The position numbers and the translations under genes are program-made. Source: Acinetobacter sp. ANC 3781 (lineage in GTDB: Bacteria; Pseudomonadota; Gammaproteobacteria; Pseudomonadales; Moraxellaceae). Taken from it: a stretch of DNA of 64,000 nucleotides. Below, in pieces: positions 1 to 64,000 of the stretch. Under the pieces are notes generated by a model. It saw only the letters and a program-made list of their open reading frames with translations. It did not search any database and had not been told where the DNA came from. The stretch lies in the NCBI RefSeq assembly GCF_004331285.1, contig NZ_SJOH01000001.1, positions 1 through 64,000 on the forward strand, in the 5' to 3' direction. Position 1 is the first letter of the stretch. The number at the start of each line of letters is the position of its first letter.

Positions 1-21
1 AACATTAGATTAGCAACCTAC

Positions 22-135
22 TTAAGAACCAAAACTGCCTTCTTTACGGGATTCTAGAAGAATTTCGATTAAAGACCACACAATAACCAGCGTAAACAAC
101 CCGAACGCCAATAAAAAAGTCGAAAAATACATCAT
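22..135 (-). CDS. Small single-pass membrane protein (37 aa), function unknown
   Basis: This short frame starts at ATG 135 (a second ATG follows directly) and ends with TAA at 22-24. It encodes 37 residues: a hydrophobic helix at about residues 4-25, then a charged tail containing ESRKEG. On the minus strand an AAGGA motif lies about 10 bases before the start, which is why I accept so short a gene. It would be a stand-alone membrane peptide or the first gene of a leftward unit running out of the window. The first residues (MMYF) faintly recall CydX-type oxidase subunits, but no oxidase gene is visible here, so I assign no function. Confidence 0.5.
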   Translation of the reverse strand: MMYFSTFLLAFGLFTLVIVWSLIEILLESRKEGSFGS

Positions 136-444
136 TCTTTTCAATCCTTATTAAACAGAAGCGAAGTTCAACCCTCTGTTCAGAAACTTATATCTTCGAC
201 AAAAGTCTAATAGTTATTTTTTGATCTGAATAGTCATTTTAACTCATTATTAAGACTTAATTTATATTAAGTAATATTTTTAAAATATTTATTAAGGTCT
301 GTTTATATATAAAAACAATTAATACATGCATTTTTAAAACTATATTCATCTGTATTTATTTGTTCATTTTCAACACATATCCTCTTGACTATAAATACGA
401 ACAAGCAGAAATTAGCTGACTTTCGAATTGTCTAATTTCCTCCT
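136..444. other. AT-rich intergenic region
   Basis: This is a very AT-rich spacer between two divergent genes. It must hold promoters for the 37-aa peptide (leftward) and the acyltransferase (rightward), but I see no unambiguous -35/-10 pair, operator or repeat. No coding signal was found on either strand. Confidence 0.5.
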
Positions 445-1026
445 ATGTTAAAAAAATTACTTGGTGAATCCGCATTTAAACTTGCGGGATGGACCTATCA
501 TGTTGAACCCGATGTACTTGAGAATAAACAGGTCATTGTAGGCTTTGAACATACTTCGATGATGGATGCAGTTCTTTCCCTTGCCCTCTTTCAGATTTAT
601 GATATGAAAATTCATACCTTGATTAAAAGAGAATTATTTAAGGGTCCGATGAAACCGTTATTAGAAGCCATTGGCGGTATTGCAGTCGATCGTAAATCCA
701 ATAAGGATATCGTGTCTGTTATGGTTGAACATTTTCAGCAAAATGAAAAATTCAATCTGGTGATTGCACCTGAAGCCACGCGTGCCAAAACTGGTGAAAC
801 AAGAAGACCGATACGTACAGGTTTCTGGCATATTGCCAAAGCAGCTGGTGTTCCTATCGTTTTAATGTATGCCAATTCAAATACCAAGCAAGGTGGCATT
901 TTAGGAAAAATATACCCGACTGAAATCAACCATGACTTAGCTTTACTTAAACAACTCTATAAAGATAAGGTAGGTCTGGATATTGTTATTCCAGAACCTA
1001 AAAAAATTACTGAAGATAAGATCTAA
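445..1026 (+). CDS. PlsC-like 1-acylglycerol-3-phosphate acyltransferase family protein
   Basis: This 193-residue protein belongs to the glycerophosphate acyltransferase fold. The HX4D catalytic box is HTSMMD at residues 36-41, and a second conserved block reads PEATRAKTGE near residue 110, where PlsC proteins usually have EGTR. Family members transfer acyl chains to lysophospholipids at the inner membrane. The protein is shorter than typical PlsC (about 240 residues), lacks a clear N-terminal membrane helix, and has Ala in place of Gly in the second box, so the true acceptor may differ. The ATG has no good ribosome-binding site (the leader reads TTTCCTCCT), but no better start is seen. It stands alone, with an inverted repeat after it. 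Confidence 0.75.
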   Translation: MLKKLLGESAFKLAGWTYHVEPDVLENKQVIVGFEHTSMMDAVLSLALFQIYDMKIHTLIKRELFKGPMKPLLEAIGGIAVDRKSNKDIVSVMVEHFQQNEKFNLVIAPEATRAKTGETRRPIRTGFWHIAKAAGVPIVLMYANSNTKQGGILGKIYPTEINHDLALLKQLYKDKVGLDIVIPEPKKITEDKI

Positions 1027-1055
1027 GTGACATTTGTTTAAAAAACTCAAAACCT

Positions 1056-1079
1056 AGCCCTTTCTAAGAAAAAAGGGCT
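1056..1079. terminator. Inverted repeat after the acyltransferase gene
   Basis: AGCCCTTT and AAAGGGCT form an 8-bp stem around an 8-base loop, about 30 bases after the stop codon. No T-run follows on the plus strand, so it is a weak terminator or a transcript-end stabiliser. Confidence 0.4.
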
Positions 1080-1082
1080 TAT

Positions 1083-1090
1083 GGTAGAAT
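1083..1090 (+). promoter_or_regulatory. Possible extended -10 promoter of yebC
   Basis: TG-G-TAGAAT matches an extended -10 element (TGn plus near-consensus hexamer) and would start transcription near 1097, giving a leader of about 45 bases before yebC. A TTGACA lies just downstream at 1091-1096 but has no good partner -10. Confidence 0.35.
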
Positions 1091-1140
1091 TTGACACATT
1101 CGATTAGGCATAAAGCCAATCTACAAGGAGCATATTTCGC

Positions 1141-1890
1141 ATGGCGGGTCATTCCAAGTGGGCCAATATCAAGCATCGCAAAGCAAAACAAGATGCGAGC
1201 CGTGGTAAAGTTTTTACCAAATACATTCGTGAATTAACCACAGCTGCAAAACTCGGCGGTCCCGATGTGGGAAGTAACCCTCGTCTACGTGCTGTTGTCG
1301 AAAAGGCATTGTCTGTAAATATGACACGTGATGTGATCAACCGTGCTGTTCAACGTGGTGCGGGTGGCGAAGATAACGATGACTTAAAAGAAGTCACTTA
1401 CGAAGGGTATGGTGTGGGTGGTGTAGCTGTTCTAGTCGAGACAATGACAGACAATTTAAACCGTACTGTACCTGACGTTCGTCATTGCTTCTCTAAAACC
1501 AATGGTAACTTAGGTACAGCAGGTTCAGTGGCTTATCTATTTACCAAACGTGGTGAAATTACTTTTGAAGACGTTTCTTTAGAAGATAAAATCATGGACG
1601 TGGCTTTAGAAGCTGGTGCTGAAGATATTGAAGTTGATGAAGATCAAATCTTAGTTATTACGACCCCTGAAAGCTTTGGTGACGTACAGGATGCTTTATC
1701 TGAGGCAGGTTTAAAATCTGACAACGCTGAAGTTGTGATGAGTCCATCAACTAAAGCTGAAATTACAGACGTCGATCAAGCCAAAATGATTTTGAAAATG
1801 ATTGATATGTTTGAAGATCTTGATGATGTTCAAAACGTTTATACTAACGTAGAATTTTCAGATGAAGTATTAGAGCAACTTGAAGGCTAA
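1141..1890 (+). CDS. yebC: YebC/PmpR/TACO1 family regulator
   Basis: The 249-residue protein opens with the family hallmark [14 protein letters not shown] and is collinear with YebC over its whole length, ending in the acidic third domain. YebC-type proteins are cytosolic; they were described as transcriptional regulators and more recently linked to translation of difficult sequences such as proline runs. The start is fixed by an AAGGAG motif at 1125-1130, about 10 bases upstream. It is a single-gene unit with a strong terminator after it. Identification is firm; the precise role in this organism is not. Confidence 0.95.
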
Positions 1891-1905
1891 TATCTTTTCT
1901 AATCT

Positions 1906-1931
1906 AAAACGCACCGCATGGTGCGTTTTTT
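1906..1931 (+). terminator. Terminator of yebC
   Basis: AAAACGCACC and GGTGCGTTTT form a 10-bp perfect stem around a GCAT loop, followed by a T-run. It may also serve the leftward Lrp-type gene, since A-runs flank the other side. Confidence 0.85.
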
Positions 1932-1986
1932 ATAAGCTTAAAAAAAACAAATAATCATTGTTCCAATATAAAAATAAATTTTCGCC

Positions 1987-2457
1987 TCATACCCGATTGA
2001 GTAAGCCGCTACAGTTCAACACATTATATTCTTTAATCACAAAGCTCGAATGCAATGCCACCACATGCTCAATTTTACCAATACGTTTTAAAAGAATTTC
2101 ACTGTAATTTTCCATATCTTTTGCGACCACTTCGACAATAAAATCGGCAGATTGACCTGTGACTAAAAAGGCATTAATTACTTCAGGAATATTTTCCAGT
2201 TCCTCTAAAAACTTAGCGAAAGTATCGGTGTCATGTTTATTTAAAGATACCTGTAGTAAAACATGCAGGCTAAAACCCAACTTGGCATAGTTAATATCAC
2301 GCTTTAAATGCGTCATGATATTGGCTTCAATCAAATGCTTAATCCTTCGATGCACAGAGCTTACAGAAAGATTAATCCGTTCTGAAAGTTCATTTAAATT
2401 CGCATCTTCCTGATTCAAAATTTCCAGAATTTGTTTATCAAAACGATCCAGTTCCAT
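1987..2457 (-). CDS. Lrp/AsnC family transcriptional regulator
   Basis: This 156-residue protein has the standard Lrp layout: an N-terminal winged helix-turn-helix (MELDRFDKQILEILNQ, then NLSVSSVHRRIKHL at about residues 30-45) and a C-terminal RAM ligand-binding domain (QSADFIVEVVAKD at about 105). Such regulators sense amino acids and control nearby metabolic or transport genes. The start is ATG 2457; six more codons upstream to a TTG are open, but the conserved family start is MELDRFD. No target gene lies divergently next to it: the adjoining 850 bases hold only a dead gene, so its regulon is probably elsewhere or its partner was lost. Confidence 0.9.
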   Translation of the reverse strand: MELDRFDKQILEILNQEDANLNELSERINLSVSSVHRRIKHLIEANIMTHLKRDINYAKLGFSLHVLLQVSLNKHDTDTFAKFLEELENIPEVINAFLVTGQSADFIVEVVAKDMENYSEILLKRIGKIEHVVALHSSFVIKEYNVLNCSGLLNRV

Positions 2458-2849
2458 TTTTATACTCTTTCTCAATATCCAATAAATACGTAAAATACTA
2501 CCCTATACTTACTATACAATAATCACTTATTTTTCATAAATTTTTAATATTATGAAAATATTTTCCAAAGACCAAATTCATTCATAAAGAAAATTTTGAT
2601 TCATGCTGAGTTAGATGACTATGGGTCATTTAATTATAAAAAAATGCCCCATGGTAATGTCTATTAAATCTTTATTTTTAAATGCTTTGAATTCAGGACT
2701 AACTTTAAGATAAAACTGATCAATTCGAGTATCGAAAACACGACCACCAGCTATCTTCTACAGCTGTATAAAAATAGATTGAAAGAGAAGCGTCCTAGTA
2801 AAAATAAAAATAGCGCATTTTTAAAAACATATATTACACAAGCAAGGGG
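2458..2849. other. Intergenic region upstream of the Lrp-type gene
   Basis: About 390 bases of AT-rich DNA hold the promoter of the Lrp-type gene and no intact frame. I found no repeat or RNA signature. Confidence 0.5.
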
Positions 2850-3285
2850 TACAGCTTCTAAATTTCTAAGCCTCATAAAAACCAACCTGGGTCCTGTGTA
2901 ACTGCGGAAACGCAAACAAAAACTTCACTAAGCGGCTTAATTAGTAACCATATCGACATTTCTGCCCTCACGAACTGACCTTGGCAGTCTAAGTGAATGC
3001 GACTTCAATGCTATAGACTTAAGCTGAGTATTAAGTAATTTCAATAATGACAACAAGCTAAATTTTGGCGGTATAGAAGATATTTCATCTGCTTTAAAAC
3101 AGTTTTGATTTCGGCAGCATCGTCGAAGGGATTCAAAGTATTACAAATTCAATTCGCAAAATTTTGGGTAGCAGCACACGACCGAGTTAGGATGCATCAT
3201 CTTTACCAACATTAACACCCAATTTAGAACTCGGTCAGCCGATTGCATTTGGTTAAGTGGGATTTGGTAAGTCACTGAGTAAGCA
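2850..3285 (+). pseudogene. Decayed gene, probably a small lipoprotein
   Basis: Plus-strand reading gives protein-like stretches in shifting frames with several stops. The first part reads ...PGSCVTAETQTKTSLSGL, resembling a lipobox and mature start. Then come TDLGSLSECDFNAIDLS-stop, LNFGGIEDISSALKQF-stop and, after a frame change, FGSIVEGIQSITNSIRK, and finally TPNLELGQPIAFG-stop. The blocks are collinear and at least three stops and two shifts separate them, so this is one gene that has died. The family is not recognised. Confidence concerns the existence of a relic, not its identity. Confidence 0.45.
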
Positions 3286-3310
3286 TAAAAATACACACTA
3301 TAGAGTGTAT
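3286..3310 (-). terminator. Terminator of the GST gene
   Basis: On the minus strand ATACACTC and GTGTGTAT form a stem with one mismatch around TATA, followed by TTTTT. It lies 19 bases beyond the GST stop codon. Confidence 0.65.
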
Positions 3311-3328
3311 ATTCCTCTGAATTACGTT

Positions 3329-4093
3329 TTAAATACCACGCCAGTCTACGCGAGCATTGCGTTCGGTTTGATAAATCCGCAGTACATATTGCCCGATCGG
3401 CAATTCAGTTAAAGTCTCTTTATATTTTTTAAATTCTTCAGACAAATCTTCACCATGCTCTTTTTCCCAAGGCGTACCCGGGATTTCCAAAAGTGGTGCA
3501 AGCATTGAACAGACAGCAATATCAGCCAAACCTAAACGCTCACCGACAAAATAACGTCCATGATTTTCAATTAAGCGCTGATTCAGAAGTTCAACCAAAT
3601 CATCCATGCGCTGTTTAGACTCTGCCACTTTATCTGAATTAAGCTGATAACCTTTAGACAACAATGCTTTGATAATTGGTTTTGAATATTTTTCAAATTG
3701 GCGTAAATAGCCTTTTTCACCAATCAGAATATCGAGAGATTCCTCGCTTTCAGTCAAAGTATGCGCCAAGCCCCAGCGACGCACATGCATCCCCAACTCT
3801 GTGGCTTGATGATTAATTTCTAAAGCTAGCTCACGCTGTTGCAAATCAGCACGTAGCAAAGAATGTTCTGGATAGACTTCATCTAAATACAGTGCAATTT
3901 CAGTCGAATCCGCAATCCAGCGGTCTTGGTCACGTAAAATGGGTAAACGGTTTTGCCCTGTTTTTAATTGTGCAAATGCACGATGCACACCTGGGATCAG
4001 ATTATGGGCAATATAATCTAATTCTTTATGATCGAGCAACCAGCGAGCTTTCTCACAAAAATGAGATAAAGGAAACTGGTATAAAATTCGCAT
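3329..4093 (-). CDS. Glutathione S-transferase family protein
   Basis: The 254-residue protein has an N-terminal thioredoxin-fold GST domain (residues 1-80: LYQFPLSHFCEKARWLL, then NRLPILRD and the glutathione-binding DSTEIALYLDE near residue 65) and an all-helical C-terminal domain with GERLGLADIAVCSML around 185. The SHFCEKARW segment places a Ser/Cys pair at the usual active-site helix start. It likely conjugates or reduces electrophiles in the cytosol; the substrate cannot be read from sequence. The start is ATG 4093 with an AGA-rich leader. It is transcribed alone and divergently from the sulfur operon. Confidence 0.85.
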   Translation of the reverse strand: MRILYQFPLSHFCEKARWLLDHKELDYIAHNLIPGVHRAFAQLKTGQNRLPILRDQDRWIADSTEIALYLDEVYPEHSLLRADLQQRELALEINHQATELGMHVRRWGLAHTLTESEESLDILIGEKGYLRQFEKYSKPIIKALLSKGYQLNSDKVAESKQRMDDLVELLNQRLIENHGRYFVGERLGLADIAVCSMLAPLLEIPGTPWEKEHGEDLSEEFKKYKETLTELPIGQYVLRIYQTERNARVDWRGI

Positions 4094-4472
4094 AAAATCT
4101 CCACAGTTGTTTTTTTAGCTCTGGCTATAAAAAACCAGCGCCCTTGGTCGGATACTTTAGACATCCTATCTTAGAAATACAATGTACTTTTTATTCAAAA
4201 ATAGCCGTTTAATCTTTAACGCTAGCCCCTTTATTTTTATACATTTTTTTGTCTTGATTATCTTTAAAGCAGATAAACCACTAAAAAAACTTTAAATAAA
4301 AAACTTAATAAATTTAATTTATGAAGATTTTTAAATACTTAACATATTCGAATTCATTCAAAAACTATCATTTTTTATCCTAAAGATCATTTTTCATAAG
4401 CTTTGCTAAAGCAATTACTTAATTTTAAAGCTACTTACTTGTAGCGTTTTGATATCGATTTAAGGTGTCATT
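4094..4472. other. Divergent promoter region of GST and sulfur operon
   Basis: This 379-base AT-rich gap must hold the promoter of the seven-gene sulfur operon and that of the GST gene. CysB or Cbl-type activators would be expected to bind here, but their sites are too loose to call by eye. No frame or RNA is seen. TAAGGTG at about 4460 is the ribosome-binding site of the first operon gene. Confidence 0.45.
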
Positions 4473-5675
4473 ATGTCTCGTTTAATTTCAGAAAATATTC
4501 ATGTAATTGAAAACGATCTTGAAGCCATTCATGCTGCTTATCATGTCGCAGATTTTGCATTGGAAGGTCGCAATGACCGTGATCAACAACGCTTCTTGCC
4601 TTTTGCTGAAATTGATTTATTCAGTCAGAAAGGCTTAGGTGGCATTCGAATACCAAAACAATTTGGTGGTGCATTCGTTTCCAATAAAACCTTGGCACAT
4701 GTATTTCGTATTCTCAATAAAGCGGATTCCAGTGTGGGACAAATTCCGCAAAACCAGATTGCCTTATTGAATATGATCCAGATTATGGGGACAGAGCAGC
4801 AAAAACAGTTTATTTATCAAGAAATTTTACAAGGCAAACGCTTGGCCAATGGCGGCCCGGAACGTCATACCAAAGACAGTAAAACCTTAAATACGCTGTT
4901 AACCCTTGAAGATGGTCATTACTTTGTAGACGGTGAAAAGTTTTATTCGACCGGTAGTAGTTTTGCCCACTGGTTGGCGATTAAAGCCATTCATCCAGAA
5001 GGTCATGTGGTTTTAACCATTGTGAATCGTGATGCTGCCGGTGTTGAAGTTGTTGATAACTGGAATGGCTTTGGTCAGCGTACCACTTCAAGTGGCACGG
5101 TCAAACTCGACCATGTTGAAGTCGATCCCTTACTGATTTTTGATGAACGTAAATTATCAGCGCAACCATCTTATCGGGGTGCTTATTCTCAGCTGATGCA
5201 AGTTGCAATTGATGTCGGTATTGCAGAAGCTGCGTTTGCGGACACCTTAACGGCAGTACAAAAAGCACGTCCGATTGTCGATGCACAAGTTGAAAAAGCC
5301 AGTTTTGAACATTACACCTTGCAAGAAGTCGGTAAATCGAACGTATTACTGGATGCTGCCATCTTGTTACTGGATGAAGCGGCTGAGTATTTAGATGAAC
5401 TGGATCAACTCGATTCCGTAACGGATGAACAAGCAGCAAAAGCCTCTATTTTAGTCGCTGAAGCAAAAATCTATGCCAATGATGCTGCACTGCACATTTC
5501 TGAAAAATTACTGGAACTTGGTGGCAGCCGTTCTAGTCTGAGTCAGCACAACCTCGATCAACATTGGCGCAATGCCCGTGTGCATACCTTACATGATCCC
5601 GTGCGATGGAAATTGCATGCGCTTGGGAATTATTACCTCAATCATCAACTCCCTGCCCGTCACGCCTGGATTTAA
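4473..5675 (+). CDS. SfnB-family sulfur acquisition oxidoreductase (acyl-CoA dehydrogenase fold), first copy
   Basis: This 400-residue flavoprotein has the acyl-CoA dehydrogenase/DszC fold: a helical N-terminal domain, a middle beta domain with DNWNGFGQRTTSSGTVKLD near residue 190-210, and a C-terminal helical bundle ending in GGSRSSLSQHNLDQHWRNAR (about 350-370), a hallmark of SfnB and DszC. These enzymes take reduced flavin and oxygenate organosulfur compounds such as dimethylsulfone or thiophenes during sulfate starvation. It begins a tight operon; the next gene starts 12 bases after its stop. Its substrate is unknown. The second copy downstream is clearly a paralogue. Confidence 0.88.
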   Translation: MSRLISENIHVIENDLEAIHAAYHVADFALEGRNDRDQQRFLPFAEIDLFSQKGLGGIRIPKQFGGAFVSNKTLAHVFRILNKADSSVGQIPQNQIALLNMIQIMGTEQQKQFIYQEILQGKRLANGGPERHTKDSKTLNTLLTLEDGHYFVDGEKFYSTGSSFAHWLAIKAIHPEGHVVLTIVNRDAAGVEVVDNWNGFGQRTTSSGTVKLDHVEVDPLLIFDERKLSAQPSYRGAYSQLMQVAIDVGIAEAAFADTLTAVQKARPIVDAQVEKASFEHYTLQEVGKSNVLLDAAILLLDEAAEYLDELDQLDSVTDEQAAKASILVAEAKIYANDAALHISEKLLELGGSRSSLSQHNLDQHWRNARVHTLHDPVRWKLHALGNYYLNHQLPARHAWI

Positions 5676-5687
5676 GGAATAATAAAC

Positions 5688-6911
5688 ATGACTTCATATC
5701 AAGAACTTAACCAGTCTCAATCACAACAGTTGGCGCATGCACATATTATTCAGTCTGATGCTGAAGCACTGGAAATTGCACGTGCTTTAGCAGAACAGTT
5801 TAAACAGAATGCTGTACAACGTGATGCTGAGCGAATTCTGCCTTTTGAACAAATTGAGGCGTACAGCCAATCCGGCTTATGGGCGATTACCGTACCCAAG
5901 CAATATGGTGGTGCAGAGGTTTCAAGCTATACCGTGGCTCAAGTCATCGCCTTAATGAGTGGTGTCGATGGTTCAATTGGTCAGATTCCGCAAAATCATT
6001 TTTATGGACTGGAAATTTTACGCAATACCGGCACAGAACAACAAAAACAAAAACTCTATGCCGAAGTGTTAAAAGGTGCCCGTTTTGGCAATGCCTTGGC
6101 CGAATTTAAAACCAAAACTGCTGCACAAAAGCAAACTGCCATTAGCCGTACTGAACACGGTTTTTTGGTCAATGGTGAAAAGTTTTATTGCACTGGCAGT
6201 TTATTTGCTCATCGCATTCCCACATTGGTGAAAGACGAACAGGGCCGTGAATTTCTGGCTTTTATTCCGCGTCAAAGTCAAGACCTAGAATTAGTAGATG
6301 ATTGGTCGGGTTTTGGACAACGTACCACCGGCAGCGGCACCGTTAAATTTAGTAATGTTTTTGTAGAAGCGGAAGATGTTATTCCATTTGATACTGCCTA
6401 TTTAAAGCCGACCATTTCCGGCCCGTTTGCCCAATTGATGCATGCTTCTATTGAAACCGGAATTGCCCGTGCAGCATTTGAAGAAACCCTGATTCGTGTG
6501 CGTCAAGCGCGCCCATGGATTGATTCAGGTGTAGACAAAGCCACTGATGATCCGCTCACCCTGTTTGAACTGGGTCGTATTGTTGCCGATGTGCGTGCCT
6601 CTGAAGTGTTACTGAAACAGGCAGCACGTTCTATTGACGCTGCCAAGCCACAACCGACCGTTGAAAATATTGCTAAAGCTTCAATCGATGTCGCAAAGGT
6701 GCGTGCACACAGTACTGAAACTGCATTGAAAGCATCGTCAAAATTGATTGAACTGGCAGGCAGTCGTGGCAGCCAGCGTGAAGATGGGCTGGACCGTTTT
6801 TGGCGCAATGCCCGTGTACATACCCTGCATGATGCCTCTCGATGGAAATACTATTTCATAGCCAATCATGTGTTAAACGGTGTATTACCGCCACGTCGGG
6901 GGACATTGTAA
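5688..6911 (+). CDS. SfnB-family sulfur acquisition oxidoreductase, second copy
   Basis: This 407-residue paralogue of the preceding protein shares the same blocks: IGQIPQNHFYGLE near residue 100, DDWSGFGQRTTGSGTVKF near 205, and the C-terminal AGSRGSQREDGLDRFWRNAR. Two neighbouring copies suggest either a two-component enzyme or two substrate ranges. The start ATG follows GGAATAATAAAC. Its stop overlaps the start of the next gene (TAATG), so translation is likely coupled. Reduced flavin must come from a reductase not encoded in this operon. Confidence 0.88.
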   Translation: MTSYQELNQSQSQQLAHAHIIQSDAEALEIARALAEQFKQNAVQRDAERILPFEQIEAYSQSGLWAITVPKQYGGAEVSSYTVAQVIALMSGVDGSIGQIPQNHFYGLEILRNTGTEQQKQKLYAEVLKGARFGNALAEFKTKTAAQKQTAISRTEHGFLVNGEKFYCTGSLFAHRIPTLVKDEQGREFLAFIPRQSQDLELVDDWSGFGQRTTGSGTVKFSNVFVEAEDVIPFDTAYLKPTISGPFAQLMHASIETGIARAAFEETLIRVRQARPWIDSGVDKATDDPLTLFELGRIVADVRASEVLLKQAARSIDAAKPQPTVENIAKASIDVAKVRAHSTETALKASSKLIELAGSRGSQREDGLDRFWRNARVHTLHDASRWKYYFIANHVLNGVLPPRRGTL

Positions 6912-8335
6912 TGACAACAACCTCAACGCCAAATACAGCAAAAAAAATTCTGCTCAATGCCTTTGACATGAACTGTGTCGGGCATATCAACCACGGTTTA
7001 TGGACCCATCCACGTGATGAGTCACATCGTTTTAATGAACTCAGTTACTGGACGGATTTGGCTCAAACCCTAGAACAGGGTCTGTTTGATGGCTTATTCA
7101 TTGCTGACATTACCGGGGTTTATGATGTCTATCAAAATGACATTGATTTGACTTTAAAAGAATCAATTCAGCTGCCGAGCCATGATCCCTCTACCCTGGT
7201 CTCAGCTATGGCTGCCGTGACACAAAATCTAGGTTTTGGTATTACGGTGAATTTAAGCTATGAATCACCCTATCAATTTGCCCGCCGTTTTGCGAGTTTA
7301 GATCACCTGACCCATGGCCGTATCGGCTGGAATATTGTCACCGGTTACTTAGACAGCGCACAACGCCTGATTGGTGAAAAAGGCTTGAAAGACCATGATC
7401 TGCGCTATGCGCAAGCCGAAGAGTTTTTACAGCTTTGCTATAAATTCTGGGAAGGTTCCTGGGAAAACGATGCCATCTTAAAAGATAAACAGAATCGTAT
7501 TTTTACCGATCCCGCTAAAGTTCATCCAGTTCAGCATCAAGGTCAGTTTTACCAAAGTCAGGGTGTGTTTCAGGTTTCACCATCGATTCAACGTACCCCT
7601 GTTTTATTTCAGGCGGGCGCGTCTCCTCATGGTTTAGCTTTTGCGACTCAGCATGCAGAAGGCATGTTCATTGGGGGCGATCAACCGGAAAAAATCAAAA
7701 AACAGGTCGATCAAATTCGTCAGCAAGCCACCGATCAAGGACGTGATCCTGAAGCAATTAAAATTTTTGTCGGCATTACCGTGGTGACTGCTGAAACTGA
7801 TCAATTGGCTCAGCAAAAACTGGATGAATATATTGCTTATGCCAGTCCTGAAGCGGGTCTTGCCCATTTTTCTAGTTCAGTCGGTATTGATTTATCTAAA
7901 TTTGCCGATGACGAAGCCATTCCCTATCAAAAGACCAACAGCATTGCTTCAGTGAACAATAAGTTTAAAGAACAGAAAATCACTAAAAATGATTTAAAAG
8001 CGCAGCATGTACTTGGTGGACGTTATCCCTTAATTGTCGGCAGCGGTACGACTGTCGCTGAAAAGTTGATTCAACTGCTGGATGCAACAGGAATCGATGG
8101 TTTTAACCTGACCCGTACCGTTGCCCCTGAATCGCACTATGATTTTGTCCGACTGGTGATTCCTGAATTACAACAGCGTGACCGTTATAAAACCGCATAT
8201 GAACACGGCAGTTTAAGACACAAACTCTTTAATCAAGGCGACCGACTGTCTGCCTCACATCCTGTTCAGCAATTTCGATGTCAAAGCTCCGCCTCAACTT
8301 CGAACTCTAACTTAAAGCAAAAACAATCCGCATAA
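6911..8335 (+). CDS. NtaA/SnaA/DszA-family FMN-dependent monooxygenase
   Basis: This is a 474-residue luciferase-like (LLM class) monooxygenase with the family start NAFDMNCVGHINHGLWTHP, the block FASLDHLTHGRIGWNIVT near residue 140, and PVLFQAGASPHGLAFA near 230. DszA and NtaA relatives oxidatively cleave C-S or C-N bonds using FMNH2. The open frame extends 23 codons upstream into the preceding gene, but the ATG at 6911 overlapping the upstream stop gives the conserved N-terminus and standard coupling. Together with the two SfnB-type proteins it would complete an oxygenation and cleavage route releasing sulfite from an organosulfur compound (inference from context). Confidence 0.88.
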   Translation: MTTTSTPNTAKKILLNAFDMNCVGHINHGLWTHPRDESHRFNELSYWTDLAQTLEQGLFDGLFIADITGVYDVYQNDIDLTLKESIQLPSHDPSTLVSAMAAVTQNLGFGITVNLSYESPYQFARRFASLDHLTHGRIGWNIVTGYLDSAQRLIGEKGLKDHDLRYAQAEEFLQLCYKFWEGSWENDAILKDKQNRIFTDPAKVHPVQHQGQFYQSQGVFQVSPSIQRTPVLFQAGASPHGLAFATQHAEGMFIGGDQPEKIKKQVDQIRQQATDQGRDPEAIKIFVGITVVTAETDQLAQQKLDEYIAYASPEAGLAHFSSSVGIDLSKFADDEAIPYQKTNSIASVNNKFKEQKITKNDLKAQHVLGGRYPLIVGSGTTVAEKLIQLLDATGIDGFNLTRTVAPESHYDFVRLVIPELQQRDRYKTAYEHGSLRHKLFNQGDRLSASHPVQQFRCQSSASTSNSNLKQKQSA

Positions 8336-8350
8336 ATTTTGAGGTGCAAC

Positions 8351-9181
8351 ATGGCACAAACAGCGAAAACCAAATTCACCATTATTGGGGTGATTATTGC
8401 CGCCGTAATTATTGGACTGGCAGTCTGGAATCAACAAAAAAAATCTGTTCCTGATGAACTAGTGATTGGGATCAGTCCCTCCTTTGCCAAACCGTTACAG
8501 GTCGCAGCTGATGAGGCCAAACAACAAGGCGTAAATGTGAAACTGGTAGAATTCTCTGACTGGAACACACCGAATATCACCCTGAATCATGGCGATATTG
8601 ATGCCAATTTCTTTCAGCATCAGCCTTTTCTGGATAACGCGAAAAAGAAAACCGACTTTAAGATCAAGGCATTCGCTAAAGGAGCTGCAACGCATGTGGG
8701 TTTGTATTCAAAGAAAATCAAAAGCTTTGATGAATTAAAAGACAATGCCAAAGTGGTCGTTCCCAATGATCCAGTGAATCAGGGCCGTGCATTATTACTT
8801 TTACAACAGGCAAGACTGATTACCCTTAAAGATCCTGAAAACTATTTATCTAGCCTGAAAGACATTGCGGCCAACCCTAAAAAATTACAGTTTGTAGAAG
8901 TGGAAGGCCCACAAACCGCACGTGCCATTGATGATGTCGATCTGGCTTTTGGCTACCCGCATTACTTACGTCTGGCGAAAACGGCTGATCCGGAACAAGC
9001 CTTGTTATTTGACTCTAACACTGACACACGCTATGCCATCCTGTTTGCCGTGCGTGATGACTATGAAGATAAAAATGACAAGCTGAAAAAGTTTGTTGAT
9101 ATCTATCAGAACTCTGCAAAAGTGAAACAAGCTTTAGATACCGATTTTGGTGCCAAACTCTGGTTCCCGGGCTGGAAATAA
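8351..9181 (+). CDS. NlpA/MetQ-family ABC substrate-binding protein, first copy
   Basis: The 276-residue protein matches MetQ: LVIGISPSFAKPL, then EFSDWNTPNITLNHGDIDANFFQH near residue 75, VVVPNDPVNQGRAL near 135 and the terminal FGAKLWFPGWK. Relatives bind methionine or other sulfur compounds for a MetNI transporter. The start is ATG 8351, after GAGGTG; four codons upstream are open but lack support. Oddly, it has no lipobox cysteine: the N-terminus is one hydrophobic helix (about residues 11-28) followed by WNQQKK, so it is probably anchored by an uncleaved helix instead of lipid. It is paralogous to the next gene. Confidence 0.88.
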   Translation: MAQTAKTKFTIIGVIIAAVIIGLAVWNQQKKSVPDELVIGISPSFAKPLQVAADEAKQQGVNVKLVEFSDWNTPNITLNHGDIDANFFQHQPFLDNAKKKTDFKIKAFAKGAATHVGLYSKKIKSFDELKDNAKVVVPNDPVNQGRALLLLQQARLITLKDPENYLSSLKDIAANPKKLQFVEVEGPQTARAIDDVDLAFGYPHYLRLAKTADPEQALLFDSNTDTRYAILFAVRDDYEDKNDKLKKFVDIYQNSAKVKQALDTDFGAKLWFPGWK

Positions 9182-9185
9182 GATC

Positions 9186-10022
9186 ATGTCAAATACAGTT
9201 AAAAACAATACCAAACTTTGGGTCATCGCAGCAGTAGTGATTGCACTTGTGGTCGGGTTGACAGGCTATCGCTGGATCAATAGCGATAAAAACAGCAGCA
9301 CCCTTAAAATAGGTATTAGCCCACCCTATGCTGAACTTTTAAGAAGTGTGGCTGACGATGTTAAAGCCCAAGGTATTAATGTCGAACTGATCGAGTTTTC
9401 AGACTGGCAAGCACCCAATGTTGCGGTTCAGAACGGCGATATTGATGCCAACTTCTTTCAGCAGAGTGTGTTTCTGGCCAATGCCGTACGTGAAACGGGT
9501 TATAACCTGTATGCCTTTGGCAAAGGTTCTGGCAGTCATGTCGGTTTATATTCCAAAAAATATCGTTCGCTTAATCAAATTCCAGATCAAGCCAAAGTAG
9601 TGGTGCCGAATGATCCTGTGAACTTATCCCGTGGCTTGACGCTATTGGCTCGTGCAGGTTTGCTTACTGTAAAAGATATCAACAATGAATTGACTACATT
9701 GCAGGACATCACCAGCAACCCGAAACAGCTCAAGTTAATTGAAGTTGAAGGTCCACAAACAGCGCATGCGTATAACGAAGCTGACCTGATTATGGGCTTC
9801 CCGCATTATTTAAAAATGGCCAAAGTCGCTGACCCAAATTCAGCCCTAATTGTCGACCCAGTGGATAAAAAATACGCCATTTTATTTGTGACGCGTAAAG
9901 ACTACCCGGATCAAGACCAAAAACTGGCGACTTTTGTCCAAGCCTTTCAAAACTCTGCCAAAGTTCGCGAAATTTTGAATGAAGATTTTGGCCAAGGCAT
10001 GTGGTTTGAAGGCTGGAAATAA
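9186..10022 (+). CDS. NlpA/MetQ-family ABC substrate-binding protein, second copy
   Basis: This 278-residue paralogue of the preceding protein keeps EFSDWQAPNVAVQNGDIDANFF, VVVPNDPVNLSRGL and the terminal FGQGMWFEGWK. ATG 9186 lies 4 bases after the previous stop; the frame is open further upstream inside the preceding gene but that stretch is out of family. It too lacks a lipobox cysteine and has a hydrophobic helix at about residues 11-27. Two binding proteins feeding one MetNI pair would widen the range of sulfur compounds imported. Confidence 0.88.
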   Translation: MSNTVKNNTKLWVIAAVVIALVVGLTGYRWINSDKNSSTLKIGISPPYAELLRSVADDVKAQGINVELIEFSDWQAPNVAVQNGDIDANFFQQSVFLANAVRETGYNLYAFGKGSGSHVGLYSKKYRSLNQIPDQAKVVVPNDPVNLSRGLTLLARAGLLTVKDINNELTTLQDITSNPKQLKLIEVEGPQTAHAYNEADLIMGFPHYLKMAKVADPNSALIVDPVDKKYAILFVTRKDYPDQDQKLATFVQAFQNSAKVREILNEDFGQGMWFEGWK

Positions 10023-10033
10023 GGAGAATAACC

Positions 10034-11104
10034 ATGGTGAGTTTCGGTTCACAAATCGATTTTTCCGTGCCGCATATTCAAATCCGGCACTTGAATAAAT
10101 TTTATGATGTACAGGACAAACAGGTACATGCCTTAAAGAATATTAATCTAGATATTCCACAAGGCAAGATTCTGGGCATTATTGGTAAAAGTGGTGCAGG
10201 CAAATCCTCGCTGCTTCGTACCCTAAATGGATTGGAACAGGCCAATGAAGGCAATATTCATATTCATCAACAGGAAATAGCCACCTTAAGTCATCAGGAT
10301 TTAATTCAGTTGCGCCAAAAAATTGGCATGATTTTCCAGCATTTCAATTTAATGTCGGCAAAAACCGTTTGGGAAAATGTCGCCCTGCCTTTGAAAATTT
10401 CCAACTTTAATAAGGCGGACATTCAACAGCGCGTCAATGAAGTGCTGGAACTGGTCGGGCTGAGCGATAAGGCGCAACATTATCCGTCACAGCTTTCGGG
10501 TGGGCAAAAACAGCGTGTCGGGATTGCCCGTGCTTTGGTTAGTCATCCTGAAATTTTACTCTGCGATGAAGCGACTTCTGCACTCGATCCTGAAAGTACC
10601 TCGGTTGTGCTTTCCCTGCTCAAAGAAATCAATCAGAAACTGGGAATTACCATTGTGTTGATTACCCATGAAATGCAGGTGATCCGTGAAATCTGCGATC
10701 AGGTGGTGGTAATTGAGAAAGGCGAAATTGTAGAGTCTGGGCAAGTCTGGTCTGTGTTTTCTAATCCAGAACAGCCGATTACCCAAGAGCTACTCAATCT
10801 GGAACAACTGAATTTGCCATTTACCGTTTATCCAGAAAAGGACAATGCGGCTTCACATACCATTTTAAAACTGAAATATGCCAGTGAAGCTAGACATTCT
10901 CCTGATCTTGCACAAATTTTAAATCGCTTTGGGCATTCGGTACATCTCTATCAAAGTCATATTGATACCATACAAAATCATTTAGTCGGTACGTTAATCG
11001 TTGGTATAGCTGATCTAGATATTGATCTCCAGCAACTCACGCAACAATTAAAAAACCAGATTGCGCATCTAGAGGTATTGGGCTATGCACGACCAACTCA
11101 TTGA
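10034..11104 (+). CDS. metN: Methionine-type ABC transporter ATP-binding protein (MetN-like)
   Basis: This 356-residue ATPase has Walker A (GKSGAGKSS, about residue 50), signature LSGGQKQRVGIARAL (about 155), Walker B (LLCDEATSALDP) and the switch histidine (ITHEM). After residue 270 comes a NIL domain, the regulatory region of MetN that senses internal substrate and inhibits transport. AAGGAG lies 8 bases before the ATG. Its 3' end overlaps metI by 20 bases. The name follows the family; in this operon the substrate may be an organosulfur compound and not methionine itself. Confidence 0.92.
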   Translation: MVSFGSQIDFSVPHIQIRHLNKFYDVQDKQVHALKNINLDIPQGKILGIIGKSGAGKSSLLRTLNGLEQANEGNIHIHQQEIATLSHQDLIQLRQKIGMIFQHFNLMSAKTVWENVALPLKISNFNKADIQQRVNEVLELVGLSDKAQHYPSQLSGGQKQRVGIARALVSHPEILLCDEATSALDPESTSVVLSLLKEINQKLGITIVLITHEMQVIREICDQVVVIEKGEIVESGQVWSVFSNPEQPITQELLNLEQLNLPFTVYPEKDNAASHTILKLKYASEARHSPDLAQILNRFGHSVHLYQSHIDTIQNHLVGTLIVGIADLDIDLQQLTQQLKNQIAHLEVLGYARPTH

Positions 11105-11744
11105 TCTGTTGATTACTGGCACCATCGATACTTTAGTGATGGTCGGGGTTTCAGCATTTTTTGCCTTGCTGATTGGTCTGCCGATGGCCGTGATTTTGGT
11201 CAATACTTCGGAATACGGTATTTATCCTTCGAAAAGCATTAATCAGTCTTTGGGATGGATCGTAAATATTACCCGCTCCATTCCCTTCCTGATTTTAATG
11301 GTCGCACTGATTCCATTGACTCGACTTATCGTTGGCACCAGTTATGGGGTATGGGCAGCCGTTGTTCCCTTGACCTTAGCTGCAACACCTTTCTTTGCAC
11401 GTATTGCGGAAGTCAGTTTGCGTGAAGTCGATCAGGGCTTGATCGAGGCTGCACAAGCCATGGGCTGTAACCGCAAACAGATTGTCTGGCATGTACTGCT
11501 TCCAGAAGCGCTACCCGGTATTGTGGCAGGATTTACCGTCACTTTAGTTACCATGATCAACTCATCCGCAATTGCTGGTGCTATTGGCGCAGGCGGTTTG
11601 GGAGATATTGCTTACCGTTATGGTTATCAGCGTTTTGATATGCAAATCATGCTTGCCGTTATTGTTGTACTGATTGTTTTAGTCATGCTCATTCAAACAA
11701 CGGGCGACACCCTTGCCAACCAACTGGACAAACGTAAAATTTAA
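11085..11744 (+). CDS. metI: Methionine-type ABC transporter permease (MetI-like)
   Basis: The 219-residue inner-membrane permease has five or more hydrophobic segments and the ABC permease loop EAAQAMGCNRKQIVWHVLLPEA (starting near residue 125), which contacts the ATPase. SIPFLILMVALIPLTR and INSSAIAGAIGAGGLGD are typical of MetI. It overlaps the metN end and is the last gene of the seven-gene sulfur operon. Confidence 0.92.
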   Translation: MHDQLIDLLITGTIDTLVMVGVSAFFALLIGLPMAVILVNTSEYGIYPSKSINQSLGWIVNITRSIPFLILMVALIPLTRLIVGTSYGVWAAVVPLTLAATPFFARIAEVSLREVDQGLIEAAQAMGCNRKQIVWHVLLPEALPGIVAGFTVTLVTMINSSAIAGAIGAGGLGDIAYRYGYQRFDMQIMLAVIVVLIVLVMLIQTTGDTLANQLDKRKI

Positions 11745-11774
11745 AGGATATACATTTCAGTTGTTTTCAATAAA

Positions 11775-11812
11775 CATGAAAGCCATGACCTGACTTTGTG
11801 GTGGCTTTCATG
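11775..11812 (+). terminator. Perfect 11-bp inverted repeat between metI and ychF
   Basis: CATGAAAGCCA and TGGCTTTCATG pair perfectly around a 16-base loop, 30 bases after metI. No T-run follows directly, so it could be a factor-dependent stop, an mRNA 3'-end stabiliser or an operator of ychF, whose start is 45 bases further on. Confidence 0.5.
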
Positions 11813-11856
11813 TAAAATCAGCCACAATTTTTAAAGTATACTTTGTGAGTCATTAC

Positions 11857-12948
11857 ATGGGTTTTAATTGCGGTATTGTCGGCTTGCCGAACGTTGGTAA
11901 ATCTACACTTTTCAATGCATTGACTAAAGCTGCGATTGCTGCAGAAAACTTCCCGTTCTGTACCATTGAACCAAACACCGGTATTGTTCCTGTACCTGAT
12001 CCACGTTTAGACAAATTGACCGCCATTGTAAAACCACAACGCGTGATTCCAACTTCTATGGAATTCGTTGATATTGCAGGTTTGGTTGCAGGTGCCTCTA
12101 AAGGTGAAGGCTTGGGTAACCAGTTCCTTGCCAACATCCGTGAAACCGATGCAATTGCACACGTGGTTCGTTGTTTTGAAGATGAAAACGTGATTCATGT
12201 AAATGGTAAAATTGATCCGCTAGATGACATCGCAACCATCAACACAGAACTTGCACTGGCTGACCTTGAAGCCGTTGCCAAAGCCATCACCCGTTTAACA
12301 AAATCTGCAAAAAGTGGCGACAAAGAAGCGATTGCTGTTAAAGCAATTTTGGAGAAAATCCAACCATTACTGGATGAAGGCAAACCGGCTCGTGCAGCTG
12401 ATCTTGATGATGATGAACGTAAATTGGTGCGTGGTTTTGGTTTAATGACTTTAAAACCAACCATGTACATTGCCAACGTGGCTGAAGATGGTTTTGAAAA
12501 CAATCCACATCTGGATGCAGTTAAAAAATTAGCGGCTGAAGAAAATGCGATTGTGGTTCCACTTTGCAACCAGATTGAAGCAGAAATTTCTTTGCTTGAA
12601 GATGAAGACCGTGCTGAATTCCTTGAAGCAATGGGTATGGAAGAACCAGGTCTTAACGTGGTAATCCGTGCAGGCTATTCACTGCTTGGCTTACAAACAT
12701 ACTTCACTGCAGGTGTACAAGAAGTTCGTGCATGGACAGTTAAGGTTGGCGCGACTGCACCTCAAGCGGCCGGTGTGATTCACACTGACTTTGAAAAAGG
12801 CTTTATTCGCGCTGAATGTGTTGCTTATGATGATTTCATTCAATACAACGGCGAAGCTGGCGCAAAAGAAGCTGGTAAATGGCGTCTAGAAGGTAAAACT
12901 TACATCGTTCAAGACGGTGATGTTTTACACTTCCGTTTTAACGTCTAA
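11857..12948 (+). CDS. ychF: Redox-regulated ATPase YchF (OLA1 family)
   Basis: The 363-residue P-loop protein starts [17 protein letters not shown], containing Walker A GLPNVGKS, followed by [20 protein letters not shown] (switch II, about residue 65) and a C-terminal TGS-like domain with [19 protein letters not shown]. YchF/OLA1 lacks the usual GTPase NKxD and hydrolyses ATP; it associates with ribosomes and modulates stress responses. A GTG four codons upstream is in frame, but the conserved start is ATG 11857. It forms a single-gene unit with a strong terminator. Confidence 0.96.
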
Positions 12949-12957
12949 TCCGACAGC

Positions 12958-12990
12958 AAAAAAGCCAGCGCTACGCTGGCTTTTTTATTT
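12958..12990 (+). terminator. Terminator of ychF
   Basis: AAAGCCAGCG and CGCTGGCTTT pair around CTA and run into TTTTTT. It is a classical intrinsic terminator. Confidence 0.9.
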
Positions 12991-13459
12991 TCTTAGATTG
13001 TTAAAATTGACTTAAGATAAACCTTTAAGTCCCTACAACATGCAGCTTTAATCCGAGCATTGAAATATCCCTTCTTTTTCCGGCTAAATAGGGAGATTGT
13101 TTAAAGTTCAGGAAGCCTCGAAACATTGTTTATAAAAGAAGTGCTAACCCGCCCGTACTTTTCCATTTTGACTAATTCAACTTTGAGAGTTAATTAGATA
13201 CCTTATAATTTTGCATTAGATCCAGTTTTTAATATGAATGGTTTTAATGCCTAATAACTTAGGCTATTTAATATAAGCGCAATCCACTATTTTATTCTGA
13301 TTTAATCAGATCCCGCATAAGCTTAATGCTAGCTTAAAACTAAAAATATGCCGACAATTTCATCCTAAAATCTTGCTGTTTAGCAACCATGTTACAACTC
13401 AATCCCTAATCAAATTTGCCTAATTTATCTACAGGCACTAATGCCTTTATTTCAGAATA
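12991..13459. other. Intergenic region with no recognised feature
   Basis: About 470 bases separate ychF from the exported peptide gene. I see stop-rich DNA in all frames, no terminator-like hairpin beyond that of ychF, and no repeat. It should contain the promoter of the following gene. Confidence 0.45.
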
Positions 13460-13792
13460 ATGAAAATGAAAAAACTCAGCACAATCTTTACAGCAGCTAT
13501 CCTCACTATGCTTAGTGCAACTGCATTTGCTTGCCCTAAAGGCACCACCATGACGGGAGGTACAGGTCCAAATCATAAAGGCGGTAAATGTGTTTCAACT
13601 GCCCATGCTCCAAAACATACAGCAAATCATGAGAAAAAAGCAGAGCATCAAATGATGAACTCAGATCACAACATGATGAAAACGGATAAAAAAGCTGCAA
13701 CTTCCGCCTCTAAAACTACTGCACCTCAAGCCCCTATGCATGAAAATATGCACGAAAACAAAACCCCTGAAAAACAGGCATCCAAATATTAA
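13460..13792 (+). CDS. Small exported Met/His-rich protein (110 aa)
   Basis: An N-terminal signal peptide (MKMKKLSTIFTAAILTMLSATAFA) with likely cleavage after AFA is followed by CPKGTTMTGGTGPNHKGGKC. That is a short two-cysteine head, then a low-complexity tail rich in His, Met and Lys (HQMMNSDHNMMK, MHENMHENK). Clustered Met and His in a periplasmic peptide recall copper- or silver-binding proteins such as SilE or CopK, but no metal-resistance gene is adjacent, so metal binding is a guess. It is monocistronic with its own terminator. Confidence 0.75.
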   Translation: MKMKKLSTIFTAAILTMLSATAFACPKGTTMTGGTGPNHKGGKCVSTAHAPKHTANHEKKAEHQMMNSDHNMMKTDKKAATSASKTTAPQAPMHENMHENKTPEKQASKY

Positions 13793-13817
13793 AACGGCCT
13801 GCCTCATAACGGTACAT

Positions 13818-13848
13818 AAAAAAGCCGGTTCAATAAACCGGCTTTTTT
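13818..13848. terminator. Bidirectional terminator between convergent genes
   Basis: AAAAAAGCCGGTT and AACCGGCTTTTTT pair around CAATA. It has an A-run before and a T-run after, so it can serve both the exported-peptide gene and the leftward Mpo1-like gene. Confidence 0.9.
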
Positions 13849-13866
13849 ATGTTTAAGCTATGCATG

Positions 13867-14400
13867 TTAAGTGATATTCACAGTCTTGACATCCATTTCA
13901 GCGCGTAATAGACGTGCATGATCAAGCATACGCTGCTCCAATTCCTTACGAAAACCGAGCATAAATACCAGTTCTGCCAAAACAAATAAGGGCCCAATCG
14001 CTAAACCAATAATATCATCGGTAAAAGCAGGCTTTTTCTTCTCATAAAAATGTCCCACAAACTGAAATACCCAACCTACCACAAAAATACCAATACTTAA
14101 GCTTAACCAAACTACGAGTTCTAGATGGGCAATTTTCAAAGCCAAGGGATAGGCAGCGATCAGAATGATCAACATAATTAAAGCAAAAATTCGGTCGAGG
14201 CTAAAATAGTAAATACTGGTGACTACTATCAGCACTAATGCCAAGGTGATTTCCATTCCTGACAGCATCCCCCCTGCTCTTGCAGTTAAGCAGAGAATCG
14301 CAAACACAATTAAAGGAATACCCACAAAATGCGTCAAAATATTTTTGTGATCTAGGTGATACGCTGCATACTGGCTTAACAGCTGTTCTAATTTGGTCAT
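13867..14400 (-). CDS. Mpo1-like (DUF962) membrane protein
   Basis: This 177-residue protein matches the Mpo1/YGL010w family: MTKLEQLLSQYAAYHLDHKN, THFVGIPLIVF, four to five hydrophobic segments, and HFYEKKKPAF near residue 120. The conserved His residues (YHLDHKN, THFVG, GHFYE) are those proposed to hold iron in yeast Mpo1, a dioxygenase acting on 2-hydroxy fatty acids. The start is ATG 14400, with AAGGAAG 6 bases upstream; an 18-codon open extension lacks support. It is divergent from the Crp-type regulator, which could control it. Confidence 0.8.
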   Translation of the reverse strand: MTKLEQLLSQYAAYHLDHKNILTHFVGIPLIVFAILCLTARAGGMLSGMEITLALVLIVVTSIYYFSLDRIFALIMLIILIAAYPLALKIAHLELVVWLSLSIGIFVVGWVFQFVGHFYEKKKPAFTDDIIGLAIGPLFVLAELVFMLGFRKELEQRMLDHARLLRAEMDVKTVNIT

Positions 14401-14467
14401 GTTATTCTTCCTTGCTACACTCATCCTTTCACTATATAAAAAAACCCAAGACAAAGTTGTCGGCTAA

Positions 14468-15199
14468 ATGACAACTGACTTCAAAAAAGGAATTGAAGTG
14501 CTAGAACCCATTTATATTGATCATTTAGAACATAATGCATGGTTTTCACAATTACCTTCAATGTTCAAGGAATTTATTGTCAGTCATGCTGTTCAACAGC
14601 ATTTTGCTAAGGAACAGGCCATCTTTCGTTCAGGAAATTCATTCAATGGCATCTATGCTGTTTTAGAAGGCGCGGTTCGCTTAGGCTATATCGATATTGA
14701 AGGTAAAGAATCTGTAGCGGCGATTGTGGAACCAATTATGTGGTTTGGCGAAATATCACTGGTCGATGCCCAGCCCCGCTCCCACAATGCCATTACGACT
14801 CAAAAGAGCCTGATCTTACACATTCCCAGTGCAGCGATAAAAAATTTACTGCAACAATATCCTCTGTTCTGGTATCACATTGCACAGTTGACCAGTCAAA
14901 AGTTACGCTTTGCTTTTTTAGAGCTGATTGCAATTCAGACGCAAAGCCTCACGCAACGTTTAGCGCAGCGCTTACTCTTTATATTAAATGGCTATGGCAA
15001 TCATTTGATGATTGAAACAAATACCATTCATTTATCTCAAGAACAATTGGCGCAAATGCTGACCTGTTCCCGACAAACCGTAAACCAGGAACTGCAAGAC
15101 TTAGAGAAGCAGAGTATTTTGCGGCTTTCTTTTCGGAAAATCGAAATTTTTGATCTGGGTAAATTGCATCGAATCGCACATGCATCTTCAGACTTTTAA
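14468..15199 (+). CDS. Crp/Fnr-family transcriptional regulator
   Basis: The 243-residue protein has an N-terminal cyclic-nucleotide-binding-like beta-roll (GNSFNGIYAVLEGAVRLGY near residue 60; MWFGEISLVD near 95) and a C-terminal winged helix (LSQEQLAQMLTCSRQTVNQEL near 190-210). It lacks the Fnr cysteine cluster, and the residues of the cAMP pocket (RxS) are not evident, so the signal is unknown. Start choice: ATG 14468 has no ribosome-binding site, while GTG 14498 has AAGG 7 bases upstream and would give 233 residues. It lies divergent to the Mpo1-like gene with only 67 bases between them, the usual place for autoregulation. Confidence 0.88.
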   Translation: MTTDFKKGIEVLEPIYIDHLEHNAWFSQLPSMFKEFIVSHAVQQHFAKEQAIFRSGNSFNGIYAVLEGAVRLGYIDIEGKESVAAIVEPIMWFGEISLVDAQPRSHNAITTQKSLILHIPSAAIKNLLQQYPLFWYHIAQLTSQKLRFAFLELIAIQTQSLTQRLAQRLLFILNGYGNHLMIETNTIHLSQEQLAQMLTCSRQTVNQELQDLEKQSILRLSFRKIEIFDLGKLHRIAHASSDF

Positions 15200-15321
15200 A
15201 TAACAGAATATATATAAATAAGATCTGAATGATTGAGAGGCAGTACCGTTACAATATTTATCTTATTCAGGCATCATTAGGCCTAGATTAATATCGCACT
15301 TATTATTCTTATAGCAATCCA

Positions 15322-15498
15322 TTACGAACGTAATTGGCAAACATTAACGTTATCAAAATCATTGCTACAAGGCGCAACTTCATTTTCACTTTCTGATGTA
15401 GATTGGATTGACTGTAATTGTTCTGCTGCAATTACCCCATTACTCACAGCACTCAAAACAACAGCCATACTTATTGATAAAAACACTTTATGAAACAA
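15322..15498 (-). CDS. Small exported peptide (58 aa), TTG start
   Basis: The frame starts at TTG 15498 with AGGAG 9 bases upstream and ends at TAA 15322-15324. The product has a signal peptide (MFHKVFLSISMAVVLSAVSN, continuing GVIAA) with likely cleavage after IAA. The mature part of about 33 residues is Ser/Glu-rich with two cysteines (VAPCSNDFDN, VNVCQL), which could form a disulfide in the periplasm. The unusual start codon and small size make it easy to miss. Ribosome-binding site, signal peptide and clean stop together support it. Function unknown. Confidence 0.6.
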   Translation of the reverse strand: MFHKVFLSISMAVVLSAVSNGVIAAEQLQSIQSTSESENEVAPCSNDFDNVNVCQLRS

Positions 15499-15691
15499 TT
15501 TTTTTTACTCCTGATAATTTTAGAGTTAAATAAAATTAGAATTTAATCCAAACAAATATAAAATAACACCAATTATTATAAATAAATTATCACTTGGAGA
15601 TAATTTTATATACTTATTGTATTTTCATTTTATTCTTTTATTCATTCTTTAAAACTATAAGTAGAAATAAAATTCAAAAAATGAACGAAAA

Positions 15692-15715
15692 AAAACGAGG
15701 CCTTTGCCTCGTTTT
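15692..15715 (-). terminator. Terminator of the lipoprotein gene
   Basis: AAAACGAGGC and GCCTCGTTTT pair around CTTT, followed by T's on the minus strand, 8 bases beyond the lipoprotein stop codon. Confidence 0.85.
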
Positions 15716-15722
15716 AACTATA

Positions 15723-16205
15723 TTAAACCCCTTTCTTTTTCGGGTCAGTATTTCCAAGTTCAGGATTATCAATTGCATCCTTACACTGTTGCTTATCTCG
15801 TTCGTAATCTGTCTGCTTTTGTGCAACCGAACTGGATTGATCTATTGTTTCACGCGCCCATATTTCCAGACTGGTCAATGCTTTACGACATAGGGCATAT
15901 TTGCCTTCAGTCACAGAATCGGTCATTTTGACATTAATACGCCAATCGGTGCTTAACTTGCGGGCCGGCTTACGAACCTGTTCTTCAAGTACGTCCAGTT
16001 GTTTTGCATATACCAAACCGTCAACCTGATTCATGAATTTCCAGGCTTCATTGGCATAGCTGGTCGCATCATTAGTGAGCTTGGGTGCAGCCTTAATTTC
16101 AACTTTCTGTTTCGGTTCTTCAGATGAGTTACCACAAGCCTGCAATGCAAAAATACTGCACAGTACAGAAATCATCACGATTGCACGTGATTTGAACGCA
16201 AACAT
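15723..16205 (-). CDS. Lipoprotein of unknown function (160 aa)
   Basis: The N-terminus is a lipoprotein signal: positively charged start, hydrophobic core, and lipobox LQAC with Cys at about residue 24. The mature protein is mostly helical and charged, with TSLEIWARETIDQSS and a Lys-rich tail ending DPKKKGV. I do not recognise the family. It has its own terminator and lies divergent to azlC. Confidence 0.75.
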   Translation of the reverse strand: MFAFKSRAIVMISVLCSIFALQACGNSSEEPKQKVEIKAAPKLTNDATSYANEAWKFMNQVDGLVYAKQLDVLEEQVRKPARKLSTDWRINVKMTDSVTEGKYALCRKALTSLEIWARETIDQSSSVAQKQTDYERDKQQCKDAIDNPELGNTDPKKKGV

Positions 16206-16306
16206 ATCCGCTGCCTATACAAACATTTCGGCACTATGCTAGTGAATTCGGGTAGAATACTCAATCAACATTTTCCCCTCATTGTCTAATTCTCCTTAGG
16301 TGTGTC

Positions 16307-17062
16307 GTGTCTGAGCACAAAATCCTTCCAGTACAAGCTGCTGGCTTTTGGCAAGGCGCTAAAGATAGTCAAGCCATTATTTTTACCTATCTTCCTGTTT
16401 CTTTTGCTTTCGGTGTTTCTGCAACACAATTTGGCTTTACTCCTTGGGAGGCCCTGTTTTTATCCTGCTCTATGTATGCTGGTGCCAGTCAGTTTTTAGT
16501 GGTGGCTTTACTGGGTAGTGGTACATCCATCTGGATGACAGCCCTCACCGTGATTGCTTTAGACATTCGTCATCTACTCTATGGTCCAGCCCTTCAAAAC
16601 CTGATTCAAGATAAATTAAACCTAAAAAAGACAGCCTTTTGGGCGTGGGGTCTAACCGATGAAGTGTTTGCTTCCGGGATGATTAAACTATCGCAACGTC
16701 GTCAGGAATGGTCTGAGTCCTGGATGTTGGGGGTAAGCCTGTTCAGCTGGATATCATGGGCTTTGGGTTCGTTCTTAGGGGGCTTATTCGCGGACCAAGT
16801 CAGTCACTTACCGCAATTTTTGCAAGCCGCGCTGGATTTCCTGCTTCCTGCCCTGTTCTTGAGCTTCCTGCTGGCGGCATTTGAAAAGAAACATACTTTT
16901 ATCGTCGCTGTTTGTTTAATTGTGTCCGCTATCGCCTGTTATTTCATTAATTTATCGGCTGCGATTTTCATTGGAATTTTATCCGGTATTTTAGCCGGTT
17001 TATTTAAGCACTATATTTTAAAACAGCATGATGATGAATTTGGAGAGCCTCATGAATCTTGA
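16307..17062 (+). CDS. azlC: AzlC-family branched-chain amino acid exporter subunit
   Basis: This 251-residue protein has about six hydrophobic segments and the AzlC blocks PVSFAFGVSATQFG, SMYAGASQFLVVALLG and LDIRHLLYGPAL. AzlC with AzlD exports branched-chain amino acids or analogues through the inner membrane (LIV-E family). The start is GTG 16307 (leader CTTAGGTGTGTC). The azlD start lies inside its last codons, so the two are translationally coupled. Confidence 0.9.
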   Translation: MSEHKILPVQAAGFWQGAKDSQAIIFTYLPVSFAFGVSATQFGFTPWEALFLSCSMYAGASQFLVVALLGSGTSIWMTALTVIALDIRHLLYGPALQNLIQDKLNLKKTAFWAWGLTDEVFASGMIKLSQRRQEWSESWMLGVSLFSWISWALGSFLGGLFADQVSHLPQFLQAALDFLLPALFLSFLLAAFEKKHTFIVAVCLIVSAIACYFINLSAAIFIGILSGILAGLFKHYILKQHDDEFGEPHES

Positions 17063-17399
17063 AATTATTCTGGTGGGGATCATTGTCGGAATTGCCAATT
17101 TTGCTTCACGTTTCGGTCCTTTTTATGTGCTTCAAAAACATCAGCAAAAATCACAAAAACGTGGCTCGGTCTGGATCAAAATTGCTTTAGGCAGTATTGG
17201 TATTGCCGCGATTAGTTCCATGTTAGTGGTCGCCACTCTTCCGCCGCTGATGGAAACACCAAATAAAAGCTTTGCCATGTTGATGGGTTTTTTAACCTTA
17301 GCCGGGCTGTATTTTAAGTTTAAGCAAATTGTTCCTGCGACTTTAACCGCAGCCGTGACCTATGGTTTGATTTATACCTACCTGCCTTTTTATTTCTAA
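17052..17399 (+). CDS. azlD: AzlD-family branched-chain amino acid exporter subunit
   Basis: This 115-residue, four-helix membrane protein has the AzlD signature IANFASRFGPFYVLQ. ATG 17052 follows GGAGAG and overlaps the azlC end by 11 bases; upstream in-frame ATGs lie inside azlC and lack a ribosome site. It is the small partner of AzlC and is needed for export in characterised systems. Confidence 0.88.
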   Translation: MNLEIILVGIIVGIANFASRFGPFYVLQKHQQKSQKRGSVWIKIALGSIGIAAISSMLVVATLPPLMETPNKSFAMLMGFLTLAGLYFKFKQIVPATLTAAVTYGLIYTYLPFYF

Positions 17400-17415
17400 A
17401 GCCTAGATATCTAAA

Positions 17416-17466
17416 CTCCCTATCAAGATCCTTCTTTTATAAAGAGGAATTTAGGGAGATTTTTTA
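17416..17466 (+). terminator. Terminator of azlCD
   Basis: CTCCCTA pairs with TAGGGAG across a long loop that contains an inner ATCCTTCTTT/AAAGAGGAAT pairing, then T's. The stem is imperfect but well placed. Confidence 0.65.
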
Positions 17467-17583
17467 AATAACTTTATAAATAAAATTGTTAGACAATATC
17501 ATTATTTTATATGAATCCAGGCTTATCACCCCCATCAGTTCTGCTATGCTAAAAGCCCATAAAATCAAGCATGGATGATTTAC

Positions 17584-18789
17584 ATGAGCGTGACTATTGG
17601 TACTCCCCTTCAAGCTTCTGCGTTTAAAGTTTTGCTATTAGGTTCAGGAGAGTTGGGTAAAGAAGTGGTGATTTCTCTGCAACGTCTCGGCGTGGAGGTT
17701 CACGCTGCTGACCGTTATGATCACGCACCTGCCATGCAAGTTGCACATTATGCTTATACTTTAAATATGGCAAATGCCGAACAACTCAAACAACTGATAC
17801 AACAAGTTAAACCCAACCTCATTATTCCTGAAATTGAAGCCATTGCGACTGAAGTTTTAGTTGATATTGAACAACAAAATATTGCGACTGTTATTCCATC
17901 AGCAAAAGCCGTCAACCTCACCATGAACCGTGAAGGTATCCGCCGTTTGGCCGCCGAAGAACTGGGTTTACCAACTTCTGCCTATCGTTTTGCCGACTCG
18001 ATTGAATCTTTCCGCGCGGCTTGTGATGATATTGGCTATCCGAATTTCGTCAAACCAGTGATGTCTTCTTCAGGTAAAGGACAATCGCGGGTTAAAAATT
18101 TTGATGAGGTTGATGCAGCTTGGGAATATGCCCAAACTGGCGGTCGTGTGAATCAAGGCAAAGTCATTGTGGAATCACAAATTGATTTCGACTTTGAAAT
18201 TACCTTACTGACAGTTCGGGCTAAAAATGCAGAAACGGGTGAAATCGAAACTCAATACTGCGACCCGATCGGACATCGTCAAGATGCTGGCGATTATGTC
18301 GAAAGCTGGCAGCCTCAAGCTATGACTCCAGCAGCTTTAGAGGAATCTAAACGGATTGCACATAAAGTAACAGCAGCCTTGGGCGGTTGCGGTATTTTCG
18401 GAGTCGAACTGTTTGTCAAAGGCGATAAAGTATGGTTTAGTGAAGTATCACCACGTCCGCATGATACGGGGCTTGTGACACTTGCATCGCAATTCCAGAG
18501 CGAATTTGAACTGCACGCACGTGCCATTTTAGGCCTGCCTGTGAATACAACACGCCATAGCGTTGCAGCAAGTGCAGTTATTTATGCGGGTGTTGATGAT
18601 CACAATCTGTCTTTTTCTGGCTTAAATCTTGCTTTATCTAATCCGGACACAGATTTACGGCTTTTTGGTAAACCCGAAGGTTTTAAACGTCGTCGCATGG
18701 GTGTGGCAACGGCACGTGCCGAAACAACCGATCAAGCACGTGAACTTGCATTGCATACGGCGACTCAAGTCATTGTTCAGCAAAACTAA
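17584..18789 (+). CDS. purT: Formate-dependent phosphoribosylglycinamide formyltransferase PurT
   Basis: The 401-residue ATP-grasp enzyme makes formyl-GAR from GAR, formate and ATP in purine synthesis. It shows [20 protein letters not shown] (N-terminal domain), [31 protein letters not shown] (ATP-grasp, about residue 155), and [10 protein letters not shown]-type metal-binding segments ending in [14 protein letters not shown] (about 285). The start is ATG 17584; three codons upstream are open but not conserved. It is followed after 30 bases by glnD. Confidence 0.95.
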
Positions 18790-18819
18790 ACGTATCACCT
18801 TATTTATGGATCTCTGTTC

Positions 18820-21486
18820 ATGATCAATACCTCTCCGCTGTTGAATTACGTTAAAAGTAACCATGACATTCAGGCGATCAATCAATGGCGCACCGATGTT
18901 GAAAATCAGCTTCAGGAAGGTTTTGAAAATGGACAGTCAATCCGAGAAATCATTTTGGCCCGATCAAATCTGATTGATGAGGCATTGGAATTCCTCTGGA
19001 GGCATGCTGAACTGGATCAGACTGATCTGGGACTATTTGCCGTTGGCGGTTATGGCCGTCGGGAAATGTTACCCTATTCCGATATCGACATCATGATTTT
19101 ATCAGAAGATGAAATCACTCCAGATCAGGAAAAGTTGATTTCAACCTTTATCTCCTCCCTTTGGGATGTCGGTAATTTTAAACCGGGCATTAGTGTACGT
19201 ACCATTTCCCACTGTGTGGAACAGGCTACCAGCGATTTAACTGTAGCCACTGCCCTGATTGAGTCACGCTTGATTATTGGCAATCAACATTTAGCCAAAT
19301 GGCCGCGTCGTATTGTTTCGCAAACCTGGACAGATAAAACCTTTTTTGATGCCAAAATGGATGAGCAGGCACGACGTCATGCCCAGCACAACAATACTGA
19401 AAGTAATTTAGAACCAGATATTAAAAATGCACCGGGCGGTATTCGTGATATTAACCAAATTGGCTGGATTGCAAAACGCCATTTTCGGGTCAATCGCATT
19501 TATGATCTGGTACATTTAGGTTTTATTTCCGATTTTGAACTAGGGGTATTAGAAGAAGCGGAAAGTTTTTTGTGGGAAATCCGCCATCATTTACACCGCT
19601 TAACCAAGCGTGATGAAAACCGTCTGTTGTTCGATTACCAACGCGACATTGCAGCCCTGTTTGGCTACACCCGTGAAGAACATCAGCCACCCAACTATCC
19701 AATCGAACAATTCATGAAGCGTTATTATCGTAGCGCGCAGCAAGTCTCAACACTCAATGAAATGCTGCTGGCTTACTTTAATGAATCGGTGATTACGCCA
19801 CGTTTGCCCAACTATGAACGCAAAATTGAAGAAATTAATGAAAACTTCAAACTGGTGGATGGCAAACTCGCGGTACAGCATCATAAAATTTTCTCAGAAC
19901 GTCCAAGCGCAATTCTAGAAATTTTCTATTTATTGGCCAATCGCCCTGAAATTGAAGGCATTCGCGCACGTACCTTGCGTCTTCTGATCCTTGCTGCAAA
20001 ACGTATTGATCAAAACTACAGAGATAATCCTCAACATCAAGCCTTGTTTATGGCGATTATTCGTTCACCGCATCGTCTTTATGACACTTTGGTTGCGATG
20101 AAGCGATATAGCGTTTTAGGCAATTATATTCCTGCATTTGGCCAAATTATGGGCCTGATGCAATATGACCTGTTTCATATTTATACCGTAGATGCGCACA
20201 CCCTATTATTGCTGCGCAATTTAAACCGCTTTAAAGAGCCTGAATTTGCAAAAAATTTCCCTGTGGTCAGTTCAGTGTTCCAGCGTCTGGCACGTCGCGA
20301 TATTGTTTATTTGGCTGCTCTATTCCATGACATTGCCAAAGGTCGTGGCGGTGATCACAGTGAATTGGGTGCAGAAGATGCAATCAAGTTCTGTCGCAAA
20401 CATGGCTTTACTGAACGTGAATGCAATCTGGTGGCATGGCTGATTCAAAGCCATTTGCTCATGTCGATGACGGCGCAGAAAAAAGATATTTCCGATCCTG
20501 ACGTGGTTCAAGCTTTCGCTGAAAAACTTGGTGATATGGAACATCTGGATTATCTGTATACCTTGACGGTGGCAGATATTAACGCGACCAATCCAAAACT
20601 TTGGAATACCTGGCGTGCTTCCTTAATGCGTCAGCTTTACACCCATGCCCGTGATGTAATTCGTACCGGTCTGGGGCGTCCTGTCGATTATCAAATGCTG
20701 ATTGAGGACACCAAATTTGCAGCAAGTGAACTGCTGGTCAATGATTTCTCGCTATACGATGTAGAAACGGTTTGGCAGGAACTTGGCGATGAGTATTTCA
20801 TTAAAGAATCAGCCGATGAAATTGCCTGGCATACCCGTGCCATCTTGCAACATGGCAACAATACTGAACCTTTGGTGTTAATGCGTGCCCATCGTCAATA
20901 TGCCCAAGATGCGGTTCAGATCTTTATTTACACGCAAGATCAGCCCAATTTATTTGCCACTACAGTGGCTGTATTTGACCGGATGAATCTTGACGTTCAA
21001 GATGCACGAATTATTACGGCATCCACTGCATTTAGCCTGGACACCTATGTAGTGCTTGACCGTTTTGGTACCTTGCTGACCGATCCTGAACGTGAAGAAA
21101 CCGTGATTGAGGCTTTAGTCAAAGCACTCAGTCAATCGGATAAATATCCAGGTTTAATGCAACGTCGCATTCCACGCCAGTTACGTCATTTTGATATTGA
21201 AAATACTGTTGATATCACCATGAATGCTGCGCTACAGCAAAACATGGTGGAAATAGCAACACTTGACCATCCGGGCTTGCTTGCCAAAATAGGCGGTTTA
21301 TTTATGATGCAAGGTTTGGATATTCACTCTGCTAGAATTGCGACCTTGGGTGAACGCGCAGAAGATATTTTCTTTGTCACTAAAAAAGATGGCATTCCCA
21401 TGTCCGATTCAGAAGCTCAAACTTTTGCTGCTCAATTAAAATTGGCACTGGATGAAGCCTCGAATCAAGTCTCTGGCCAACATTAA
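18820..21486 (+). CDS. glnD: Bifunctional uridylyltransferase/uridylyl-removing enzyme GlnD
   Basis: This 888-residue PII-modifying enzyme senses glutamine and sets nitrogen metabolism. Domains in order: nucleotidyltransferase ([20 protein letters not shown], about residues 65-90), a linker with [19 protein letters not shown] (about 205), an HD hydrolase domain ([20 protein letters not shown], about 500), and two C-terminal ACT domains (from about 700 and 805; the second has [16 protein letters not shown]). All catalytic motifs are present. It lies upstream of dapC, 24 bases apart, probably co-transcribed. Confidence 0.96.
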
Positions 21487-21510
21487 CTTAAATTAAGCGG
21501 TATCGATTTC

Positions 21511-22680
21511 ATGAACTCAAGTTTGTCACTGTTGCACCCCTATCCTTTTGAAAAGTTAAATAAACTTTTTCAGGATATAAAACCTGCAGATTTACCACTG
21601 ATTCCATTATCGATTGGTGAACCGAAACATCCTGCGCCAGAGTTTGTAAAACAGGCAATTATTGACAACTTTAAGCATTTATCGACTTATCCAAACAGTA
21701 AAGGCCTACCAGAGCTGCGTCAAAGCATTGCCCACTGGCTTACTCGTCGTTTTAAGCTGAATAGCATGAGTGCTGAAAGTAATGTTCTTCCTGTATCTGG
21801 TACACGTGAAGCGATCTTCTCTTTTGTTCAAGCTTTGGTGAACCGTGAAGATGCACCTTATGTGGTTATGCCAAATCCTTTTTATCAAATTTATGAAGGT
21901 GCAACTTTACTTGCAGGGGCAAAACCGTACTTCATTAACTGTACTGAAGAAAACAATTACCTCGGTGATTTTGATGCCGTTCCTGCAGAAGTCTGGGAAA
22001 AAACAGTATTACTGTTTGTCTGCACACCGGGTAACCCAACCGGTGCGGTATTGTCTAAAGAACAGTTCAAGAAATTGATTGAACTTTCAGACAAATACGA
22101 CTTTGTCATTGCGTCGGATGAATGTTATTCAGAACTCTGGTTTGATCAAGCACCAGTCGGCTTACTTGAAGTCTGTGCTGAAATTGGACGTGACGACTAT
22201 AAAAACTGTGTCGTGTTTCACTCACTTTCTAAACGCTCAAACTTACCGGGTATGCGTTCAGGTTTTGTAGCGGGTGATGCAGCATTACTTAAACCGTATT
22301 TGCAATATCGTACTTATCACGGTGCAGCAATGCCGGTGCAACATCAACTGGCGTCTATTGCCGCTTGGGATGATGAAGCACATGTGGAAGAAAACCGTAA
22401 ACTGTATCGTGCCAAATTTGAACTATTTCAAAATGAACTCGGTCAGTTATTGCCACTGAAAAAACCGGATGCAGGCTTTTATTACTGGTTAAAAGTCGAC
22501 AATGATGAAGCTTTTGCAAAAATGTTAATGGAAAAAGCGCATATTAAAGTGCTTCCTGGACGTTATCTGTCTCGTGATACCGAACAAGGCAATCCGGGTG
22601 AAAACCATGTACGTCTAGCTTTGGTTGCAGATATTTCGCAGTGTGAACAAGCCATTCAGCGTTTAAAAGCGATTTTATAA
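21511..22680 (+). CDS. dapC: Succinyldiaminopimelate transaminase DapC
   Basis: The 389-residue class I/II PLP aminotransferase has the PLP lysine in FHSLSKRSNLPGMRSGF (about residue 235), substrate-binding CTPGNPTGAV and SDECYSELWF. It matches DapC, which makes N-succinyl-LL-diaminopimelate in lysine and cell-wall synthesis. The glnD-dapC arrangement is common in gammaproteobacteria and supports the assignment over a generic aminotransferase. Confidence 0.9.
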   Translation: MNSSLSLLHPYPFEKLNKLFQDIKPADLPLIPLSIGEPKHPAPEFVKQAIIDNFKHLSTYPNSKGLPELRQSIAHWLTRRFKLNSMSAESNVLPVSGTREAIFSFVQALVNREDAPYVVMPNPFYQIYEGATLLAGAKPYFINCTEENNYLGDFDAVPAEVWEKTVLLFVCTPGNPTGAVLSKEQFKKLIELSDKYDFVIASDECYSELWFDQAPVGLLEVCAEIGRDDYKNCVVFHSLSKRSNLPGMRSGFVAGDAALLKPYLQYRTYHGAAMPVQHQLASIAAWDDEAHVEENRKLYRAKFELFQNELGQLLPLKKPDAGFYYWLKVDNDEAFAKMLMEKAHIKVLPGRYLSRDTEQGNPGENHVRLALVADISQCEQAIQRLKAIL

Positions 22681-22728
22681 ACACTCTACTCATTTAAAAA
22701 ATCTAAACAGCATTTTTTTAGATAAATT

Positions 22729-22752
22729 TAGGGCGATCAATTGATCGCCCTA
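22729..22752. terminator. Palindromic bidirectional terminator
   Basis: A perfect 24-base palindrome (TAGGGCGATCAA and its complement) sits between dapC and the convergent glutathione peroxidase gene, with T-rich sequence on both outgoing sides. Confidence 0.8.
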
Positions 22753-22780
22753 TTTTACTTTAGTCAGTAATTGCTTTTGA

Positions 22781-23263
22781 CTACTTTGCCAAAGCAGCTT
22801 CAACTTCATTTTCTAATTCTTCAGGTTTCGTGGTCGGTGCAAAACGGTTTAACACCTTGCCATCTTTACCAATCAAGAACTTGGTAAAATTCCATTTAAT
22901 CCCATTGCCTAGAATTCCTTTGCTGTTATTAGTCAAATAACGGAATAAAATGTGCGCTTCTGGGCCTTTCACATCCACCTTTGAAAACATGGGAAATGTT
23001 ACCCCATAGTTTTTTTGGCAGTAAGCCCCGATTTGTTCATTAGAGCCAGGATCTTGACCGCCAAACTGGTTACAGGGGAATCCCAAAACCTCGAGACCTT
23101 GATCTTTGTATTTCTCATACAACTTTTCAAGACCTGCAAACTGGGGGGTAAAACCGCATTTACTTGCAGTATTTACAATCAATAAAACCTTACCTTCATA
23201 ATCGGCAAATGATTTATTTTTTCCATCTAACAACTCAGCCTCAAACTGATAAATGTTGGTCAT
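22781..23263 (-). CDS. Glutathione peroxidase family protein
   Basis: This 160-residue thiol peroxidase has the catalytic Cys in [12 protein letters not shown] (about residue 36), the Gln block [12 protein letters not shown] (about 65) and [12 protein letters not shown] (about 125), the usual Cys-Gln-Trp set. It reduces hydroperoxides, probably using thioredoxin given the second Cys in PCNQF. It overlaps the end of msrB by 4 bases (ATGA), so the two oxidative-damage enzymes form one operon. Confidence 0.92.
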
Positions 23264-23679
23264 GGATATGTTTCCTCGTCATTTTTTTCTTGTGTTTTTA
23301 ATTCTAATGAAGCTGAATTTACGCAATAGCGTAACCCTGTTGGCTGTGGACCATCTTCAAAAACATGCCCTAAATGTGCGTCACAATGATGACAAACAAT
23401 TTCAGTTCTCACCATACCATGGGTCGTATCCTGATGTTCTTCAATTGCAGAATTATTTAAGGCTTTATAGAAGCTTGGCCAACCACAACCACTATCATAT
23501 TTTGTCTCTGAGCTAAATAACGGCTCGCCACAACAACGACAGACATAAGTACCATCTTGTTTTGTGTTCCAGTATTTACCTGTAAATGCAGGCTCTGTTC
23601 CCTTTTGACGTGTAATACGGAACTCTTCAGGTGATAACTCTCTTTGCCATTCTCGGTCTGATTTATTGAGTTTTCCCAT
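23260..23679 (-). CDS. msrB: Peptide-methionine (R)-S-oxide reductase MsrB
   Basis: This 139-residue protein repairs methionine-R-sulfoxide. It has two zinc CxxC pairs ([10 protein letters not shown] and [12 protein letters not shown]) and the catalytic Cys in [10 protein letters not shown] (about residue 118). The start is ATG 23679, with AGGTG about 9 bases upstream. It is the first gene of the msrB-gpx operon. Confidence 0.95.
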
Positions 23680-23908
23680 GGCTACGCACCTTCTTTCTTG
23701 CTATTTAAAATAAAATAATCCTATATTTACGTCATTCATATTTAAATTTCTAGTCTTTCGTTAACATTTTACAAAAGACCTATAATTTCTCTAAAAAAGC
23801 AAAAAGTAAGCAAATTTTAAAAATAGAGTGAGCAATTCATTTAAGAAATGCTTTTTTGTGAGCAAATTTAGTGTTACTCTTTATCATAAGCTTGCTCAGG
23901 ATTAAAAA

Positions 23909-25339
23909 ATGTCGCAAAAAAAGAGCGTTATTTTTAAAAATTTGCTTCCTTTGATTAGACAGTATCAACAGGCAGGATTTACGCACGAAAAAATTGTTGC
24001 TTTACTTCGAGATGAACACAATCTTGATTTAGTAACAACTGAGACATTTAAAAGTTATTTATATCGTTATGCAAAAGTGACCTCCACTCCTTCCGAGAAC
24101 ATTAAAATGCCGAACACTTTCCAAACCCCTCGCGAAATTAAGAAATCGTCTAAGCTCGAGCATGTATGCTACGACATTCGCGGACCTGTGTTACGAGCGG
24201 CCAACGAAATGGAAGAAGCCGGGCATAAGATTATTAAGCTCAATATCGGTAATCCTGCCCCTTTTGGCTTTGAAGCACCACAAGAAATTATTAACGATGT
24301 CGCTTTAAACCTTACGAATGCCGTAGGTTATACAGACTCGAAAGGGATTTTTCCTGCGCGTAAAGCAATTTGTCAGTATTACCAGCAAAAAGGCATTTTG
24401 AATATGAATGTCAATGATGTGTATCTCGGTAATGGGGTATCCGAACTGATTGTCATGGCAATGCAAGGATTACTGGATGATGGCGATGAAATGCTGGTTC
24501 CCATGCCGGATTATCCTTTGTGGACTGCTGCGGTAAACCTGTCAGGTGGTACGGCGATTCATTACAAATGCGATGAAGAGAACTACTGGTATCCTGACAT
24601 TGCGGATATGGAAAGTAAAATCACCCCCAATACCCGTGGTATTGTGATTATCAATCCGAATAATCCAACAGGCGCAGTTTACCCACGTCATGTACTGGAA
24701 CAAATTGTTGCACTTGCAAAAAAATATGACCTGATTTTATTTGCAGATGAAATTTACGACAAAATCGTTTATGACGGCATTGAACATGTGGCAGTGGCTG
24801 CACTTGCTGGTGATCAACTGTGTGTCTCGTTTAACGGTTTGTCTAAAGCCTATCGTATTGCAGGTTTCCGCTCAGGCTGGATGGCCATTACCGGTGATAA
24901 ATCACGTGCAATGGACTACATTGAAGGTTTAGACATGTTGGCTTCAATGCGCCTATGTGCCAACCATCAAGCGCAATATGCCATTCAAACAGCACTTGGT
25001 GGCTATCAATCCATCAATGACTTGATTCGTCCAGGTGGTCGTTTATATGAACAACGCAATATCGCCTGGGAAATGCTGAATGCAATTCCCGGCGTATCTT
25101 GTGTCAAACCAGAAGGTGCAATGTACTGTTTCCCTAAACTGGATCCGGAGATTTATCCAATTCAGGATGATGAAAAATTCATGCTCGACTTTTTGCGTGC
25201 TGAAAAAGTGTTACTGGTTCAAGGGACCGGTTTCAACTGGCCGACTCCAGATCATTTCCGTGTAGTGTTCTTGCCGGCTGAAAATGAATTACGTGAAGCG
25301 ATTACCCGTTTAGGTCGCTTCCTGGCAAAAATGCGTTAA
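23909..25339 (+). CDS. AlaA-type aminotransferase with extra N-terminal domain
   Basis: The core (about residue 70 onward) is a class I PLP aminotransferase close to AlaA/AlaT (glutamate-pyruvate transaminase): IKLNIGNPAPFGFEAP, INPNNPTGAVYPR, and the PLP lysine in SFNGLSKAYRIAGFRSGW. The first 55 residues (LLPLIRQYQQAGFTHEKIV..., TFKSYLYRYAK) are not part of AlaA. They look like the small helical DNA-binding-like domain seen in plasmid and mobile-element proteins. At 476 residues it exceeds the usual ~405. The ATG at 23909 begins the extension; an internal ATG (MPNTFQTPREIKKS, about residue 68) could give the normal-length enzyme. Confidence 0.88.
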   Translation: MSQKKSVIFKNLLPLIRQYQQAGFTHEKIVALLRDEHNLDLVTTETFKSYLYRYAKVTSTPSENIKMPNTFQTPREIKKSSKLEHVCYDIRGPVLRAANEMEEAGHKIIKLNIGNPAPFGFEAPQEIINDVALNLTNAVGYTDSKGIFPARKAICQYYQQKGILNMNVNDVYLGNGVSELIVMAMQGLLDDGDEMLVPMPDYPLWTAAVNLSGGTAIHYKCDEENYWYPDIADMESKITPNTRGIVIINPNNPTGAVYPRHVLEQIVALAKKYDLILFADEIYDKIVYDGIEHVAVAALAGDQLCVSFNGLSKAYRIAGFRSGWMAITGDKSRAMDYIEGLDMLASMRLCANHQAQYAIQTALGGYQSINDLIRPGGRLYEQRNIAWEMLNAIPGVSCVKPEGAMYCFPKLDPEIYPIQDDEKFMLDFLRAEKVLLVQGTGFNWPTPDHFRVVFLPAENELREAITRLGRFLAKMR

Positions 25340-25350
25340 TTAAAAATGCT

Positions 25351-25380
25351 AAAAAACCGCGCTATATAGCGCGGTTTTTT
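25351..25380. terminator. Perfect palindromic bidirectional terminator
   Basis: AAAAAACCGCGCTAT and its exact complement form a 15-bp-arm palindrome between convergent genes. It serves both the aminotransferase and the leftward acyltransferase. Confidence 0.9.
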
Positions 25381-25391
25381 ATGTCTGCAAT

Positions 25392-27374
25392 TCATTTTTG
25401 ATCTTTCAGCGGATTACCATATCGTTTTAAATATTCAATCCCTAATTGCCGAGAACCCTGATTATTAATGTGGTTGGTGTCTTTATTTCGGTATAAAGGC
25501 ACATTGTTGAGCATAATTTTACAGGTCTGCTGATTACACATCACCTTCGTCGGATCAATAATTTTCAAGTCAGGGTATTTCAGTTTTGCTTCTGCAACAA
25601 TCCGATTAAATTTCATGAGCTGTGTTTCATAATTGCTTTTAGAAACAGTACATTGGGCCTCTGTGTTTAAAATTTCATTGCGTAGATTACAATCTGCCGG
25701 CACTCCATCTTGATCTAACCAAGGGACATCATTGAGCAATATGACCTGATCACTGGACTGATAGGCAATTTCCAGCGCTTTCATGAAACCGTTTTTGAAT
25801 ATTTCTTCATTTGAATGATGAATATCATCTTCAAGTTTTATCTCATGACCAAAATACGGTACATATGAACCCGCTAAAACAATGCTTGGATAATGTGTTT
25901 TTGCAAGATGAGCGGTAATGGCCTCATTTCTTAATTTAAATTCACTCAGCTCTTCCCATCGATTAAAATTAGAGTCAAAACGCTGCACACCAGGCAAATA
26001 GAAAGTTGAACTTTGAGTAACGTCATAACCGCGTAAATTGGCATCTTTAGCCCATACGTCCAGCATTGCGGTATAAGCATTGGCATGAGAATCACCGATC
26101 AATAAAAAATCGATACTAGCTTTCGCTTTGCCCAAAACACAATCATCCTGCTCAGGTAATATTTTCGGATCTTCAATATCCATACATTTATTTCGGATCA
26201 CATGGGCAAATGAATTGAGTGCTTGTTGCTTGATATAAATAGATTCAGGGAATCGTTCTGGAAAACCTTTATTGATATTGATGGTCTTTGCAACAGCAAT
26301 AAAACTGAGGGCGGGTACCAGAAAACCGATGATTATCACTTTGTAATTGGCCATCATCACAAAACGTTTGCTTGGTTTTTCAATCAGTTGATAAGTTAAA
26401 AATGCCAACAGGATAGACAATAGTACAATCACAGCCTGATTTTCTGTATTTAATGGCCGCATATAAATGCCAAACAATACAATAATAGGCCAGTGCCATA
26501 AATACAGAGGATAGGAAATCCTTCCAATCCAAGTACTCAGAGGATTGTTGAGTAACAGGTTAGTTGAAGGTGAACATTGCCCCAAATAGATAATGAAAGC
26601 TGTTGCCAAACATGGGATAAGCGCCATTGCTCCCGGAAATGGAGTCTTTTCATTAAAATACGCTGCTGCCGCAAACAATACGATTAAACTGCCCCAAACC
26701 AGACTTTGCACTATTTTTTTTGGCAGCTTAAGCTGTGGCAAAAAGCCAATCAATGCACCAATGAGCAACTCAAAGGCACGTACTGGCATACTGAAATAGG
26801 CCTTCTCTGCATTTTGCGTCAATTTATGCTGGGCATAAAACAATAAGGCCACGATTAATGTCGTGACTATAGCCCAGCTATATTTACGTGATACCTTTCC
26901 AACAAACAGCAATAATAATAAAGGCCAGAAAATATAGAACTGCTCTTCTACCCCAAGCGACCACAAATGCAATAAAGGAATACTTTCAGCACTCTGGCTA
27001 AAGTAATCTCCTACTTCATTGCGCATATAGATATTCGCCATCAGCAAAGTTGCGTACATGACACTATCAAAATATTGAGTCAGATCACCTGGTAACATCA
27101 CCAGCCAAGCAATGATGCTAACCACGCTGAGCACCGTAAAATAAGCAGGTGCTAGACGTACCACGCGCTTCTTGTAAAAGCGTGCGATAGAAAACCGTTT
27201 GGACTGAATTTCATGGGTTAAAATGAGGGTAATTAAATAACCTGAAATCACAAAAAAGACATCGACACCAATATATCCTCCAGAAAAGAAAGATAATCCG
27301 ATATGGTTAAAAATCACCAATAAAACGGCGATAGCCCTTAAGCCATCTATATCAGCGCGATATGAGAAATTCAT
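25392..27374 (-). CDS. OafA/YrhL-type membrane acyltransferase with SGNH domain
   Basis: The 660-residue inner-membrane protein begins FSYRADIDGLRAIAVLLVI, the acyltransferase-3 start with its catalytic Arg/His region, and FFSGGYIGVDVFFVISGYLI. About ten hydrophobic segments run to residue 370. A periplasmic SGNH hydrolase-like domain follows, with block I LLIGDSHANAYTA (about 430) and a late catalytic DTNHINNQGSR. Such proteins O-acetylate polysaccharides, lipopolysaccharide or peptidoglycan. The start is taken at ATG 27374 because the family begins there; 19 codons upstream are open. No glycan cluster adjoins, so the acceptor is unknown. Confidence 0.9.
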   Translation of the reverse strand: MNFSYRADIDGLRAIAVLLVIFNHIGLSFFSGGYIGVDVFFVISGYLITLILTHEIQSKRFSIARFYKKRVVRLAPAYFTVLSVVSIIAWLVMLPGDLTQYFDSVMYATLLMANIYMRNEVGDYFSQSAESIPLLHLWSLGVEEQFYIFWPLLLLLFVGKVSRKYSWAIVTTLIVALLFYAQHKLTQNAEKAYFSMPVRAFELLIGALIGFLPQLKLPKKIVQSLVWGSLIVLFAAAAYFNEKTPFPGAMALIPCLATAFIIYLGQCSPSTNLLLNNPLSTWIGRISYPLYLWHWPIIVLFGIYMRPLNTENQAVIVLLSILLAFLTYQLIEKPSKRFVMMANYKVIIIGFLVPALSFIAVAKTININKGFPERFPESIYIKQQALNSFAHVIRNKCMDIEDPKILPEQDDCVLGKAKASIDFLLIGDSHANAYTAMLDVWAKDANLRGYDVTQSSTFYLPGVQRFDSNFNRWEELSEFKLRNEAITAHLAKTHYPSIVLAGSYVPYFGHEIKLEDDIHHSNEEIFKNGFMKALEIAYQSSDQVILLNDVPWLDQDGVPADCNLRNEILNTEAQCTVSKSNYETQLMKFNRIVAEAKLKYPDLKIIDPTKVMCNQQTCKIMLNNVPLYRNKDTNHINNQGSRQLGIEYLKRYGNPLKDQK

Positions 27375-27605
27375 AATTCTAAAAAGTATAATAAAGTAGC
27401 GGCATTGTATGCCTTTATTGAAAAAATTCAATTTTCAAAATAAAGGGCTATCTGCCGCCCAACTCTATAAGAGTTGTCTTAAATATTGCTTAATGGGTCA
27501 AACATCGATATTTGTGCAGCGTTTGTAAGGTCTGATCCTATTCATTGTTTAGTACTCATGTTATTTATTATATTGAATTAATACCCAAGAGCTACGAGCA
27601 CACGG

Positions 27606-28784
27606 ATGTCCCCAAACAATATCAGGCTTAGTCTTTTTTTATGCCTCAGCATGTGTTTAGGAATTGGTATTTTACGTTTTTCCTATACCGCACTTTTACC
27701 CAGCACACGTGAAGCATTTGACTGGTCAAGCAGTTTTGCCAGTCTTTTAGGGAGTGCCAATTTACTCGGCTATCTGATGGGCGCTTTTGTAGCCATGCGA
27801 CTGCCTCAAAACAAAAGCATGACCCTTTACATTCAAATTGCCGCACTTGCGGGAATGTTCAGTTTAATGTGCTGTGCTTTTGCAAATTTCCCTCAAGCTT
27901 GGTATATCTTCTGGCGTGTGGTTTCGGGGATCAGCGGTGGCTTGTTAATGATCTTATCCCCTAGTGTGGTTGCACAATGCTGCGACATTCAGGATCGTTT
28001 TAAAATTAATTTTATTGGCTTTAGTGGAATTGGTCTCGGGGTTTTAATAGCTACGCTTTTCTTGCCTTATCTGGATCAAATTTCGATACAGACAGCCTGG
28101 CTTATTTTATGTGGGTTTGCACTGATTATTTGTGGTTGCTTAAGTCTGCTGCTGCAACAATTTAAGCATTATTTGTCTGCACAAACCGTTCAGAGTGTAC
28201 CTAAGACTCCACTCAATGCACTCTTTTATAGCTTGATGATTGTGTATGCTTGCAGTGCATTTGCCTATATTCCGCATTCATTATTCTGGATTGACTATCT
28301 CAGCCATGAACTGGGGCTGACTCTGTTCTGGATTAATTTTAACTGGATTCTGTATGGCGTAGGCAGTGCTTTGGGGGCTTTTGCCGCTTACTCACTGGCA
28401 AGAAAATTTGGCAATTTTACCAGCCTGAAAATTCTGTATAGTCTATATATCCTGGCGATTTTTATTACCACATTAAACACCAGTCAGCTGCTGACTTTTG
28501 CTTCCTCCTTCTTTACAGGAATGCTCAATCCGGCCGTGGTGTTTTTGACCTCTTATACGATTTTACAACTCTATGGTCTGGCTTATAAAAAACTATGGAG
28601 TATAGCCACGCTGTGTTTTGCATCTGTGCAGCTGATTGGCGGATTAAGTTTTAGTGCCCTGCAACATTTCGGTGTAACTTATCATCAACAGTTTATATTG
28701 GCTACTGTGGTTCTATTATTGGGAACTTTACAATTGGCTTGGTATACCCGCTCGGATCAAGGTCAGAAGATGAAAGAAATCTGA
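27606..28784 (+). CDS. MFS transporter, YbfB/YjiJ family
   Basis: This 392-residue protein has about twelve hydrophobic segments. The first block (CLGIGILRFSYTALLP) and SLLGSANLLGYLMGA are typical of the YbfB/YjiJ group of major facilitators. It is an inner-membrane secondary transporter; the substrate is not predictable. It is transcribed alone. Confidence 0.85.
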   Translation: MSPNNIRLSLFLCLSMCLGIGILRFSYTALLPSTREAFDWSSSFASLLGSANLLGYLMGAFVAMRLPQNKSMTLYIQIAALAGMFSLMCCAFANFPQAWYIFWRVVSGISGGLLMILSPSVVAQCCDIQDRFKINFIGFSGIGLGVLIATLFLPYLDQISIQTAWLILCGFALIICGCLSLLLQQFKHYLSAQTVQSVPKTPLNALFYSLMIVYACSAFAYIPHSLFWIDYLSHELGLTLFWINFNWILYGVGSALGAFAAYSLARKFGNFTSLKILYSLYILAIFITTLNTSQLLTFASSFFTGMLNPAVVFLTSYTILQLYGLAYKKLWSIATLCFASVQLIGGLSFSALQHFGVTYHQQFILATVVLLLGTLQLAWYTRSDQGQKMKEI

Positions 28785-28799
28785 TTTATTCTGATACTT

Positions 28800-29363
28800 T
28801 TAAGAATCTGGAACCAGATAAGGATAAGGATTGATCACACCTTGCCCATTGAAATAAATACCATAATGTAAATGGGGCGGTGTATTTTTAGCATTACCGG
28901 TATTTCCTACATAACCAATCACTTGACCGGCTTCTACCCAGTCTCCTTCTTGAATCTGATCCGCATAATCGTCTAAATGCGCATAATAATGTCGACTTAA
29001 ATTCGGCCCAGTAATCCAGACCACCTTACCCCCCAAATTATTAGTTCCGACTCGAGTGACAATCCCTTGTGTTGCACTCAGTACAAAAGTGCCTCGCTTG
29101 GCAAAAATATCAATGCCTTCATGCTTGCGTCCTTCGCTACGTGCTGCACCCCAAGTATCATTAATCTGACGAGCTTTAATATTTTCAACCGGCATTGCAA
29201 GTTGTTCAGGCAAGTCCATTTGTTGTAATTGCATATATAAAACTGGATAACGAATGCCCACTGCTTCGCCAGACGATGGTGGCTGACAACCTGAAAGCAG
29301 CATGAATGTCATCATTAAACATATGTAGGAACTCTTTTTGAATATTTTTCGATGCTGATGCAT
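28800..29363 (-). CDS. M23-family peptidase lipoprotein
   Basis: This 187-residue lipoprotein has lipobox LLSGC with Cys at about residue 26 and then an M23 (LytM) domain. Zinc ligands are visible as GRKHEGIDIFA (H and D, about residue 80) and PHLHYGIYF (HxH, about 160), with the middle SRHYYAHLDDY segment. All catalytic positions appear intact, so it should cut peptidoglycan cross-links. The start is ATG 29363; a TTG three codons upstream is also open. Confidence 0.88.
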   Translation of the reverse strand: MHQHRKIFKKSSYICLMMTFMLLSGCQPPSSGEAVGIRYPVLYMQLQQMDLPEQLAMPVENIKARQINDTWGAARSEGRKHEGIDIFAKRGTFVLSATQGIVTRVGTNNLGGKVVWITGPNLSRHYYAHLDDYADQIQEGDWVEAGQVIGYVGNTGNAKNTPPHLHYGIYFNGQGVINPYPYLVPDS

Positions 29364-29445
29364 TAATTTCAAGAATTAAAGTGATTTAATCAATTTCATC
29401 TTAAGTTTTTAATTCTATTGAATGAAATATGATTTCTGTAAATAT

Positions 29446-29473
29446 AAAAAACCCGCAACAAATGCAGGTTTTT
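29446..29473 (-). terminator. Terminator of icd
   Basis: AAAACCCGCA and TGCAGGTTTT pair with one mismatch around ACAAA, followed by T's on the minus strand, 25 bases after the icd stop. Confidence 0.7.
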
Positions 29474-29498
29474 CCCATACAAAGTTCAAGTCTGTGAC

Positions 29499-30752
29499 TT
29501 ATTCCATGTTGTTGATGACGGCTTGACCAAATTCAGAGCAACGTAATAAAGTCGCGTCAGGCATTAAACGCTCAAAGTCATAAGTCACAGTTTTAGCGGC
29601 AATGGCACCAGAAATCCCTTTAATGATCAAGTCAGCAGCTTCAGTCCACCCCATGTCACGCAGCATCATTTCCGCAGAAAGAATGATTGAACCCGGGTTT
29701 ACTTTGTCCTGGCCAGCATATTTAGGTGCAGTACCGTGAGTCGCCTCATACATTTGAATTGCACCCCCGATGTTTGCACCAGGAGCAATCCCAATACCAC
29801 CCACTTCCGCTGCAAGTGCATCAGAAATATAGTCACCGTTTAAGTTCAACGTGGCAATAACGGAGTAATCCGAGGGACGCATCAGGATTTGTTGCAAGAA
29901 CGCATCGGCAATGACGTCTTTAATGATGATGTCTTTACCATTTTTAGGATTCTTGATTTTGACCCATGGACCACCGTCAAGAAGTTCACCACCAAAACGC
30001 TCAAGCGCGACTTCGTAACCCCATTCTTTAAATGCACCTTCGGTATACTTCATGATGTTGCCTTTGTGAACTAAAGTCACGCTAGGCTTGTCATTGTCGA
30101 TTGCAAATTGAATGGCTTTACGAACCAGACGTTGAGTCCCTTCTTTAGAGACTGGCTTAATACCAATACCACAGTTATCTTCGAAACGGATTTTAGTCAC
30201 GCCCATTTCTTCTTTCAGAAATTTAATGACTTTTTTGGCTTCTGGTGAATCCGCTTTCCATTCAATTCCCGCATAGATATCTTCAGAGTTTTCACGGAAG
30301 ATCACCATGTCAGTCAGTTCAGGATGATGCACTGGAGAAGGAACACCTTCGAACCAGCGAACTGGACGTACACATACGTAAAGGTCTAATTCTTGACGTA
30401 AAGCGACATTGAGAGAACGAATACCACCACCCACAGGAGTGGTTAATGGGCCTTTAATCGAAATAACGAACTCGCGAAGCGCTTCAAACGTTTCTTCCGG
30501 CATGTAAGTCCCATAGATTTTATCTGCTTTTTCGCCGCAGTAAACTTCCATCCACTCGATCGAACGTTTGCCAGCGTAGGCTTTTTGAACTGCGGCATCT
30601 ACTACAGCTTTCATCGCTGGTGTAATATCTACCCCAATTCCATCACCTTCAATGAAAGGAATGATCGGATTATTTGGAACATTCAGTGATAAATCTGCCT
30701 TTACGGTAATTTTGCTACCATCCACAGGAACTATGATTTTCTGATAACCCAT
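29499..30752 (-). CDS. icd: NADP-dependent isocitrate dehydrogenase, dimeric type
   Basis: The 417-residue TCA-cycle enzyme oxidatively decarboxylates isocitrate to 2-oxoglutarate with NADP. It matches Escherichia coli Icd in length and motifs: [20 protein letters not shown] (substrate Ser and Arg, about residue 115), [14 protein letters not shown], and GIAPGANIG with [12 protein letters not shown] near the end. The phosphorylation-site Ser region is conserved. A second, unrelated isocitrate dehydrogenase lies 2.5 kb away. Confidence 0.96.
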
Positions 30753-31600
30753 TGTACAAGTTCTCCCTTTGTAGCAAATGACTTTAAAAATAATTGTCAG
30801 ACAGCAATACTTTCAACTTTTCTTATCATATCGCATAAATACTTTAATCGAATTTTAGTGTTTTGGAGATTTAGACGGGAAATAACCCCATTTTTCGCTG
30901 AAATAAAACTCAACGCTCCGGTCTTGATGATTATCAAATTGGTCATTTTTTATGAAAGTCGTCATTCTTAATATTTCTGCATTCCTTATTCTTTAATGAA
31001 TTATATTTATCTACTCTATATAAGTTAAAAACACCTAATCATAACTTTAATCTTTTTTAATCAATTTTTATTGAATATAAAAACCGGTATCTTTAAAGTA
31101 AAGTAAATTTTACTGATCCTGATATCGCCAGGTTCAGTTAAAATGACTAAATCATTTTTCTATTGAACCCCAGTCAGCATCATACTTATGCGATCTAAAA
31201 TCCTTTAATATATTATCTATAGATACAAAAAGTTCATTGTTACCACCTGTACATGGTAAGCATATTATTTAATTTAGAGGTTAATAAAAAGTGTACCTAA
31301 CTCTCTCAACTTAAATAGGCTTTTTAATTCACAATTTTATATTTTTTGTTTTTAAGTTATTGAAGTGAAAACAAGATATTACTGTTACCCTGTTGAATAA
31401 GTAGGTTTTATAAAACTGGTCTATTTCCAAATATCCTAGTTAAGTTATATTTTTTAGAAATTTATCTAAATTTCCAAAATTTAATAGGGTTAATAAAATT
31501 TTTATAACTGAGTTTTTACTCGTATCATTTCATTTCCACTGATATCATTTCAATAATCTCTTTATTTTATCAAATCTATCAAAATTAATATTTTCCTGCG
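30753..31600. other. Long AT-rich intergenic region
   Basis: About 850 bases of very AT-rich DNA lie upstream of icd, with stops in every frame. It includes the icd promoter. I found no intact frame, tRNA or clear hairpin. Confidence 0.45.
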
Positions 31601-31741
31601 TTAGACCAGGAAATCTTTAAGTAGCGATTGTTTAATAATTTCATCAAAATTAGGTTTTGACGAATTTTGCTTATTCGTCTTCACGGTTTTATAGCAATAG
31701 CTCGCTGCTATACCTGCACTTAATAGGGCCAGCATTTTCAT
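31601..31741 (-). CDS. Small membrane or exported peptide (46 aa)
   Basis: The frame starts at ATG 31741 with AGGTGA 4 bases upstream and ends at TAA 31601-31603. The first 18 residues (MKMLALLSAGIAASYCYK) form a short hydrophobic segment. A charged tail ending NFDEIIKQSLLKDFLV follows, probably an amphipathic helix. It sits alone in a 1.5-kb gap. Good ribosome-binding site and composition support it; function unknown. Confidence 0.5.
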   Translation of the reverse strand: MKMLALLSAGIAASYCYKTVKTNKQNSSKPNFDEIIKQSLLKDFLV

Positions 31742-32264
31742 TCTTCACCTCAAATTATTAAAATAAATATATGAATATTAAACTATCATTCAAATTTGTA
31801 GCTTTCCAAATCACTTTTGATTATTTTTTGTACTATATGTAAGTCATCATATACGAAATTAAAAAATCAGCTCTTGGATGCCTGAATGTCATTTATCGCA
31901 GAATGATTGATTTCAGAAGCCACCATAAACAGTTTGACCGAGGAATGAGGTTATCGCTTAAGGTTACAAACTTTAAAGGAGGTTTCATAAGTCGACATTG
32001 TTTACAACATTCGGACTAAATAGTTCATGCCTTGCTGAACTCTACAAAATTAAACATCCTATTCAACTTTTAGAAAAAAATAGGTCTTAGTATTCATAAT
32101 AGGTCAAGAATAAAGTTGAAGAACACAAAACAGAATCTGATATGATAGCCCCCACATAGTGGGCTTTTCTTTACCGCCTTTTACCCCCACCTCCCAAAAC
32201 GGGTAACTAAACGGGTAACTCGAAAACCACAACAAAATATATTTAATCTTTTTAGTAGGTTACT
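31742..32264 (+). other. Leader region of the RluE-like gene with hairpin and tandem repeat
   Basis: A -10-like TATGAT (about 32140) is followed by a hairpin (GCCC / GGGC with a CCACATAGT loop, about 32149-32165) and TTTTCTTT. Then comes a perfect tandem 12-base repeat, AAACGGGTAACT twice at 32197-32220, and the gene start at 32265. The hairpin plus T-run close to the promoter could be an attenuator. The rest is AT-rich with no frame. Confidence 0.4.
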
Positions 32265-33086
32265 GTGAAAATAGTTATTCTTAATAAACCTTATGACGTT
32301 CTCTCCCAATTCCGTGCCGACGAGAAACATCAAACCATGGCTGATTTTACTCAAGATCCTGACCTGCGTATTGCTGGTCGTCTTGATTTAGATTCAGAAG
32401 GTTTAATGTTCTTGACGGATCATGGGGGTTTGAACCAGTTCATTACCAACCCTGCCAACAAAAAGTTTAAAACTTATGTAGTACAGGTCGATGGTGACAT
32501 CACTGAAGAAGCCTTAGAGCAACTTCGTAAAGGCGTTGAGCTTAAAGATGGCATCACCCTGCCGGCTCAGGCAAAAAAAATTGACGAGCCTGATTGGTTA
32601 TGGGAACGGACACCACCTGTACGTTTCCGTGCCAGTGTTCCAACTTCATGGGTAGAAATTCAAATTTGTGAAGGGCGCAATCGTCAAGTTCGTCGTATGA
32701 CCTCTGCAGTTGGTTTTCCTACTTTACGTTTAATTCGCACTCAAATTGGTAGCATTAGCATTGTAAAACTTGGCTTGCAACCAGGTGAGCAAGTTGAGAT
32801 CGAGCCTTTACTTTACCCAGACTTTAAAGATGTTCCTGCGGATAAACCGTATGAAGGTCGTTCTTTTGCGAAAAAGACCCCGACCAAAAAACAGCATTTT
32901 TCGGTTGCTAAAGATAAAGCTCGTGAAGAAAGAGGCGAAGCGCCATTTAAAGGCAAGAAAAAAGCTGGCGGTGGTACAACGCGTATTTGGCAAATGGACG
33001 ATGCAGATAAACCTCGTCGTAAAACCAATGGTACGACACGCCCAAATACCAAAACCCCTCGTGGTCGTGGACGTAATGGTCGTTAA
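32265..33086 (+). CDS. RluE-like 23S rRNA pseudouridine synthase with basic C-terminal tail
   Basis: The 273-residue protein matches the RsuA/RluE family: ILNKPYDVLSQF, the catalytic GRLDLDSEGLMFLTD (Asp, about residue 45) and EGRNRQVRRMTSAVGFPTLR (about 135). RluE modifies U2457 of 23S rRNA; the PDWLWERTPPVRFR segment favours RluE over RluB or RluF. The start is GTG 32265. From about residue 190 it carries an 80-residue Lys/Arg/Gly-rich tail ending TKTPRGRGRNGR, absent from E. coli RluE. The tail is likely disordered and RNA-binding. Confidence 0.88.
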   Translation: MKIVILNKPYDVLSQFRADEKHQTMADFTQDPDLRIAGRLDLDSEGLMFLTDHGGLNQFITNPANKKFKTYVVQVDGDITEEALEQLRKGVELKDGITLPAQAKKIDEPDWLWERTPPVRFRASVPTSWVEIQICEGRNRQVRRMTSAVGFPTLRLIRTQIGSISIVKLGLQPGEQVEIEPLLYPDFKDVPADKPYEGRSFAKKTPTKKQHFSVAKDKAREERGEAPFKGKKKAGGGTTRIWQMDDADKPRRKTNGTTRPNTKTPRGRGRNGR

Positions 33087-33142
33087 GATTTAGTTTAAAC
33101 AAGTTCCTTTTTTGGGAAAGTTTGTATCGTAAGCTTACGAAC

Positions 33143-33176
33143 AAAAAAAGCCGGTGCATATGCACCGGCTTTTTTT
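33143..33176. terminator. Bidirectional terminator, with an extra hairpin beside it
   Basis: AAAAAAAGCCGGTGCAT and its exact complement form a palindrome between two convergent genes. A second small hairpin (GCCGAC-AAA-GTCGGC, 33182-33196) lies on the dehydrogenase side and a palindrome TCGTAAGCTTACGA lies at 33127-33140. Confidence 0.9.
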
Positions 33177-33211
33177 GTATCGCCGACAAAGTCGGCTTTG
33201 CATTACATTCA

Positions 33212-35449
33212 TTAAGCTGTAACAGCTGCAAGCACTGTATTCAACGTCACACTTGGACGCATCACAGCATTTACTTTCGCTTGATCAACAGCGTAGTAAC
33301 CGCCGATGTCTGCTGGTTTGCCTTGAACTTCAGCAAGTTCAGCAATAATCTTGTCTTCGTTTTCAGCCAATGCTTTTGCAAGCGGAGCAAACTTCGCTTT
33401 CAATTCAGCATTTTCGTCTTGCGCAGCAAGTTCTTCAGCCCAGTATTTCGCCAGGTAGAAGTGACTGCCACGGTTGTCGAGCTCGCCAGTACGACGTGAA
33501 GGTGATTTATCATTGTCGAGCAATTTGCCAGTCGCTTGGTCTAAAGTTTTAGCCAGTAACTTCGCAGCAGCATTGTCTTCTTTGATGCCCATCTCTTCTA
33601 GAGAAACAGCAAGTGCCATGAACTCACCGAGTGAATCCCAACGTAAATGGTTTTCTTCAACCAACTGTTGTACGTGTTTAGGAGCAGAACCGCCTGCACC
33701 CGTTTCGTACATACCACCACCCGCCATTAACGGCACGATAGAAAGCATTTTCGCAGACGTACCCAATTCCATGATCGGGAATAAGTCAGTCAGGTAGTCA
33801 CGTAAGATGTTACCCGTTACAGAGATTGTATCTAGGCCACGAGCAACACGTTCAAGCGTATAACGCATTGCACGTACTTGTGACATGATTTGGATATCAA
33901 GACCAGTCGTGTCGTGATCTTTCAAGTATTTCTCAACTTTCTTGATCAATTCATTTTCGTGTGGACGGTACGGGTCAAGCCAGAAGATCGCAGGCATGCC
34001 AGAGTTACGCGCACGATTTACCGCAAGTTTCACCCAGTCACGAATCGGTGCGTCTTTCACCTGACACATACGCCAGATATCGCCTTCCTCAACGTTTTGA
34101 GTCATCAACACTTCACCAGTTTCAAGATCGGTGATGTTGGCAATACCCGCTTCAGGAATTTCGAAAGTTTTGTCGTGTGAACCGTATTCTTCCGCTTTTT
34201 GCGCCATCAAACCAACGTTAGGTACAGTACCCATTGTTTTTGGATCGAAGTTGCCATTCCACTTACAGAAATTGATCATTTCTTGGTAGATACGTGCGAA
34301 AGTCGATTCAGGCATTACAGCTTTACAGTCATAAGGTTTGCCGTCAGCGCCCCACATTTTACCGCCACCACGGATCATTGCAGGCATAGAAGCATCTACA
34401 ATTACGTCGTTTGGTGAATGGAAGTTAGTGATGCCTTTTGCTGAATCAACCATTGCAAGTGCTGGACGGTGTTCTTGACACGCATGCAAGTCACGGATGA
34501 TTTCTTCACGCTGAGATGCAGGTAAAGTTTCAAGTTTCTCGTAGAGACCCGCCATACCGTTATTGATGTTAATGCCTAGCTCGTCAAATAACTTGCCATG
34601 CTTCTCAAACGCTTCTTTATAGTAAATTTTCACACAGTGACCAAATACGATCGGGTGCGAAACTTTCATCATGGTTGCTTTAACGTGTAAAGAGAACAAA
34701 ATGCCTGCTTCACGACAATCTTCAAGTTCTTTCTCGTAGAAGTCACAAAGTGCTTTTTTGCTCATAAACATTGAGTCAATAATTTCGCCATCTTTCAACG
34801 CAACTTTTGGCTTAAGAACGATGGTTTCACCGCTCTTGGTGATAAGTTCCATTTTTACGTTACGAGCGCGGTCAAGGGTCATTGACTTTTCGCCGTGATA
34901 GAAGTCGCCTTCGCTCATGTGTGAAACGTGGGTTTGTGACCACTGTTTCCACTCGCTCATTGAATGCGGGTGTTTTTTCACATAATTTTTTACAGCAGCA
35001 GGCGCACGACGGTCAGAGTTACCTTCACGTAATACAGGGTTTACAGCAGAGCCTAAGCATTTGCCATAACGAACCTTGATTGACTTTTCTTCTTCAGTCG
35101 TTGGATTTTCCGGATAATCAGGGATCGCGTAGCCTTTAGATTGAAGCTCTTTGATGCACGCTGTTAGCTGGCCAACAGAGGCACTGATATTCGGTAATTT
35201 AATAATGTTAGTGTCTGGATCTTGAGTAAGACGACCTAGCTCCGCGAGGGTATCGGGAACTTTCTGCTCTTCATTTAGGCAGTCTGCAAATTCTGCGAGC
35301 ACACGAACCGCTACAGAGATGTCACTTTTGACAATCTCGACACCGGCCGGCTTAGTAAAGGTCTCAATGATCGGCAGTAGCGAATAAGTCGCCAACAATG
35401 GCGCCTCGTCAGTCAGTGTGTAAATGATTGTTGACTTTCCACCAGCCAT
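33212..35449 (-). CDS. NADP-dependent isocitrate dehydrogenase, monomeric type
   Basis: This is a 745-residue monomeric isocitrate dehydrogenase, recognised by [40 protein letters not shown] (about residue 130) and [20 protein letters not shown] (about 355). It catalyses the same reaction as Icd but belongs to a separate family. The start is ATG 35449 (MAGGKST), with AAGGGG 8 bases upstream. The frame stays open 34 codons further to 35551, but that extension is outside the family and lacks a ribosome-binding site. Confidence 0.95.
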
Positions 35450-36278
35450 ATATAGCCCCTTGCGTTGGATTGAGTTTTTGAGGATCGAGCTTTTGACCCG
35501 ACCCTGCGAACCGATTTGCTTAAATAAAACATCGAAAGTATCGGTGCTCATTGCACCTCAGCTAAACAACAATATCTTTTCATCTTGCTGTCTGGCTGAA
35601 AATTCGTATACATCGGTGTTGTTCACCAATCCTTATATTCTACTTGAAATTTCGTCTCTTTTCGAATATAGGTACTTGTAGTCGTTATCTACAGCTACAT
35701 CTGCACACCTAACTGCATGAGTAATGAATCAAGGCTTGGATAATATATAATATATATTTATCAATAATTTAAATCAAAAAAACTCACAATATTGATTAAA
35801 ATCCAAACTAATTGATTTACTGTTTTACAACCCAATTTATTAAAACATGTTGGGTATCATGCAAATAAATTATCTATTAAGGAATACGTTGCAGTTTTCT
35901 CCTGATCAGCCGAAAAAAATTGTCGCAATGAGGTATGCACTCCTCACTTAAGTTTTACTAAACTTTAAAGGCTTTCGAGCGGTAATTTTCAACAGGATAT
36001 TGTGGGAGAGTCCAAGATATAAAGGTTGTACTTGAAGCTCAGCAAGGTGATAAATGGTTAAGTAAATGAAAGTGTGAACAATGATAAATAAAGTATTTTC
36101 CTAAAGTACCTGTAGTTTTTTGATTGATGCTAATTTAGAGCAATACCATATTCCGCTACTTTTAAGTCCTTATGGATATTCAATTTACTAGAGATAATTG
36201 ATACATAAAAATATTAATCATTGATCTAAATAAACTTTTAATGCATTTTGTAGAAATCTAAAAAATAATTAGTCCCAA
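35450..36278. other. Long intergenic region with a possible gene remnant
   Basis: About 830 AT-rich bases. At 36013-36069 the plus strand reads QDIKVVLEAQQGDKWLSK-stop, and at about 35890 a short piece reads LQFSPDQPKKIVAMRYALL-stop. Both look protein-like but isolated, so this may be what is left of a deleted gene. No terminator or RNA was recognised. Confidence 0.35.
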
Positions 36279-36899
36279 ATGCTATCAAAATTATTTCAAA
36301 GTTTTTTGAGATTACTACTCTCGACTCATATTACTATTTTGTTAATCAGTGCTTTCTTAGGCATCAATATTTTATATTTTTGGTACGGTGGATGGTTACT
36401 TACCAGAACTGACAATTATGATCATCTTAATTTTTTAATCTCTATATTGAGTTCTGCAGCAACAATTTTTGCAGCAGTAACTGCAGCAATATTAGTTTTA
36501 AATTGGAAACATCAACATAACCTTTCTTTAACTTCCAAGTTGGTTACAGAAATTTGGGATCTTCACAGCCAATTTACCTCAGAAATATATAAACTGACAT
36601 ATCAATTTTCGATTTATACAAAGGAGTTTGAATATAAATCGGTATATTCTGAACTTATTCAGATTGCTGTTCCTTTACGCTCAAAGTCTCAACAACTACA
36701 AGTTTTATTAGAAAGGCAAATTGATAGTAAAAGCTGGGAACTACTTCAAAATCATATAAACTATCTTGAAGGGTTTTATCCCTGGTCGGCTATAGATTTT
36801 TTTGAATACAGAGATAATCGAGCAGAATTTATGGAAGAATTTAAATATACTAATTCATCTATATTAAATATTTGTAGAAAATATATTTCTATTGAATAA
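36279..36899 (+). CDS. Membrane protein of unknown function (206 aa)
   Basis: Two hydrophobic helices occupy about residues 12-37 and 48-72, followed by a 130-residue helical cytoplasmic or periplasmic part rich in aromatic and charged residues. The gene is more AT-rich than its neighbours and I recognise no family motif. Together with the gene remnants upstream this suggests an acquired insert between two conserved blocks. It has a terminator shared with the convergent peptidase gene. Confidence 0.7.
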   Translation: MLSKLFQSFLRLLLSTHITILLISAFLGINILYFWYGGWLLTRTDNYDHLNFLISILSSAATIFAAVTAAILVLNWKHQHNLSLTSKLVTEIWDLHSQFTSEIYKLTYQFSIYTKEFEYKSVYSELIQIAVPLRSKSQQLQVLLERQIDSKSWELLQNHINYLEGFYPWSAIDFFEYRDNRAEFMEEFKYTNSSILNICRKYISIE

Positions 36900-36901
36900 G
36901 C

Positions 36902-36927
36902 AAAACCGATGCCTAAGTATCGGTTTT
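36902..36927. terminator. Terminator between convergent genes
   Basis: AAAACCGAT and ATCGGTTTT pair perfectly around GCCTAAGT. A and T flanks make it usable in both directions. Confidence 0.75.
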
Positions 36928-36952
36928 ACATGACTTTAATAAAACTAGCAAA

Positions 36953-38656
36953 TTAAGCTTTAAGCCACTTCTCTGCTTTCGCCTGATCTTCAACTTTCAA
37001 GTCAACTGTGGTCAAATCAATTGCACCACCTTCGACTTCAAACTGAATAAATTCATCACGGCGGAATGCATACACAGCGAAAGTGCCTTCTTGTTTCGAA
37101 TATTTCTCAACAAGTTTTTCAGACGCTTTTAAACCATCAATCGCAACAATCACATCATTAGCAGAAAGACCGGCTTTAGCCGCTGCACTATCACGGCGAA
37201 TCTGTTGAATCACCACACCTTCAGGTTTGTCTGCAACTTTGAGTCCGAATGGCAAAGCTTTTTCATTTTTCAATTCAAAGCTTAGACCAAATTCGGGCAG
37301 CAACTGATCCAGTGGCAATTCGTCTGTGGTATTGATCAAATGATTAATTTGCTCAAGCCAGCTATGACCCGTCAACTCATGACACAAATCAAAGATGGTA
37401 CGCTCATTTACTTGAAGGCCCTTCTGCGCATTTTCATACAGCTTACGCATGAGTGCATCAAGGCTTGAACCTTTCAGTCGAAGGCCTAAATCCAGACACA
37501 GTGCAACCAGACAACCTTTGTTGTAATAGCTGGTGCCTGCATTATTCGAGTTTTCATCCTGACGGTAGAATTTTACCCATGCATCAAAACTAGATTCTGC
37601 CACGGTTTGAATCGCATGACCTGGATTTTGCAAGTAACGATCTATCTGTGCTTTTAATAAAGCAATATACGATTCCTGATTGATGACACCACTGCGCAGC
37701 AAAATCAGATCATCATAATAAGAAGTAAAGCCTTCAAAGATCCAAAGCAGTGAGGTATAGCCCTCTCTATTCAAATCGTAATTAACAAAATTTTCTGGGC
37801 GAATAAATTTCACCAGCCAAGAATGGAAATATTCATGACTACATAAACCCAAGAAACGTTGATAATCTTTTGAAGGCTCAACAGGCTCATCCATTTTTGG
37901 CAGGTCATCACGTGGTGTAATCAGGCTAGTGCTATTCGGGTGTTCTAAACCGCCATAGCTATTGCCTGTTGCCATCGTCATAAAGGTATAATTTTCAAAT
38001 GGCGCCGAACCAAACATTGAAATTTCCGTGCTACAGATTTTTTCAATATCTTGCTGCATACGTTCGGCATTCATGCTGTGTTTGCCTGAAACCACGAACT
38101 CATGCGGAATACCATTGGCTTCAAAGCTGAAACGGGTTTGCTCTGCCAGTTCAAATGGCGAGTCAATCAGCTGCGCATAGTTTTTGGCTTTTAAGGTATG
38201 ACGGCCTTTAACCAAGCTCTTATTTTCCAATCCTGTAGCCAATTGGAAGTGTTTCAGTTCTTCCGGAAGGAATACTTCAACTTCAATGGCTTTATCTTCC
38301 TGACCTTCCAGTCCCAAGCATGCACAAGCCGGATTCACATATAAACGTGTTTGATCGACATATGCACCACGTACAGACAGATCATAGGCATATACATCAT
38401 ATTCAACTGTAATCAGTTCATGATCGGTATTAAATAAACGCCATTTATTCTTTTCGAATTTCTGGATTTGCAGAATTCGGCCATCTTCATCGTAGGCTTT
38501 AACTGACTCAAGATGCTTGGAAAACTCGCGAATCAGATAACTTCCCGGAATCCAGGTTGGGAGTGATAATACTTGAGTAGGATCTGCTAAAAAACGAAGA
38601 GTCACGTGAATTAAATGCTGACGATAATCGTCAAATTCGATTTGATAATGCAACAT
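36953..38656 (-). CDS. M61-family metallopeptidase with PDZ domain
   Basis: This 567-residue protein matches glycyl-aminopeptidase-type M61 enzymes. An N-terminal beta domain (SLPTWIPGSYLIREFSKHL, about residue 40) is followed by a zinc site CSHEYFHSWLVKF (HExxH, about 270) with the downstream EGFTSYYDDLILLRSG Glu. A C-terminal PDZ domain spans about residues 460-545. No signal peptide is seen from ATG 38656, so it is probably cytosolic. The frame is open 34 more codons upstream, but the family starts at MLHYQIEF. Substrate unknown. Confidence 0.88.
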   Translation of the reverse strand: MLHYQIEFDDYRQHLIHVTLRFLADPTQVLSLPTWIPGSYLIREFSKHLESVKAYDEDGRILQIQKFEKNKWRLFNTDHELITVEYDVYAYDLSVRGAYVDQTRLYVNPACACLGLEGQEDKAIEVEVFLPEELKHFQLATGLENKSLVKGRHTLKAKNYAQLIDSPFELAEQTRFSFEANGIPHEFVVSGKHSMNAERMQQDIEKICSTEISMFGSAPFENYTFMTMATGNSYGGLEHPNSTSLITPRDDLPKMDEPVEPSKDYQRFLGLCSHEYFHSWLVKFIRPENFVNYDLNREGYTSLLWIFEGFTSYYDDLILLRSGVINQESYIALLKAQIDRYLQNPGHAIQTVAESSFDAWVKFYRQDENSNNAGTSYYNKGCLVALCLDLGLRLKGSSLDALMRKLYENAQKGLQVNERTIFDLCHELTGHSWLEQINHLINTTDELPLDQLLPEFGLSFELKNEKALPFGLKVADKPEGVVIQQIRRDSAAAKAGLSANDVIVAIDGLKASEKLVEKYSKQEGTFAVYAFRRDEFIQFEVEGGAIDLTTVDLKVEDQAKAEKWLKA

Positions 38657-38835
38657 AATGGGCAATACAAAATAAAAAACTGAACTTAGGGCTAGCTTAG
38701 CATTTTTTTGTAAAACAATGCTGAACTGTCGCAATTGTCTACAATTCTGACTAGCCATTATTAAGAAAAAAGCATAGCATGCCCAAGGTTTTTTGCATTT
38801 TTAAAGTCAATGGATTGGCAACTAAAGGAACATCA

Positions 38836-40146
38836 TTGAAAGCTGTTATCTACCTTCTCGCATCACTCAGTTTGTTGTGCTCCACAATAGTCAATGCCGC
38901 ATTACTGAACCTCGTTCCGGAAAGCGTCGAAGCACCCGCGTGGACCATTCTTGATACCCAATCTGGACAAGTGATTGCTGAGCACAATAGCCATGAGCAA
39001 CGTGCGCCAGCCTCCATGACCAAAATGATGGTTGCTTATATTGCGCTCAAAGAAATTGAAGCAGGTCATTTAAAAAAGGATGAAATCATCACTGCAACAC
39101 CAGTAGTCAAAATGGTGCAGTGGGATGAATCACAAATGTACCTGAAAGAAGGTGAACAGATTTCCGTTGATCAATTGCTGGCAGGTTTGATCGTAATGTC
39201 AGCCAATGATGCGGCCGTAACTTTAGCTGAACGCATTTCAGGCACAGTACCTGCTTTCATTGAGCGTATGAATCTTGAAGCCAAAGCCTTGGGAATGAAC
39301 GATACGCATTTTGCTAATGCGCCCGGTATAACCATGCCGGATCATTTTTCCTCAGCATACGATATGGCACTATTGGGTCAGGCACTTACAGCAGAGACAC
39401 CTGAATACTTGCATTATTCAGTGATGCCGAGTTTCAGTTATAACCAGCGTTTTCATCGTGCAACCAACTTGGCACTCAAATTTGACCCAAGTGTTGATGG
39501 TTTAAAAACAGGTTTTACCAAAGCCGCAGGTTATAACCTGGCACTTACTGCACACCGTCCTACTGGTAATCCTGAATTGCCTGAACGTCGTCTGGTTGTG
39601 GTGGTTATGGGTACAAAAAATGCTTTAAAACGTGCTGAAATTGCCCATACCCTGCTGAACATGGCTTATACCTATACGCGTAATGAAGTGGCGATTAAAG
39701 ACAAGCAGCTGATTGCTGAATTACCGGTGATTAAGTCCACTTTAAAAATGTTTAAACTGGAAACCAGCAAACCGCAAATTATTACCACGTCTTTATATGA
39801 CCAGCCTTATGCGATTGATCTGCAAACCTATGACACCGTGAATCAGCGCATTATGTTGAATACAGGTAATGGAACAATTCAGGCAATCGACCCATTACAA
39901 GAAACCAAAACTCACTTAAATGTCGAAATTAAAGAAAAACTCCTGACCGCTCCAATAGCTAAAGTGATGGAATTGGCAACCGTACAGGTTTACCAAAACA
40001 ACCAGTTGATTCGCACCATTGCCATTGAAAATGATGTACAAATTGAAGAAGCCAATTTCTTCCAGAAAATTGCCATTTGGTTTAAACAGCTTTTCACTTT
40101 CTTCTCTAGTGATGAAGTGGAAGTTAAAACGTATCCTCTAGGCTAA
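38836..40146 (+). CDS. dacC: D-alanyl-D-alanine carboxypeptidase (PBP5/6 type)
   Basis: The 436-residue penicillin-binding protein trims the terminal D-Ala of peptidoglycan pentapeptides. Active-site motifs are SMTK (about residue 60), SAND (about 122) and KTGF (about 225). A C-terminal domain ends in an amphipathic membrane anchor (IAIWFKQLFTFFSS). I place the start at TTG 38836: AAAGGA lies 8 bases upstream and the product then begins with a clean signal peptide ending STIVNA. An ATG at 38779 is open in frame but gives a poor signal sequence. Confidence 0.93.
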   Translation: MKAVIYLLASLSLLCSTIVNAALLNLVPESVEAPAWTILDTQSGQVIAEHNSHEQRAPASMTKMMVAYIALKEIEAGHLKKDEIITATPVVKMVQWDESQMYLKEGEQISVDQLLAGLIVMSANDAAVTLAERISGTVPAFIERMNLEAKALGMNDTHFANAPGITMPDHFSSAYDMALLGQALTAETPEYLHYSVMPSFSYNQRFHRATNLALKFDPSVDGLKTGFTKAAGYNLALTAHRPTGNPELPERRLVVVVMGTKNALKRAEIAHTLLNMAYTYTRNEVAIKDKQLIAELPVIKSTLKMFKLETSKPQIITTSLYDQPYAIDLQTYDTVNQRIMLNTGNGTIQAIDPLQETKTHLNVEIKEKLLTAPIAKVMELATVQVYQNNQLIRTIAIENDVQIEEANFFQKIAIWFKQLFTFFSSDEVEVKTYPLG

Positions 40147-40207
40147 TTGCGTGACATTTCTTTAAATTATGTAAGCTGTATAACAATCTAAACAAAAGCA
40201 ATGAATT

Positions 40208-40240
40208 GAAGATGGCATATTGATGCCGTCTTCTTTTTTT
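40208..40240 (+). terminator. Terminator of dacC
   Basis: GAAGATGGCAT and ATGCCGTCTTC pair with one mismatch around ATTG, followed by eight T's. Confidence 0.85.
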
Positions 40241-40268
40241 TGTCTTGAAAATAATAAATAGGTTAAAT

Positions 40269-41555
40269 ATGAGCAATCTACATAAAATTATCATTGTGGG
40301 TGGTGGTGCCGGCGGTTTAGAACTGGCCACCCAACTGGGCAATACTTTAGGTAAAAGTAATAAAGCCAAAATCACCTTGGTAGATCAGAAACTGACCCAT
40401 ATCTGGAAACCGCTATTACATGAAATTGCGGCAGGCACTCTCAATCCACACGCTGAAGAAACCAATTATTTCGCCCATTCTGCCAAACATTATTATGAGT
40501 TTGTCTTAGGGAGCTTTATCGAGATCGATCAGAAAAGCAAACAAATCGTTCTTGAAACATCGCAGCGATCCAAACTTGATCGAACTCAAAAAAATATTCG
40601 TCTGGATTACGATACCCTCATTATTGCCGTGGGTTCGACTTCGAATGACTTTAATACCGAAGGTGTGAAACAGCACTGTCATTTTCTGGATAGCCGCAAA
40701 CAGGCAGATGTATTTCAGCAAGATTTATTGCATTTATATTTAGAAGCACAGAACCATGAAATCAGCCGTACCTTAAATATTGCCATTATTGGTGCAGGCG
40801 CAACCGGTATCGAACTTGCAGCCGAACTGTATCAAGCCAAGCAGACTTTCTTTAAATATGGGCTAAATAAAATTCATCCGAAAAATGTCAATATTACTGT
40901 CATAGAAGCGGCCGACCGGATATTACCTGCGCTTTCTGAAACCATCGCACAGCATACCAGTCATCAATTAGAGCAATTCGGTATTACGGTTTTAACCCAG
41001 CATCGGGTATCCAAAGTAGATAACGAGAAAGTCTACTTTGCCGATGGAAACTCTATAGACGCGGACCTGAAAGTCTGGGCGGCAGGGATTAAAGCCCCTG
41101 CTGTTCTGGAAAAATTAGAAGACTTTGAAAAAGACAATATTCACCGGCTAAAAGTGTATGCAACGCTGCAAACTTTATCTGACCCGAATGTTTTTGCTTT
41201 TGGTGACTGCGCTCATTGCCAACCGGCTGCAGATGAACCTGTACTTGGCCCACGTGCTCAAGTAGCCAGTCAACAGGCTAGTTTCTTGGTCAGAGCCATG
41301 AAAGCTCGTATTCAAGGCAAACCACAGCCGATGTTTAAATTTTCCGACAAAGGCTCACTGGTGTCATTAAGTCATAATAAAGCAGTAGGAGAATTACTCG
41401 GGCAAGTCAATGTGCAAGGTTTTCTGGCGAAATCAATGTATGTTTCTTTATATCGACTGCATCAAGCCGCGATTCATGGTTATACCCATGCGGGAATTTT
41501 GACTGCCAAAGATTTTGTCACAAGAAAAACAGGTCCAAAGATAAAATTGCATTGA
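40269..41555 (+). CDS. ndh: Type II NADH dehydrogenase (Ndh)
   Basis: The 428-residue flavoprotein oxidises NADH and reduces quinone at the inner face of the membrane without pumping protons. It has the FAD-binding IIIVGGGAGGLELATQLG (residue 8 on), the NAD-binding IAIIGAGATGIELAAEL (about 165) and the FAD closure FAFGDCAHCQP (about 310). The C-terminal amphipathic region provides membrane attachment. The start is ATG 40269; eight upstream codons are open within the terminator spacer and are rejected. Confidence 0.93.
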   Translation: MSNLHKIIIVGGGAGGLELATQLGNTLGKSNKAKITLVDQKLTHIWKPLLHEIAAGTLNPHAEETNYFAHSAKHYYEFVLGSFIEIDQKSKQIVLETSQRSKLDRTQKNIRLDYDTLIIAVGSTSNDFNTEGVKQHCHFLDSRKQADVFQQDLLHLYLEAQNHEISRTLNIAIIGAGATGIELAAELYQAKQTFFKYGLNKIHPKNVNITVIEAADRILPALSETIAQHTSHQLEQFGITVLTQHRVSKVDNEKVYFADGNSIDADLKVWAAGIKAPAVLEKLEDFEKDNIHRLKVYATLQTLSDPNVFAFGDCAHCQPAADEPVLGPRAQVASQQASFLVRAMKARIQGKPQPMFKFSDKGSLVSLSHNKAVGELLGQVNVQGFLAKSMYVSLYRLHQAAIHGYTHAGILTAKDFVTRKTGPKIKLH

Positions 41556-41691
41556 AATTTAAAAAACCGCCCCTATTATTAACAAAATGCCATTAAAAAT
41601 GTAGAAAATGCAGATTTTTGATAATTATGGATCTACAAAATCTGCTTTTCACTTTATGATGTCCCCTTTAAAAATTGAATGGATCAATAAC

Positions 41692-42174
41692 ATGACTGCT
41701 ATTGCAAATGACCTCGTGGTTTCTTTCCACTACACGTTGACTAACGCAGAAGGCGAAACTCTCGACCAATCACAAGGTGAACCACTTGCATATTTGCACG
41801 GTGCAGGTAACATCATCCCAGGTTTAGAAAATGCTTTAGAAGGCAAAACTGTTGGTGATAAATTTACTGTAAACGTTCCTGCTGCTGAAGGTTATGGCGA
41901 ATATAACCCAGAAATGGTTCAAGAAGTTCCTGCTCAAATGTTCCAAGGCGTGGACAACATCCAGCCAGGTATGCAATTCCAAGCTCAAACCGATGATGGC
42001 GTGCAAATCGTGACTGTTAAAGCAGTTGAAGGCGACACAATCGTTGTGGATGCTAACTTCCCGCTTGCTGGTCAAGACTTAACTTTCGAAGTTGAAATTG
42101 TTGAAATTCGTGAAGCTTCTGCTGAAGAATTAGAACACGGTCATGTACACGGCGCGGGTGGTCACCACCACTAA
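41692..42174 (+). CDS. slyD: FKBP-type peptidyl-prolyl isomerase SlyD
   Basis: The 160-residue chaperone-isomerase shows the FKBP core (VSFHYTLTNAEGETLDQS, YLHGAGNIIPGLENALEGK), an inserted chaperone flap (NPEMVQEVPAQMF) and a short His-rich tail (EHGHVHGAGGHHH) that can bind nickel. The tail is much shorter than in E. coli SlyD. The start is ATG 41692; the 28-codon open extension upstream is not family-like. Confidence 0.93.
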   Translation: MTAIANDLVVSFHYTLTNAEGETLDQSQGEPLAYLHGAGNIIPGLENALEGKTVGDKFTVNVPAAEGYGEYNPEMVQEVPAQMFQGVDNIQPGMQFQAQTDDGVQIVTVKAVEGDTIVVDANFPLAGQDLTFEVEIVEIREASAEELEHGHVHGAGGHHH

Positions 42175-42188
42175 GATCGGTACAGATC

Positions 42189-42221
42189 AAAAAAGGCAAA
42201 GTTTTACTTTGCCTTTTTTTA
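42189..42221 (+). terminator. Terminator of slyD
   Basis: AAAAAAGGCAAAG and CTTTGCCTTTTTT pair around TTTTA and end in a T-run. Confidence 0.9.
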
Positions 42222-42301
42222 TTGGCTTAATTTTTTTATAACCCGTTCAATTATTTTAGAAAATTTCAGTGTGTTGAGTAAGTTTAGTAATATTTCTATA
42301 A

Positions 42302-42428
42302 CTAGCTCATTTGTTTTAAACGCTGCATATCAATAATACGAGTTTGGCTATAACTCCACTCTACAATGCGTTGTTGGATAAAATATTGCAGTTGCTTATT
42401 TAAGGTTGGTCGGAACACCTGCCATCAC
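42302..42428 (-). pseudogene. C-terminal remnant of a Crp/Fnr-type regulator
   Basis: The minus strand reads FRPTLNKQLQYFIQQRIVEW followed by SYSQTRIIDMQRLKQMS and TAG at 42302-42304. This aligns with the end of the Crp-type regulator at 15.1 kb (SRQTVNQELQDLEKQSILR, FRKIEIFDLGKLHRI). Just upstream, in another frame, VMAGVP fits the start of the recognition helix, so there is a frameshift. The rest of the gene is gone. Confidence 0.6.
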
Positions 42429-42639
42429 GGCAACTTTGACTTTTTATAGACCGCATAAAAATCACAAATTAGCGTTTTTTGCTGTAAAAATAGTACCCAA
42501 TTAAACACCGCATACCTTTTCACCTAATCACTGACTTTAAACTTACCGTCACTAAGCAGCTAACCGATCTGCATATACCCACACAATAACATCTACCTAT
42601 CACCCAATTTTTGTTGAGAAAATAAAATCTATTGTTGCG

Positions 42640-42968
42640 TTAAATGGAAGCTTTTGGATAATCCTCAATAATGCTGATGTCGGTATGCCAAGTGTCTGCT
42701 TTGCCACCACGTGAATCCAGCTCAAGCTTATGGACTGTTCCATTTTTTACCGGCACTGTTGAATGGTTCAAAGGCGCCTACTAATGCAGTAAAGCCTTCT
42801 TCCTGTTCATCATCGGTTAAATGCTGATGATTTTTAAAGAAATAGCTTAGCACTTGAAAGATAATTTGATTCCTTCAATTTCTGTACCAATGCGACAGGT
42901 AATCGGTTTCACTTGAATAGGTTGATATTAGTAATTTGGACATAGGAATTTATTTGAGTTTGACTCAT
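42640..42968 (-). pseudogene. Remnant of a TauD/TfdA-family dioxygenase
   Basis: From ATG 42968 the minus strand reads, across three frames, IQVKPITCRIGTEIEGIKLS, then FFKNHQHLTDDEQEEGFTAL, then NGTVHKLELDSRGGKADTWH followed by TDISIIEDYPKAS. This is the N-terminal part of an alpha-ketoglutarate-dependent dioxygenase, including the iron-binding HxD in WHTD. At least two frameshifts and loss of the C-terminal two-thirds make it dead. Living relatives release sulfite from taurine or alkylsulfates. Confidence 0.7.
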
Positions 42969-43029
42969 GGCTATTCCTTATATTTCAATTATTATTGCCA
43001 GCTTTTGTTGAAATATAGTCTGCCCTTAA

Positions 43030-43140
43030 TATGCCCTAAACACTGCCAAAGCTTTGACAGTGATCAACACAATACGTGCTGAAGTGTTGAAGTTTTCTGA
43101 TTTAGACAGTGATCTTTTAGCAGCCACTTCAGTAAAATAA
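43030..43140 (+). pseudogene. C-terminal remnant of an unidentified gene
   Basis: After a stop at 43027, 36 codons read YALNTAKALTVINTIRAEVL then KFSDLDSDLLAATSVK and TAA. The composition is that of a real protein end, but there is no start or ribosome-binding site. Family not recognised. It belongs to the graveyard between slyD and rnk. Confidence 0.35.
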
Positions 43141-43171
43141 GCAAAAAAATTTGAGCTTAAAGTTACCCATT

Positions 43172-43196
43172 AAAAAAGCCCCTAAATATGGGGCTA
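43172..43196 (-). terminator. Terminator of rnk
   Basis: On the minus strand AGCCCC and GGGGCT pair around ATATTTA, followed by TTTTT, 15 bases beyond the rnk stop. Confidence 0.8.
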
Positions 43197-43210
43197 TTTA
43201 TTCAAAACGA

Positions 43211-43615
43211 TTATAGATAATCGCCTTCACGTTCTGGCTGATACAACACTTTTTCAATCTTCACTTTCATTAAATGACCATCTGGCTGTGGCCATTCAAT
43301 TTCCTGTCCTTCTGCCAGTCCCAAAATTGCTGCGCCTACCGGTGCAAGTATATTGACTTGGCCTTTTTCACCGCGAAAATCATGTGGATAAACCAGGGTA
43401 ATATCCGTAGATTCACTAGCGGGTGCAATGATAATACGCACACGCGCATTCATAGTGACTACATTTTGAGGGACATCTTGGGGAGCCACTACATCAGCAC
43501 GGGCAATTTCGTCTTCAAGATGCTGCATCGTTGGACTCAGTTTAGATTGATGCTCAAGCATGGTTTCTAAACGCTGAAGATCCTGTTGTGAAATAATAAT
43601 TGTTGGTCTAGCCAT
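43211..43615 (-). CDS. rnk: Rnk-like nucleoside diphosphate kinase regulator
   Basis: The 134-residue protein has the Rnk layout: a short N-terminal coiled coil (ISQQDLQRLETMLEHQ) and a GreA/GreB-like C-terminal FKBP domain (DITLVYPHDF, VGAAILGLAEGQEIEWPQPDG). Rnk binds RNA polymerase in the secondary channel and affects nucleoside diphosphate kinase levels. It is a single-gene unit. Confidence 0.88.
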   Translation of the reverse strand: MARPTIIISQQDLQRLETMLEHQSKLSPTMQHLEDEIARADVVAPQDVPQNVVTMNARVRIIIAPASESTDITLVYPHDFRGEKGQVNILAPVGAAILGLAEGQEIEWPQPDGHLMKVKIEKVLYQPEREGDYL

Positions 43616-43740
43616 TTACCTGTTCCTTTGAAAGAAAGATGTCATTACAGCAATAGCAAAATGAGTTATATCTTTTATGGAGTATTATTCTGTTATAGCA
43701 GAAATATAATATTTGAAGAATATGACCTTTAATCATATAT

Positions 43741-43768
43741 AAAAAAAGCCCCCTTGAGGGGGGCTTTC
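43741..43768 (-). terminator. Terminator of glyA
   Basis: On the minus strand AAAGCCCCC pairs with GGGGGCTTT around TCAA, followed by seven T's. Confidence 0.9.
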
Positions 43769-43781
43769 TCAAGTCTTTAAC

Positions 43782-45035
43782 TTATTTTGCGTAAACAGGG
43801 AATTTAGCACATACAGCAGCAACTTTTTCTTTAACCGCAGCAATTACCGCTTCGTCGCCTTTGGCATCTAGAATGTCAGCAATCCAACCTGCTAGGTCAC
43901 GTACTTCAGCTTCACCGAAACCACGTGTTGTTACAGCTGGAGTACCAATACGGATACCAGAAGTTACGAACGGAGAACGTGGGTCATTTGGTACAGCATT
44001 TTTGTTCACAGTAATGTGAGCAGCACCTAACCAAGCATCCGCTTCTTTACCAGTCACGTCTTGTTTGATCAATGACAGTAAGAATAAGTGGTTTTCAGTA
44101 CCGCCAGATACTACATCATAACCACGTGCGATCAATACTTCAGCCATTGCTTTAGCATTTACCACAACTTGTTTTTGATATTCTTTGTATTCAGGAGTCA
44201 TTGCTTCTTTAAAGCAGATTGCTTTAGCTGCAATAGCATGAACCAATGGACCACCTTGGTTACCTGGGAATACTGCAGATTGAAGTTTTTTCTCAATTTC
44301 TTCATTTGCTTTCGCAAGGATTAAACCTGAACGTGGGCCACGAAGTGTTTTATGTGTTGTAGTCGTAGTAACGTCAGCAATTTGTACTGGGCTTGGGTAG
44401 ACACCCGCAGCAACCAGACCAGCAACGTGAGCCATGTCTACAAACAGGTAAGCACCCACTTTATCCGCGATTTCACGGAAACGTTGCCAGTCAACAATTT
44501 GGCTATATGCAGAGAAACCAGCTACGATCATGCGTGGCTTGTGCTCTACAGCTAAACGTTCAACTTCTTCGTAATCGATCTCGCCAGTTTCAACATTTAA
44601 GCCGTACTGAATCGCGTTATATGTTTTACCAGAGAAGCTAACTTTTGCACCGTGAGTCAAGTGACCACCGTGAGCCAAGCTCATACCCAAAACTGTGTCG
44701 CCTGGATTAAGAAGCGCTAGGTAAACAGCAGAGTTTGCTTGTGAGCCGGCATGTGGCTGAACGTTAGCATAGTCAGCACCAAAGAGTTCTTTAGCACGGT
44801 CAATCGCCAATTGTTCGATGATGTCTACATATTCGCAACCGCCATAATAGCGTTTACCAGGGTAGCCTTCCGCATATTTGTTAGTGAGTTTTGAGCCTTG
44901 AGCTTCCATAACTGCTGGAGAGCAATAGTTTTCAGAAGCGATTAGCTCGATGTGCGCTTCTTGGCGCTCACCTTCAGCATCAATTGCTTTAGCTAATTCT
45001 GGGTCGAATTCAGAAATCGAGATATTGGCAAACAT
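43782..45035 (-). CDS. glyA: Serine hydroxymethyltransferase GlyA
   Basis: The 417-residue PLP enzyme interconverts serine and glycine and charges tetrahydrofolate with one-carbon units. The PLP lysine is in [15 protein letters not shown] (about residue 225), and [18 protein letters not shown] plus [15 protein letters not shown] mark the N-terminal region. It has full family length and is monocistronic. Confidence 0.97.
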
Positions 45036-45141
45036 TAGCGAGGTCCTATAAATTAGGGCTTTTAAGCCGTGCTAAGATTGGCGCGTATTGTAGCATGAAG
45101 TTTATAAATATCGAGAATGAACTTTGTTCAGTTTTAAATAA

Positions 45142-45177
45142 AAATAGCTCATGTTTAATTAAAAACATGAGCTATTT
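45142..45177 (-). terminator. Terminator of the lipase-like gene
   Basis: AAATAGCTCATGTTT and AAACATGAGCTATTT form a 15-bp stem around AATTAAA between glyA's promoter side and the lipase-like gene end. Confidence 0.8.
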
Positions 45178-45190
45178 ATGTCAATGCAAG

Positions 45191-46429
45191 TTATTGAATT
45201 GGCATTAGAGATTTTACATCTGCAATAATATTAGGAATATTTAAAACATAGACTGTTCCATGATCCCACTTCGTTGCACCTGATTCATCTGTCAAATAAC
45301 GAATACTGGTGTTTTGTTTTATAGCTGAAGAATAAAGAATATCGGTCACTTGTTTAGGAACAGTAGTATCCAGCGATCCCTGATAAATAATGACTGGTGT
45401 TGAAACTTTAACCTGAAGTGGCTGCGAGCCTTTTTCTAAGAAAGTTTTAACCACTGGAATACTCATAAAATCCGTTTGAGTGCGTGGGTAATTATCTACT
45501 GAACCATTTATAGTTGCGTAATCCTTCATTCCTTTACCAAATTTCTGTCCCAACACATCATAGCAATCAACTTCAGCATTCTTCGCAATATTATCTGTTG
45601 GAGATTTAAAAATCTGACTGTATTGCAAACTAGGATTTGGATTACGCAGCCCTGCTGTAATTAATGCAGTAAATGTATCTAAAGATGCCAAAGCTGTAAT
45701 TTTTTTATTCAGGTCAGTTTCTTTTCCCGCTGCACTTTCCCCACCTGCCAAAACAAGAGGAAGATTGGAAGCTGGAGCGAGAGCCACAGTTCCTTTATAT
45801 ACCAAATTAGAGGCGCGTGAAGCATATTGAGCTGCCCCTAATGCTGCATGTCCGCCTTGTGAGTGTCCTACCGCCATCCATTGATTAGATACTTTTACCC
45901 CCAAATAATTACGTGCAGCAACCACTGCGTCAGTAATAGAATAAGCCTCGCTTTTTAAATTCAAGAAAGGATGAAGCTCATTACCACTTGGCTCGCCCAA
46001 GCCTTCATAATCAGGGGCCACCACCACATAACCTGCACTTAAAAGTTGAGCAATCATTACTTCAATATTTGAATTCAGTTTACTTCGACTCGGTGCACAT
46101 TGATCTGCCACGCCAGTTGTACCATGTGCCCAAACCACAATTGGCCAACCTTTTGCAGGTGCAGGTGTTTTCGGTGTAATTACCAATGAAGTCGCTTGAA
46201 CTTCCTTGCCGTTAACCCCCAACATTTTATAAGTCATCACCACACTTTCACCAGCAGCAATACTACTCGCTGTATATGGGACAGGTGTGCTCACAACTGG
46301 ATTTTGAATATTATTGACCGGAATTCCATTATCCGGACCATTGAAGACTGAATCCCCATCTCCACTTCCACATGCAGTTAAAAATATGACCGAACTACTC
46401 ATTAACACTGTTAGCAATGTTTTTTTCAT
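45191..46429 (-). CDS. Lipase-like alpha/beta-hydrolase lipoprotein
   Basis: The 412-residue protein has a lipoprotein signal (MKKTLLTVLMSSSVIFLTAC, Cys at 20) and an alpha/beta-hydrolase domain of the secretory lipase type. IVVWAHGTTGVADQC gives the oxyanion region, VAVGHSQGGHAALG the nucleophile Ser (about residue 195), VIIYQGSLDTTVP the Asp (about 350) and KWDHGTVY the His (about 395). The triad appears complete. AGGAA lies 7 bases before ATG 46429; the longer open frame to 46642 runs through the promoter and is rejected. It likely hydrolyses esters at the cell surface. Confidence 0.87.
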   Translation of the reverse strand: MKKTLLTVLMSSSVIFLTACGSGDGDSVFNGPDNGIPVNNIQNPVVSTPVPYTASSIAAGESVVMTYKMLGVNGKEVQATSLVITPKTPAPAKGWPIVVWAHGTTGVADQCAPSRSKLNSNIEVMIAQLLSAGYVVVAPDYEGLGEPSGNELHPFLNLKSEAYSITDAVVAARNYLGVKVSNQWMAVGHSQGGHAALGAAQYASRASNLVYKGTVALAPASNLPLVLAGGESAAGKETDLNKKITALASLDTFTALITAGLRNPNPSLQYSQIFKSPTDNIAKNAEVDCYDVLGQKFGKGMKDYATINGSVDNYPRTQTDFMSIPVVKTFLEKGSQPLQVKVSTPVIIYQGSLDTTVPKQVTDILYSSAIKQNTSIRYLTDESGATKWDHGTVYVLNIPNIIADVKSLMPIQ

Positions 46430-46834
46430 GTGCATTTCCTTATACATTTTTTGTTGTGATGATTTAAGTATCATGAAGATAAGAATTATTACCTTTATTC
46501 TTAATTTTAAACAATGTAATTTCAGATTAAATAAACACAATAAAATTGAATAATTTTTTATCCAATCTAAGTCATTGATTTTTACTACCTTCCATCCACC
46601 AAATTTACAAATATACAACAATTTAGGTTTGGTAAAATACAAACTTATTCATCTTATTTTTATTAAATTCTATTTATTTAAATTGAACAACTATTAAAAA
46701 AATAAAATTTATTAAATAAGTTAGTATCGTTATTTCTCTCGATTCATTACGAACAAATTTTTCTTAAGCTTTATTTAAAACCATGATCAAAATAAGAGCA
46801 TTTGAACCCCTAAAACCAATAAATCAAGCTAACA
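46430..46834. other. AT-rich upstream region of the lipase-like gene
   Basis: About 400 bases, very AT-rich, with promoter function for the leftward gene presumed. No frame, hairpin or repeat was recognised. Confidence 0.4.
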
Positions 46835-46839
46835 TCAAA

Positions 46840-47079
46840 GTGAATTTTTACAGTTACTCAAACAACTCTTTATCAATCCTGACATCGCTATCAAGCAACA
46901 AGGTTTTACTCTTTTAGATCGTGCCTCTATGCCATGTGCATATTTGAATACCGTGATGACACTCAAGCTATTAAATTGATGAATCATGAAGTGGAGTGCC
47001 TTTGTATCTATATAAAGGTCTAATTTCGGTTGAAGAATTAAAACAAGACTATTTAAACATCATCTCTAGAAAGAAATAA
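46840..47079 (+). pseudogene. Degraded gene of unknown family
   Basis: Three collinear protein-like segments occur in successive frames: QLLKQLFINPDIAIKQQGFT then LLDRASMPCAY; MCIFEYRDDTQAIKLMNHEV then ECLCIYIK; and GLISVEELKQDYLNIISRKK with TAA at 47077-47079. Two frame changes join them, so this is a small gene that has died, not chance. I cannot name the family. Confidence 0.4.
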
Positions 47080-47174
47080 GAAAGAATAACTCAAAGTCGC
47101 TGTTTTCGGTTTGTGTCTGCACATTTGAAAGTGTTAAATTTATTTAAACTTTCGCTACAGTTATGGATCAGGTC

Positions 47175-47873
47175 ATGCAAGCAATTATTCTCGATACAGA
47201 AACCCATACACTAAATGGACAGCCGATTGAGATTGCCTATGCACCTGTTCAAATCGATGAAGGCAAACTGACTCTCGATAAAACACAAATTTTTGATCAA
47301 CTGTATAGCGTAGATGAACCCATTTCTTATGCAGCAATGGCAGTACATCATATTTTGGAATCGGAATTAGTCGATCAACCTCACTATAAGACTTTCAAGC
47401 TTCCTAGCGATACCATTTATATTATTGGCCATAACATTGATTACGATATTCGCGCTCTGGAAAAATGTGGCGTAGATTCCAAACATATTAAAGCCATTTG
47501 TACGCTTGCACTTGCACGCTTAGTTTGGCCAGATGCAGAAGCACATAATATTTCTGCGCTCATTTATATGATTACCAAAGGCAGCGCAAAAGCCCGCGAA
47601 ATGATTAAAAAAGCACATCGTGCCGATATGGATATTATTTTGACCGCAAATATTTTGATGCATGAAATTCATCATCTAAAAATTCAAAGTCTTGAAGAAC
47701 TTTATAAAGTATCTGAAGATGCCCGTATTCCACGTAGTATTAATTTTGGCAAACATCGTGGAACTGCTATCACCGATTTACCTGCGGATTATATGCAGTG
47801 GCTGCTTCGTCAAGAAGACCTAGACCCTTACTTACGTAAGGCAATCGAAAACGCAAAAATCGTTACCTTATAA
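47175..47873 (+). CDS. DEDD-type 3'-5' exonuclease with DUF3820-like C-terminus
   Basis: The N-terminal domain (about residues 1-165) carries the exonuclease motifs: AIILDTETHTLNG (Exo I), IIGHNIDYDIRALEKCG (Exo II) and KKAHRADMDIILTA (Exo III), like exodeoxyribonuclease X or RNase T relatives. A C-terminal block (INFGKHRGTAITDLPADYMQ, about residue 190) is the short DUF3820-type motif also found beside such nucleases. ATG 47175 follows CAGG; another ATG four codons upstream is possible. Probable DNA repair or RNA-trimming role in the cytosol. Confidence 0.83.
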   Translation: MQAIILDTETHTLNGQPIEIAYAPVQIDEGKLTLDKTQIFDQLYSVDEPISYAAMAVHHILESELVDQPHYKTFKLPSDTIYIIGHNIDYDIRALEKCGVDSKHIKAICTLALARLVWPDAEAHNISALIYMITKGSAKAREMIKKAHRADMDIILTANILMHEIHHLKIQSLEELYKVSEDARIPRSINFGKHRGTAITDLPADYMQWLLRQEDLDPYLRKAIENAKIVTL

Positions 47874-47961
47874 TCTTTTGATTTGTAATATTTTTTACAT
47901 ATTATTGTCATTATTGCCGACTACAATCTGCCTTAATTTATTTTGGAGAGTAAATTAAGGT

Positions 47962-48594
47962 ATGTCTCAATATCACAAAACCGACTTAGGCATTGCAAGT
48001 TTAAAACAGCGTTCAATGGATTTGAATGCTCGCCAACGTAGACTATTACTTTTAATTGGCACCGAAGATTTTAATCTCCTTAACGAGCAATTTAAAAATC
48101 GGATTGCGCCATTAGAATTGCTCGAACAATTGCTAGATATGGGATTAATTACTTGTTCTCTCCCAGAGCAAGCTCAAACGCCGCCTTCTTCAGCTACACT
48201 TGTGAGTGAAATTGAAACCCATCTCATCACTCAAACCTCAACACTTGCAGAGAAGTTTGCCGAACCTATTACTACGTCTAACACTTCTTCTATTTCATCC
48301 AGTAATGACAATTCTCAAGCAATAGAAACGCCGAATGAAATCATAGAAGTTATTATGGATGCTCTGGATTTTGAAGAAGTTAAACAATTAATGGCTCATC
48401 TACTCCAGCAAAACTGCGGCTTAATGGCAAAACAACTAATTAATCGCATCTTACAAACCCAAGATTTACGCAGTTTAAAACTGTGTCAAATGCAATGGTT
48501 TACAGCGTTACAAGAAAGCCGTATTGCTCCAGCAGAATTGAAGCAAAATTTACAGCAAATCAACTACTCTCTACAAAAGCTGAATGCTGTATAA
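47962..48594 (+). CDS. Unknown protein with N-terminal winged-helix-like segment (210 aa)
   Basis: Residues 15-65 (LNARQRRLLLLIGTEDFNLL, then a LLEQLLDMGLITC ending) look like the winged-helix response domains that follow ARQRRLLLLI in some Acinetobacter regulators. A Ser/Thr-rich linker (about 75-120) and a helical C-terminal part (about 125-205) follow. AAGG lies just before the ATG. The family has no named function that I know of. It lies 88 bases after the exonuclease gene and may share its transcript. Confidence 0.75.
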   Translation: MSQYHKTDLGIASLKQRSMDLNARQRRLLLLIGTEDFNLLNEQFKNRIAPLELLEQLLDMGLITCSLPEQAQTPPSSATLVSEIETHLITQTSTLAEKFAEPITTSNTSSISSSNDNSQAIETPNEIIEVIMDALDFEEVKQLMAHLLQQNCGLMAKQLINRILQTQDLRSLKLCQMQWFTALQESRIAPAELKQNLQQINYSLQKLNAV

Positions 48595-48806
48595 AAATTA
48601 AGAGTATTTTCCTGTTTCATAATTCATTTCACGTCTTAGCTAGACCTGTGTTATGAAATTTTATTCTTATAAAACAATTAGATTTACTCTCCCATAAGTA
48701 TGGGCATGTCTTCACAAGCAGAAAAGTTTCTTTTTATTACGACTTTTGCTCAATAGTCTCGATTCTCTAAAAACGCCATATAGTAGGTATTTTAAGGGAA
48801 TTGATT

Positions 48807-49157
48807 ATGTCGTCTCTAGGTTATTTGGAATTTGATGCAGCTGACAATCCCAGGTATTTAAAAAAAGTAGGCAATTGGGTGCTGACATTTTTAAATTCCA
48901 GAGATGAATTGATCAATATCCAACTTGCAATGACCAGTGTTCTTCCCCGCCAAGTGGGTGAAAACCTTCAGCCCCTTCGAATTATTATTGAGCAAACAGA
49001 AATTGAGAGTCGCTGGTTGATCCAGCAGATTGAATGTTATGACAGTACACAAGCTAAGGATGAAAAGTTTAGCTGTAATGATGAAATTGGAATTAAAGTC
49101 ATTCAAAGCATTATTCAAGAATTTAAAAAATATGATGTAGATATTGATTTGTTATAA
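48807..49157 (+). CDS. Unknown small protein (116 aa)
   Basis: This is an acidic, soluble-looking protein with no membrane segment: it starts SSLGYLEFDAADNPRYLKK and ends with a helix-rich IIQEFKKYDVDIDLL. AAGGGA 8 bases before ATG 48807 fixes the start. A terminator follows directly. No family recognised. Confidence 0.7.
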   Translation: MSSLGYLEFDAADNPRYLKKVGNWVLTFLNSRDELINIQLAMTSVLPRQVGENLQPLRIIIEQTEIESRWLIQQIECYDSTQAKDEKFSCNDEIGIKVIQSIIQEFKKYDVDIDLL

Positions 49158-49170
49158 GTTTTAGCCCTTG

Positions 49171-49193
49171 GCTCACTTCGGTGAGCTTTTTTT
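49171..49193 (+). terminator. Terminator after the 116-aa gene
   Basis: GCTCAC-TTCG-GTGAGC, a stem with a stable TTCG tetraloop, is followed by seven T's. Confidence 0.92.
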
Positions 49194-49334
49194 ATTTATT
49201 TCCTCAAGAAAGAATTACCTTTAGGTAAATATAAAGCAGATAAAATGGGGCTAATTTAAAAACCCACCCTGTTAATGAGTTCTTTGTATATCATGCTTTG
49301 ATTTGAATTCACCCAATCATTCACCATATTTGCG

Positions 49335-49556
49335 TCACTCGATAATCCGATAAATACTATCCGAATTACGACTTTCAAAGAGCAGCTCAATACTGGGACG
49401 TATAATTTCCCCCTCTATAATAATATGTTCAATTCTTTGAAATATTGAAAGCTTATTCAACTCAGTATTTTCAGGAAGATCCCGAAGTAATGCCTGCACT
49501 TCATGTATCTTACTAAACTGGTCTTTTACCTTTAGCTCAATCATTTGCGTCATCAA
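49335..49556 (-). CDS. Unknown small protein (73 aa)
   Basis: This small soluble protein is predicted helical (IELKVKDQFSKIHEVQALLR, then LSIFQRIEHIIIEGEI). No ribosome-binding site is obvious and an alternative ATG lies four codons in. It has no recognised family. The coding call rests on composition and clean length only. Confidence 0.5.
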   Translation of the reverse strand: MMTQMIELKVKDQFSKIHEVQALLRDLPENTELNKLSIFQRIEHIIIEGEIIRPSIELLFESRNSDSIYRIIE

Positions 49557-49768
49557 ATTTCTCTACTTATTTTATTTAACAGATCTTTTATAACATACCT
49601 TCTGCTATTAACATTCGTTAGAAATGTTAGATTTTTTGGCAATGTAATTTTTTATAAATAGATATTTGGAATTTATTTTAATTAATACAAACATATTAAT
49701 TAAACCTGTATTGCTGATGAGTTCATAGAGCAGTGTAGAGAGCTTTTCAAATCCAAGAAAATCAAAAT
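49557..49768. other. Spacer before the candidate small RNA
   Basis: AT-rich DNA with no frame separates the 73-aa gene from the end of the candidate RNA gene. It includes the presumed promoter of the 73-aa gene. Confidence 0.4.
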
Positions 49769-49904
49769 AAAAAAAGCCCACATTTCTGCGGGCTTTTATG
49801 TTGGAAGGCTAGTGCTGATTTCTTGTTTCAACCTAAGGTTGTAAACTCAACGAGCTGTCATTGATCCGTCCAACCTCTTTGTAGCGTCTTTAACGACCTA
49901 CTGT
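49769..49904 (-). ncRNA. Candidate small structured RNA (about 136 nt)
   Basis: Reading leftward, a near-consensus promoter ends at 49911 and an intrinsic terminator ends at 49769, with no frame between. The transcript would begin with a hairpin (GTAG-GTC ... GAC-G-CTAC, loop GTTAAA). A longer pairing of GTTGGA with TCCAAC encloses an inner CAACC-TTA-GGTTG hairpin, and the transcript finishes in GCCCGCA-GAAA-TGTGGGC plus seven T's. Acinetobacter genomes are reported to carry repeated small RNAs related to phage C4 antisense RNA; this could be such a member, but I cannot confirm that by eye. It lies next to the prophage relic. Confidence 0.6.
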
Positions 49905-49910
49905 AGAGTT

Positions 49911-49939
49911 AATATATTCCTGTAAGTTTTATCTAACAA
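49911..49939 (-). promoter_or_regulatory. Promoter of the candidate small RNA
   Basis: On the minus strand TTGTTA (49939-49934) and TATATT (49916-49911) are separated by exactly 17 bases. A start about 7 bases downstream (near 49904) fits the first RNA hairpin. Confidence 0.6.
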
Positions 49940-50179
49940 GACACGATTACATTTACAGGACAATTGTGCAAAAAAAATACTATTGATGATTATAAAATTT
50001 AGTAAATTATTAGCTAGCTTCCAACAAAGATCATTACTCATTTAAATCGAGTAAAATGCCTTAGGGTTTTTAATGAGTCTGACTCACTATTATTTCAATT
50101 AATTTTAAGTGACTTATATCGATCTCTTGGCAATAAAAAATTAAGTTTATTTATTAAAAATTATTTTTCTAGTTGTGGT
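49940..50179. other. Non-coding spacer
   Basis: About 240 AT-rich bases between the RNA promoter and the serine acetyltransferase relic. A short palindrome GAGTCTGACTC lies near 50077. Nothing else is seen. Confidence 0.35.
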
Positions 50180-50615
50180 TTCAATTTTATTTTCTGGCTG
50201 TGTTTATCCCATTCAAAATCGGTTATCCAATTTTCTATTATAAAAAGAAGAATACCGTATCGACATTCACTGCATCATTCAAATAGGGTATGGACTTCCT
50301 ATACACTCGCGGTGGTCCTGGTGATCATTCTGACTACCATTACTGATAACAACGTCAATCTTTCCACAATACAGGATCATTGGAGTAAATGACGGCGGTC
50401 AAGCAGCTATCCTTGATGACACTATTTATATTGAACCCAATATCTGTGTAATTGACAATATGCCTATTATTGGAAACCATACCACCCTTGGCGCAGGCAA
50501 TATGGTGATAAAAGATATTCCTGAAAATGCAACTGCAGTCGGTAACTATGCCAGAGTTATTAATTATAACCATGCTGGCAAATCAGTGAGCAGCCATTTG
50601 CCTGTAAAATTCTGA
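50180..50615 (+). pseudogene. Decayed serine O-acetyltransferase-like gene
   Basis: The last 125 codons or so still read as a left-handed beta-helix acetyltransferase: GVNDGGQAAILDDTIYIEPN, then ICVIDNMPIIGNHTTLGAG, then KDIPENATAVGNYARVI and a stop at 50613-50615. Upstream, pieces in other frames (IGYGLPIHSR, DNNVNLSTIQ) match the preceding part of the same fold. The start and catalytic region are lost or shifted. Relatives make O-acetylserine for cysteine or acetylate capsule sugars. Confidence 0.65.
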
Positions 50616-50620
50616 GCAAT

Positions 50621-50642
50621 AAAAAAGAAGGCTTTTGCCCTC
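50621..50642 (-). terminator. Terminator after the Rz-like gene
   Basis: On the minus strand GAGGGC-AAAA-GCCTTC (one G-T pair) is followed by TTTTTT, 12 bases past the Rz-like stop. Confidence 0.65.
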
Positions 50643-50653
50643 TTGTTCAATCT

Positions 50654-50863
50654 TTACATGATGGTGGCTTTTTCTGTTTGAGCCTGATCAATCGTATCTT
50701 CATAAGGTTTGATGGCTTTGGCCACACGTGAATCGCATGCAGCTTCAGCATCCTGAAGCTTTCCGCTTAAGTGGTTTGTATAAACTAACTGTCCAAGACA
50801 GATAAAAGAAAGGACCTCAATTGCGATCCAGTATTTGAATTTCCAAACTATTGTCCATATCAT
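50654..50863 (-). CDS. Rz-like inner-membrane spanin (prophage lysis)
   Basis: This 69-residue protein starts with one hydrophobic helix (FKYWIAIEVLSFICLGQLVY) and continues as a charged helix (GKLQDAEAACDSRVAKAIK), the layout of a short i-spanin that helps disrupt the outer membrane in lysis. AGAGG lies 9 bases before ATG 50863. It directly follows the endolysin relic, with whose original stop codon its start overlaps (ATGA). Shorter than most Rz proteins, so possibly truncated. It is an orphan without its phage. Confidence 0.55.
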   Translation of the reverse strand: MIWTIVWKFKYWIAIEVLSFICLGQLVYTNHLSGKLQDAEAACDSRVAKAIKPYEDTIDQAQTEKATIM

Positions 50864-50907
50864 CTGAGGGATACCTCTTTTTCTTTTGCGCAACAATCAA
50901 CTAAGCC

Positions 50908-51230
50908 TTACAAAATTTTACCACCACCTTTATTCCAAACAGTGAATTGCTCTGCAGCACCTTGATAATCGCCCGCATTCAATTTTTTAAGCAGTGTTGA
51001 TTTTTCAAAAGTAGCTGTGCCAATGTTGTATGTGAGCGATACAAGTGAATCAAACTGGTTTTGTGTAAGTGGCACTTTAACTAAATCATTAACTGTTTTT
51101 TCAAAGCGTTTTAGATCATGCGCTTTAAATTGTTTAGCTTGCTGCAGTGTACAGGTATCGCCTTACCGCTAAGTTCAGACATCAAACCTGAGTCAATAAT
51201 GAAGTTTGGTTTCTTTGTATATCCACCCAT
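50908..51230 (-). pseudogene. Fusion relic: start of phage replication-O-like gene joined to endolysin
   Basis: From ATG 51230 (AGAGG upstream) the frame reads MGGYTKKPNFIIDSGLMSEL, like the beginning of phage replication protein O. In another frame, from about 51160, it continues as a GH24 lysozyme-type endolysin: LQQAKQFKAHDLKRFEKTVN, then LTQNQFDSLVSLTYNIG and WNKGGGKIL. The endolysin then meets TAA at 50908-50910, but the same frame continues GLVDCCAKEKEVSLR to a TGA at 50860-50862. The relic thus records a large deletion, a frame break and a nonsense mutation. Confidence 0.7.
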
Positions 51231-51390
51231 AAAAACCTCTGAATCCCCAAAAAAAGCTTTGATAAACCTTAAAAATTTGTTGAACTTACTGCTATGTTCA
51301 TTTTCTTTTCGCTGTTGAATTTGAATTAAAAAGCCTGATCTCAGAAATTAGACTTTTTCTCGTTGTATAGCTGACAAATACTTTGCACAC

Positions 51391-51837
51391 TTATTTCATG
51401 GCTTTACGCAAAGACTGGATTTTGTGTTCAATCTCTTCCAGGATGCGATCCGTCTCATCCATTTCTGAAGGTGTCATCACACCATCTTCCAAAGCAGATA
51501 AAACCTGCTTATTTGCTGAACCGTTCCCGACATTTATTCCTAATAGCGATTCAAGAACACCCAGTTGATGATTTTTGCCTTCCGCCTGATCTACTGGAAC
51601 CAGCATGAAATCCAATTTATGCGCCCACACTTTTAAAGAAATGGGGTTTTGGGTGTAACTCAACATTGCTTCAAATGCTTTTAGACTCGGCAAACGGTTT
51701 TCCATATTTGGATTGGCATAATTCAAAATCGTGTTATGAGATACGCCTATCACATCAGCAATTTCTTTCGGAGTAATAACGTTAGATTGATACACCATCT
51801 TGTGTAAAGCAATTTTAGTTTCTTTCGATATATTCAT
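51391..51837 (-). CDS. Phage CII-like regulatory protein
   Basis: The 148-residue protein has an N-terminal helix-turn-helix (TPKEIADVIGVSHNTILNYA, about residues 22-41) and a long helical C-terminal part with ETDRILEEIEHKIQSLRKAM. It resembles the phage CII/CP76 group. It lies 18 bases after the frame-corrected end of the Cro-like gene and in the same direction, as cII follows cro in lambda. In lambda CII activates repressor synthesis; the same role is inferred here from position. Confidence 0.65.
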   Translation of the reverse strand: MNISKETKIALHKMVYQSNVITPKEIADVIGVSHNTILNYANPNMENRLPSLKAFEAMLSYTQNPISLKVWAHKLDFMLVPVDQAEGKNHQLGVLESLLGINVGNGSANKQVLSALEDGVMTPSEMDETDRILEEIEHKIQSLRKAMK

Positions 51838-51855
51838 GTGAATCCTTGAATTTTT

Positions 51856-52070
51856 TCACGTTTCCTTGAAACGATAATCTGGTGATAATTGGTTTAAGCG
51901 GTTAAGGTTTCCAAATTTGCCTTTACTCTGGATCTGAAGGATTGCTTGAGTTGATGCTAGAATTTCATAAGAGCGCCATTTACTAATTGCTCCACGTGTT
52001 TTTTTAAAACTCGCGCTAGATTCGCATCACTCTCTGCTCCGTAATGGTCCTTAACCTCATCTACGGTCAT
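51856..52070 (-). pseudogene. Cro/YdaS-like repressor gene with a frameshift at an A7 run
   Basis: From ATG 52070 (AAGGTG 6 bases upstream) the frame reads MTVDEVKDHYGAESDANLAR then VLKK and then drifts to a stop at 51957. If the reading slips back one base at the run of seven A (51999-52005), it continues TRGAISKWRSYEILASTQAI then LQIQSKGKFGNLN and stops at 51856-51858. The result is a normal 71-residue Cro/YdaS-type helix-turn-helix protein. The heptamer A-AAA-AAA is in the right phase for a -1 slip, so the gene may be broken, a sequencing artefact, or expressed by slippage. Confidence 0.65.
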
Positions 52071-52094
52071 ATCGTTCACCTTAATAAATCAAAA

Positions 52095-52155
52095 GTTTCT
52101 CCAAGTAAACAATAAGTTTCTTTTTGGGTCGATAATCTTGTTTACTATTGGAAAC
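52095..52155. promoter_or_regulatory. Operator cluster between cro-like and cI-like genes (OR-like)
   Basis: Two 16-base sites share the pattern GTTT(C/A)(T/C)-N4-(G)(T/G)AAAC: GTTTCT-CCAA-GTAAAC at 52095-52110 and GTTTAC-TATT-GGAAAC at 52140-52155. A half-site GTTTCTTTTT lies between at 52116. They sit in the divergent promoter region of the two phage repressors, where lambda has OR1-3. The same pattern recurs at 57.1 kb. Confidence 0.65.
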
Positions 52156-52162
52156 AAAAGTT

Positions 52163-52906
52163 ATGGGTATTTATGCAATGAGCAGCGTTTCTGAACGTAT
52201 CTTGATGAGAATGAAGGAACTTAACCTTCAGCAAGTTGATTTGATTGGAGCTACTGGCCTTAGCAAAGGCACGGTCTCTAAATGGATCTCGGGTATGAAT
52301 ACGCCGAGCGGTAAGAATATTACCTCTCTTGCAAGAGCCTTAAAAACATCACCTGAATGGATTTTAGATGGAGTATCAGCTTCCGAAAAAAGCAATGCAG
52401 ATATAGCTAAGATGGAAGTTGGCATATATCAGGATGGAGACCCGATTCCAGATGGGTATATTGCTATTGATTATTATGATGATGTATTTGTTAGTGCAGG
52501 AAATGGTTACTTGAATCTAGAAAAACCAAGTGATAATAAAATGTTATTTCCTGTTGACCTGATTAAAGAGTGTAATGTCGAATCCTCTACAACCAAAGTA
52601 ATTCACGTTCGTGGCGAAAGCATGTTTCCTAAATTGAAGGATGGACAAGCCATATCAATTGATATGTCTGCCAGAACTATTTATGACGGTGAAATTTATG
52701 CTTTTCAGGTTGGAGATGACACCAAAATTAAATATCTATTCAATTGGAATGAGCAAGGCAAAGGTGGGTTTAAGGCTGTCTCAGCAAATTCTGATAAAAA
52801 TCAATTCCCCGATGAGTACTACTCTCCCCATCGCATTGAATCGGAAGGTCTATCTATATTGGGTCAATATTGGTGGAAACAGGTTGTAAAGCGAATTCGA
52901 CGCTAA
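52163..52906 (+). CDS. CI-like prophage repressor (HTH plus S24 LexA-type peptidase)
   Basis: The N-terminal HTH (LQQVDLIGATGLSKGTVSKW, about residue 20-40 from ATG 52178) binds DNA. The C-terminal S24 domain has the catalytic Ser in VRGESMFPKLKDG and the Lys in DDTKIKYLF; an Ala-Gly pair (VSAGNG) is a plausible self-cleavage site. It should maintain lysogeny and be cleaved in the SOS response. Start choice: ATG 52163 (GGAAAC upstream), ATG 52178 (MSSVSERIL, the usual family start) or a TTG at 52148 inside the operator; I give the first ATG. It appears intact although the phage around it is not. Confidence 0.85.
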   Translation: MGIYAMSSVSERILMRMKELNLQQVDLIGATGLSKGTVSKWISGMNTPSGKNITSLARALKTSPEWILDGVSASEKSNADIAKMEVGIYQDGDPIPDGYIAIDYYDDVFVSAGNGYLNLEKPSDNKMLFPVDLIKECNVESSTTKVIHVRGESMFPKLKDGQAISIDMSARTIYDGEIYAFQVGDDTKIKYLFNWNEQGKGGFKAVSANSDKNQFPDEYYSPHRIESEGLSILGQYWWKQVVKRIRR

Positions 52907-53046
52907 TAAAAACTGATACCCATACACTTAAACCGAAACGGCTTTGATCGACTGCTGGCTAGTTGGAAAAGTTGTTGGCTTGTATAGAAAATTTTAATAA
53001 ACAAAAAGCCGCTATATTCGGCCTATTCACGTAATGAGAATGATTA

Positions 53047-53373
53047 ATGAGTAAAGAATATAATTCCCTTGAGATAAGTAAATACAGCGAGCTAAGCAGT
53101 GATGAGCAAAATGCTATTCATAAAATGCTTATCTCTTATGTACGTACAAATGATTTCTACAATATTGTCCTACTCCATGATAGTGATCCTTACGACTTGG
53201 TCAAACTTGTAAGTATTAGCTTCGAGAATCAAGATGCTGCAATCTGGGTTCACTTTGAGACTATTACTGCTGAGAGACTGACCATGCCTCTCGATTTTAT
53301 TTCAAGAATAGAATTATGTAATGAGAAAGAACTTTCAAATGCTACGAACCTGAGGCGATTTGAGTTTTTTTAG
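53047..53373 (+). CDS. Unknown prophage accessory protein (108 aa)
   Basis: This small acidic soluble protein includes VSISFENQDAAIWVHFETIT and ends RRFEFF. No signal peptide, membrane segment or known motif is seen. It lies 140 bases after the cI-like gene in the same direction, in the interval between the two operator clusters where lambda carries rex. Function unknown; exclusion or host-modifying roles are possible by position only. Confidence 0.65.
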   Translation: MSKEYNSLEISKYSELSSDEQNAIHKMLISYVRTNDFYNIVLLHDSDPYDLVKLVSISFENQDAAIWVHFETITAERLTMPLDFISRIELCNEKELSNATNLRRFEFF

Positions 53374-53471
53374 GTTGTCTCTGGATGTTTGAAAAGCGAG
53401 TCACCGGTGAGTTGGGGTGCTGACTTTTAAAATAATAAAAGCCGCAATCCTAGCCAAAACTTTTAGCGCGG

Positions 53472-53609
53472 ATGGAGGAAAATGTTCATCTACTTAGCAA
53501 AGAGATCTTATCCAAATCTAATATTAAAATTTATGCTTTTCATTCTGAAGATGGAGGTGCATCAAGAATATTTGAAATATTAAAGGTAGGTCAGTATTCC
53601 GTTTTTTAA
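53472..53609 (+). CDS. Possible 45-aa peptide or gene remnant
   Basis: An open frame from ATG 53472 reads MEENVHLLSKEILSKSNIKI and ends GQYSVF just before a terminator. It has the look of a protein end and no good ribosome-binding site; an overlapping frame from ATG 53482 has GGAGG in front but is only 33 codons. I cannot tell a real small gene from a relic. Confidence 0.25.
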   Translation: MEENVHLLSKEILSKSNIKIYAFHSEDGGASRIFEILKVGQYSVF

Positions 53610-53612
53610 ATC

Positions 53613-53640
53613 AACCCATCACTGTGATGGGTTTTCTTTT
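53613..53640 (+). terminator. Terminator (first of four similar ones)
   Basis: AACCCATCAC and its near-complement TGTGATGGGTT form the stem, followed by TTCTTTT. The motif TGATGGGTTTTCTTTT recurs at 54.85 and 57.08 kb, with a related one at 55.46 kb. Confidence 0.8.
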
Positions 53641-53688
53641 CTCAACTTTCCCTTATAATTCATTCACCCATAACTAGAAAAATCAATT

Positions 53689-54033
53689 ATGAAAACTAAA
53701 ATATTTATAACTACTCTTTTCCTTATCTCTCTTACTGGCTGTGAAAAATCCAAGCCGACAACATCCGAGCCATCGAGTGATACCACTATCACAGCTCAAT
53801 TTGAGCAATCAAATGATAAAATCCATCAATTTATAGACCAACTCGACGATCCAGATACTCCGCAAGATGTTCGTATTCAGATTCTATATAAAGACTACTC
53901 TACTGAATACAAAACCAATTACCTGCCATCACTAATGAAGCTATCACCAGGTGAATACACGGAAGGTAAATTGATAAATGATTTAGACATAGCATTAGGT
54001 TATTACAAGAAAAAAGACAATATTCAATGTTAA
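53689..54033 (+). CDS. Small prophage lipoprotein, copy A (114 aa)
   Basis: A lipoprotein signal peptide (MKTKIFITTLFLISLTGC, Cys at 18) is followed by a Ser/Thr-rich linker and a helical domain with TEYKTNYLPSLMKLSPGEY and DLDIALGYYKKKDNIQC at the very end. A TATAAT box at 53654-53659 and leader TAACTAGAAAAAT precede it. It is paralogous to the lipoprotein at 55.1 kb in its C-terminal half, and the leaders also match. Free-standing promoter and terminator mark it as an independent unit (a moron). Surface lipoproteins in this position sometimes block superinfection, but that is only a hypothesis here. Confidence 0.75.
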   Translation: MKTKIFITTLFLISLTGCEKSKPTTSEPSSDTTITAQFEQSNDKIHQFIDQLDDPDTPQDVRIQILYKDYSTEYKTNYLPSLMKLSPGEYTEGKLINDLDIALGYYKKKDNIQC

Positions 54034-54840
54034 AATTGAACTATATTTCTATAATCAATATTGATGAAGTACTGAATGCTCAAGACCGAATTTTTAGTGG
54101 GCTTTCTATATGTAACTATATTAATTCTAAAAGACTTAAAAGATAACTTCTCAAAAAACAGATCAATTAATAAATAGAAAATGAAAACTCGAAGAGGGAA
54201 TAATTTTTCGATTATGACAAAAGAAAACTGCACTTAAAATTAAGCATAAAAGTGCACTTACTGTAAGCTGAAATGGTCTCATTTTCTTTATTATAAAGTT
54301 AAAAAAGTACCAGTAAAGCTACATCAAAATCTCAAAAAATCAATTGCTTATTTTTTATTTTATGTGATTAGTTTAGTATTTTTAAGTAAATAAAAAACAT
54401 TTATTAAAAAATTAAACTAACATATATTACCAGTTTCTTATGGAATTCACTTCTCGGCAAACCTCTGTTTGATTGCGAAAATTGAGCGAATGAGGATATG
54501 GTAGATCCTTTTTAAGCAGGTCTTTGAAGGTATATGTTTTTTCTCTTCTATAGCCTCTATGCTTGAGGTTCGACCATTACGTTAATATCTGATTTATTAC
54601 ATCCCGCCATTCTCACTATCATAGATAGTACTATTTTCTTTTTATTGAATACCCCTTGACCACAAGAAACCTTACACTAATTTTTAATATAGGAACTTTT
54701 TCAATACTGTTTTTTAATGTTATTTTTACATTAATTATTCAACTTTTTTAGTAATATCATCGAAAGAAATTCATTACTATTTCATAATCCAAATCCCTTA
54801 TCGATACGAGGTTTTTTTACCAAAAAATCACTCTTATTTC

Positions 54841-54868
54841 ACCCCCCTTCTGATGGGTTTTCTTTTTT
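54841..54868 (+). terminator. Imperfect terminator (orphan)
   Basis: ACCC and GGGT pair weakly, followed by TTTCTTTTTT. It matches the TGATGGGTTTTCTTTT motif of the neighbouring terminators but no gene precedes it. Confidence 0.4.
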
Positions 54869-55067
54869 CTGTTAAAAATAAAGATATATTTCATATATAC
54901 CTTTAGATTATACTGATTGAGTACTCAACTATCTAATTACATTATGATATTTAATCTTTTCTTACTTATAGTGAATATTCTCGCCATAGTGGGAATAGTT
55001 TTATTTTTTAATAAAAAATAAAAAACTTAAACACAGCTTAAAAGTGGGTTTTTTATTGATTTAAGTT

Positions 55068-55102
55068 TATAATTCAAGCTCTAATAACTAAAAAATATAG
55101 TC
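55068..55102 (+). promoter_or_regulatory. Promoter and leader shared with lipoprotein copy A
   Basis: TATAATTCA at 55068 followed by TAACTAAAAAAT before ATG 55103 mirrors TATAATTCA at 53654 followed by TAACTAGAAAAAT before ATG 53689. The matching -10 and leader support a common origin of the two units. Confidence 0.55.
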
Positions 55103-55438
55103 ATGAAGAAGGCAGTACTTACTACCCTACTCTTAGTGTTGAATTTAACTGCTTGCGAAGAACACAAGTTAGACTCGATTGATTCGCCCTTACATTCTAC
55201 TTCGTTTGATAGACCAGAAAGTCTTTTCAGCGTGTATATAGAAAAATTAGACTCTGAGTTTAACCACCCAAAGGTTCAATATCGTAATCTATGTAGCGGT
55301 TATTCTTATGATTATAAAACTAATTATTTACCCAATTTACTCAAGTTTGCTTCTAATAATTATGATGAGTTAGGCCTTATAGCTGACTTAAATATAGTTT
55401 TGGAAAATTACAAAAGCACAGGGATAACTCGCTGTTAA
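55103..55438 (+). CDS. Small prophage lipoprotein, copy B (111 aa)
   Basis: The lipoprotein signal is MKKAVLTTLLLVLNLTAC (Cys at 18). The C-terminal half aligns with copy A: YDYKTNYLPNLLKFASNNY, DLNIVLENYKSTGITRC, both ending in a Cys. The middle region has diverged fully and this copy has an extra Cys (NLCSGYSY). Two paralogues held in one relic suggest selection for what they do or a recombination-driven pair. Function unknown. Confidence 0.75.
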   Translation: MKKAVLTTLLLVLNLTACEEHKLDSIDSPLHSTSFDRPESLFSVYIEKLDSEFNHPKVQYRNLCSGYSYDYKTNYLPNLLKFASNNYDELGLIADLNIVLENYKSTGITRC

Positions 55439-55456
55439 CATCTTAAGAATTTTATA

Positions 55457-55484
55457 AAACCCACCATTGAGTGGGTTTTCTTTT
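55457..55484 (+). terminator. Terminator of lipoprotein copy B
   Basis: AAAACCCAC and GTGGGTTTT pair around CATTGA, followed by CTTTT. Confidence 0.85.
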
Positions 55485-55665
55485 GTCTCATCAAATAATG
55501 AACAGTCCCGCTTTTATTAGTGGAATATTCAGTAATTTCAGGTAGAGTAAATTCAACGTTTAAAGCTTTTTTAAAGACCACTTACCTTCATATTGTCTTA
55601 TAAGACCGTAATTTAGATTTTGGAATACAGACACCTAACCTGAATGCATAAAAGATAGGCCTATA

Positions 55666-56613
55666 ATGAATAATATTAACTTTAAGAATTTTGAAGAAGC
55701 AGGACAAGCTATTTTAAAATTCTTGTCTCAACGCTTTGGATTTAAGTTATGGATGATTACTCGTACAGAGGGTGATGATTGGATCGTACTACTAAGTGAA
55801 GATAATGGTTATAACATTAAGCCAGGACAAGTATTTCATTGGGCAGACTCATTTTGCTCACACATGGTACAAAATAACGCGCCTCGTATTGTTCCCTACT
55901 CGCCTGATATTCAAGTCTATACGGACGCACCAATAAATAAGCTTGTTACTATTAAAGCATATATTGGCCAGCCCCTTTTTAAAGAAGATGGATCCCTTTT
56001 CGGCACTCTCTGTGCAATTGATCCTGAACCTCAGTCTAAAATTCTTCTTGAAGATGCTCCATTATTCGAGCTAATAGCAAAAGTACTTAGTTATACTATT
56101 CAAGCTGAATTAAAAACAGCTGAATACATACGTAAAGCCGAACGTTTTGAAGTGGAAGCGTTATCCGACCCAATGACTGGGCTTTTTAACCGTCGTGCTT
56201 GGGATCAGTTAATTCATTTAGAAGAAGAACGCTGCAAACGCTATGGCCATCCTACTGCTGTAATAATGATAGATCTTAATGGCCTAAAGGTCACAAATGA
56301 TACCTTAGGTCATGCTGCAGGAGATGAGCTAATCCGAAGGATGGCTTTAACTCTAAAAGACATTGTACGTAGTAATGATATTGTCGCTCGCTTAGGTGGT
56401 GACGAATTTGCTGTACTAAGTATAGAAACTAATTTGGAAAGTGCCGAGAAACTTGTTATTAGAATTCAGGATGCATTTTCACATGCCAATATTAGTGCCG
56501 CAATTGGGCTTGCAATGCGAAATCCGACATATGGGCTTTCTGCAGCGATAGAGGCAGCTGATATAAAAATGTATAAAAATAAAGCTTTAATTAAATCTAA
56601 ATATATTAACTAA
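55666..56613 (+). CDS. GAF-GGDEF diguanylate cyclase
   Basis: This 315-residue cytosolic protein has an N-terminal GAF sensor domain (about residues 10-150, with WADSFCSHMV and LFGTLCAIDP typical of GAF-GGDEF proteins) and a C-terminal GGDEF domain (about 160-310: DPMTGLFNRRAWD, MIDLNGLKVTND, RLGGDEFAVL). The active site GGDEF (244-248) is intact, and an I-site RxxD (RSND, 235-238) lies exactly five residues before it, so product inhibition is expected. It should make cyclic di-GMP in response to an unknown GAF ligand. Its place between the prophage operators makes it a likely lysogenic-conversion gene. Confidence 0.88.
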   Translation: MNNINFKNFEEAGQAILKFLSQRFGFKLWMITRTEGDDWIVLLSEDNGYNIKPGQVFHWADSFCSHMVQNNAPRIVPYSPDIQVYTDAPINKLVTIKAYIGQPLFKEDGSLFGTLCAIDPEPQSKILLEDAPLFELIAKVLSYTIQAELKTAEYIRKAERFEVEALSDPMTGLFNRRAWDQLIHLEEERCKRYGHPTAVIMIDLNGLKVTNDTLGHAAGDELIRRMALTLKDIVRSNDIVARLGGDEFAVLSIETNLESAEKLVIRIQDAFSHANISAAIGLAMRNPTYGLSAAIEAADIKMYKNKALIKSKYIN

Positions 56614-56661
56614 TAGAAAGCTGCGAACCCGAGCGGCTATTGGATCGGCTGGAGAAAATAA

Positions 56662-56967
56662 GTGGATATGATTTGTGTTAGATCTAGCTCAATAAATGCT
56701 GTGGGATACAATCCAGATACCAATCATCTGTATATTAAGTTTAATAATAATCCCAAAACCTACACTTTTTATAATCTTCCCTTTCAGATCTACAATGAAC
56801 TAAGGGCGGCGGCATCTAAAGGTCGTTATTATCATAGAAACATCGAGGGCCGCTACAAAGGTTGTTATTTAGCAATTTCGCTATTTTATCAATCTGCTGT
56901 ATTTGTTGATTATGATCAATGCGCCAATATATTTCGTCTTCATTGGCATCTACACTATCGGTGGTAA
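56662..56967 (+). CDS. KTSC-domain protein
   Basis: The first 65 residues match the KTSC domain (VRSSSINAVGYNPDTNHLYI, then YTFYNLPFQIYNELRAA and NIEGRYKG), a small domain named after a lysyl-tRNA-synthetase-associated region and common in phages. The start is taken at GTG 56662, with GGAG 7 bases upstream; ATG 56668 is the alternative. After GRYKG the frame runs 35 more residues without family resemblance, overlapping a minus-strand lipoprotein-like frame, so the C-terminus may be altered. Function unknown. Confidence 0.7.
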   Translation: MDMICVRSSSINAVGYNPDTNHLYIKFNNNPKTYTFYNLPFQIYNELRAAASKGRYYHRNIEGRYKGCYLAISLFYQSAVFVDYDQCANIFRLHWHLHYRW

Positions 56968-57070
56968 TGGTATCGTTGCAAGCGCTTAAGATCAGCTGAA
57001 CACTAACCAAAATTTTTCGGATATTTGCTAATTCTGATTCAATTAGAACCATCTCAAAGATTCCAATCAA
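56816..57070 (-). CDS. Possible lipoprotein-like frame overlapping the KTSC gene
   Basis: This leftward frame contains IRKILVSVQLILSAC, which looks like a lipoprotein signal ending in a lipobox Cys, followed by an acidic mature part (NDTITTDSVDANEDEIYWRI). The true start is unclear: no ribosome-binding site precedes the ATG at 57070, and a TTG inside ILVSV is also possible. Its end overlaps the KTSC gene by 150 bases. It may be a third, degraded member of the lipoprotein cassettes in reverse orientation. Confidence 0.35.
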   Translation of the reverse strand: MIGIFEMVLIESELANIRKILVSVQLILSACNDTITTDSVDANEDEIYWRIDHNQQIQQIDKIAKLLNNNLCSGPRCFYDNNDL

Positions 57071-57096
57071 CCCACCCCTGTGATGGGTTTTCTTTT
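57069..57096 (+). terminator. Terminator closing the accessory cassette
   Basis: AACCCA ... TGGGTT with CCCCTGTGA between, then TTCTTTT. It matches the terminator at 53613 in sequence and stands just before the second operator cluster. Confidence 0.65.
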
Positions 57097-57113
57097 GTTT
57101 ATTAAAATATTAA

Positions 57114-57183
57114 GTTTCTATAAGGAATAATAGGTTTCTTTTAACAAACTTTATTCTTGATTAAAAAGTTTCTTTTTATAAAC
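57114..57183 (+). promoter_or_regulatory. Operator cluster upstream of early-left operon (OL-like)
   Basis: Two complete 16-base sites, GTTTCT-TTTA-ACAAAC at 57134-57149 and GTTTCT-TTTT-ATAAAC at 57168-57183, plus an imperfect third at 57114-57129. They share arms and spacing with the sites at 52.1 kb. A TTGATT at 57157 with TAAACT 16 bases later overlaps the last site, so repressor binding would occlude this rightward promoter. Confidence 0.65.
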
Positions 57184-57265
57184 TAAATCTCATAAACAAA
57201 GAAAAGCACAACGTAGTTTGAGCTACTTGGAGCCAGACCCACGCCTTCGAGTGAGTGAAATAATT

Positions 57266-57490
57266 ATGAGTACACATCCTTCCCACAGTCAAACACCAAG
57301 TTTTAGCACTAACAAAAGTCAAACGCCTGTGATTCTTCACTGCGAACCGACATACAAAGAAATACATCCTAAACCTTCAAGTATGTTCGCAAATATCAGC
57401 GCGTTTCTATTAATCGCAATTACGTTTTTGGCTTTGTCTTACATGTATCTGCCTAGTTTTAAAAAAGAAGTTCAATTTCAAGAAGAATAA
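57266..57490 (+). CDS. Small prophage membrane protein (74 aa)
   Basis: A Ser/Pro/His-rich N-terminal half (MSTHPSHSQTPSFSTN) is followed by one membrane helix (MFANISAFLLIAITFLALSY) and a short charged end. It is the first gene after the OL-like operators and so would be the first early-left product. ATG 57266 is chosen over an upstream frame extension that runs into the promoter. No family recognised. Confidence 0.55.
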   Translation: MSTHPSHSQTPSFSTNKSQTPVILHCEPTYKEIHPKPSSMFANISAFLLIAITFLALSYMYLPSFKKEVQFQEE

Positions 57491-57539
57491 TCCATTGCTC
57501 GTCAAAATCAAAATGCCGGAGTGAATCGCTAATGGCTCC

Positions 57540-57740
57540 TCTTTTGCCTGCTGCATTTTTAATGAAAACCACGGTTCGGCTTATTACAAAGCACTGGCTT
57601 GATTTGAAAAGCCACTGCTAAAAGAAATACTCATTCAGTGCCATGGCAATCAAACCAAAGCTGCTGAAATTGTGGGTCTTAACCGGGGAAACTTCCGAGA
57701 AACGATTATTCAACACAAACTTCATAAAGAAGTTAATTAA
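57540..57740 (+). pseudogene. Fis-type HTH gene interrupted by a stop
   Basis: The frame reads NENHGSAYYKALA, then TGA at 57600-57602, then FEKPLLKEILIQCHGNQTKA followed by AEIVGLNRGNFRETI and TAA at 57738-57740. The second part is a Fis-like helix-turn-helix. The upstream piece is in the same frame and protein-like, so one nonsense change separates them. No clear start codon was found. Confidence 0.6.
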
Positions 57741-57754
57741 ACCGGTGGTTGGTA

Positions 57755-58063
57755 ATGGATCTACAAATTAAATACCTGTTAACCGAGCCAGAAGGCACCA
57801 AACATATTCACTTCCAACTTGTTGGGCCATTTGAAACTTGAATTTTAAACGGCGGTTACCAGGCTAAATTTATTAAACATTCAGCATGCGTTCGTTACAG
57901 CATGGCAAATAAAGAAACGCTTGAAATTGATGGCACTGGAAAGATAAATGCTGCAGCACAGAAACGCTATGCGATTTTTCTTCAGCGGTATTTGAAAGTG
58001 GGTAAATTGTTAATTACTTCTTTACGGGCTCAAACGCCAAAAACTTTAAGGGTGGCAGCGTGA
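57755..58063 (+). pseudogene. Unknown prophage gene with a single in-frame TGA
   Basis: From ATG 57755 the frame encodes 102 residues broken only by TGA at 57839-57841 (HFQLVGPFET-stop-ILNGGYQAKFI). The remainder continues cleanly to TGA 58061-58063, which overlaps the start of the next gene. A single change, probably from TGG, would account for it. No family recognised. Confidence 0.6.
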
Positions 58064-58368
58064 TGGATATTCAAAGAGAAATGTTTGAAGCATTGGACCA
58101 TATCAAGCGACTACTGGACTATTCTAAATTTAATGAAAAAATGAATAGCTATGAATTAGTCAGGGATGAAAATTACGCTATTCGAGATACGTGTGAACTA
58201 AATACAGCATCCAAAGCCCAAGCGGTTCCAGAAGGATTTATGGCACTTGCGGTCGATGATGTAGAAAGATTTCTTAGATGTCTCGATGACCACGCCATCT
58301 ATATCACACACAAAGCTAGTGATGCTTTAGAAAATATTAGAAAAGCCATGATCGAAGCACAGGAGTAA
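58063..58368 (+). CDS. Unknown prophage protein (101 aa)
   Basis: This soluble, helical, acidic protein (MDIQREMFEALDHIKRLLDY at the start, DDVERFLRCLDDHAIYI near residue 75) has the look of small early-operon phage proteins. The ATG at 58063 overlaps the stop of the preceding relic (TGATG). No known function. Confidence 0.6.
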   Translation: MDIQREMFEALDHIKRLLDYSKFNEKMNSYELVRDENYAIRDTCELNTASKAQAVPEGFMALAVDDVERFLRCLDDHAIYITHKASDALENIRKAMIEAQE

Positions 58369-58403
58369 AAGGGATGATATTGATGAAAAACAGGAGCCAA
58401 CCA

Positions 58404-58607
58404 ATGACTGAAAAACTAGAACAAGCACAAGACCTCATTGAATCGTTAGCAGCTCGAAAAATTGGTGGTACTGGCTATTTGATGAATAGTGAAGAAGCTG
58501 AATTGGCGTATGAAGTTTTTAACGATTATGTGGAAAGGAATGAGTTGAAAGGCGTTGATGTGAAGTTGCCTTTTGATGTGAGTTTTGGGAGCAGAGTTAT
58601 GATTTAA
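58404..58607 (+). CDS. Unknown prophage protein (67 aa)
   Basis: This small acidic protein begins MTEKLEQAQDLIESLAARKI. GGAG lies 7 bases before ATG 58404, which is preferred over ATG 58374. It lies 35 bases after the previous gene in the same operon. Function unknown. Confidence 0.6.
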   Translation: MTEKLEQAQDLIESLAARKIGGTGYLMNSEEAELAYEVFNDYVERNELKGVDVKLPFDVSFGSRVMI

Positions 58608-58994
58608 AAAACTAAACAATTAATACCAGCTGAAATAGTTCGTGATGATTATGGCTTCTGGGTTCATCCTGTGCTTAGCCAGTATTTAGATGACTTGTTA
58701 GACGATCATGAAGGAATGACGGAATCCGAACATCAAAAAATGATGCGCGATTTAGGTGTAACCTTTTACCAGGTAGAAATGGAATGGGATTGCTCTGAAG
58801 AAATACAGGAAAAATATTGGGGTATCGGTGACATTGAAGCCACCAGGGATTGGAATCCAAGTAAGCCAAAATTAACAGGTGATTGGTTTTTAGTTTCAAT
58901 TAATGACACAGAGGATGGTCCAGTATCTTGGTGGACTAAACCTAAAAATGATTTACCTGAATCTGTGAAACAAAGTTTGCGGGAGGTTAGTTGA
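58608..58994 (+). CDS. Unknown prophage protein, start codon apparently lost
   Basis: The plus strand is open from 58608, reading KTKQLIPAEIVRDDYGFWVH then PVLSQYLDDLLDDHEGM and ending SLREVS. The first possible start is GTG 58671, but the 21 codons before it read as protein and follow the previous stop directly, so the original start was probably altered. The C-terminal part is Trp-rich (DWNPSKPKLTGDWFLVS), as in many Acinetobacter phage early proteins. It may still be made from GTG 58671. Confidence 0.5.
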   Translation, partial: KTKQLIPAEIVRDDYGFWVHPVLSQYLDDLLDDHEGMTESEHQKMMRDLGVTFYQVEMEWDCSEEIQEKYWGIGDIEATRDWNPSKPKLTGDWFLVSINDTEDGPVSWWTKPKNDLPESVKQSLREVS

Positions 58995-59221
58995 TGACAG
59001 CATGGCGAACATGGGCAACTTTATTGTTGCCCCTGCCACCTTCAGACATTTAGTTGACAGATGATCAGGCGGCAGAATTTTTAAGTGATGAGAAGGGATA
59101 CATCAAAGCATCTATTATTTGCTTAAAGGGATTTCCAAAACCAAAGCACATTACCGAGACTGTAAAAGGTCGAAGATGGAACTTGAAAAAAGTATCTGAC
59201 TGGTTAAATGAAAGCCCATAA
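58994..59221 (+). pseudogene. Excisionase-like (AlpA/HTH_17) gene with in-frame TAG
   Basis: ATG 58994 overlaps the previous stop (ATGA). The 75-codon frame carries TAG at 59051-59053 (PPSDI-stop-LTDDQAAEF) and then reads a small winged DNA-binding protein: GFPKPKHITETVKGRRWNLK, KVSDWLNESP. This is the layout of Xis/AlpA proteins. A TTG right after the TAG could allow a shortened product. Its place, last before the tRNA, is where excisionase and integrase are expected; the integrase is absent. Confidence 0.6.
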
Positions 59222-59244
59222 GATTTGAAAAAAGCAGTAGGCAG

Positions 59245-59270
59245 ACCCCGCAAAATATAGCGGGTTTTTT
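59245..59270 (+). terminator. Terminator of the early-left operon
   Basis: ACCCCGC and GCGGGTT pair around AAAATATA, followed by T's. Confidence 0.75.
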
Positions 59271-59330
59271 CTTGATTAAAATATGGATTACGCCAAAGTT
59301 ATTATAAGCTATTGATTTTATAGGTATTAT

Positions 59331-59406
59331 TGGTGCGCTCAGCGGGACTCGAACCCACGCCACAGGCTTCGGAGACCTGTACTCTATCCAGTTGAGCTAT
59401 GAGCGC
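59331..59406 (-). tRNA. tRNA-Arg (anticodon CCG)
   Basis: The minus strand folds as a complete 76-base tRNA with acceptor GCGCTCA / TGAGCGC, D arm AGCTCAACTGGATAGAGT, anticodon stem CAGGT-CTCCGAA-GCCTG with anticodon CCG, T arm GGGTTCGAGTCCC, and encoded CCA. It reads CGG codons. It marks the right edge of the prophage relic and is the likely attachment site, although I saw no second copy of its 3' end in the window. Confidence 0.95.
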
Positions 59407-59583
59407 GCGTGCACATCATAACAAAAAAAACCATAAGGTAAAGCAACTATATATAAGTCTTTATTTTAGTGCTCAGACTTTAAACAATGTTCCATAATTG
59501 CAACAGAGAATTCCTCCTTATTTACTTGGTTTATTAGCAAAGATCACTCACAATACTCACACTATTCACCATGTGAGAAATTC

Positions 59584-60519
59584 ATGACTGATGCATTGAC
59601 CTTGCGAGACGTATCTAAAACTTACCGAAATGGTTTTCAAGCATTGAAAGGTATCAATTTAACTGTACCTGAAGGTGAGTTTTATGCACTCCTCGGACCC
59701 AATGGCGCAGGTAAATCGACCACCATCAGCATCATTAGTTCACTTACCAAAAAAACCTCCGGTACTGTTGAAATTTTTGGCCATAATCTAGACACGCATC
59801 CATCTGAAGCTAAACAATGCTTAGGCGTTGTACCGCAAGAATTCAACTTTGGTCAGTTTGAAAAAACCTTTGACATTTTAGTGACTCAAGCCGGTTATTA
59901 CGGCATTCCAAAAAAAATTGCGGAACAACGGGCTGAGCAATACTTAGAAAAGCTTGGTCTTTGGGATAAACGTGCCATTCAAGGACGTATGCTTTCTGGC
60001 GGGATGAAACGCCGTCTAATGATTGCCCGTGCCATGATGCATCAACCTAAATTGCTTATTCTGGATGAACCGACTGCGGGTGTAGACATTGAATTACGCC
60101 GTTCAATGTGGGACTTCCTTACCGAAATGAATGAAAATGGCACCTCTATTATTCTGACTACGCATTATTTAGAAGAAGCAGAAATGTTGTGTCGTCGAAT
60201 CGCCATTATTGATCGTGGTGTAATTAAAGAAGATACCAGCATGAAATCTTTCTTGAATCAGCTGAGTGAAGAATCCTTCATATTCGACTTAGTTGAACCG
60301 ATTCAACCCATTCATATTGAAATTATTGGTGTGCGTTTCAATTTAATCGATCCTGTCACTTTAGAAGTCACCATGGACAAGGCACATACCGTGAATGAAT
60401 TATTCCAGCTTATGGAAGCTCAAGGCATTCAAGTCCGCAGTATGCGTAATAAATCGAATCGCTTAGAAGAACTGTTTGTGAAAATGGTCGAAAAAAATCT
60501 TGATGGAGCAGCGCAATGA
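59584..60519 (+). CDS. ABC-2 type exporter ATP-binding protein (YadG-like)
   Basis: This 311-residue ATPase has Walker A (GPNGAGKST, about residue 40), signature LSGGMKRRLMIARAM (about 140), Walker B (LLILDEPTAGVD) and the switch His (TTHYLEE). A C-terminal regulatory extension follows residue 225. It pairs with the permease that overlaps its end by 4 bases (ATGA). Related to YadG of E. coli; the exported substrate is unknown. Confidence 0.9.
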   Translation: MTDALTLRDVSKTYRNGFQALKGINLTVPEGEFYALLGPNGAGKSTTISIISSLTKKTSGTVEIFGHNLDTHPSEAKQCLGVVPQEFNFGQFEKTFDILVTQAGYYGIPKKIAEQRAEQYLEKLGLWDKRAIQGRMLSGGMKRRLMIARAMMHQPKLLILDEPTAGVDIELRRSMWDFLTEMNENGTSIILTTHYLEEAEMLCRRIAIIDRGVIKEDTSMKSFLNQLSEESFIFDLVEPIQPIHIEIIGVRFNLIDPVTLEVTMDKAHTVNELFQLMEAQGIQVRSMRNKSNRLEELFVKMVEKNLDGAAQ

Positions 60520-61289
60520 ACATTAATCAACTCAGTGTTGCGCTGTATACCCTCGTGCATAAAGAAGTGCGTCGCTTTATGCGTATCTGGCCACAGACCC
60601 TGTTACCCCCTGCCATTACCATGAGTTTGTACTTCGTGATTTTTGGTAATCTGGTCGGATCTCGTATTGGCCAAATGGGCGGCTTTAGCTATATGCAGTT
60701 TATTGTGCCCGGCCTGATTATGATGGCAGTAATCACCAATAGCTATGCCAATGTATCTTCCAGTTTCTTTAGTGCAAAATTTCAAAAAAGTATTGAAGAG
60801 CTGATCATGAGTCCTGTGCCACTGCATATGATTCTTTGGGGCTATGTGATTGGTGGTGTGTGTCGTGGCATCTTGGTCGGCATTCTTGTGACTGCCATGA
60901 GCATGTTCTTTACTGACTTATATATTACCAACTGGTTTGTGACGATATATACCGTTTTGATTACCTCGTTGTTGTTTTCACTCGGTGGACTGATTAATGC
61001 GGTTTATGCGAAATCTTTTGATGATATTTCGATTATCCCCACTTTCGTATTGACTCCACTCACCTATTTAGGTGGTGTATTCTATGCCATTAGTGCTTTA
61101 AGCCCATTTTGGCAAAATCTCTCTTTAATTAACCCGATCGTATATATGGTCAATGCTTTCCGTTTCGGCATTTTAGGTCATAGTGATGTCAATGTTTCAG
61201 TTTCATTAAGCATCATCACCTTATGTTGTGTGGCACTTTACGGGGTAGCTTACTATTTACTTTCTCGTGGTTCAGGAATGCGTGAATAA
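60516..61289 (+). CDS. ABC-2 type permease (YadH-like)
   Basis: The 257-residue inner-membrane protein has six hydrophobic segments and the ABC-2 signature around FSAKFQKSIEELIMSPVPL and LGGVFYAISALSPFWQNL. It forms the channel of the exporter with the preceding ATPase. Its stop touches the queF start (TAATG), so queF is in the same operon. Confidence 0.9.
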   Translation: MNINQLSVALYTLVHKEVRRFMRIWPQTLLPPAITMSLYFVIFGNLVGSRIGQMGGFSYMQFIVPGLIMMAVITNSYANVSSSFFSAKFQKSIEELIMSPVPLHMILWGYVIGGVCRGILVGILVTAMSMFFTDLYITNWFVTIYTVLITSLLFSLGGLINAVYAKSFDDISIIPTFVLTPLTYLGGVFYAISALSPFWQNLSLINPIVYMVNAFRFGILGHSDVNVSVSLSIITLCCVALYGVAYYLLSRGSGMRE

Positions 61290-62104
61290 TGAGTGTAGAA
61301 CATTCTCTTTTAGGTAAAGACACCAATTATCCAACAGAATATCAACCCGATATTCTGTTTCCAATTGCACGCGCTCAAGCCCGTGAAAAATATGCCCATG
61401 TTGAAGGTATTCAACAAGGCCAAGACTGGTGGCATGTTTTTGAAATTTCTTGGTTAAATACAGCTGGCATTCCTCAGGTAGCGATTGGCCGTATTACCTT
61501 GCCGGCCTCTTCACCAAACCTGATTGAATCGAAATCATTAAAGCTCTACTTTAACAGTCTGAACTTTACCAAATTCGATTCAAAAGATAGTTTCATTACG
61601 ACCGTTGAAAAAGATTTATCTGCGGCGGCAGGCGCGACGATCACCCTGACTTTATTCCAGCCCGATGATCTAGAGATTACCCAACCGGATGGGATCTGTA
61701 TTGATGATTTAAGCCCAGAACGTTTAGAGAACCATCCAGATGCAAGTTTATTAAAATTAGATGCAGAAAATAGCGAACAAGTTGAAGTGCAACTGTATTC
61801 ACATTTACTGCGCAGTAACTGTCCAGTCACAGGACAGCCGGACTGGGGCACGGTTTTTATTCGATATCAGGGTAAAAAACCTTGTTATCGCAGTATTTTA
61901 GCTTATATTATTTCTTACCGTCAGCATAATGGCTTTCATGAACAGTGTGTGGAACAAATGTTTGCCGATGTCTGGCAAAACCTGGGGCCAGGAAAACTGA
62001 TGGTATATGCAACTTATACACGTCGTGGTGGATTAGACATCAATCCTTGCCGTGTATCCGATGCGACATGGATGCCTCGCCCCATTCGTTTGGCGCGACA
62101 ATAA
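61289..62104 (+). CDS. queF: NADPH-dependent 7-cyano-7-deazaguanine reductase QueF (type II)
   Basis: The 271-residue tunnel-fold enzyme reduces preQ0 to preQ1 in queuosine tRNA synthesis. The catalytic Cys178 is in SNCPVTGQPDWG with Asp185 following. ESKSLKLYFNSLN (about residue 80) is the substrate-binding QueF motif and NGFHEQCVEQ (about 215) provides the His/Glu. The two-domain length is that of the E. coli-type enzyme. Its coupling to an ABC exporter looks like shared transcription and not shared function. Confidence 0.94.
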   Translation: MSVEHSLLGKDTNYPTEYQPDILFPIARAQAREKYAHVEGIQQGQDWWHVFEISWLNTAGIPQVAIGRITLPASSPNLIESKSLKLYFNSLNFTKFDSKDSFITTVEKDLSAAAGATITLTLFQPDDLEITQPDGICIDDLSPERLENHPDASLLKLDAENSEQVEVQLYSHLLRSNCPVTGQPDWGTVFIRYQGKKPCYRSILAYIISYRQHNGFHEQCVEQMFADVWQNLGPGKLMVYATYTRRGGLDINPCRVSDATWMPRPIRLARQ

Positions 62105-62130
62105 AATGAAGAACATTGAGGTTTTTTAAC

Positions 62131-62781
62131 ATGCCATTTTTTGGGTTTATTCCTTCTGCAGAATTATTAAGCAGTATTCAAACCGCTCAAGGAAAGAAAA
62201 ATTCCAGCGAACCGCTTTATCCTTTACGCGACAAAACAGCATTGTTGATTAATGAAGAAATTATTGATGCTATTTTGACCGAGCTTGTGCGTCGTTTTCC
62301 GGCCAGTGATAAGCGCGACACTGCTGAAAAACTAGCAGGTTATATCAAATCAACTGTTGCTGTTTTATTGAAACAGTTGATGAGTAAATCTTCAAATGAT
62401 GTGGTCAAGCAATCGATTGAGTTTTCTGAAAAAAGCTTATTTAAAGATGCGGAAGGCAATTTCCGCGTAGGCGAACATTTAGATGCCAGTTTGGTGACCA
62501 ATCTTAAGCAAAGTTATGCCGAAATTAAAGCGGGAAATGACATTAACAAGGCCGCGCTCACTGAATCGTATAAACAGTTTGCTGAAGCCACTGTGCGTCA
62601 TTTTATGAGTGACTTTAACAAGACACTCGATTTAGGCATGATCAAGCGTAAAGCGGCTGATCTTGGCGCTGCAGCAGTGACTAAAGCAGTCCATATTGCA
62701 GTGGATAAAATCATTCCAAATCTCAATAAAGCCGAGCTTCGGGCACTTGCGGAATACCACGACACCTTATTTCATGCTTAA
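62131..62781 (+). CDS. Conserved unknown protein (216 aa)
   Basis: This soluble, mostly helical, Lys/Glu-rich protein starts MPFFGFIPSAELLSSIQTAQ and has no signal peptide, membrane span or catalytic motif that I recognise. GAGG lies about 10 bases before ATG 62131. It is 26 bases after queF and probably the last gene of that operon, closed by a terminator. Confidence 0.75.
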   Translation: MPFFGFIPSAELLSSIQTAQGKKNSSEPLYPLRDKTALLINEEIIDAILTELVRRFPASDKRDTAEKLAGYIKSTVAVLLKQLMSKSSNDVVKQSIEFSEKSLFKDAEGNFRVGEHLDASLVTNLKQSYAEIKAGNDINKAALTESYKQFAEATVRHFMSDFNKTLDLGMIKRKAADLGAAAVTKAVHIAVDKIIPNLNKAELRALAEYHDTLFHA

Positions 62782-62798
62782 GCATTTTTAAACTATAG

Positions 62799-62826
62799 AA
62801 AACCTGGCGATTGCTGGGTTTTTTTA
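62799..62826 (+). terminator. Terminator after the queF operon
   Basis: AAACCTGGC and GCTGGGTTT pair (with G-T pairs) around GATT and run into T's. Confidence 0.7.
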
Positions 62827-63089
62827 TGCAAAATCTTGATATAAATTATCCAAATACAGATAGATGTGATCATTGTGTTCAGATTGATCTAGCGCAAAAA
62901 TATTTCATTCTGCTGCTCATAATATAGTTTCCTAGCTCATTGGGACCTTTTAAGCATCAACCTGTTGTTGTCTAAGTGTTCATTTTTATAGTTGCAGCTT
63001 ATTCTTCTCTTTATTGCTAAAAGTCTTTCCGAAGTTTATCTCGCCTTTTTCGCCCTTCTTTTTATCTTCTCATTTTTTAGTTTAATTCG
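62827..63089. other. Non-coding spacer
   Basis: About 260 bases with no frame or hairpin beyond the preceding terminator. Confidence 0.35.
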
Positions 63090-63790
63090 CCTTTCCTCAT
63101 TACTGAATTAAGTATATACCTCGGACATCCGCTTCATATTTGATACAAGTAGCGTTGAACTGAAAAAGTTAGAAAATTTGCATATAGCTGACTAATGGGC
63201 ACTCAGATTTAAGATCCTTAAATTGAGTTTTTTTCAGCAATATTTTTATGCTGTTTTAATCAAATTAATTCAGTACCTTATTGGTGGGAATTACACTAAT
63301 TTTTGTCTTATTTTTCTTCTTGGCCAAGGAACAATATCGAGTGAATCAAAATAAAAATATGCCATGACTTTATTTTCGCCATAAAGCTGATGTCCTAGAT
63401 TCAAGCCGAAGTATTATTTACTCAATACTCCTCGAATTAGCAGGATTTCAGTTAAAGATTTTGCATGCTTTTTATCAACCTACTTTTGCCTGATGGTCAT
63501 CTCAATTTCATTATTGCCATTTATTCTAAAAGATGGAGTTTTAGTGGCTGACTTATTTTAGTTCTTTTATATTTCGCTATTATTACTCAGACTTTACAAA
63601 CCTCGTTAAGTTGCTGGCACAATTATGAGTGATTTTACCTGTGAACAACCTAGGTTTGTCTTTTTTTGTATATGTAATTGTTGTAGTAGCCTCAGTCAAT
63701 GTTATCTTAACCATTTGAAAAATTCCGTTATCTTTCACGAGATGGATGTTCAATCCTTATATTTGTAATAGCGGCTTTTAGCGTCGTGAT
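63090..63790 (+). pseudogene. Degraded multi-pass membrane protein gene
   Basis: Plus-strand pieces in changing frames read as membrane protein: RFIFDTSSVELKKLENLHIA, FFQQYFYAVLIKLIQYLI, then YYSDFTNLVKLLAQL-stop-VILPVNNLG, LSFFVYVIVVVASVNVILTI and PLSFTRWMFNPYI. Stops separate them. The order of hydrophobic segments and the YYSDFTN block recall the N-terminal membrane part of sulfatase-type phosphoglycerol or phosphoethanolamine transferases, but this is weak. No intact catalytic domain remains. Confidence 0.35.
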
Positions 63791-63834
63791 GTCAATTCAC
63801 ACACACTGATTATGTTTTTGGAACTTTGAGTAAT

Positions 63835-64000
63835 ATGTTAAATATCAACTTTTATAACAAAATTAAACGTCTTCCTTTACTTATCGGTGCATTTTGCATC
63901 ACCAGTTTCTGTCAAGCCAACGATTTTTCTAATCACCCTTCTTATAACAGCTTTAAACAAAAAACTATGCAGACCTATGGCTTAAGTGCAGAGCAAGTTG
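63835..64000 (+). CDS. mltB: Lytic murein transglycosylase B-like protein (partial, 5' end only)
   Basis: The gene starts at ATG 63835 and runs off the window after 55 codons. It shows a signal peptide (LPLLIGAFCITSFCQA) and then SNHPSYNSFKQKTMQTYGLS, which matches the region just before the catalytic domain of MltB (a YDDFxxFxxxMxxxYGLS-type block). MltB cuts glycan strands of peptidoglycan in the periplasm. There is no lipobox Cys at the predicted cleavage site, so it may be soluble, unlike E. coli MltB. The catalytic part lies beyond the window. Confidence 0.7.
   Translation, partial: MLNINFYNKIKRLPLLIGAFCITSFCQANDFSNHPSYNSFKQKTMQTYGLSAEQV

Follow-up and report, generated by a model that had tools for sequence, protein, structure and literature searches.

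A lambda-like immunity region in a decayed Acinetobacter prophage, with two operator clusters probably served by one CI repressor

Can a prophage relic keep a repressor and two operator clusters 5 kb apart, and is one protein responsible for both? The question is raised by a 64,000 nt stretch of Acinetobacter sp. ANC 3781 (GCF_004331285.1, contig NZ_SJOH01000001.1, positions 1–64,000, forward strand), here called the window. An earlier note on this DNA had placed two 16 bp sites beside a cI-like gene and two more before a distant early operon. From sequence comparison, we consider it very probable that this is a decayed Acinetobacter prophage keeping an immunity region on the lambda plan, with one CI for OR and OL, of which the lytic arm is broken and repressor plus OL are left. 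The relic would be a further case of the lambdoid immunity region, a known kind.

Gene content and operator sites

The features recognized, with our own promoter assignments, were:

51391–51837, minus strand: CII-like gene (Phage_CP76), by domain match
51860–52070, minus strand: cro-like gene, left end approximate, frameshift in a T-run near 51999–52005
52074–52089: decayed third OR site, unlike all 32 relatives at two arm bases
52095–52110: OR site, overlapping the likely PR -10 box (52104–52109, minus strand)
52116–52121: half-site GTTTCT within the spacer of PR; all 32 relatives keep the GTTT
52127–52132, minus strand: likely PR -35 box, TCGACC in the window, mostly TTGAnn in relatives
52140–52155: OR site adjoining cI, by pattern match
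52163–52906, plus strand: cI-like repressor gene (HTH_3 and Peptidase S24), alternative ATG at 52178
52262–52285, plus strand: predicted recognition helix SKGTVSKW of CI, from sequence
52907–57060, plus strand: cargo between cI and OL (a 108-aa gene, two lipoprotein-like genes, a GAF-GGDEF diguanylate cyclase and a KTSC protein)
57114–57129: degenerate third OL site, GTTTCTATAAGGAATA
57134–57149: OL site 1, by pattern match and relatives
57168–57183: OL site 2, between the likely PL -35 (57157–57162) and -10 (57179–57184) boxes
57266–57490, plus strand: open frame at the head of the rightward operon that follows OL
59331–59406, minus strand: tRNA-Arg(ccg), its 3' end being the right end of the relic

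The cI-like gene looks intact, as the earlier note had said: its frame reads through and predicts a repressor with an HTH and a self-cleaving S24 domain, including the Ala-Gly, Ser and Lys set. It diverges from the frameshifted cro, with operators between them, and the second cluster precedes an oppositely directed early operon. The reported loss of head, tail and integrase genes was also borne out. None of the 20 ORFs scanned in or beside the relic matched such families, and the nine Phage_integrase matches in the genome all lay outside the window. No second copy of the tRNA-Arg end turned up within the window, and megablast of 49000–59500 against the phage collection gave no match.

All four full sites were present where they had been placed: GTTTCTCCAAGTAAAC (52095–52110) and GTTTACTATTGGAAAC (52140–52155) at OR, GTTTCTTTTAACAAAC (57134–57149) and GTTTCTTTTTATAAAC (57168–57183) at OL, each of 16 bp. 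With a symmetric matrix built from 20 unique sites of relatives, the window left out, they took ranks 1–4 in the window. At the lowest of their four scores, 30 Markov-simulated windows gave a mean of 0.2 sites and a maximum of 2. Three weaker sites were absent from the earlier note: the decayed cro-proximal OR site at 52074–52089 (rank 11), the degenerate OL site (rank 33) and the half-site-like copy at 52116 (rank only 821). The loose pattern GTTTNYNNNNRNAAAC had five matches in the window, versus 0.86 expected, and at least five in 0 of 100 shuffles.

Random recurrence of the pattern across the genome, an objection foreseen in the earlier note, applied to single loose sites but not to paired ones. 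Single sites were found at 31 places in the genome, versus 30 for the backward control; being at chance level, they are not used as evidence. GTTTN8AAAC pairs 5–35 bp apart occurred twice in the 3.39-Mb genome and never in the control, and the window has pairs at both clusters. Across the genus, paired sites were found in 65 of 175 genomes. Many of the pairs listed resemble conserved coding sequence, so that we do not use them as an operator count.

Co-variation of CI and operators in relatives

The layout recurs in relatives, with sites at -92, -71 and -26 before cI (counted from base 52166). An OL pair 34 bp apart, kilobases beyond cI and before an early operon, recurs in related prophages. 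OR in the relatives consists of three full sites and the half-site, and OL of two full sites and a degenerate one. Unlike in lambda, with three operators each at OR and OL, the window has two full sites per cluster.

Operators followed the DNA-binding part of CI. They were shared among CIs with 62–66 of 75 identical residues in the N-terminal domain (NTD) and only 37–38 of 144 in the C-terminal domain (CTD). They were not shared among CIs with 159–164 of 171 identical residues in the CTD and 36–40 of 69–73 in the NTD; relatives with nearly the same CTD but another DNA-binding domain had another palindrome. We ran six class motifs as matrices on 41 sequences. The sequence sets compared here and below overlap and are redundant (21 class A loci represent 8 different NTDs, 19 others 11). 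The palindrome of the own class was found at both OR and OL in classes A, B (GTAAN6TTAC), C and E, and also in D with a motif refined after looking. No OL pair of the wrong class was found; six loci had single wrong-class OR matches, either across motifs C and D or in L015/L016. For class F (4 loci) no OL pair was found, and in class G (L025) OL was present, OR falling off the contig. The exact OL pair was absent in 8 of 22 class A sequences, three of which (L002, L013, L014) are one phage with OL near-matches, the other five ending 0.9–4.1 kb past the cI start. L012 agrees with the window in the CTD, in the diguanylate cyclase and on either flank of OL, but its OL and its OR plus NTD are replaced. 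The DNA around the start of the 57266–57490 frame is common to the window, L010 and L012. This joint variation at both loci strongly supports the same repressor specificity at both clusters, in line with the proposal in the earlier note that one repressor controls them.

Class A sites were found in 12 of 24 CI loci of the genus set; all 12 carried KG[TA][VI][ST]xW, and the other 12 had neither (Fisher 7e-7, ignoring kinship). In viral contigs the bare OR pattern occurred at 52 loci. KG[TA][VI]SKW was encoded within 330 bases downstream in 51 of them, compared with 302 of 20,000 random windows, and the contig of the 52nd ends 68 bases on. The OR pattern was found in 52 viral contigs, the OL pattern in 60 and both in 27. 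Upstream of 61 OL stretches we found helix plus OR pair in 45, the helix only in two and neither in 14; ten of these 14 have <2.1 kb upstream, and L154/L155 look like chance. Acba_14 had no class A site, in a stretch holding only 39 bases before cI, Ab105-1phi had one single site and no pair, and Escherichia phage 813R8 had three sites, two of them by cI, and no OL module.

Proposed repression and known systems

The sites, the conserved layout and the co-variation are read from sequence comparison; from them we infer CI binding itself, the promoter positions, cooperativity, cleavage and looping. A CI dimer would bind the 16-bp palindrome GTTTN8AAAC via its N-terminal HTH domain, covering at OR the PR -10 box and the site adjoining cI. 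Further off by 5 kb, at OL, it would sit between the PL -35 and -10 boxes, so that a single protein could repress both early operons. Repression would end when the S24 domain cleaves itself, driven by RecA.

As in the CI/Cro region of lambda, cI and cro are divergent with operators between them, a second cluster, past the immunity region, precedes the early operon of the other direction, CII follows cro, and the predicted repressor joins an HTH to a self-cleaving C-terminal domain. Unlike in lambda, the operator is a 16-bp GTTTN8AAAC, OL lies 5 kb away behind variable cargo, and cro is broken in the window. OL and OR of lambda are 2.3 kb apart, and the efficiency with which a 20-kb loop is formed in vivo is about 16% (PMC8053113); the 5 kb of the window would be compatible with looping as by lambda CI. 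The immunity region of HK022, with OL and OR about 700 bp apart (PMC8053113), has the same arrangement. The only solved relatives of the CI by sequence at E <= 0.001 were structures of the P22 C2 repressor NTD (1adr, 2r1j, 3jxb; E 2.5e-7 to 4.3e-7), the match being limited to the HTH part, with different recognition-helix letters. The complete phage BUCTT20 (OR188767), from A. baumannii, has an HTH protein, cro and cI in the order of the window, two OR sites that fit class A exactly and, 0.8 kb past the cI start, an OL module. Its CI matches the 90-aa query at 100%, carries KKGTVSKW and is 36% identical to that of the window over residues 2–192. Unlike the window, BUCTT20 has an integrase and a full gene set.

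Alternative explanations and state of the relic

Different proteins might act at the two clusters, OL being bound, for instance, by Cro or some other early regulator, and the shared palindrome might be a coincidence or due to common descent without shared control. Single sites are indeed common in AT-rich DNA, and Cro is expected on the same sites as CI, as known from lambda. However, in four to five classes a different CI NTD goes with a different palindrome at both loci, a co-variation in which Cro may share, and the OL of L012 was replaced between matching flanks. We regard this explanation as very improbable. Hardly any credence is given to the sites being SOS boxes of UmuDAb, the host regulator that stands in for LexA in Acinetobacter, although this regulator falls into the same S24 group and LexA is missing from the genus (PMC11332147). 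The UmuDAb operator is described as having a GTAAC core with TGAA/TCAA arms (PMC11332147), whereas GTAAC, GTTAC and TGAA are absent from 52030–52180 and 57090–57230; the SOS box reading was rejected, neither cluster having this core and arms. A scan for GTAAC gave no signal above chance.

The suggestion in the earlier note that the switch may still work fails for a two-way switch. The cro gene, intact with 62 aa in five of five relatives looked at, carries a frameshift that the earlier note had overlooked. In the PR -35 box, base 52131 differs from 32 of 32 relatives, the change being present in 0 of 32, and the decayed OR site has lost arm bases. Functional Cro and PR are thus lacking in the window, and at most repressor plus OL would be left. 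The damage to cro, the PR -35 box and the -92 site, and the deviation of the window at six of the 56 OR positions that are conserved (0–4 in relatives), also speak for an explanation to which we give somewhat less than an even chance: living relatives do have this architecture, but the relic has ceased to produce CI or its CI is inactive, and the sites are dead DNA. Against this, cI is open with helix and cleavage residues kept, the four operator sites retain all arm bases, and the PL boxes are recognisable. The dN/dS of CI is low, mostly reflecting phage history; as it cannot separate phage from relic history, it does not decide whether the relic CI is active.

The remaining repressor plus OL could still repress phages that enter the cell with operators of the same class. 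It is plausible that the relic may still shield its cell against related phages, because a repressor gene and two distant matching groups of sites remain, in a layout common to many related viruses; this immunity is putative. Only tentatively do we suggest that in this phage group immunity specificity changes when two small separate pieces are exchanged jointly, one being OR with the DNA-binding domain of CI and the other the distant OL, the CTD and the intervening cargo staying, and that relics such as this one are kept because the repressor gives immunity to a common operator class. No map of CI operators was announced in the titles and abstract openings of the literature found on Acinetobacter CI operators, prophage repressors or the palindrome. 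A paper on Acinetobacter temperate phages only cites the lambda model in the part considered (PMC7354433), and a search for literature on modular repressor exchange found nothing.

By such natural CI domain swaps, homoimmune Acinetobacter phages may become predictable from a short recognition helix and a palindrome. If the relic CI is functional, prophage remnants that look dead may account for part of the phage resistance of Acinetobacter.

Operator sites and gene content of the relic

All four 16-bp sites claimed in the earlier note are present, arranged with the neighbouring genes as follows:

51391-51837 (-): CII-like gene
51860-52070 (-): cro-like gene
52074-52089: decayed third OR site
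52095-52110 and 52140-52155: OR sites
52163-52906: cI, with HTH_3 and Peptidase_S24 domains
52907-57060: cargo genes
57134-57149 and 57168-57183: OL sites

A position matrix scan placed the four full sites at ranks 1-4 in the window; the matrix was built from 20 unique sites of relatives, leaving out the window's own. Single sites of the loose pattern are at chance frequency (31 places genome-wide, 30 for the backward control). Close-set pairs occur twice in the genome against none for the control, and both are in the window. A lone, AT-rich extra match at 301-316 is likely due to chance.

The cro-like and CII-like genes lie left of cI, and to its right follow 4 kb of cargo, OL and remnants of a rightward operon, ending at the 3' end of a tRNA-Arg. 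The scan of 20 ORFs gave no match to head, tail or integrase families and one match to an endolysin. None of the genome's nine Phage_integrase matches fell inside the window, in agreement with the proposed loss of these functions. Another ORF, lipoprotein-like and part of the cargo, hit a PHROG annotated as recombination directionality factor.

Cargo at the site separating cI from OL (52907-57133) is variable, with a length of 0.15-5.8 kb across 26 sequences, as seen in the window and in loci L005, L008, L009, L017, L018, L024 and L041. Several of 10 cargo proteins scanned resemble defence genes, namely Beta protein/PD-Lambda-2_C, AAA_15/AAA_21 ATPase, DUF2326/PDC-M68B, DndB/DpdB-like, IrrE-type peptidase and HATPase_c_3 proteins. 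A GAF-GGDEF diguanylate cyclase (55666-56613), matching PHROG 14602 over almost its full length, is also carried as phage cargo (82% in L012 and L032). Four similar terminator-like repeats (53609, 54835, 55453 and 57065) lie between cargo genes, the last directly preceding OL.

Repressor domains and operator classes

Relatives of CI were encoded by 3 genome loci, all three named ones being Acinetobacter, and 37 viral-contig loci. Twelve loci (L030-L041) retained the class A operator, GTTTN8AAAC, and an N-terminal domain (NTD) with 62-66 of 75 residues identical to the window's, with an unrelated-looking C-terminal domain (37-38/144). The reverse was found in L009-L012, where the C-terminal domain resembled the window's (159-164/171), the NTD shared only 36-40 residues in 69-73, and class A operators were absent. 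The replacing palindromes were GTAAN6TTAC (B), GTTCAN6TGAAC (C), RTTCN8GAAY (D, a motif adjusted once the sequences had been inspected) and ATAACN4GTTAT (E), each present at both OR and OL.

The 41-sequence class-motif matrix had no OL pair of the wrong class. Six loci had lone wrong-class OR matches: L015 and L016, and also L009-L012, where the two motifs involved, C and D, resemble each other. An exact own-class OL pair was found in 14/22 class A, 4/5 B, 2/2 C and 5/5 E sequences, and in 2/2 of D with the refined motif. No OL was found in the four class F loci examined; the single class G locus had an OL, its OR falling off the contig.

The class D locus L012 shares with the window the C-terminal domain (91%), a 108-aa gene (91%), a lipoprotein-like gene (81%), the cyclase (82%) and the flanks on either side of OL (57062-57131 and 57257-57328), and has no match to OR plus NTD (51908-52333) or to OL (57132-57256). 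L032, of class A with a different C-terminal domain, shares the cyclase and has a matching OL. This swap pattern indicates that OL tracks the NTD over common cargo. Such co-variation at OR and OL bears out the idea of one repressor specificity at both clusters, and CI very probably controls them jointly in this phage group.

A finer contact code is possible, as noted from L015, L057, L061 and L064-L066: helix SKGTVTNW pairs with GTTTAG-type sites, and SKG[TA]VSKW with GTTTAC/GTTTCC sites.

Further searches and conserved layout

In a genus set of 24 CI loci, without the window's own but including some of the same phages as the first set, 12 had class A sites before cI, and all 12 encoded KG[TA][VI][ST]xW. 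The remaining 12 had neither. Scanning bare DNA patterns over 2.9 million viral contigs gave 61 OL stretches (60 contigs) and 52 OR loci, with both on 27 contigs. KG[TA][VI]SKW was encoded within 330 bases of OR in 51/52 loci, the last locus ending after 68 bases; the background was 302 of 20,000 random windows drawn from the same loci. Upstream of the OL stretches, 45 had the helix and an OR pair, 2 the helix alone and 14 neither. Ten of these 14 have <2.1 kb upstream; L155 has just 2.08 kb, and longer upstream stretches occur in L127 (4.6 kb), L154 (9.2 kb) and L159 (2.6 kb).

Other phage groups with a short cI (216-224 aa; L101, L107-L109, L112-L114, L116, L117, L126, L132-L134, L151, L156) have GTTTN8AAAC operators, with OL merely 64-83 bp past cI and the helix SKG[TA]VSQW or SKG[TS]ISLW.

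With base 52166 (second cI codon) as the origin, loci with a similar NTD carry sites at -92, -71 and -26 and, past cI, a pair spaced 34 bp, in the window's order and spacing. L044, whose genome belongs to the same genus as the window, is identical to L002 (A. venetianus) in CI start and sites, in line with the genus being Acinetobacter. The exact -92 site is missing in L007 and L008. L015 and L016 are without the exact -71 site and have an OL pair spaced 35 bp; the second site of L015 is one base off the motif. We assign TTGACC-N17-TTTACT as PR and TTGACT-N16-TAAACT as PL of the relatives, so that the -71 site would cover the PR -10 box, and the PL spacer would be filled by OL site 2. In representatives of A, C and D the second and third sites are 45 bp apart and the PR -35 GTCAA lies 12 bp before the third; in class B these distances are 49 and 8. 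Judged from these sequences, the layout is kept across classes although the operator letters differ.

State of the relic switch

The window has GTCGA where the relatives' PR -35 box has GTCAA. Three positions that are invariant in 32 unique OR sequences are changed in it: base 52131, which lies in the -35 box, and two bases in the arms of the -92 site. TCAA of the -35 box is also changed in 3/32 relatives, but at a different base. Across 56 OR positions conserved in at least 90%, the window departs at 6 and the relatives at 0 to 4 (none in 22/32). The cro gene is frameshifted within a T-run. This damage speaks against a switch that still works in both directions, if the earlier suggestion of a working switch is read that way. 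The CI frame is open, in line with the intact-looking gene reported before, and its dN/dS against four relatives (0.05-0.11) reflects mostly phage history. By our assignment PL retains TTGATT and TAAACT. With OR, -35 box and cro damaged versus an open CI and a kept PL, the lytic arm looks lost; the repressor may be alive, and so may OL. Looping between OR and OL may occur; their distance of 5 kb falls inside the range that PMC8053113 documents for lambda CI.

We lean towards the view that the relic CI still binds and confers some homoimmunity. This kind of operator and repressor has been known since lambda; the natural set of two-block swaps and the idea of relic immunity are directly testable.
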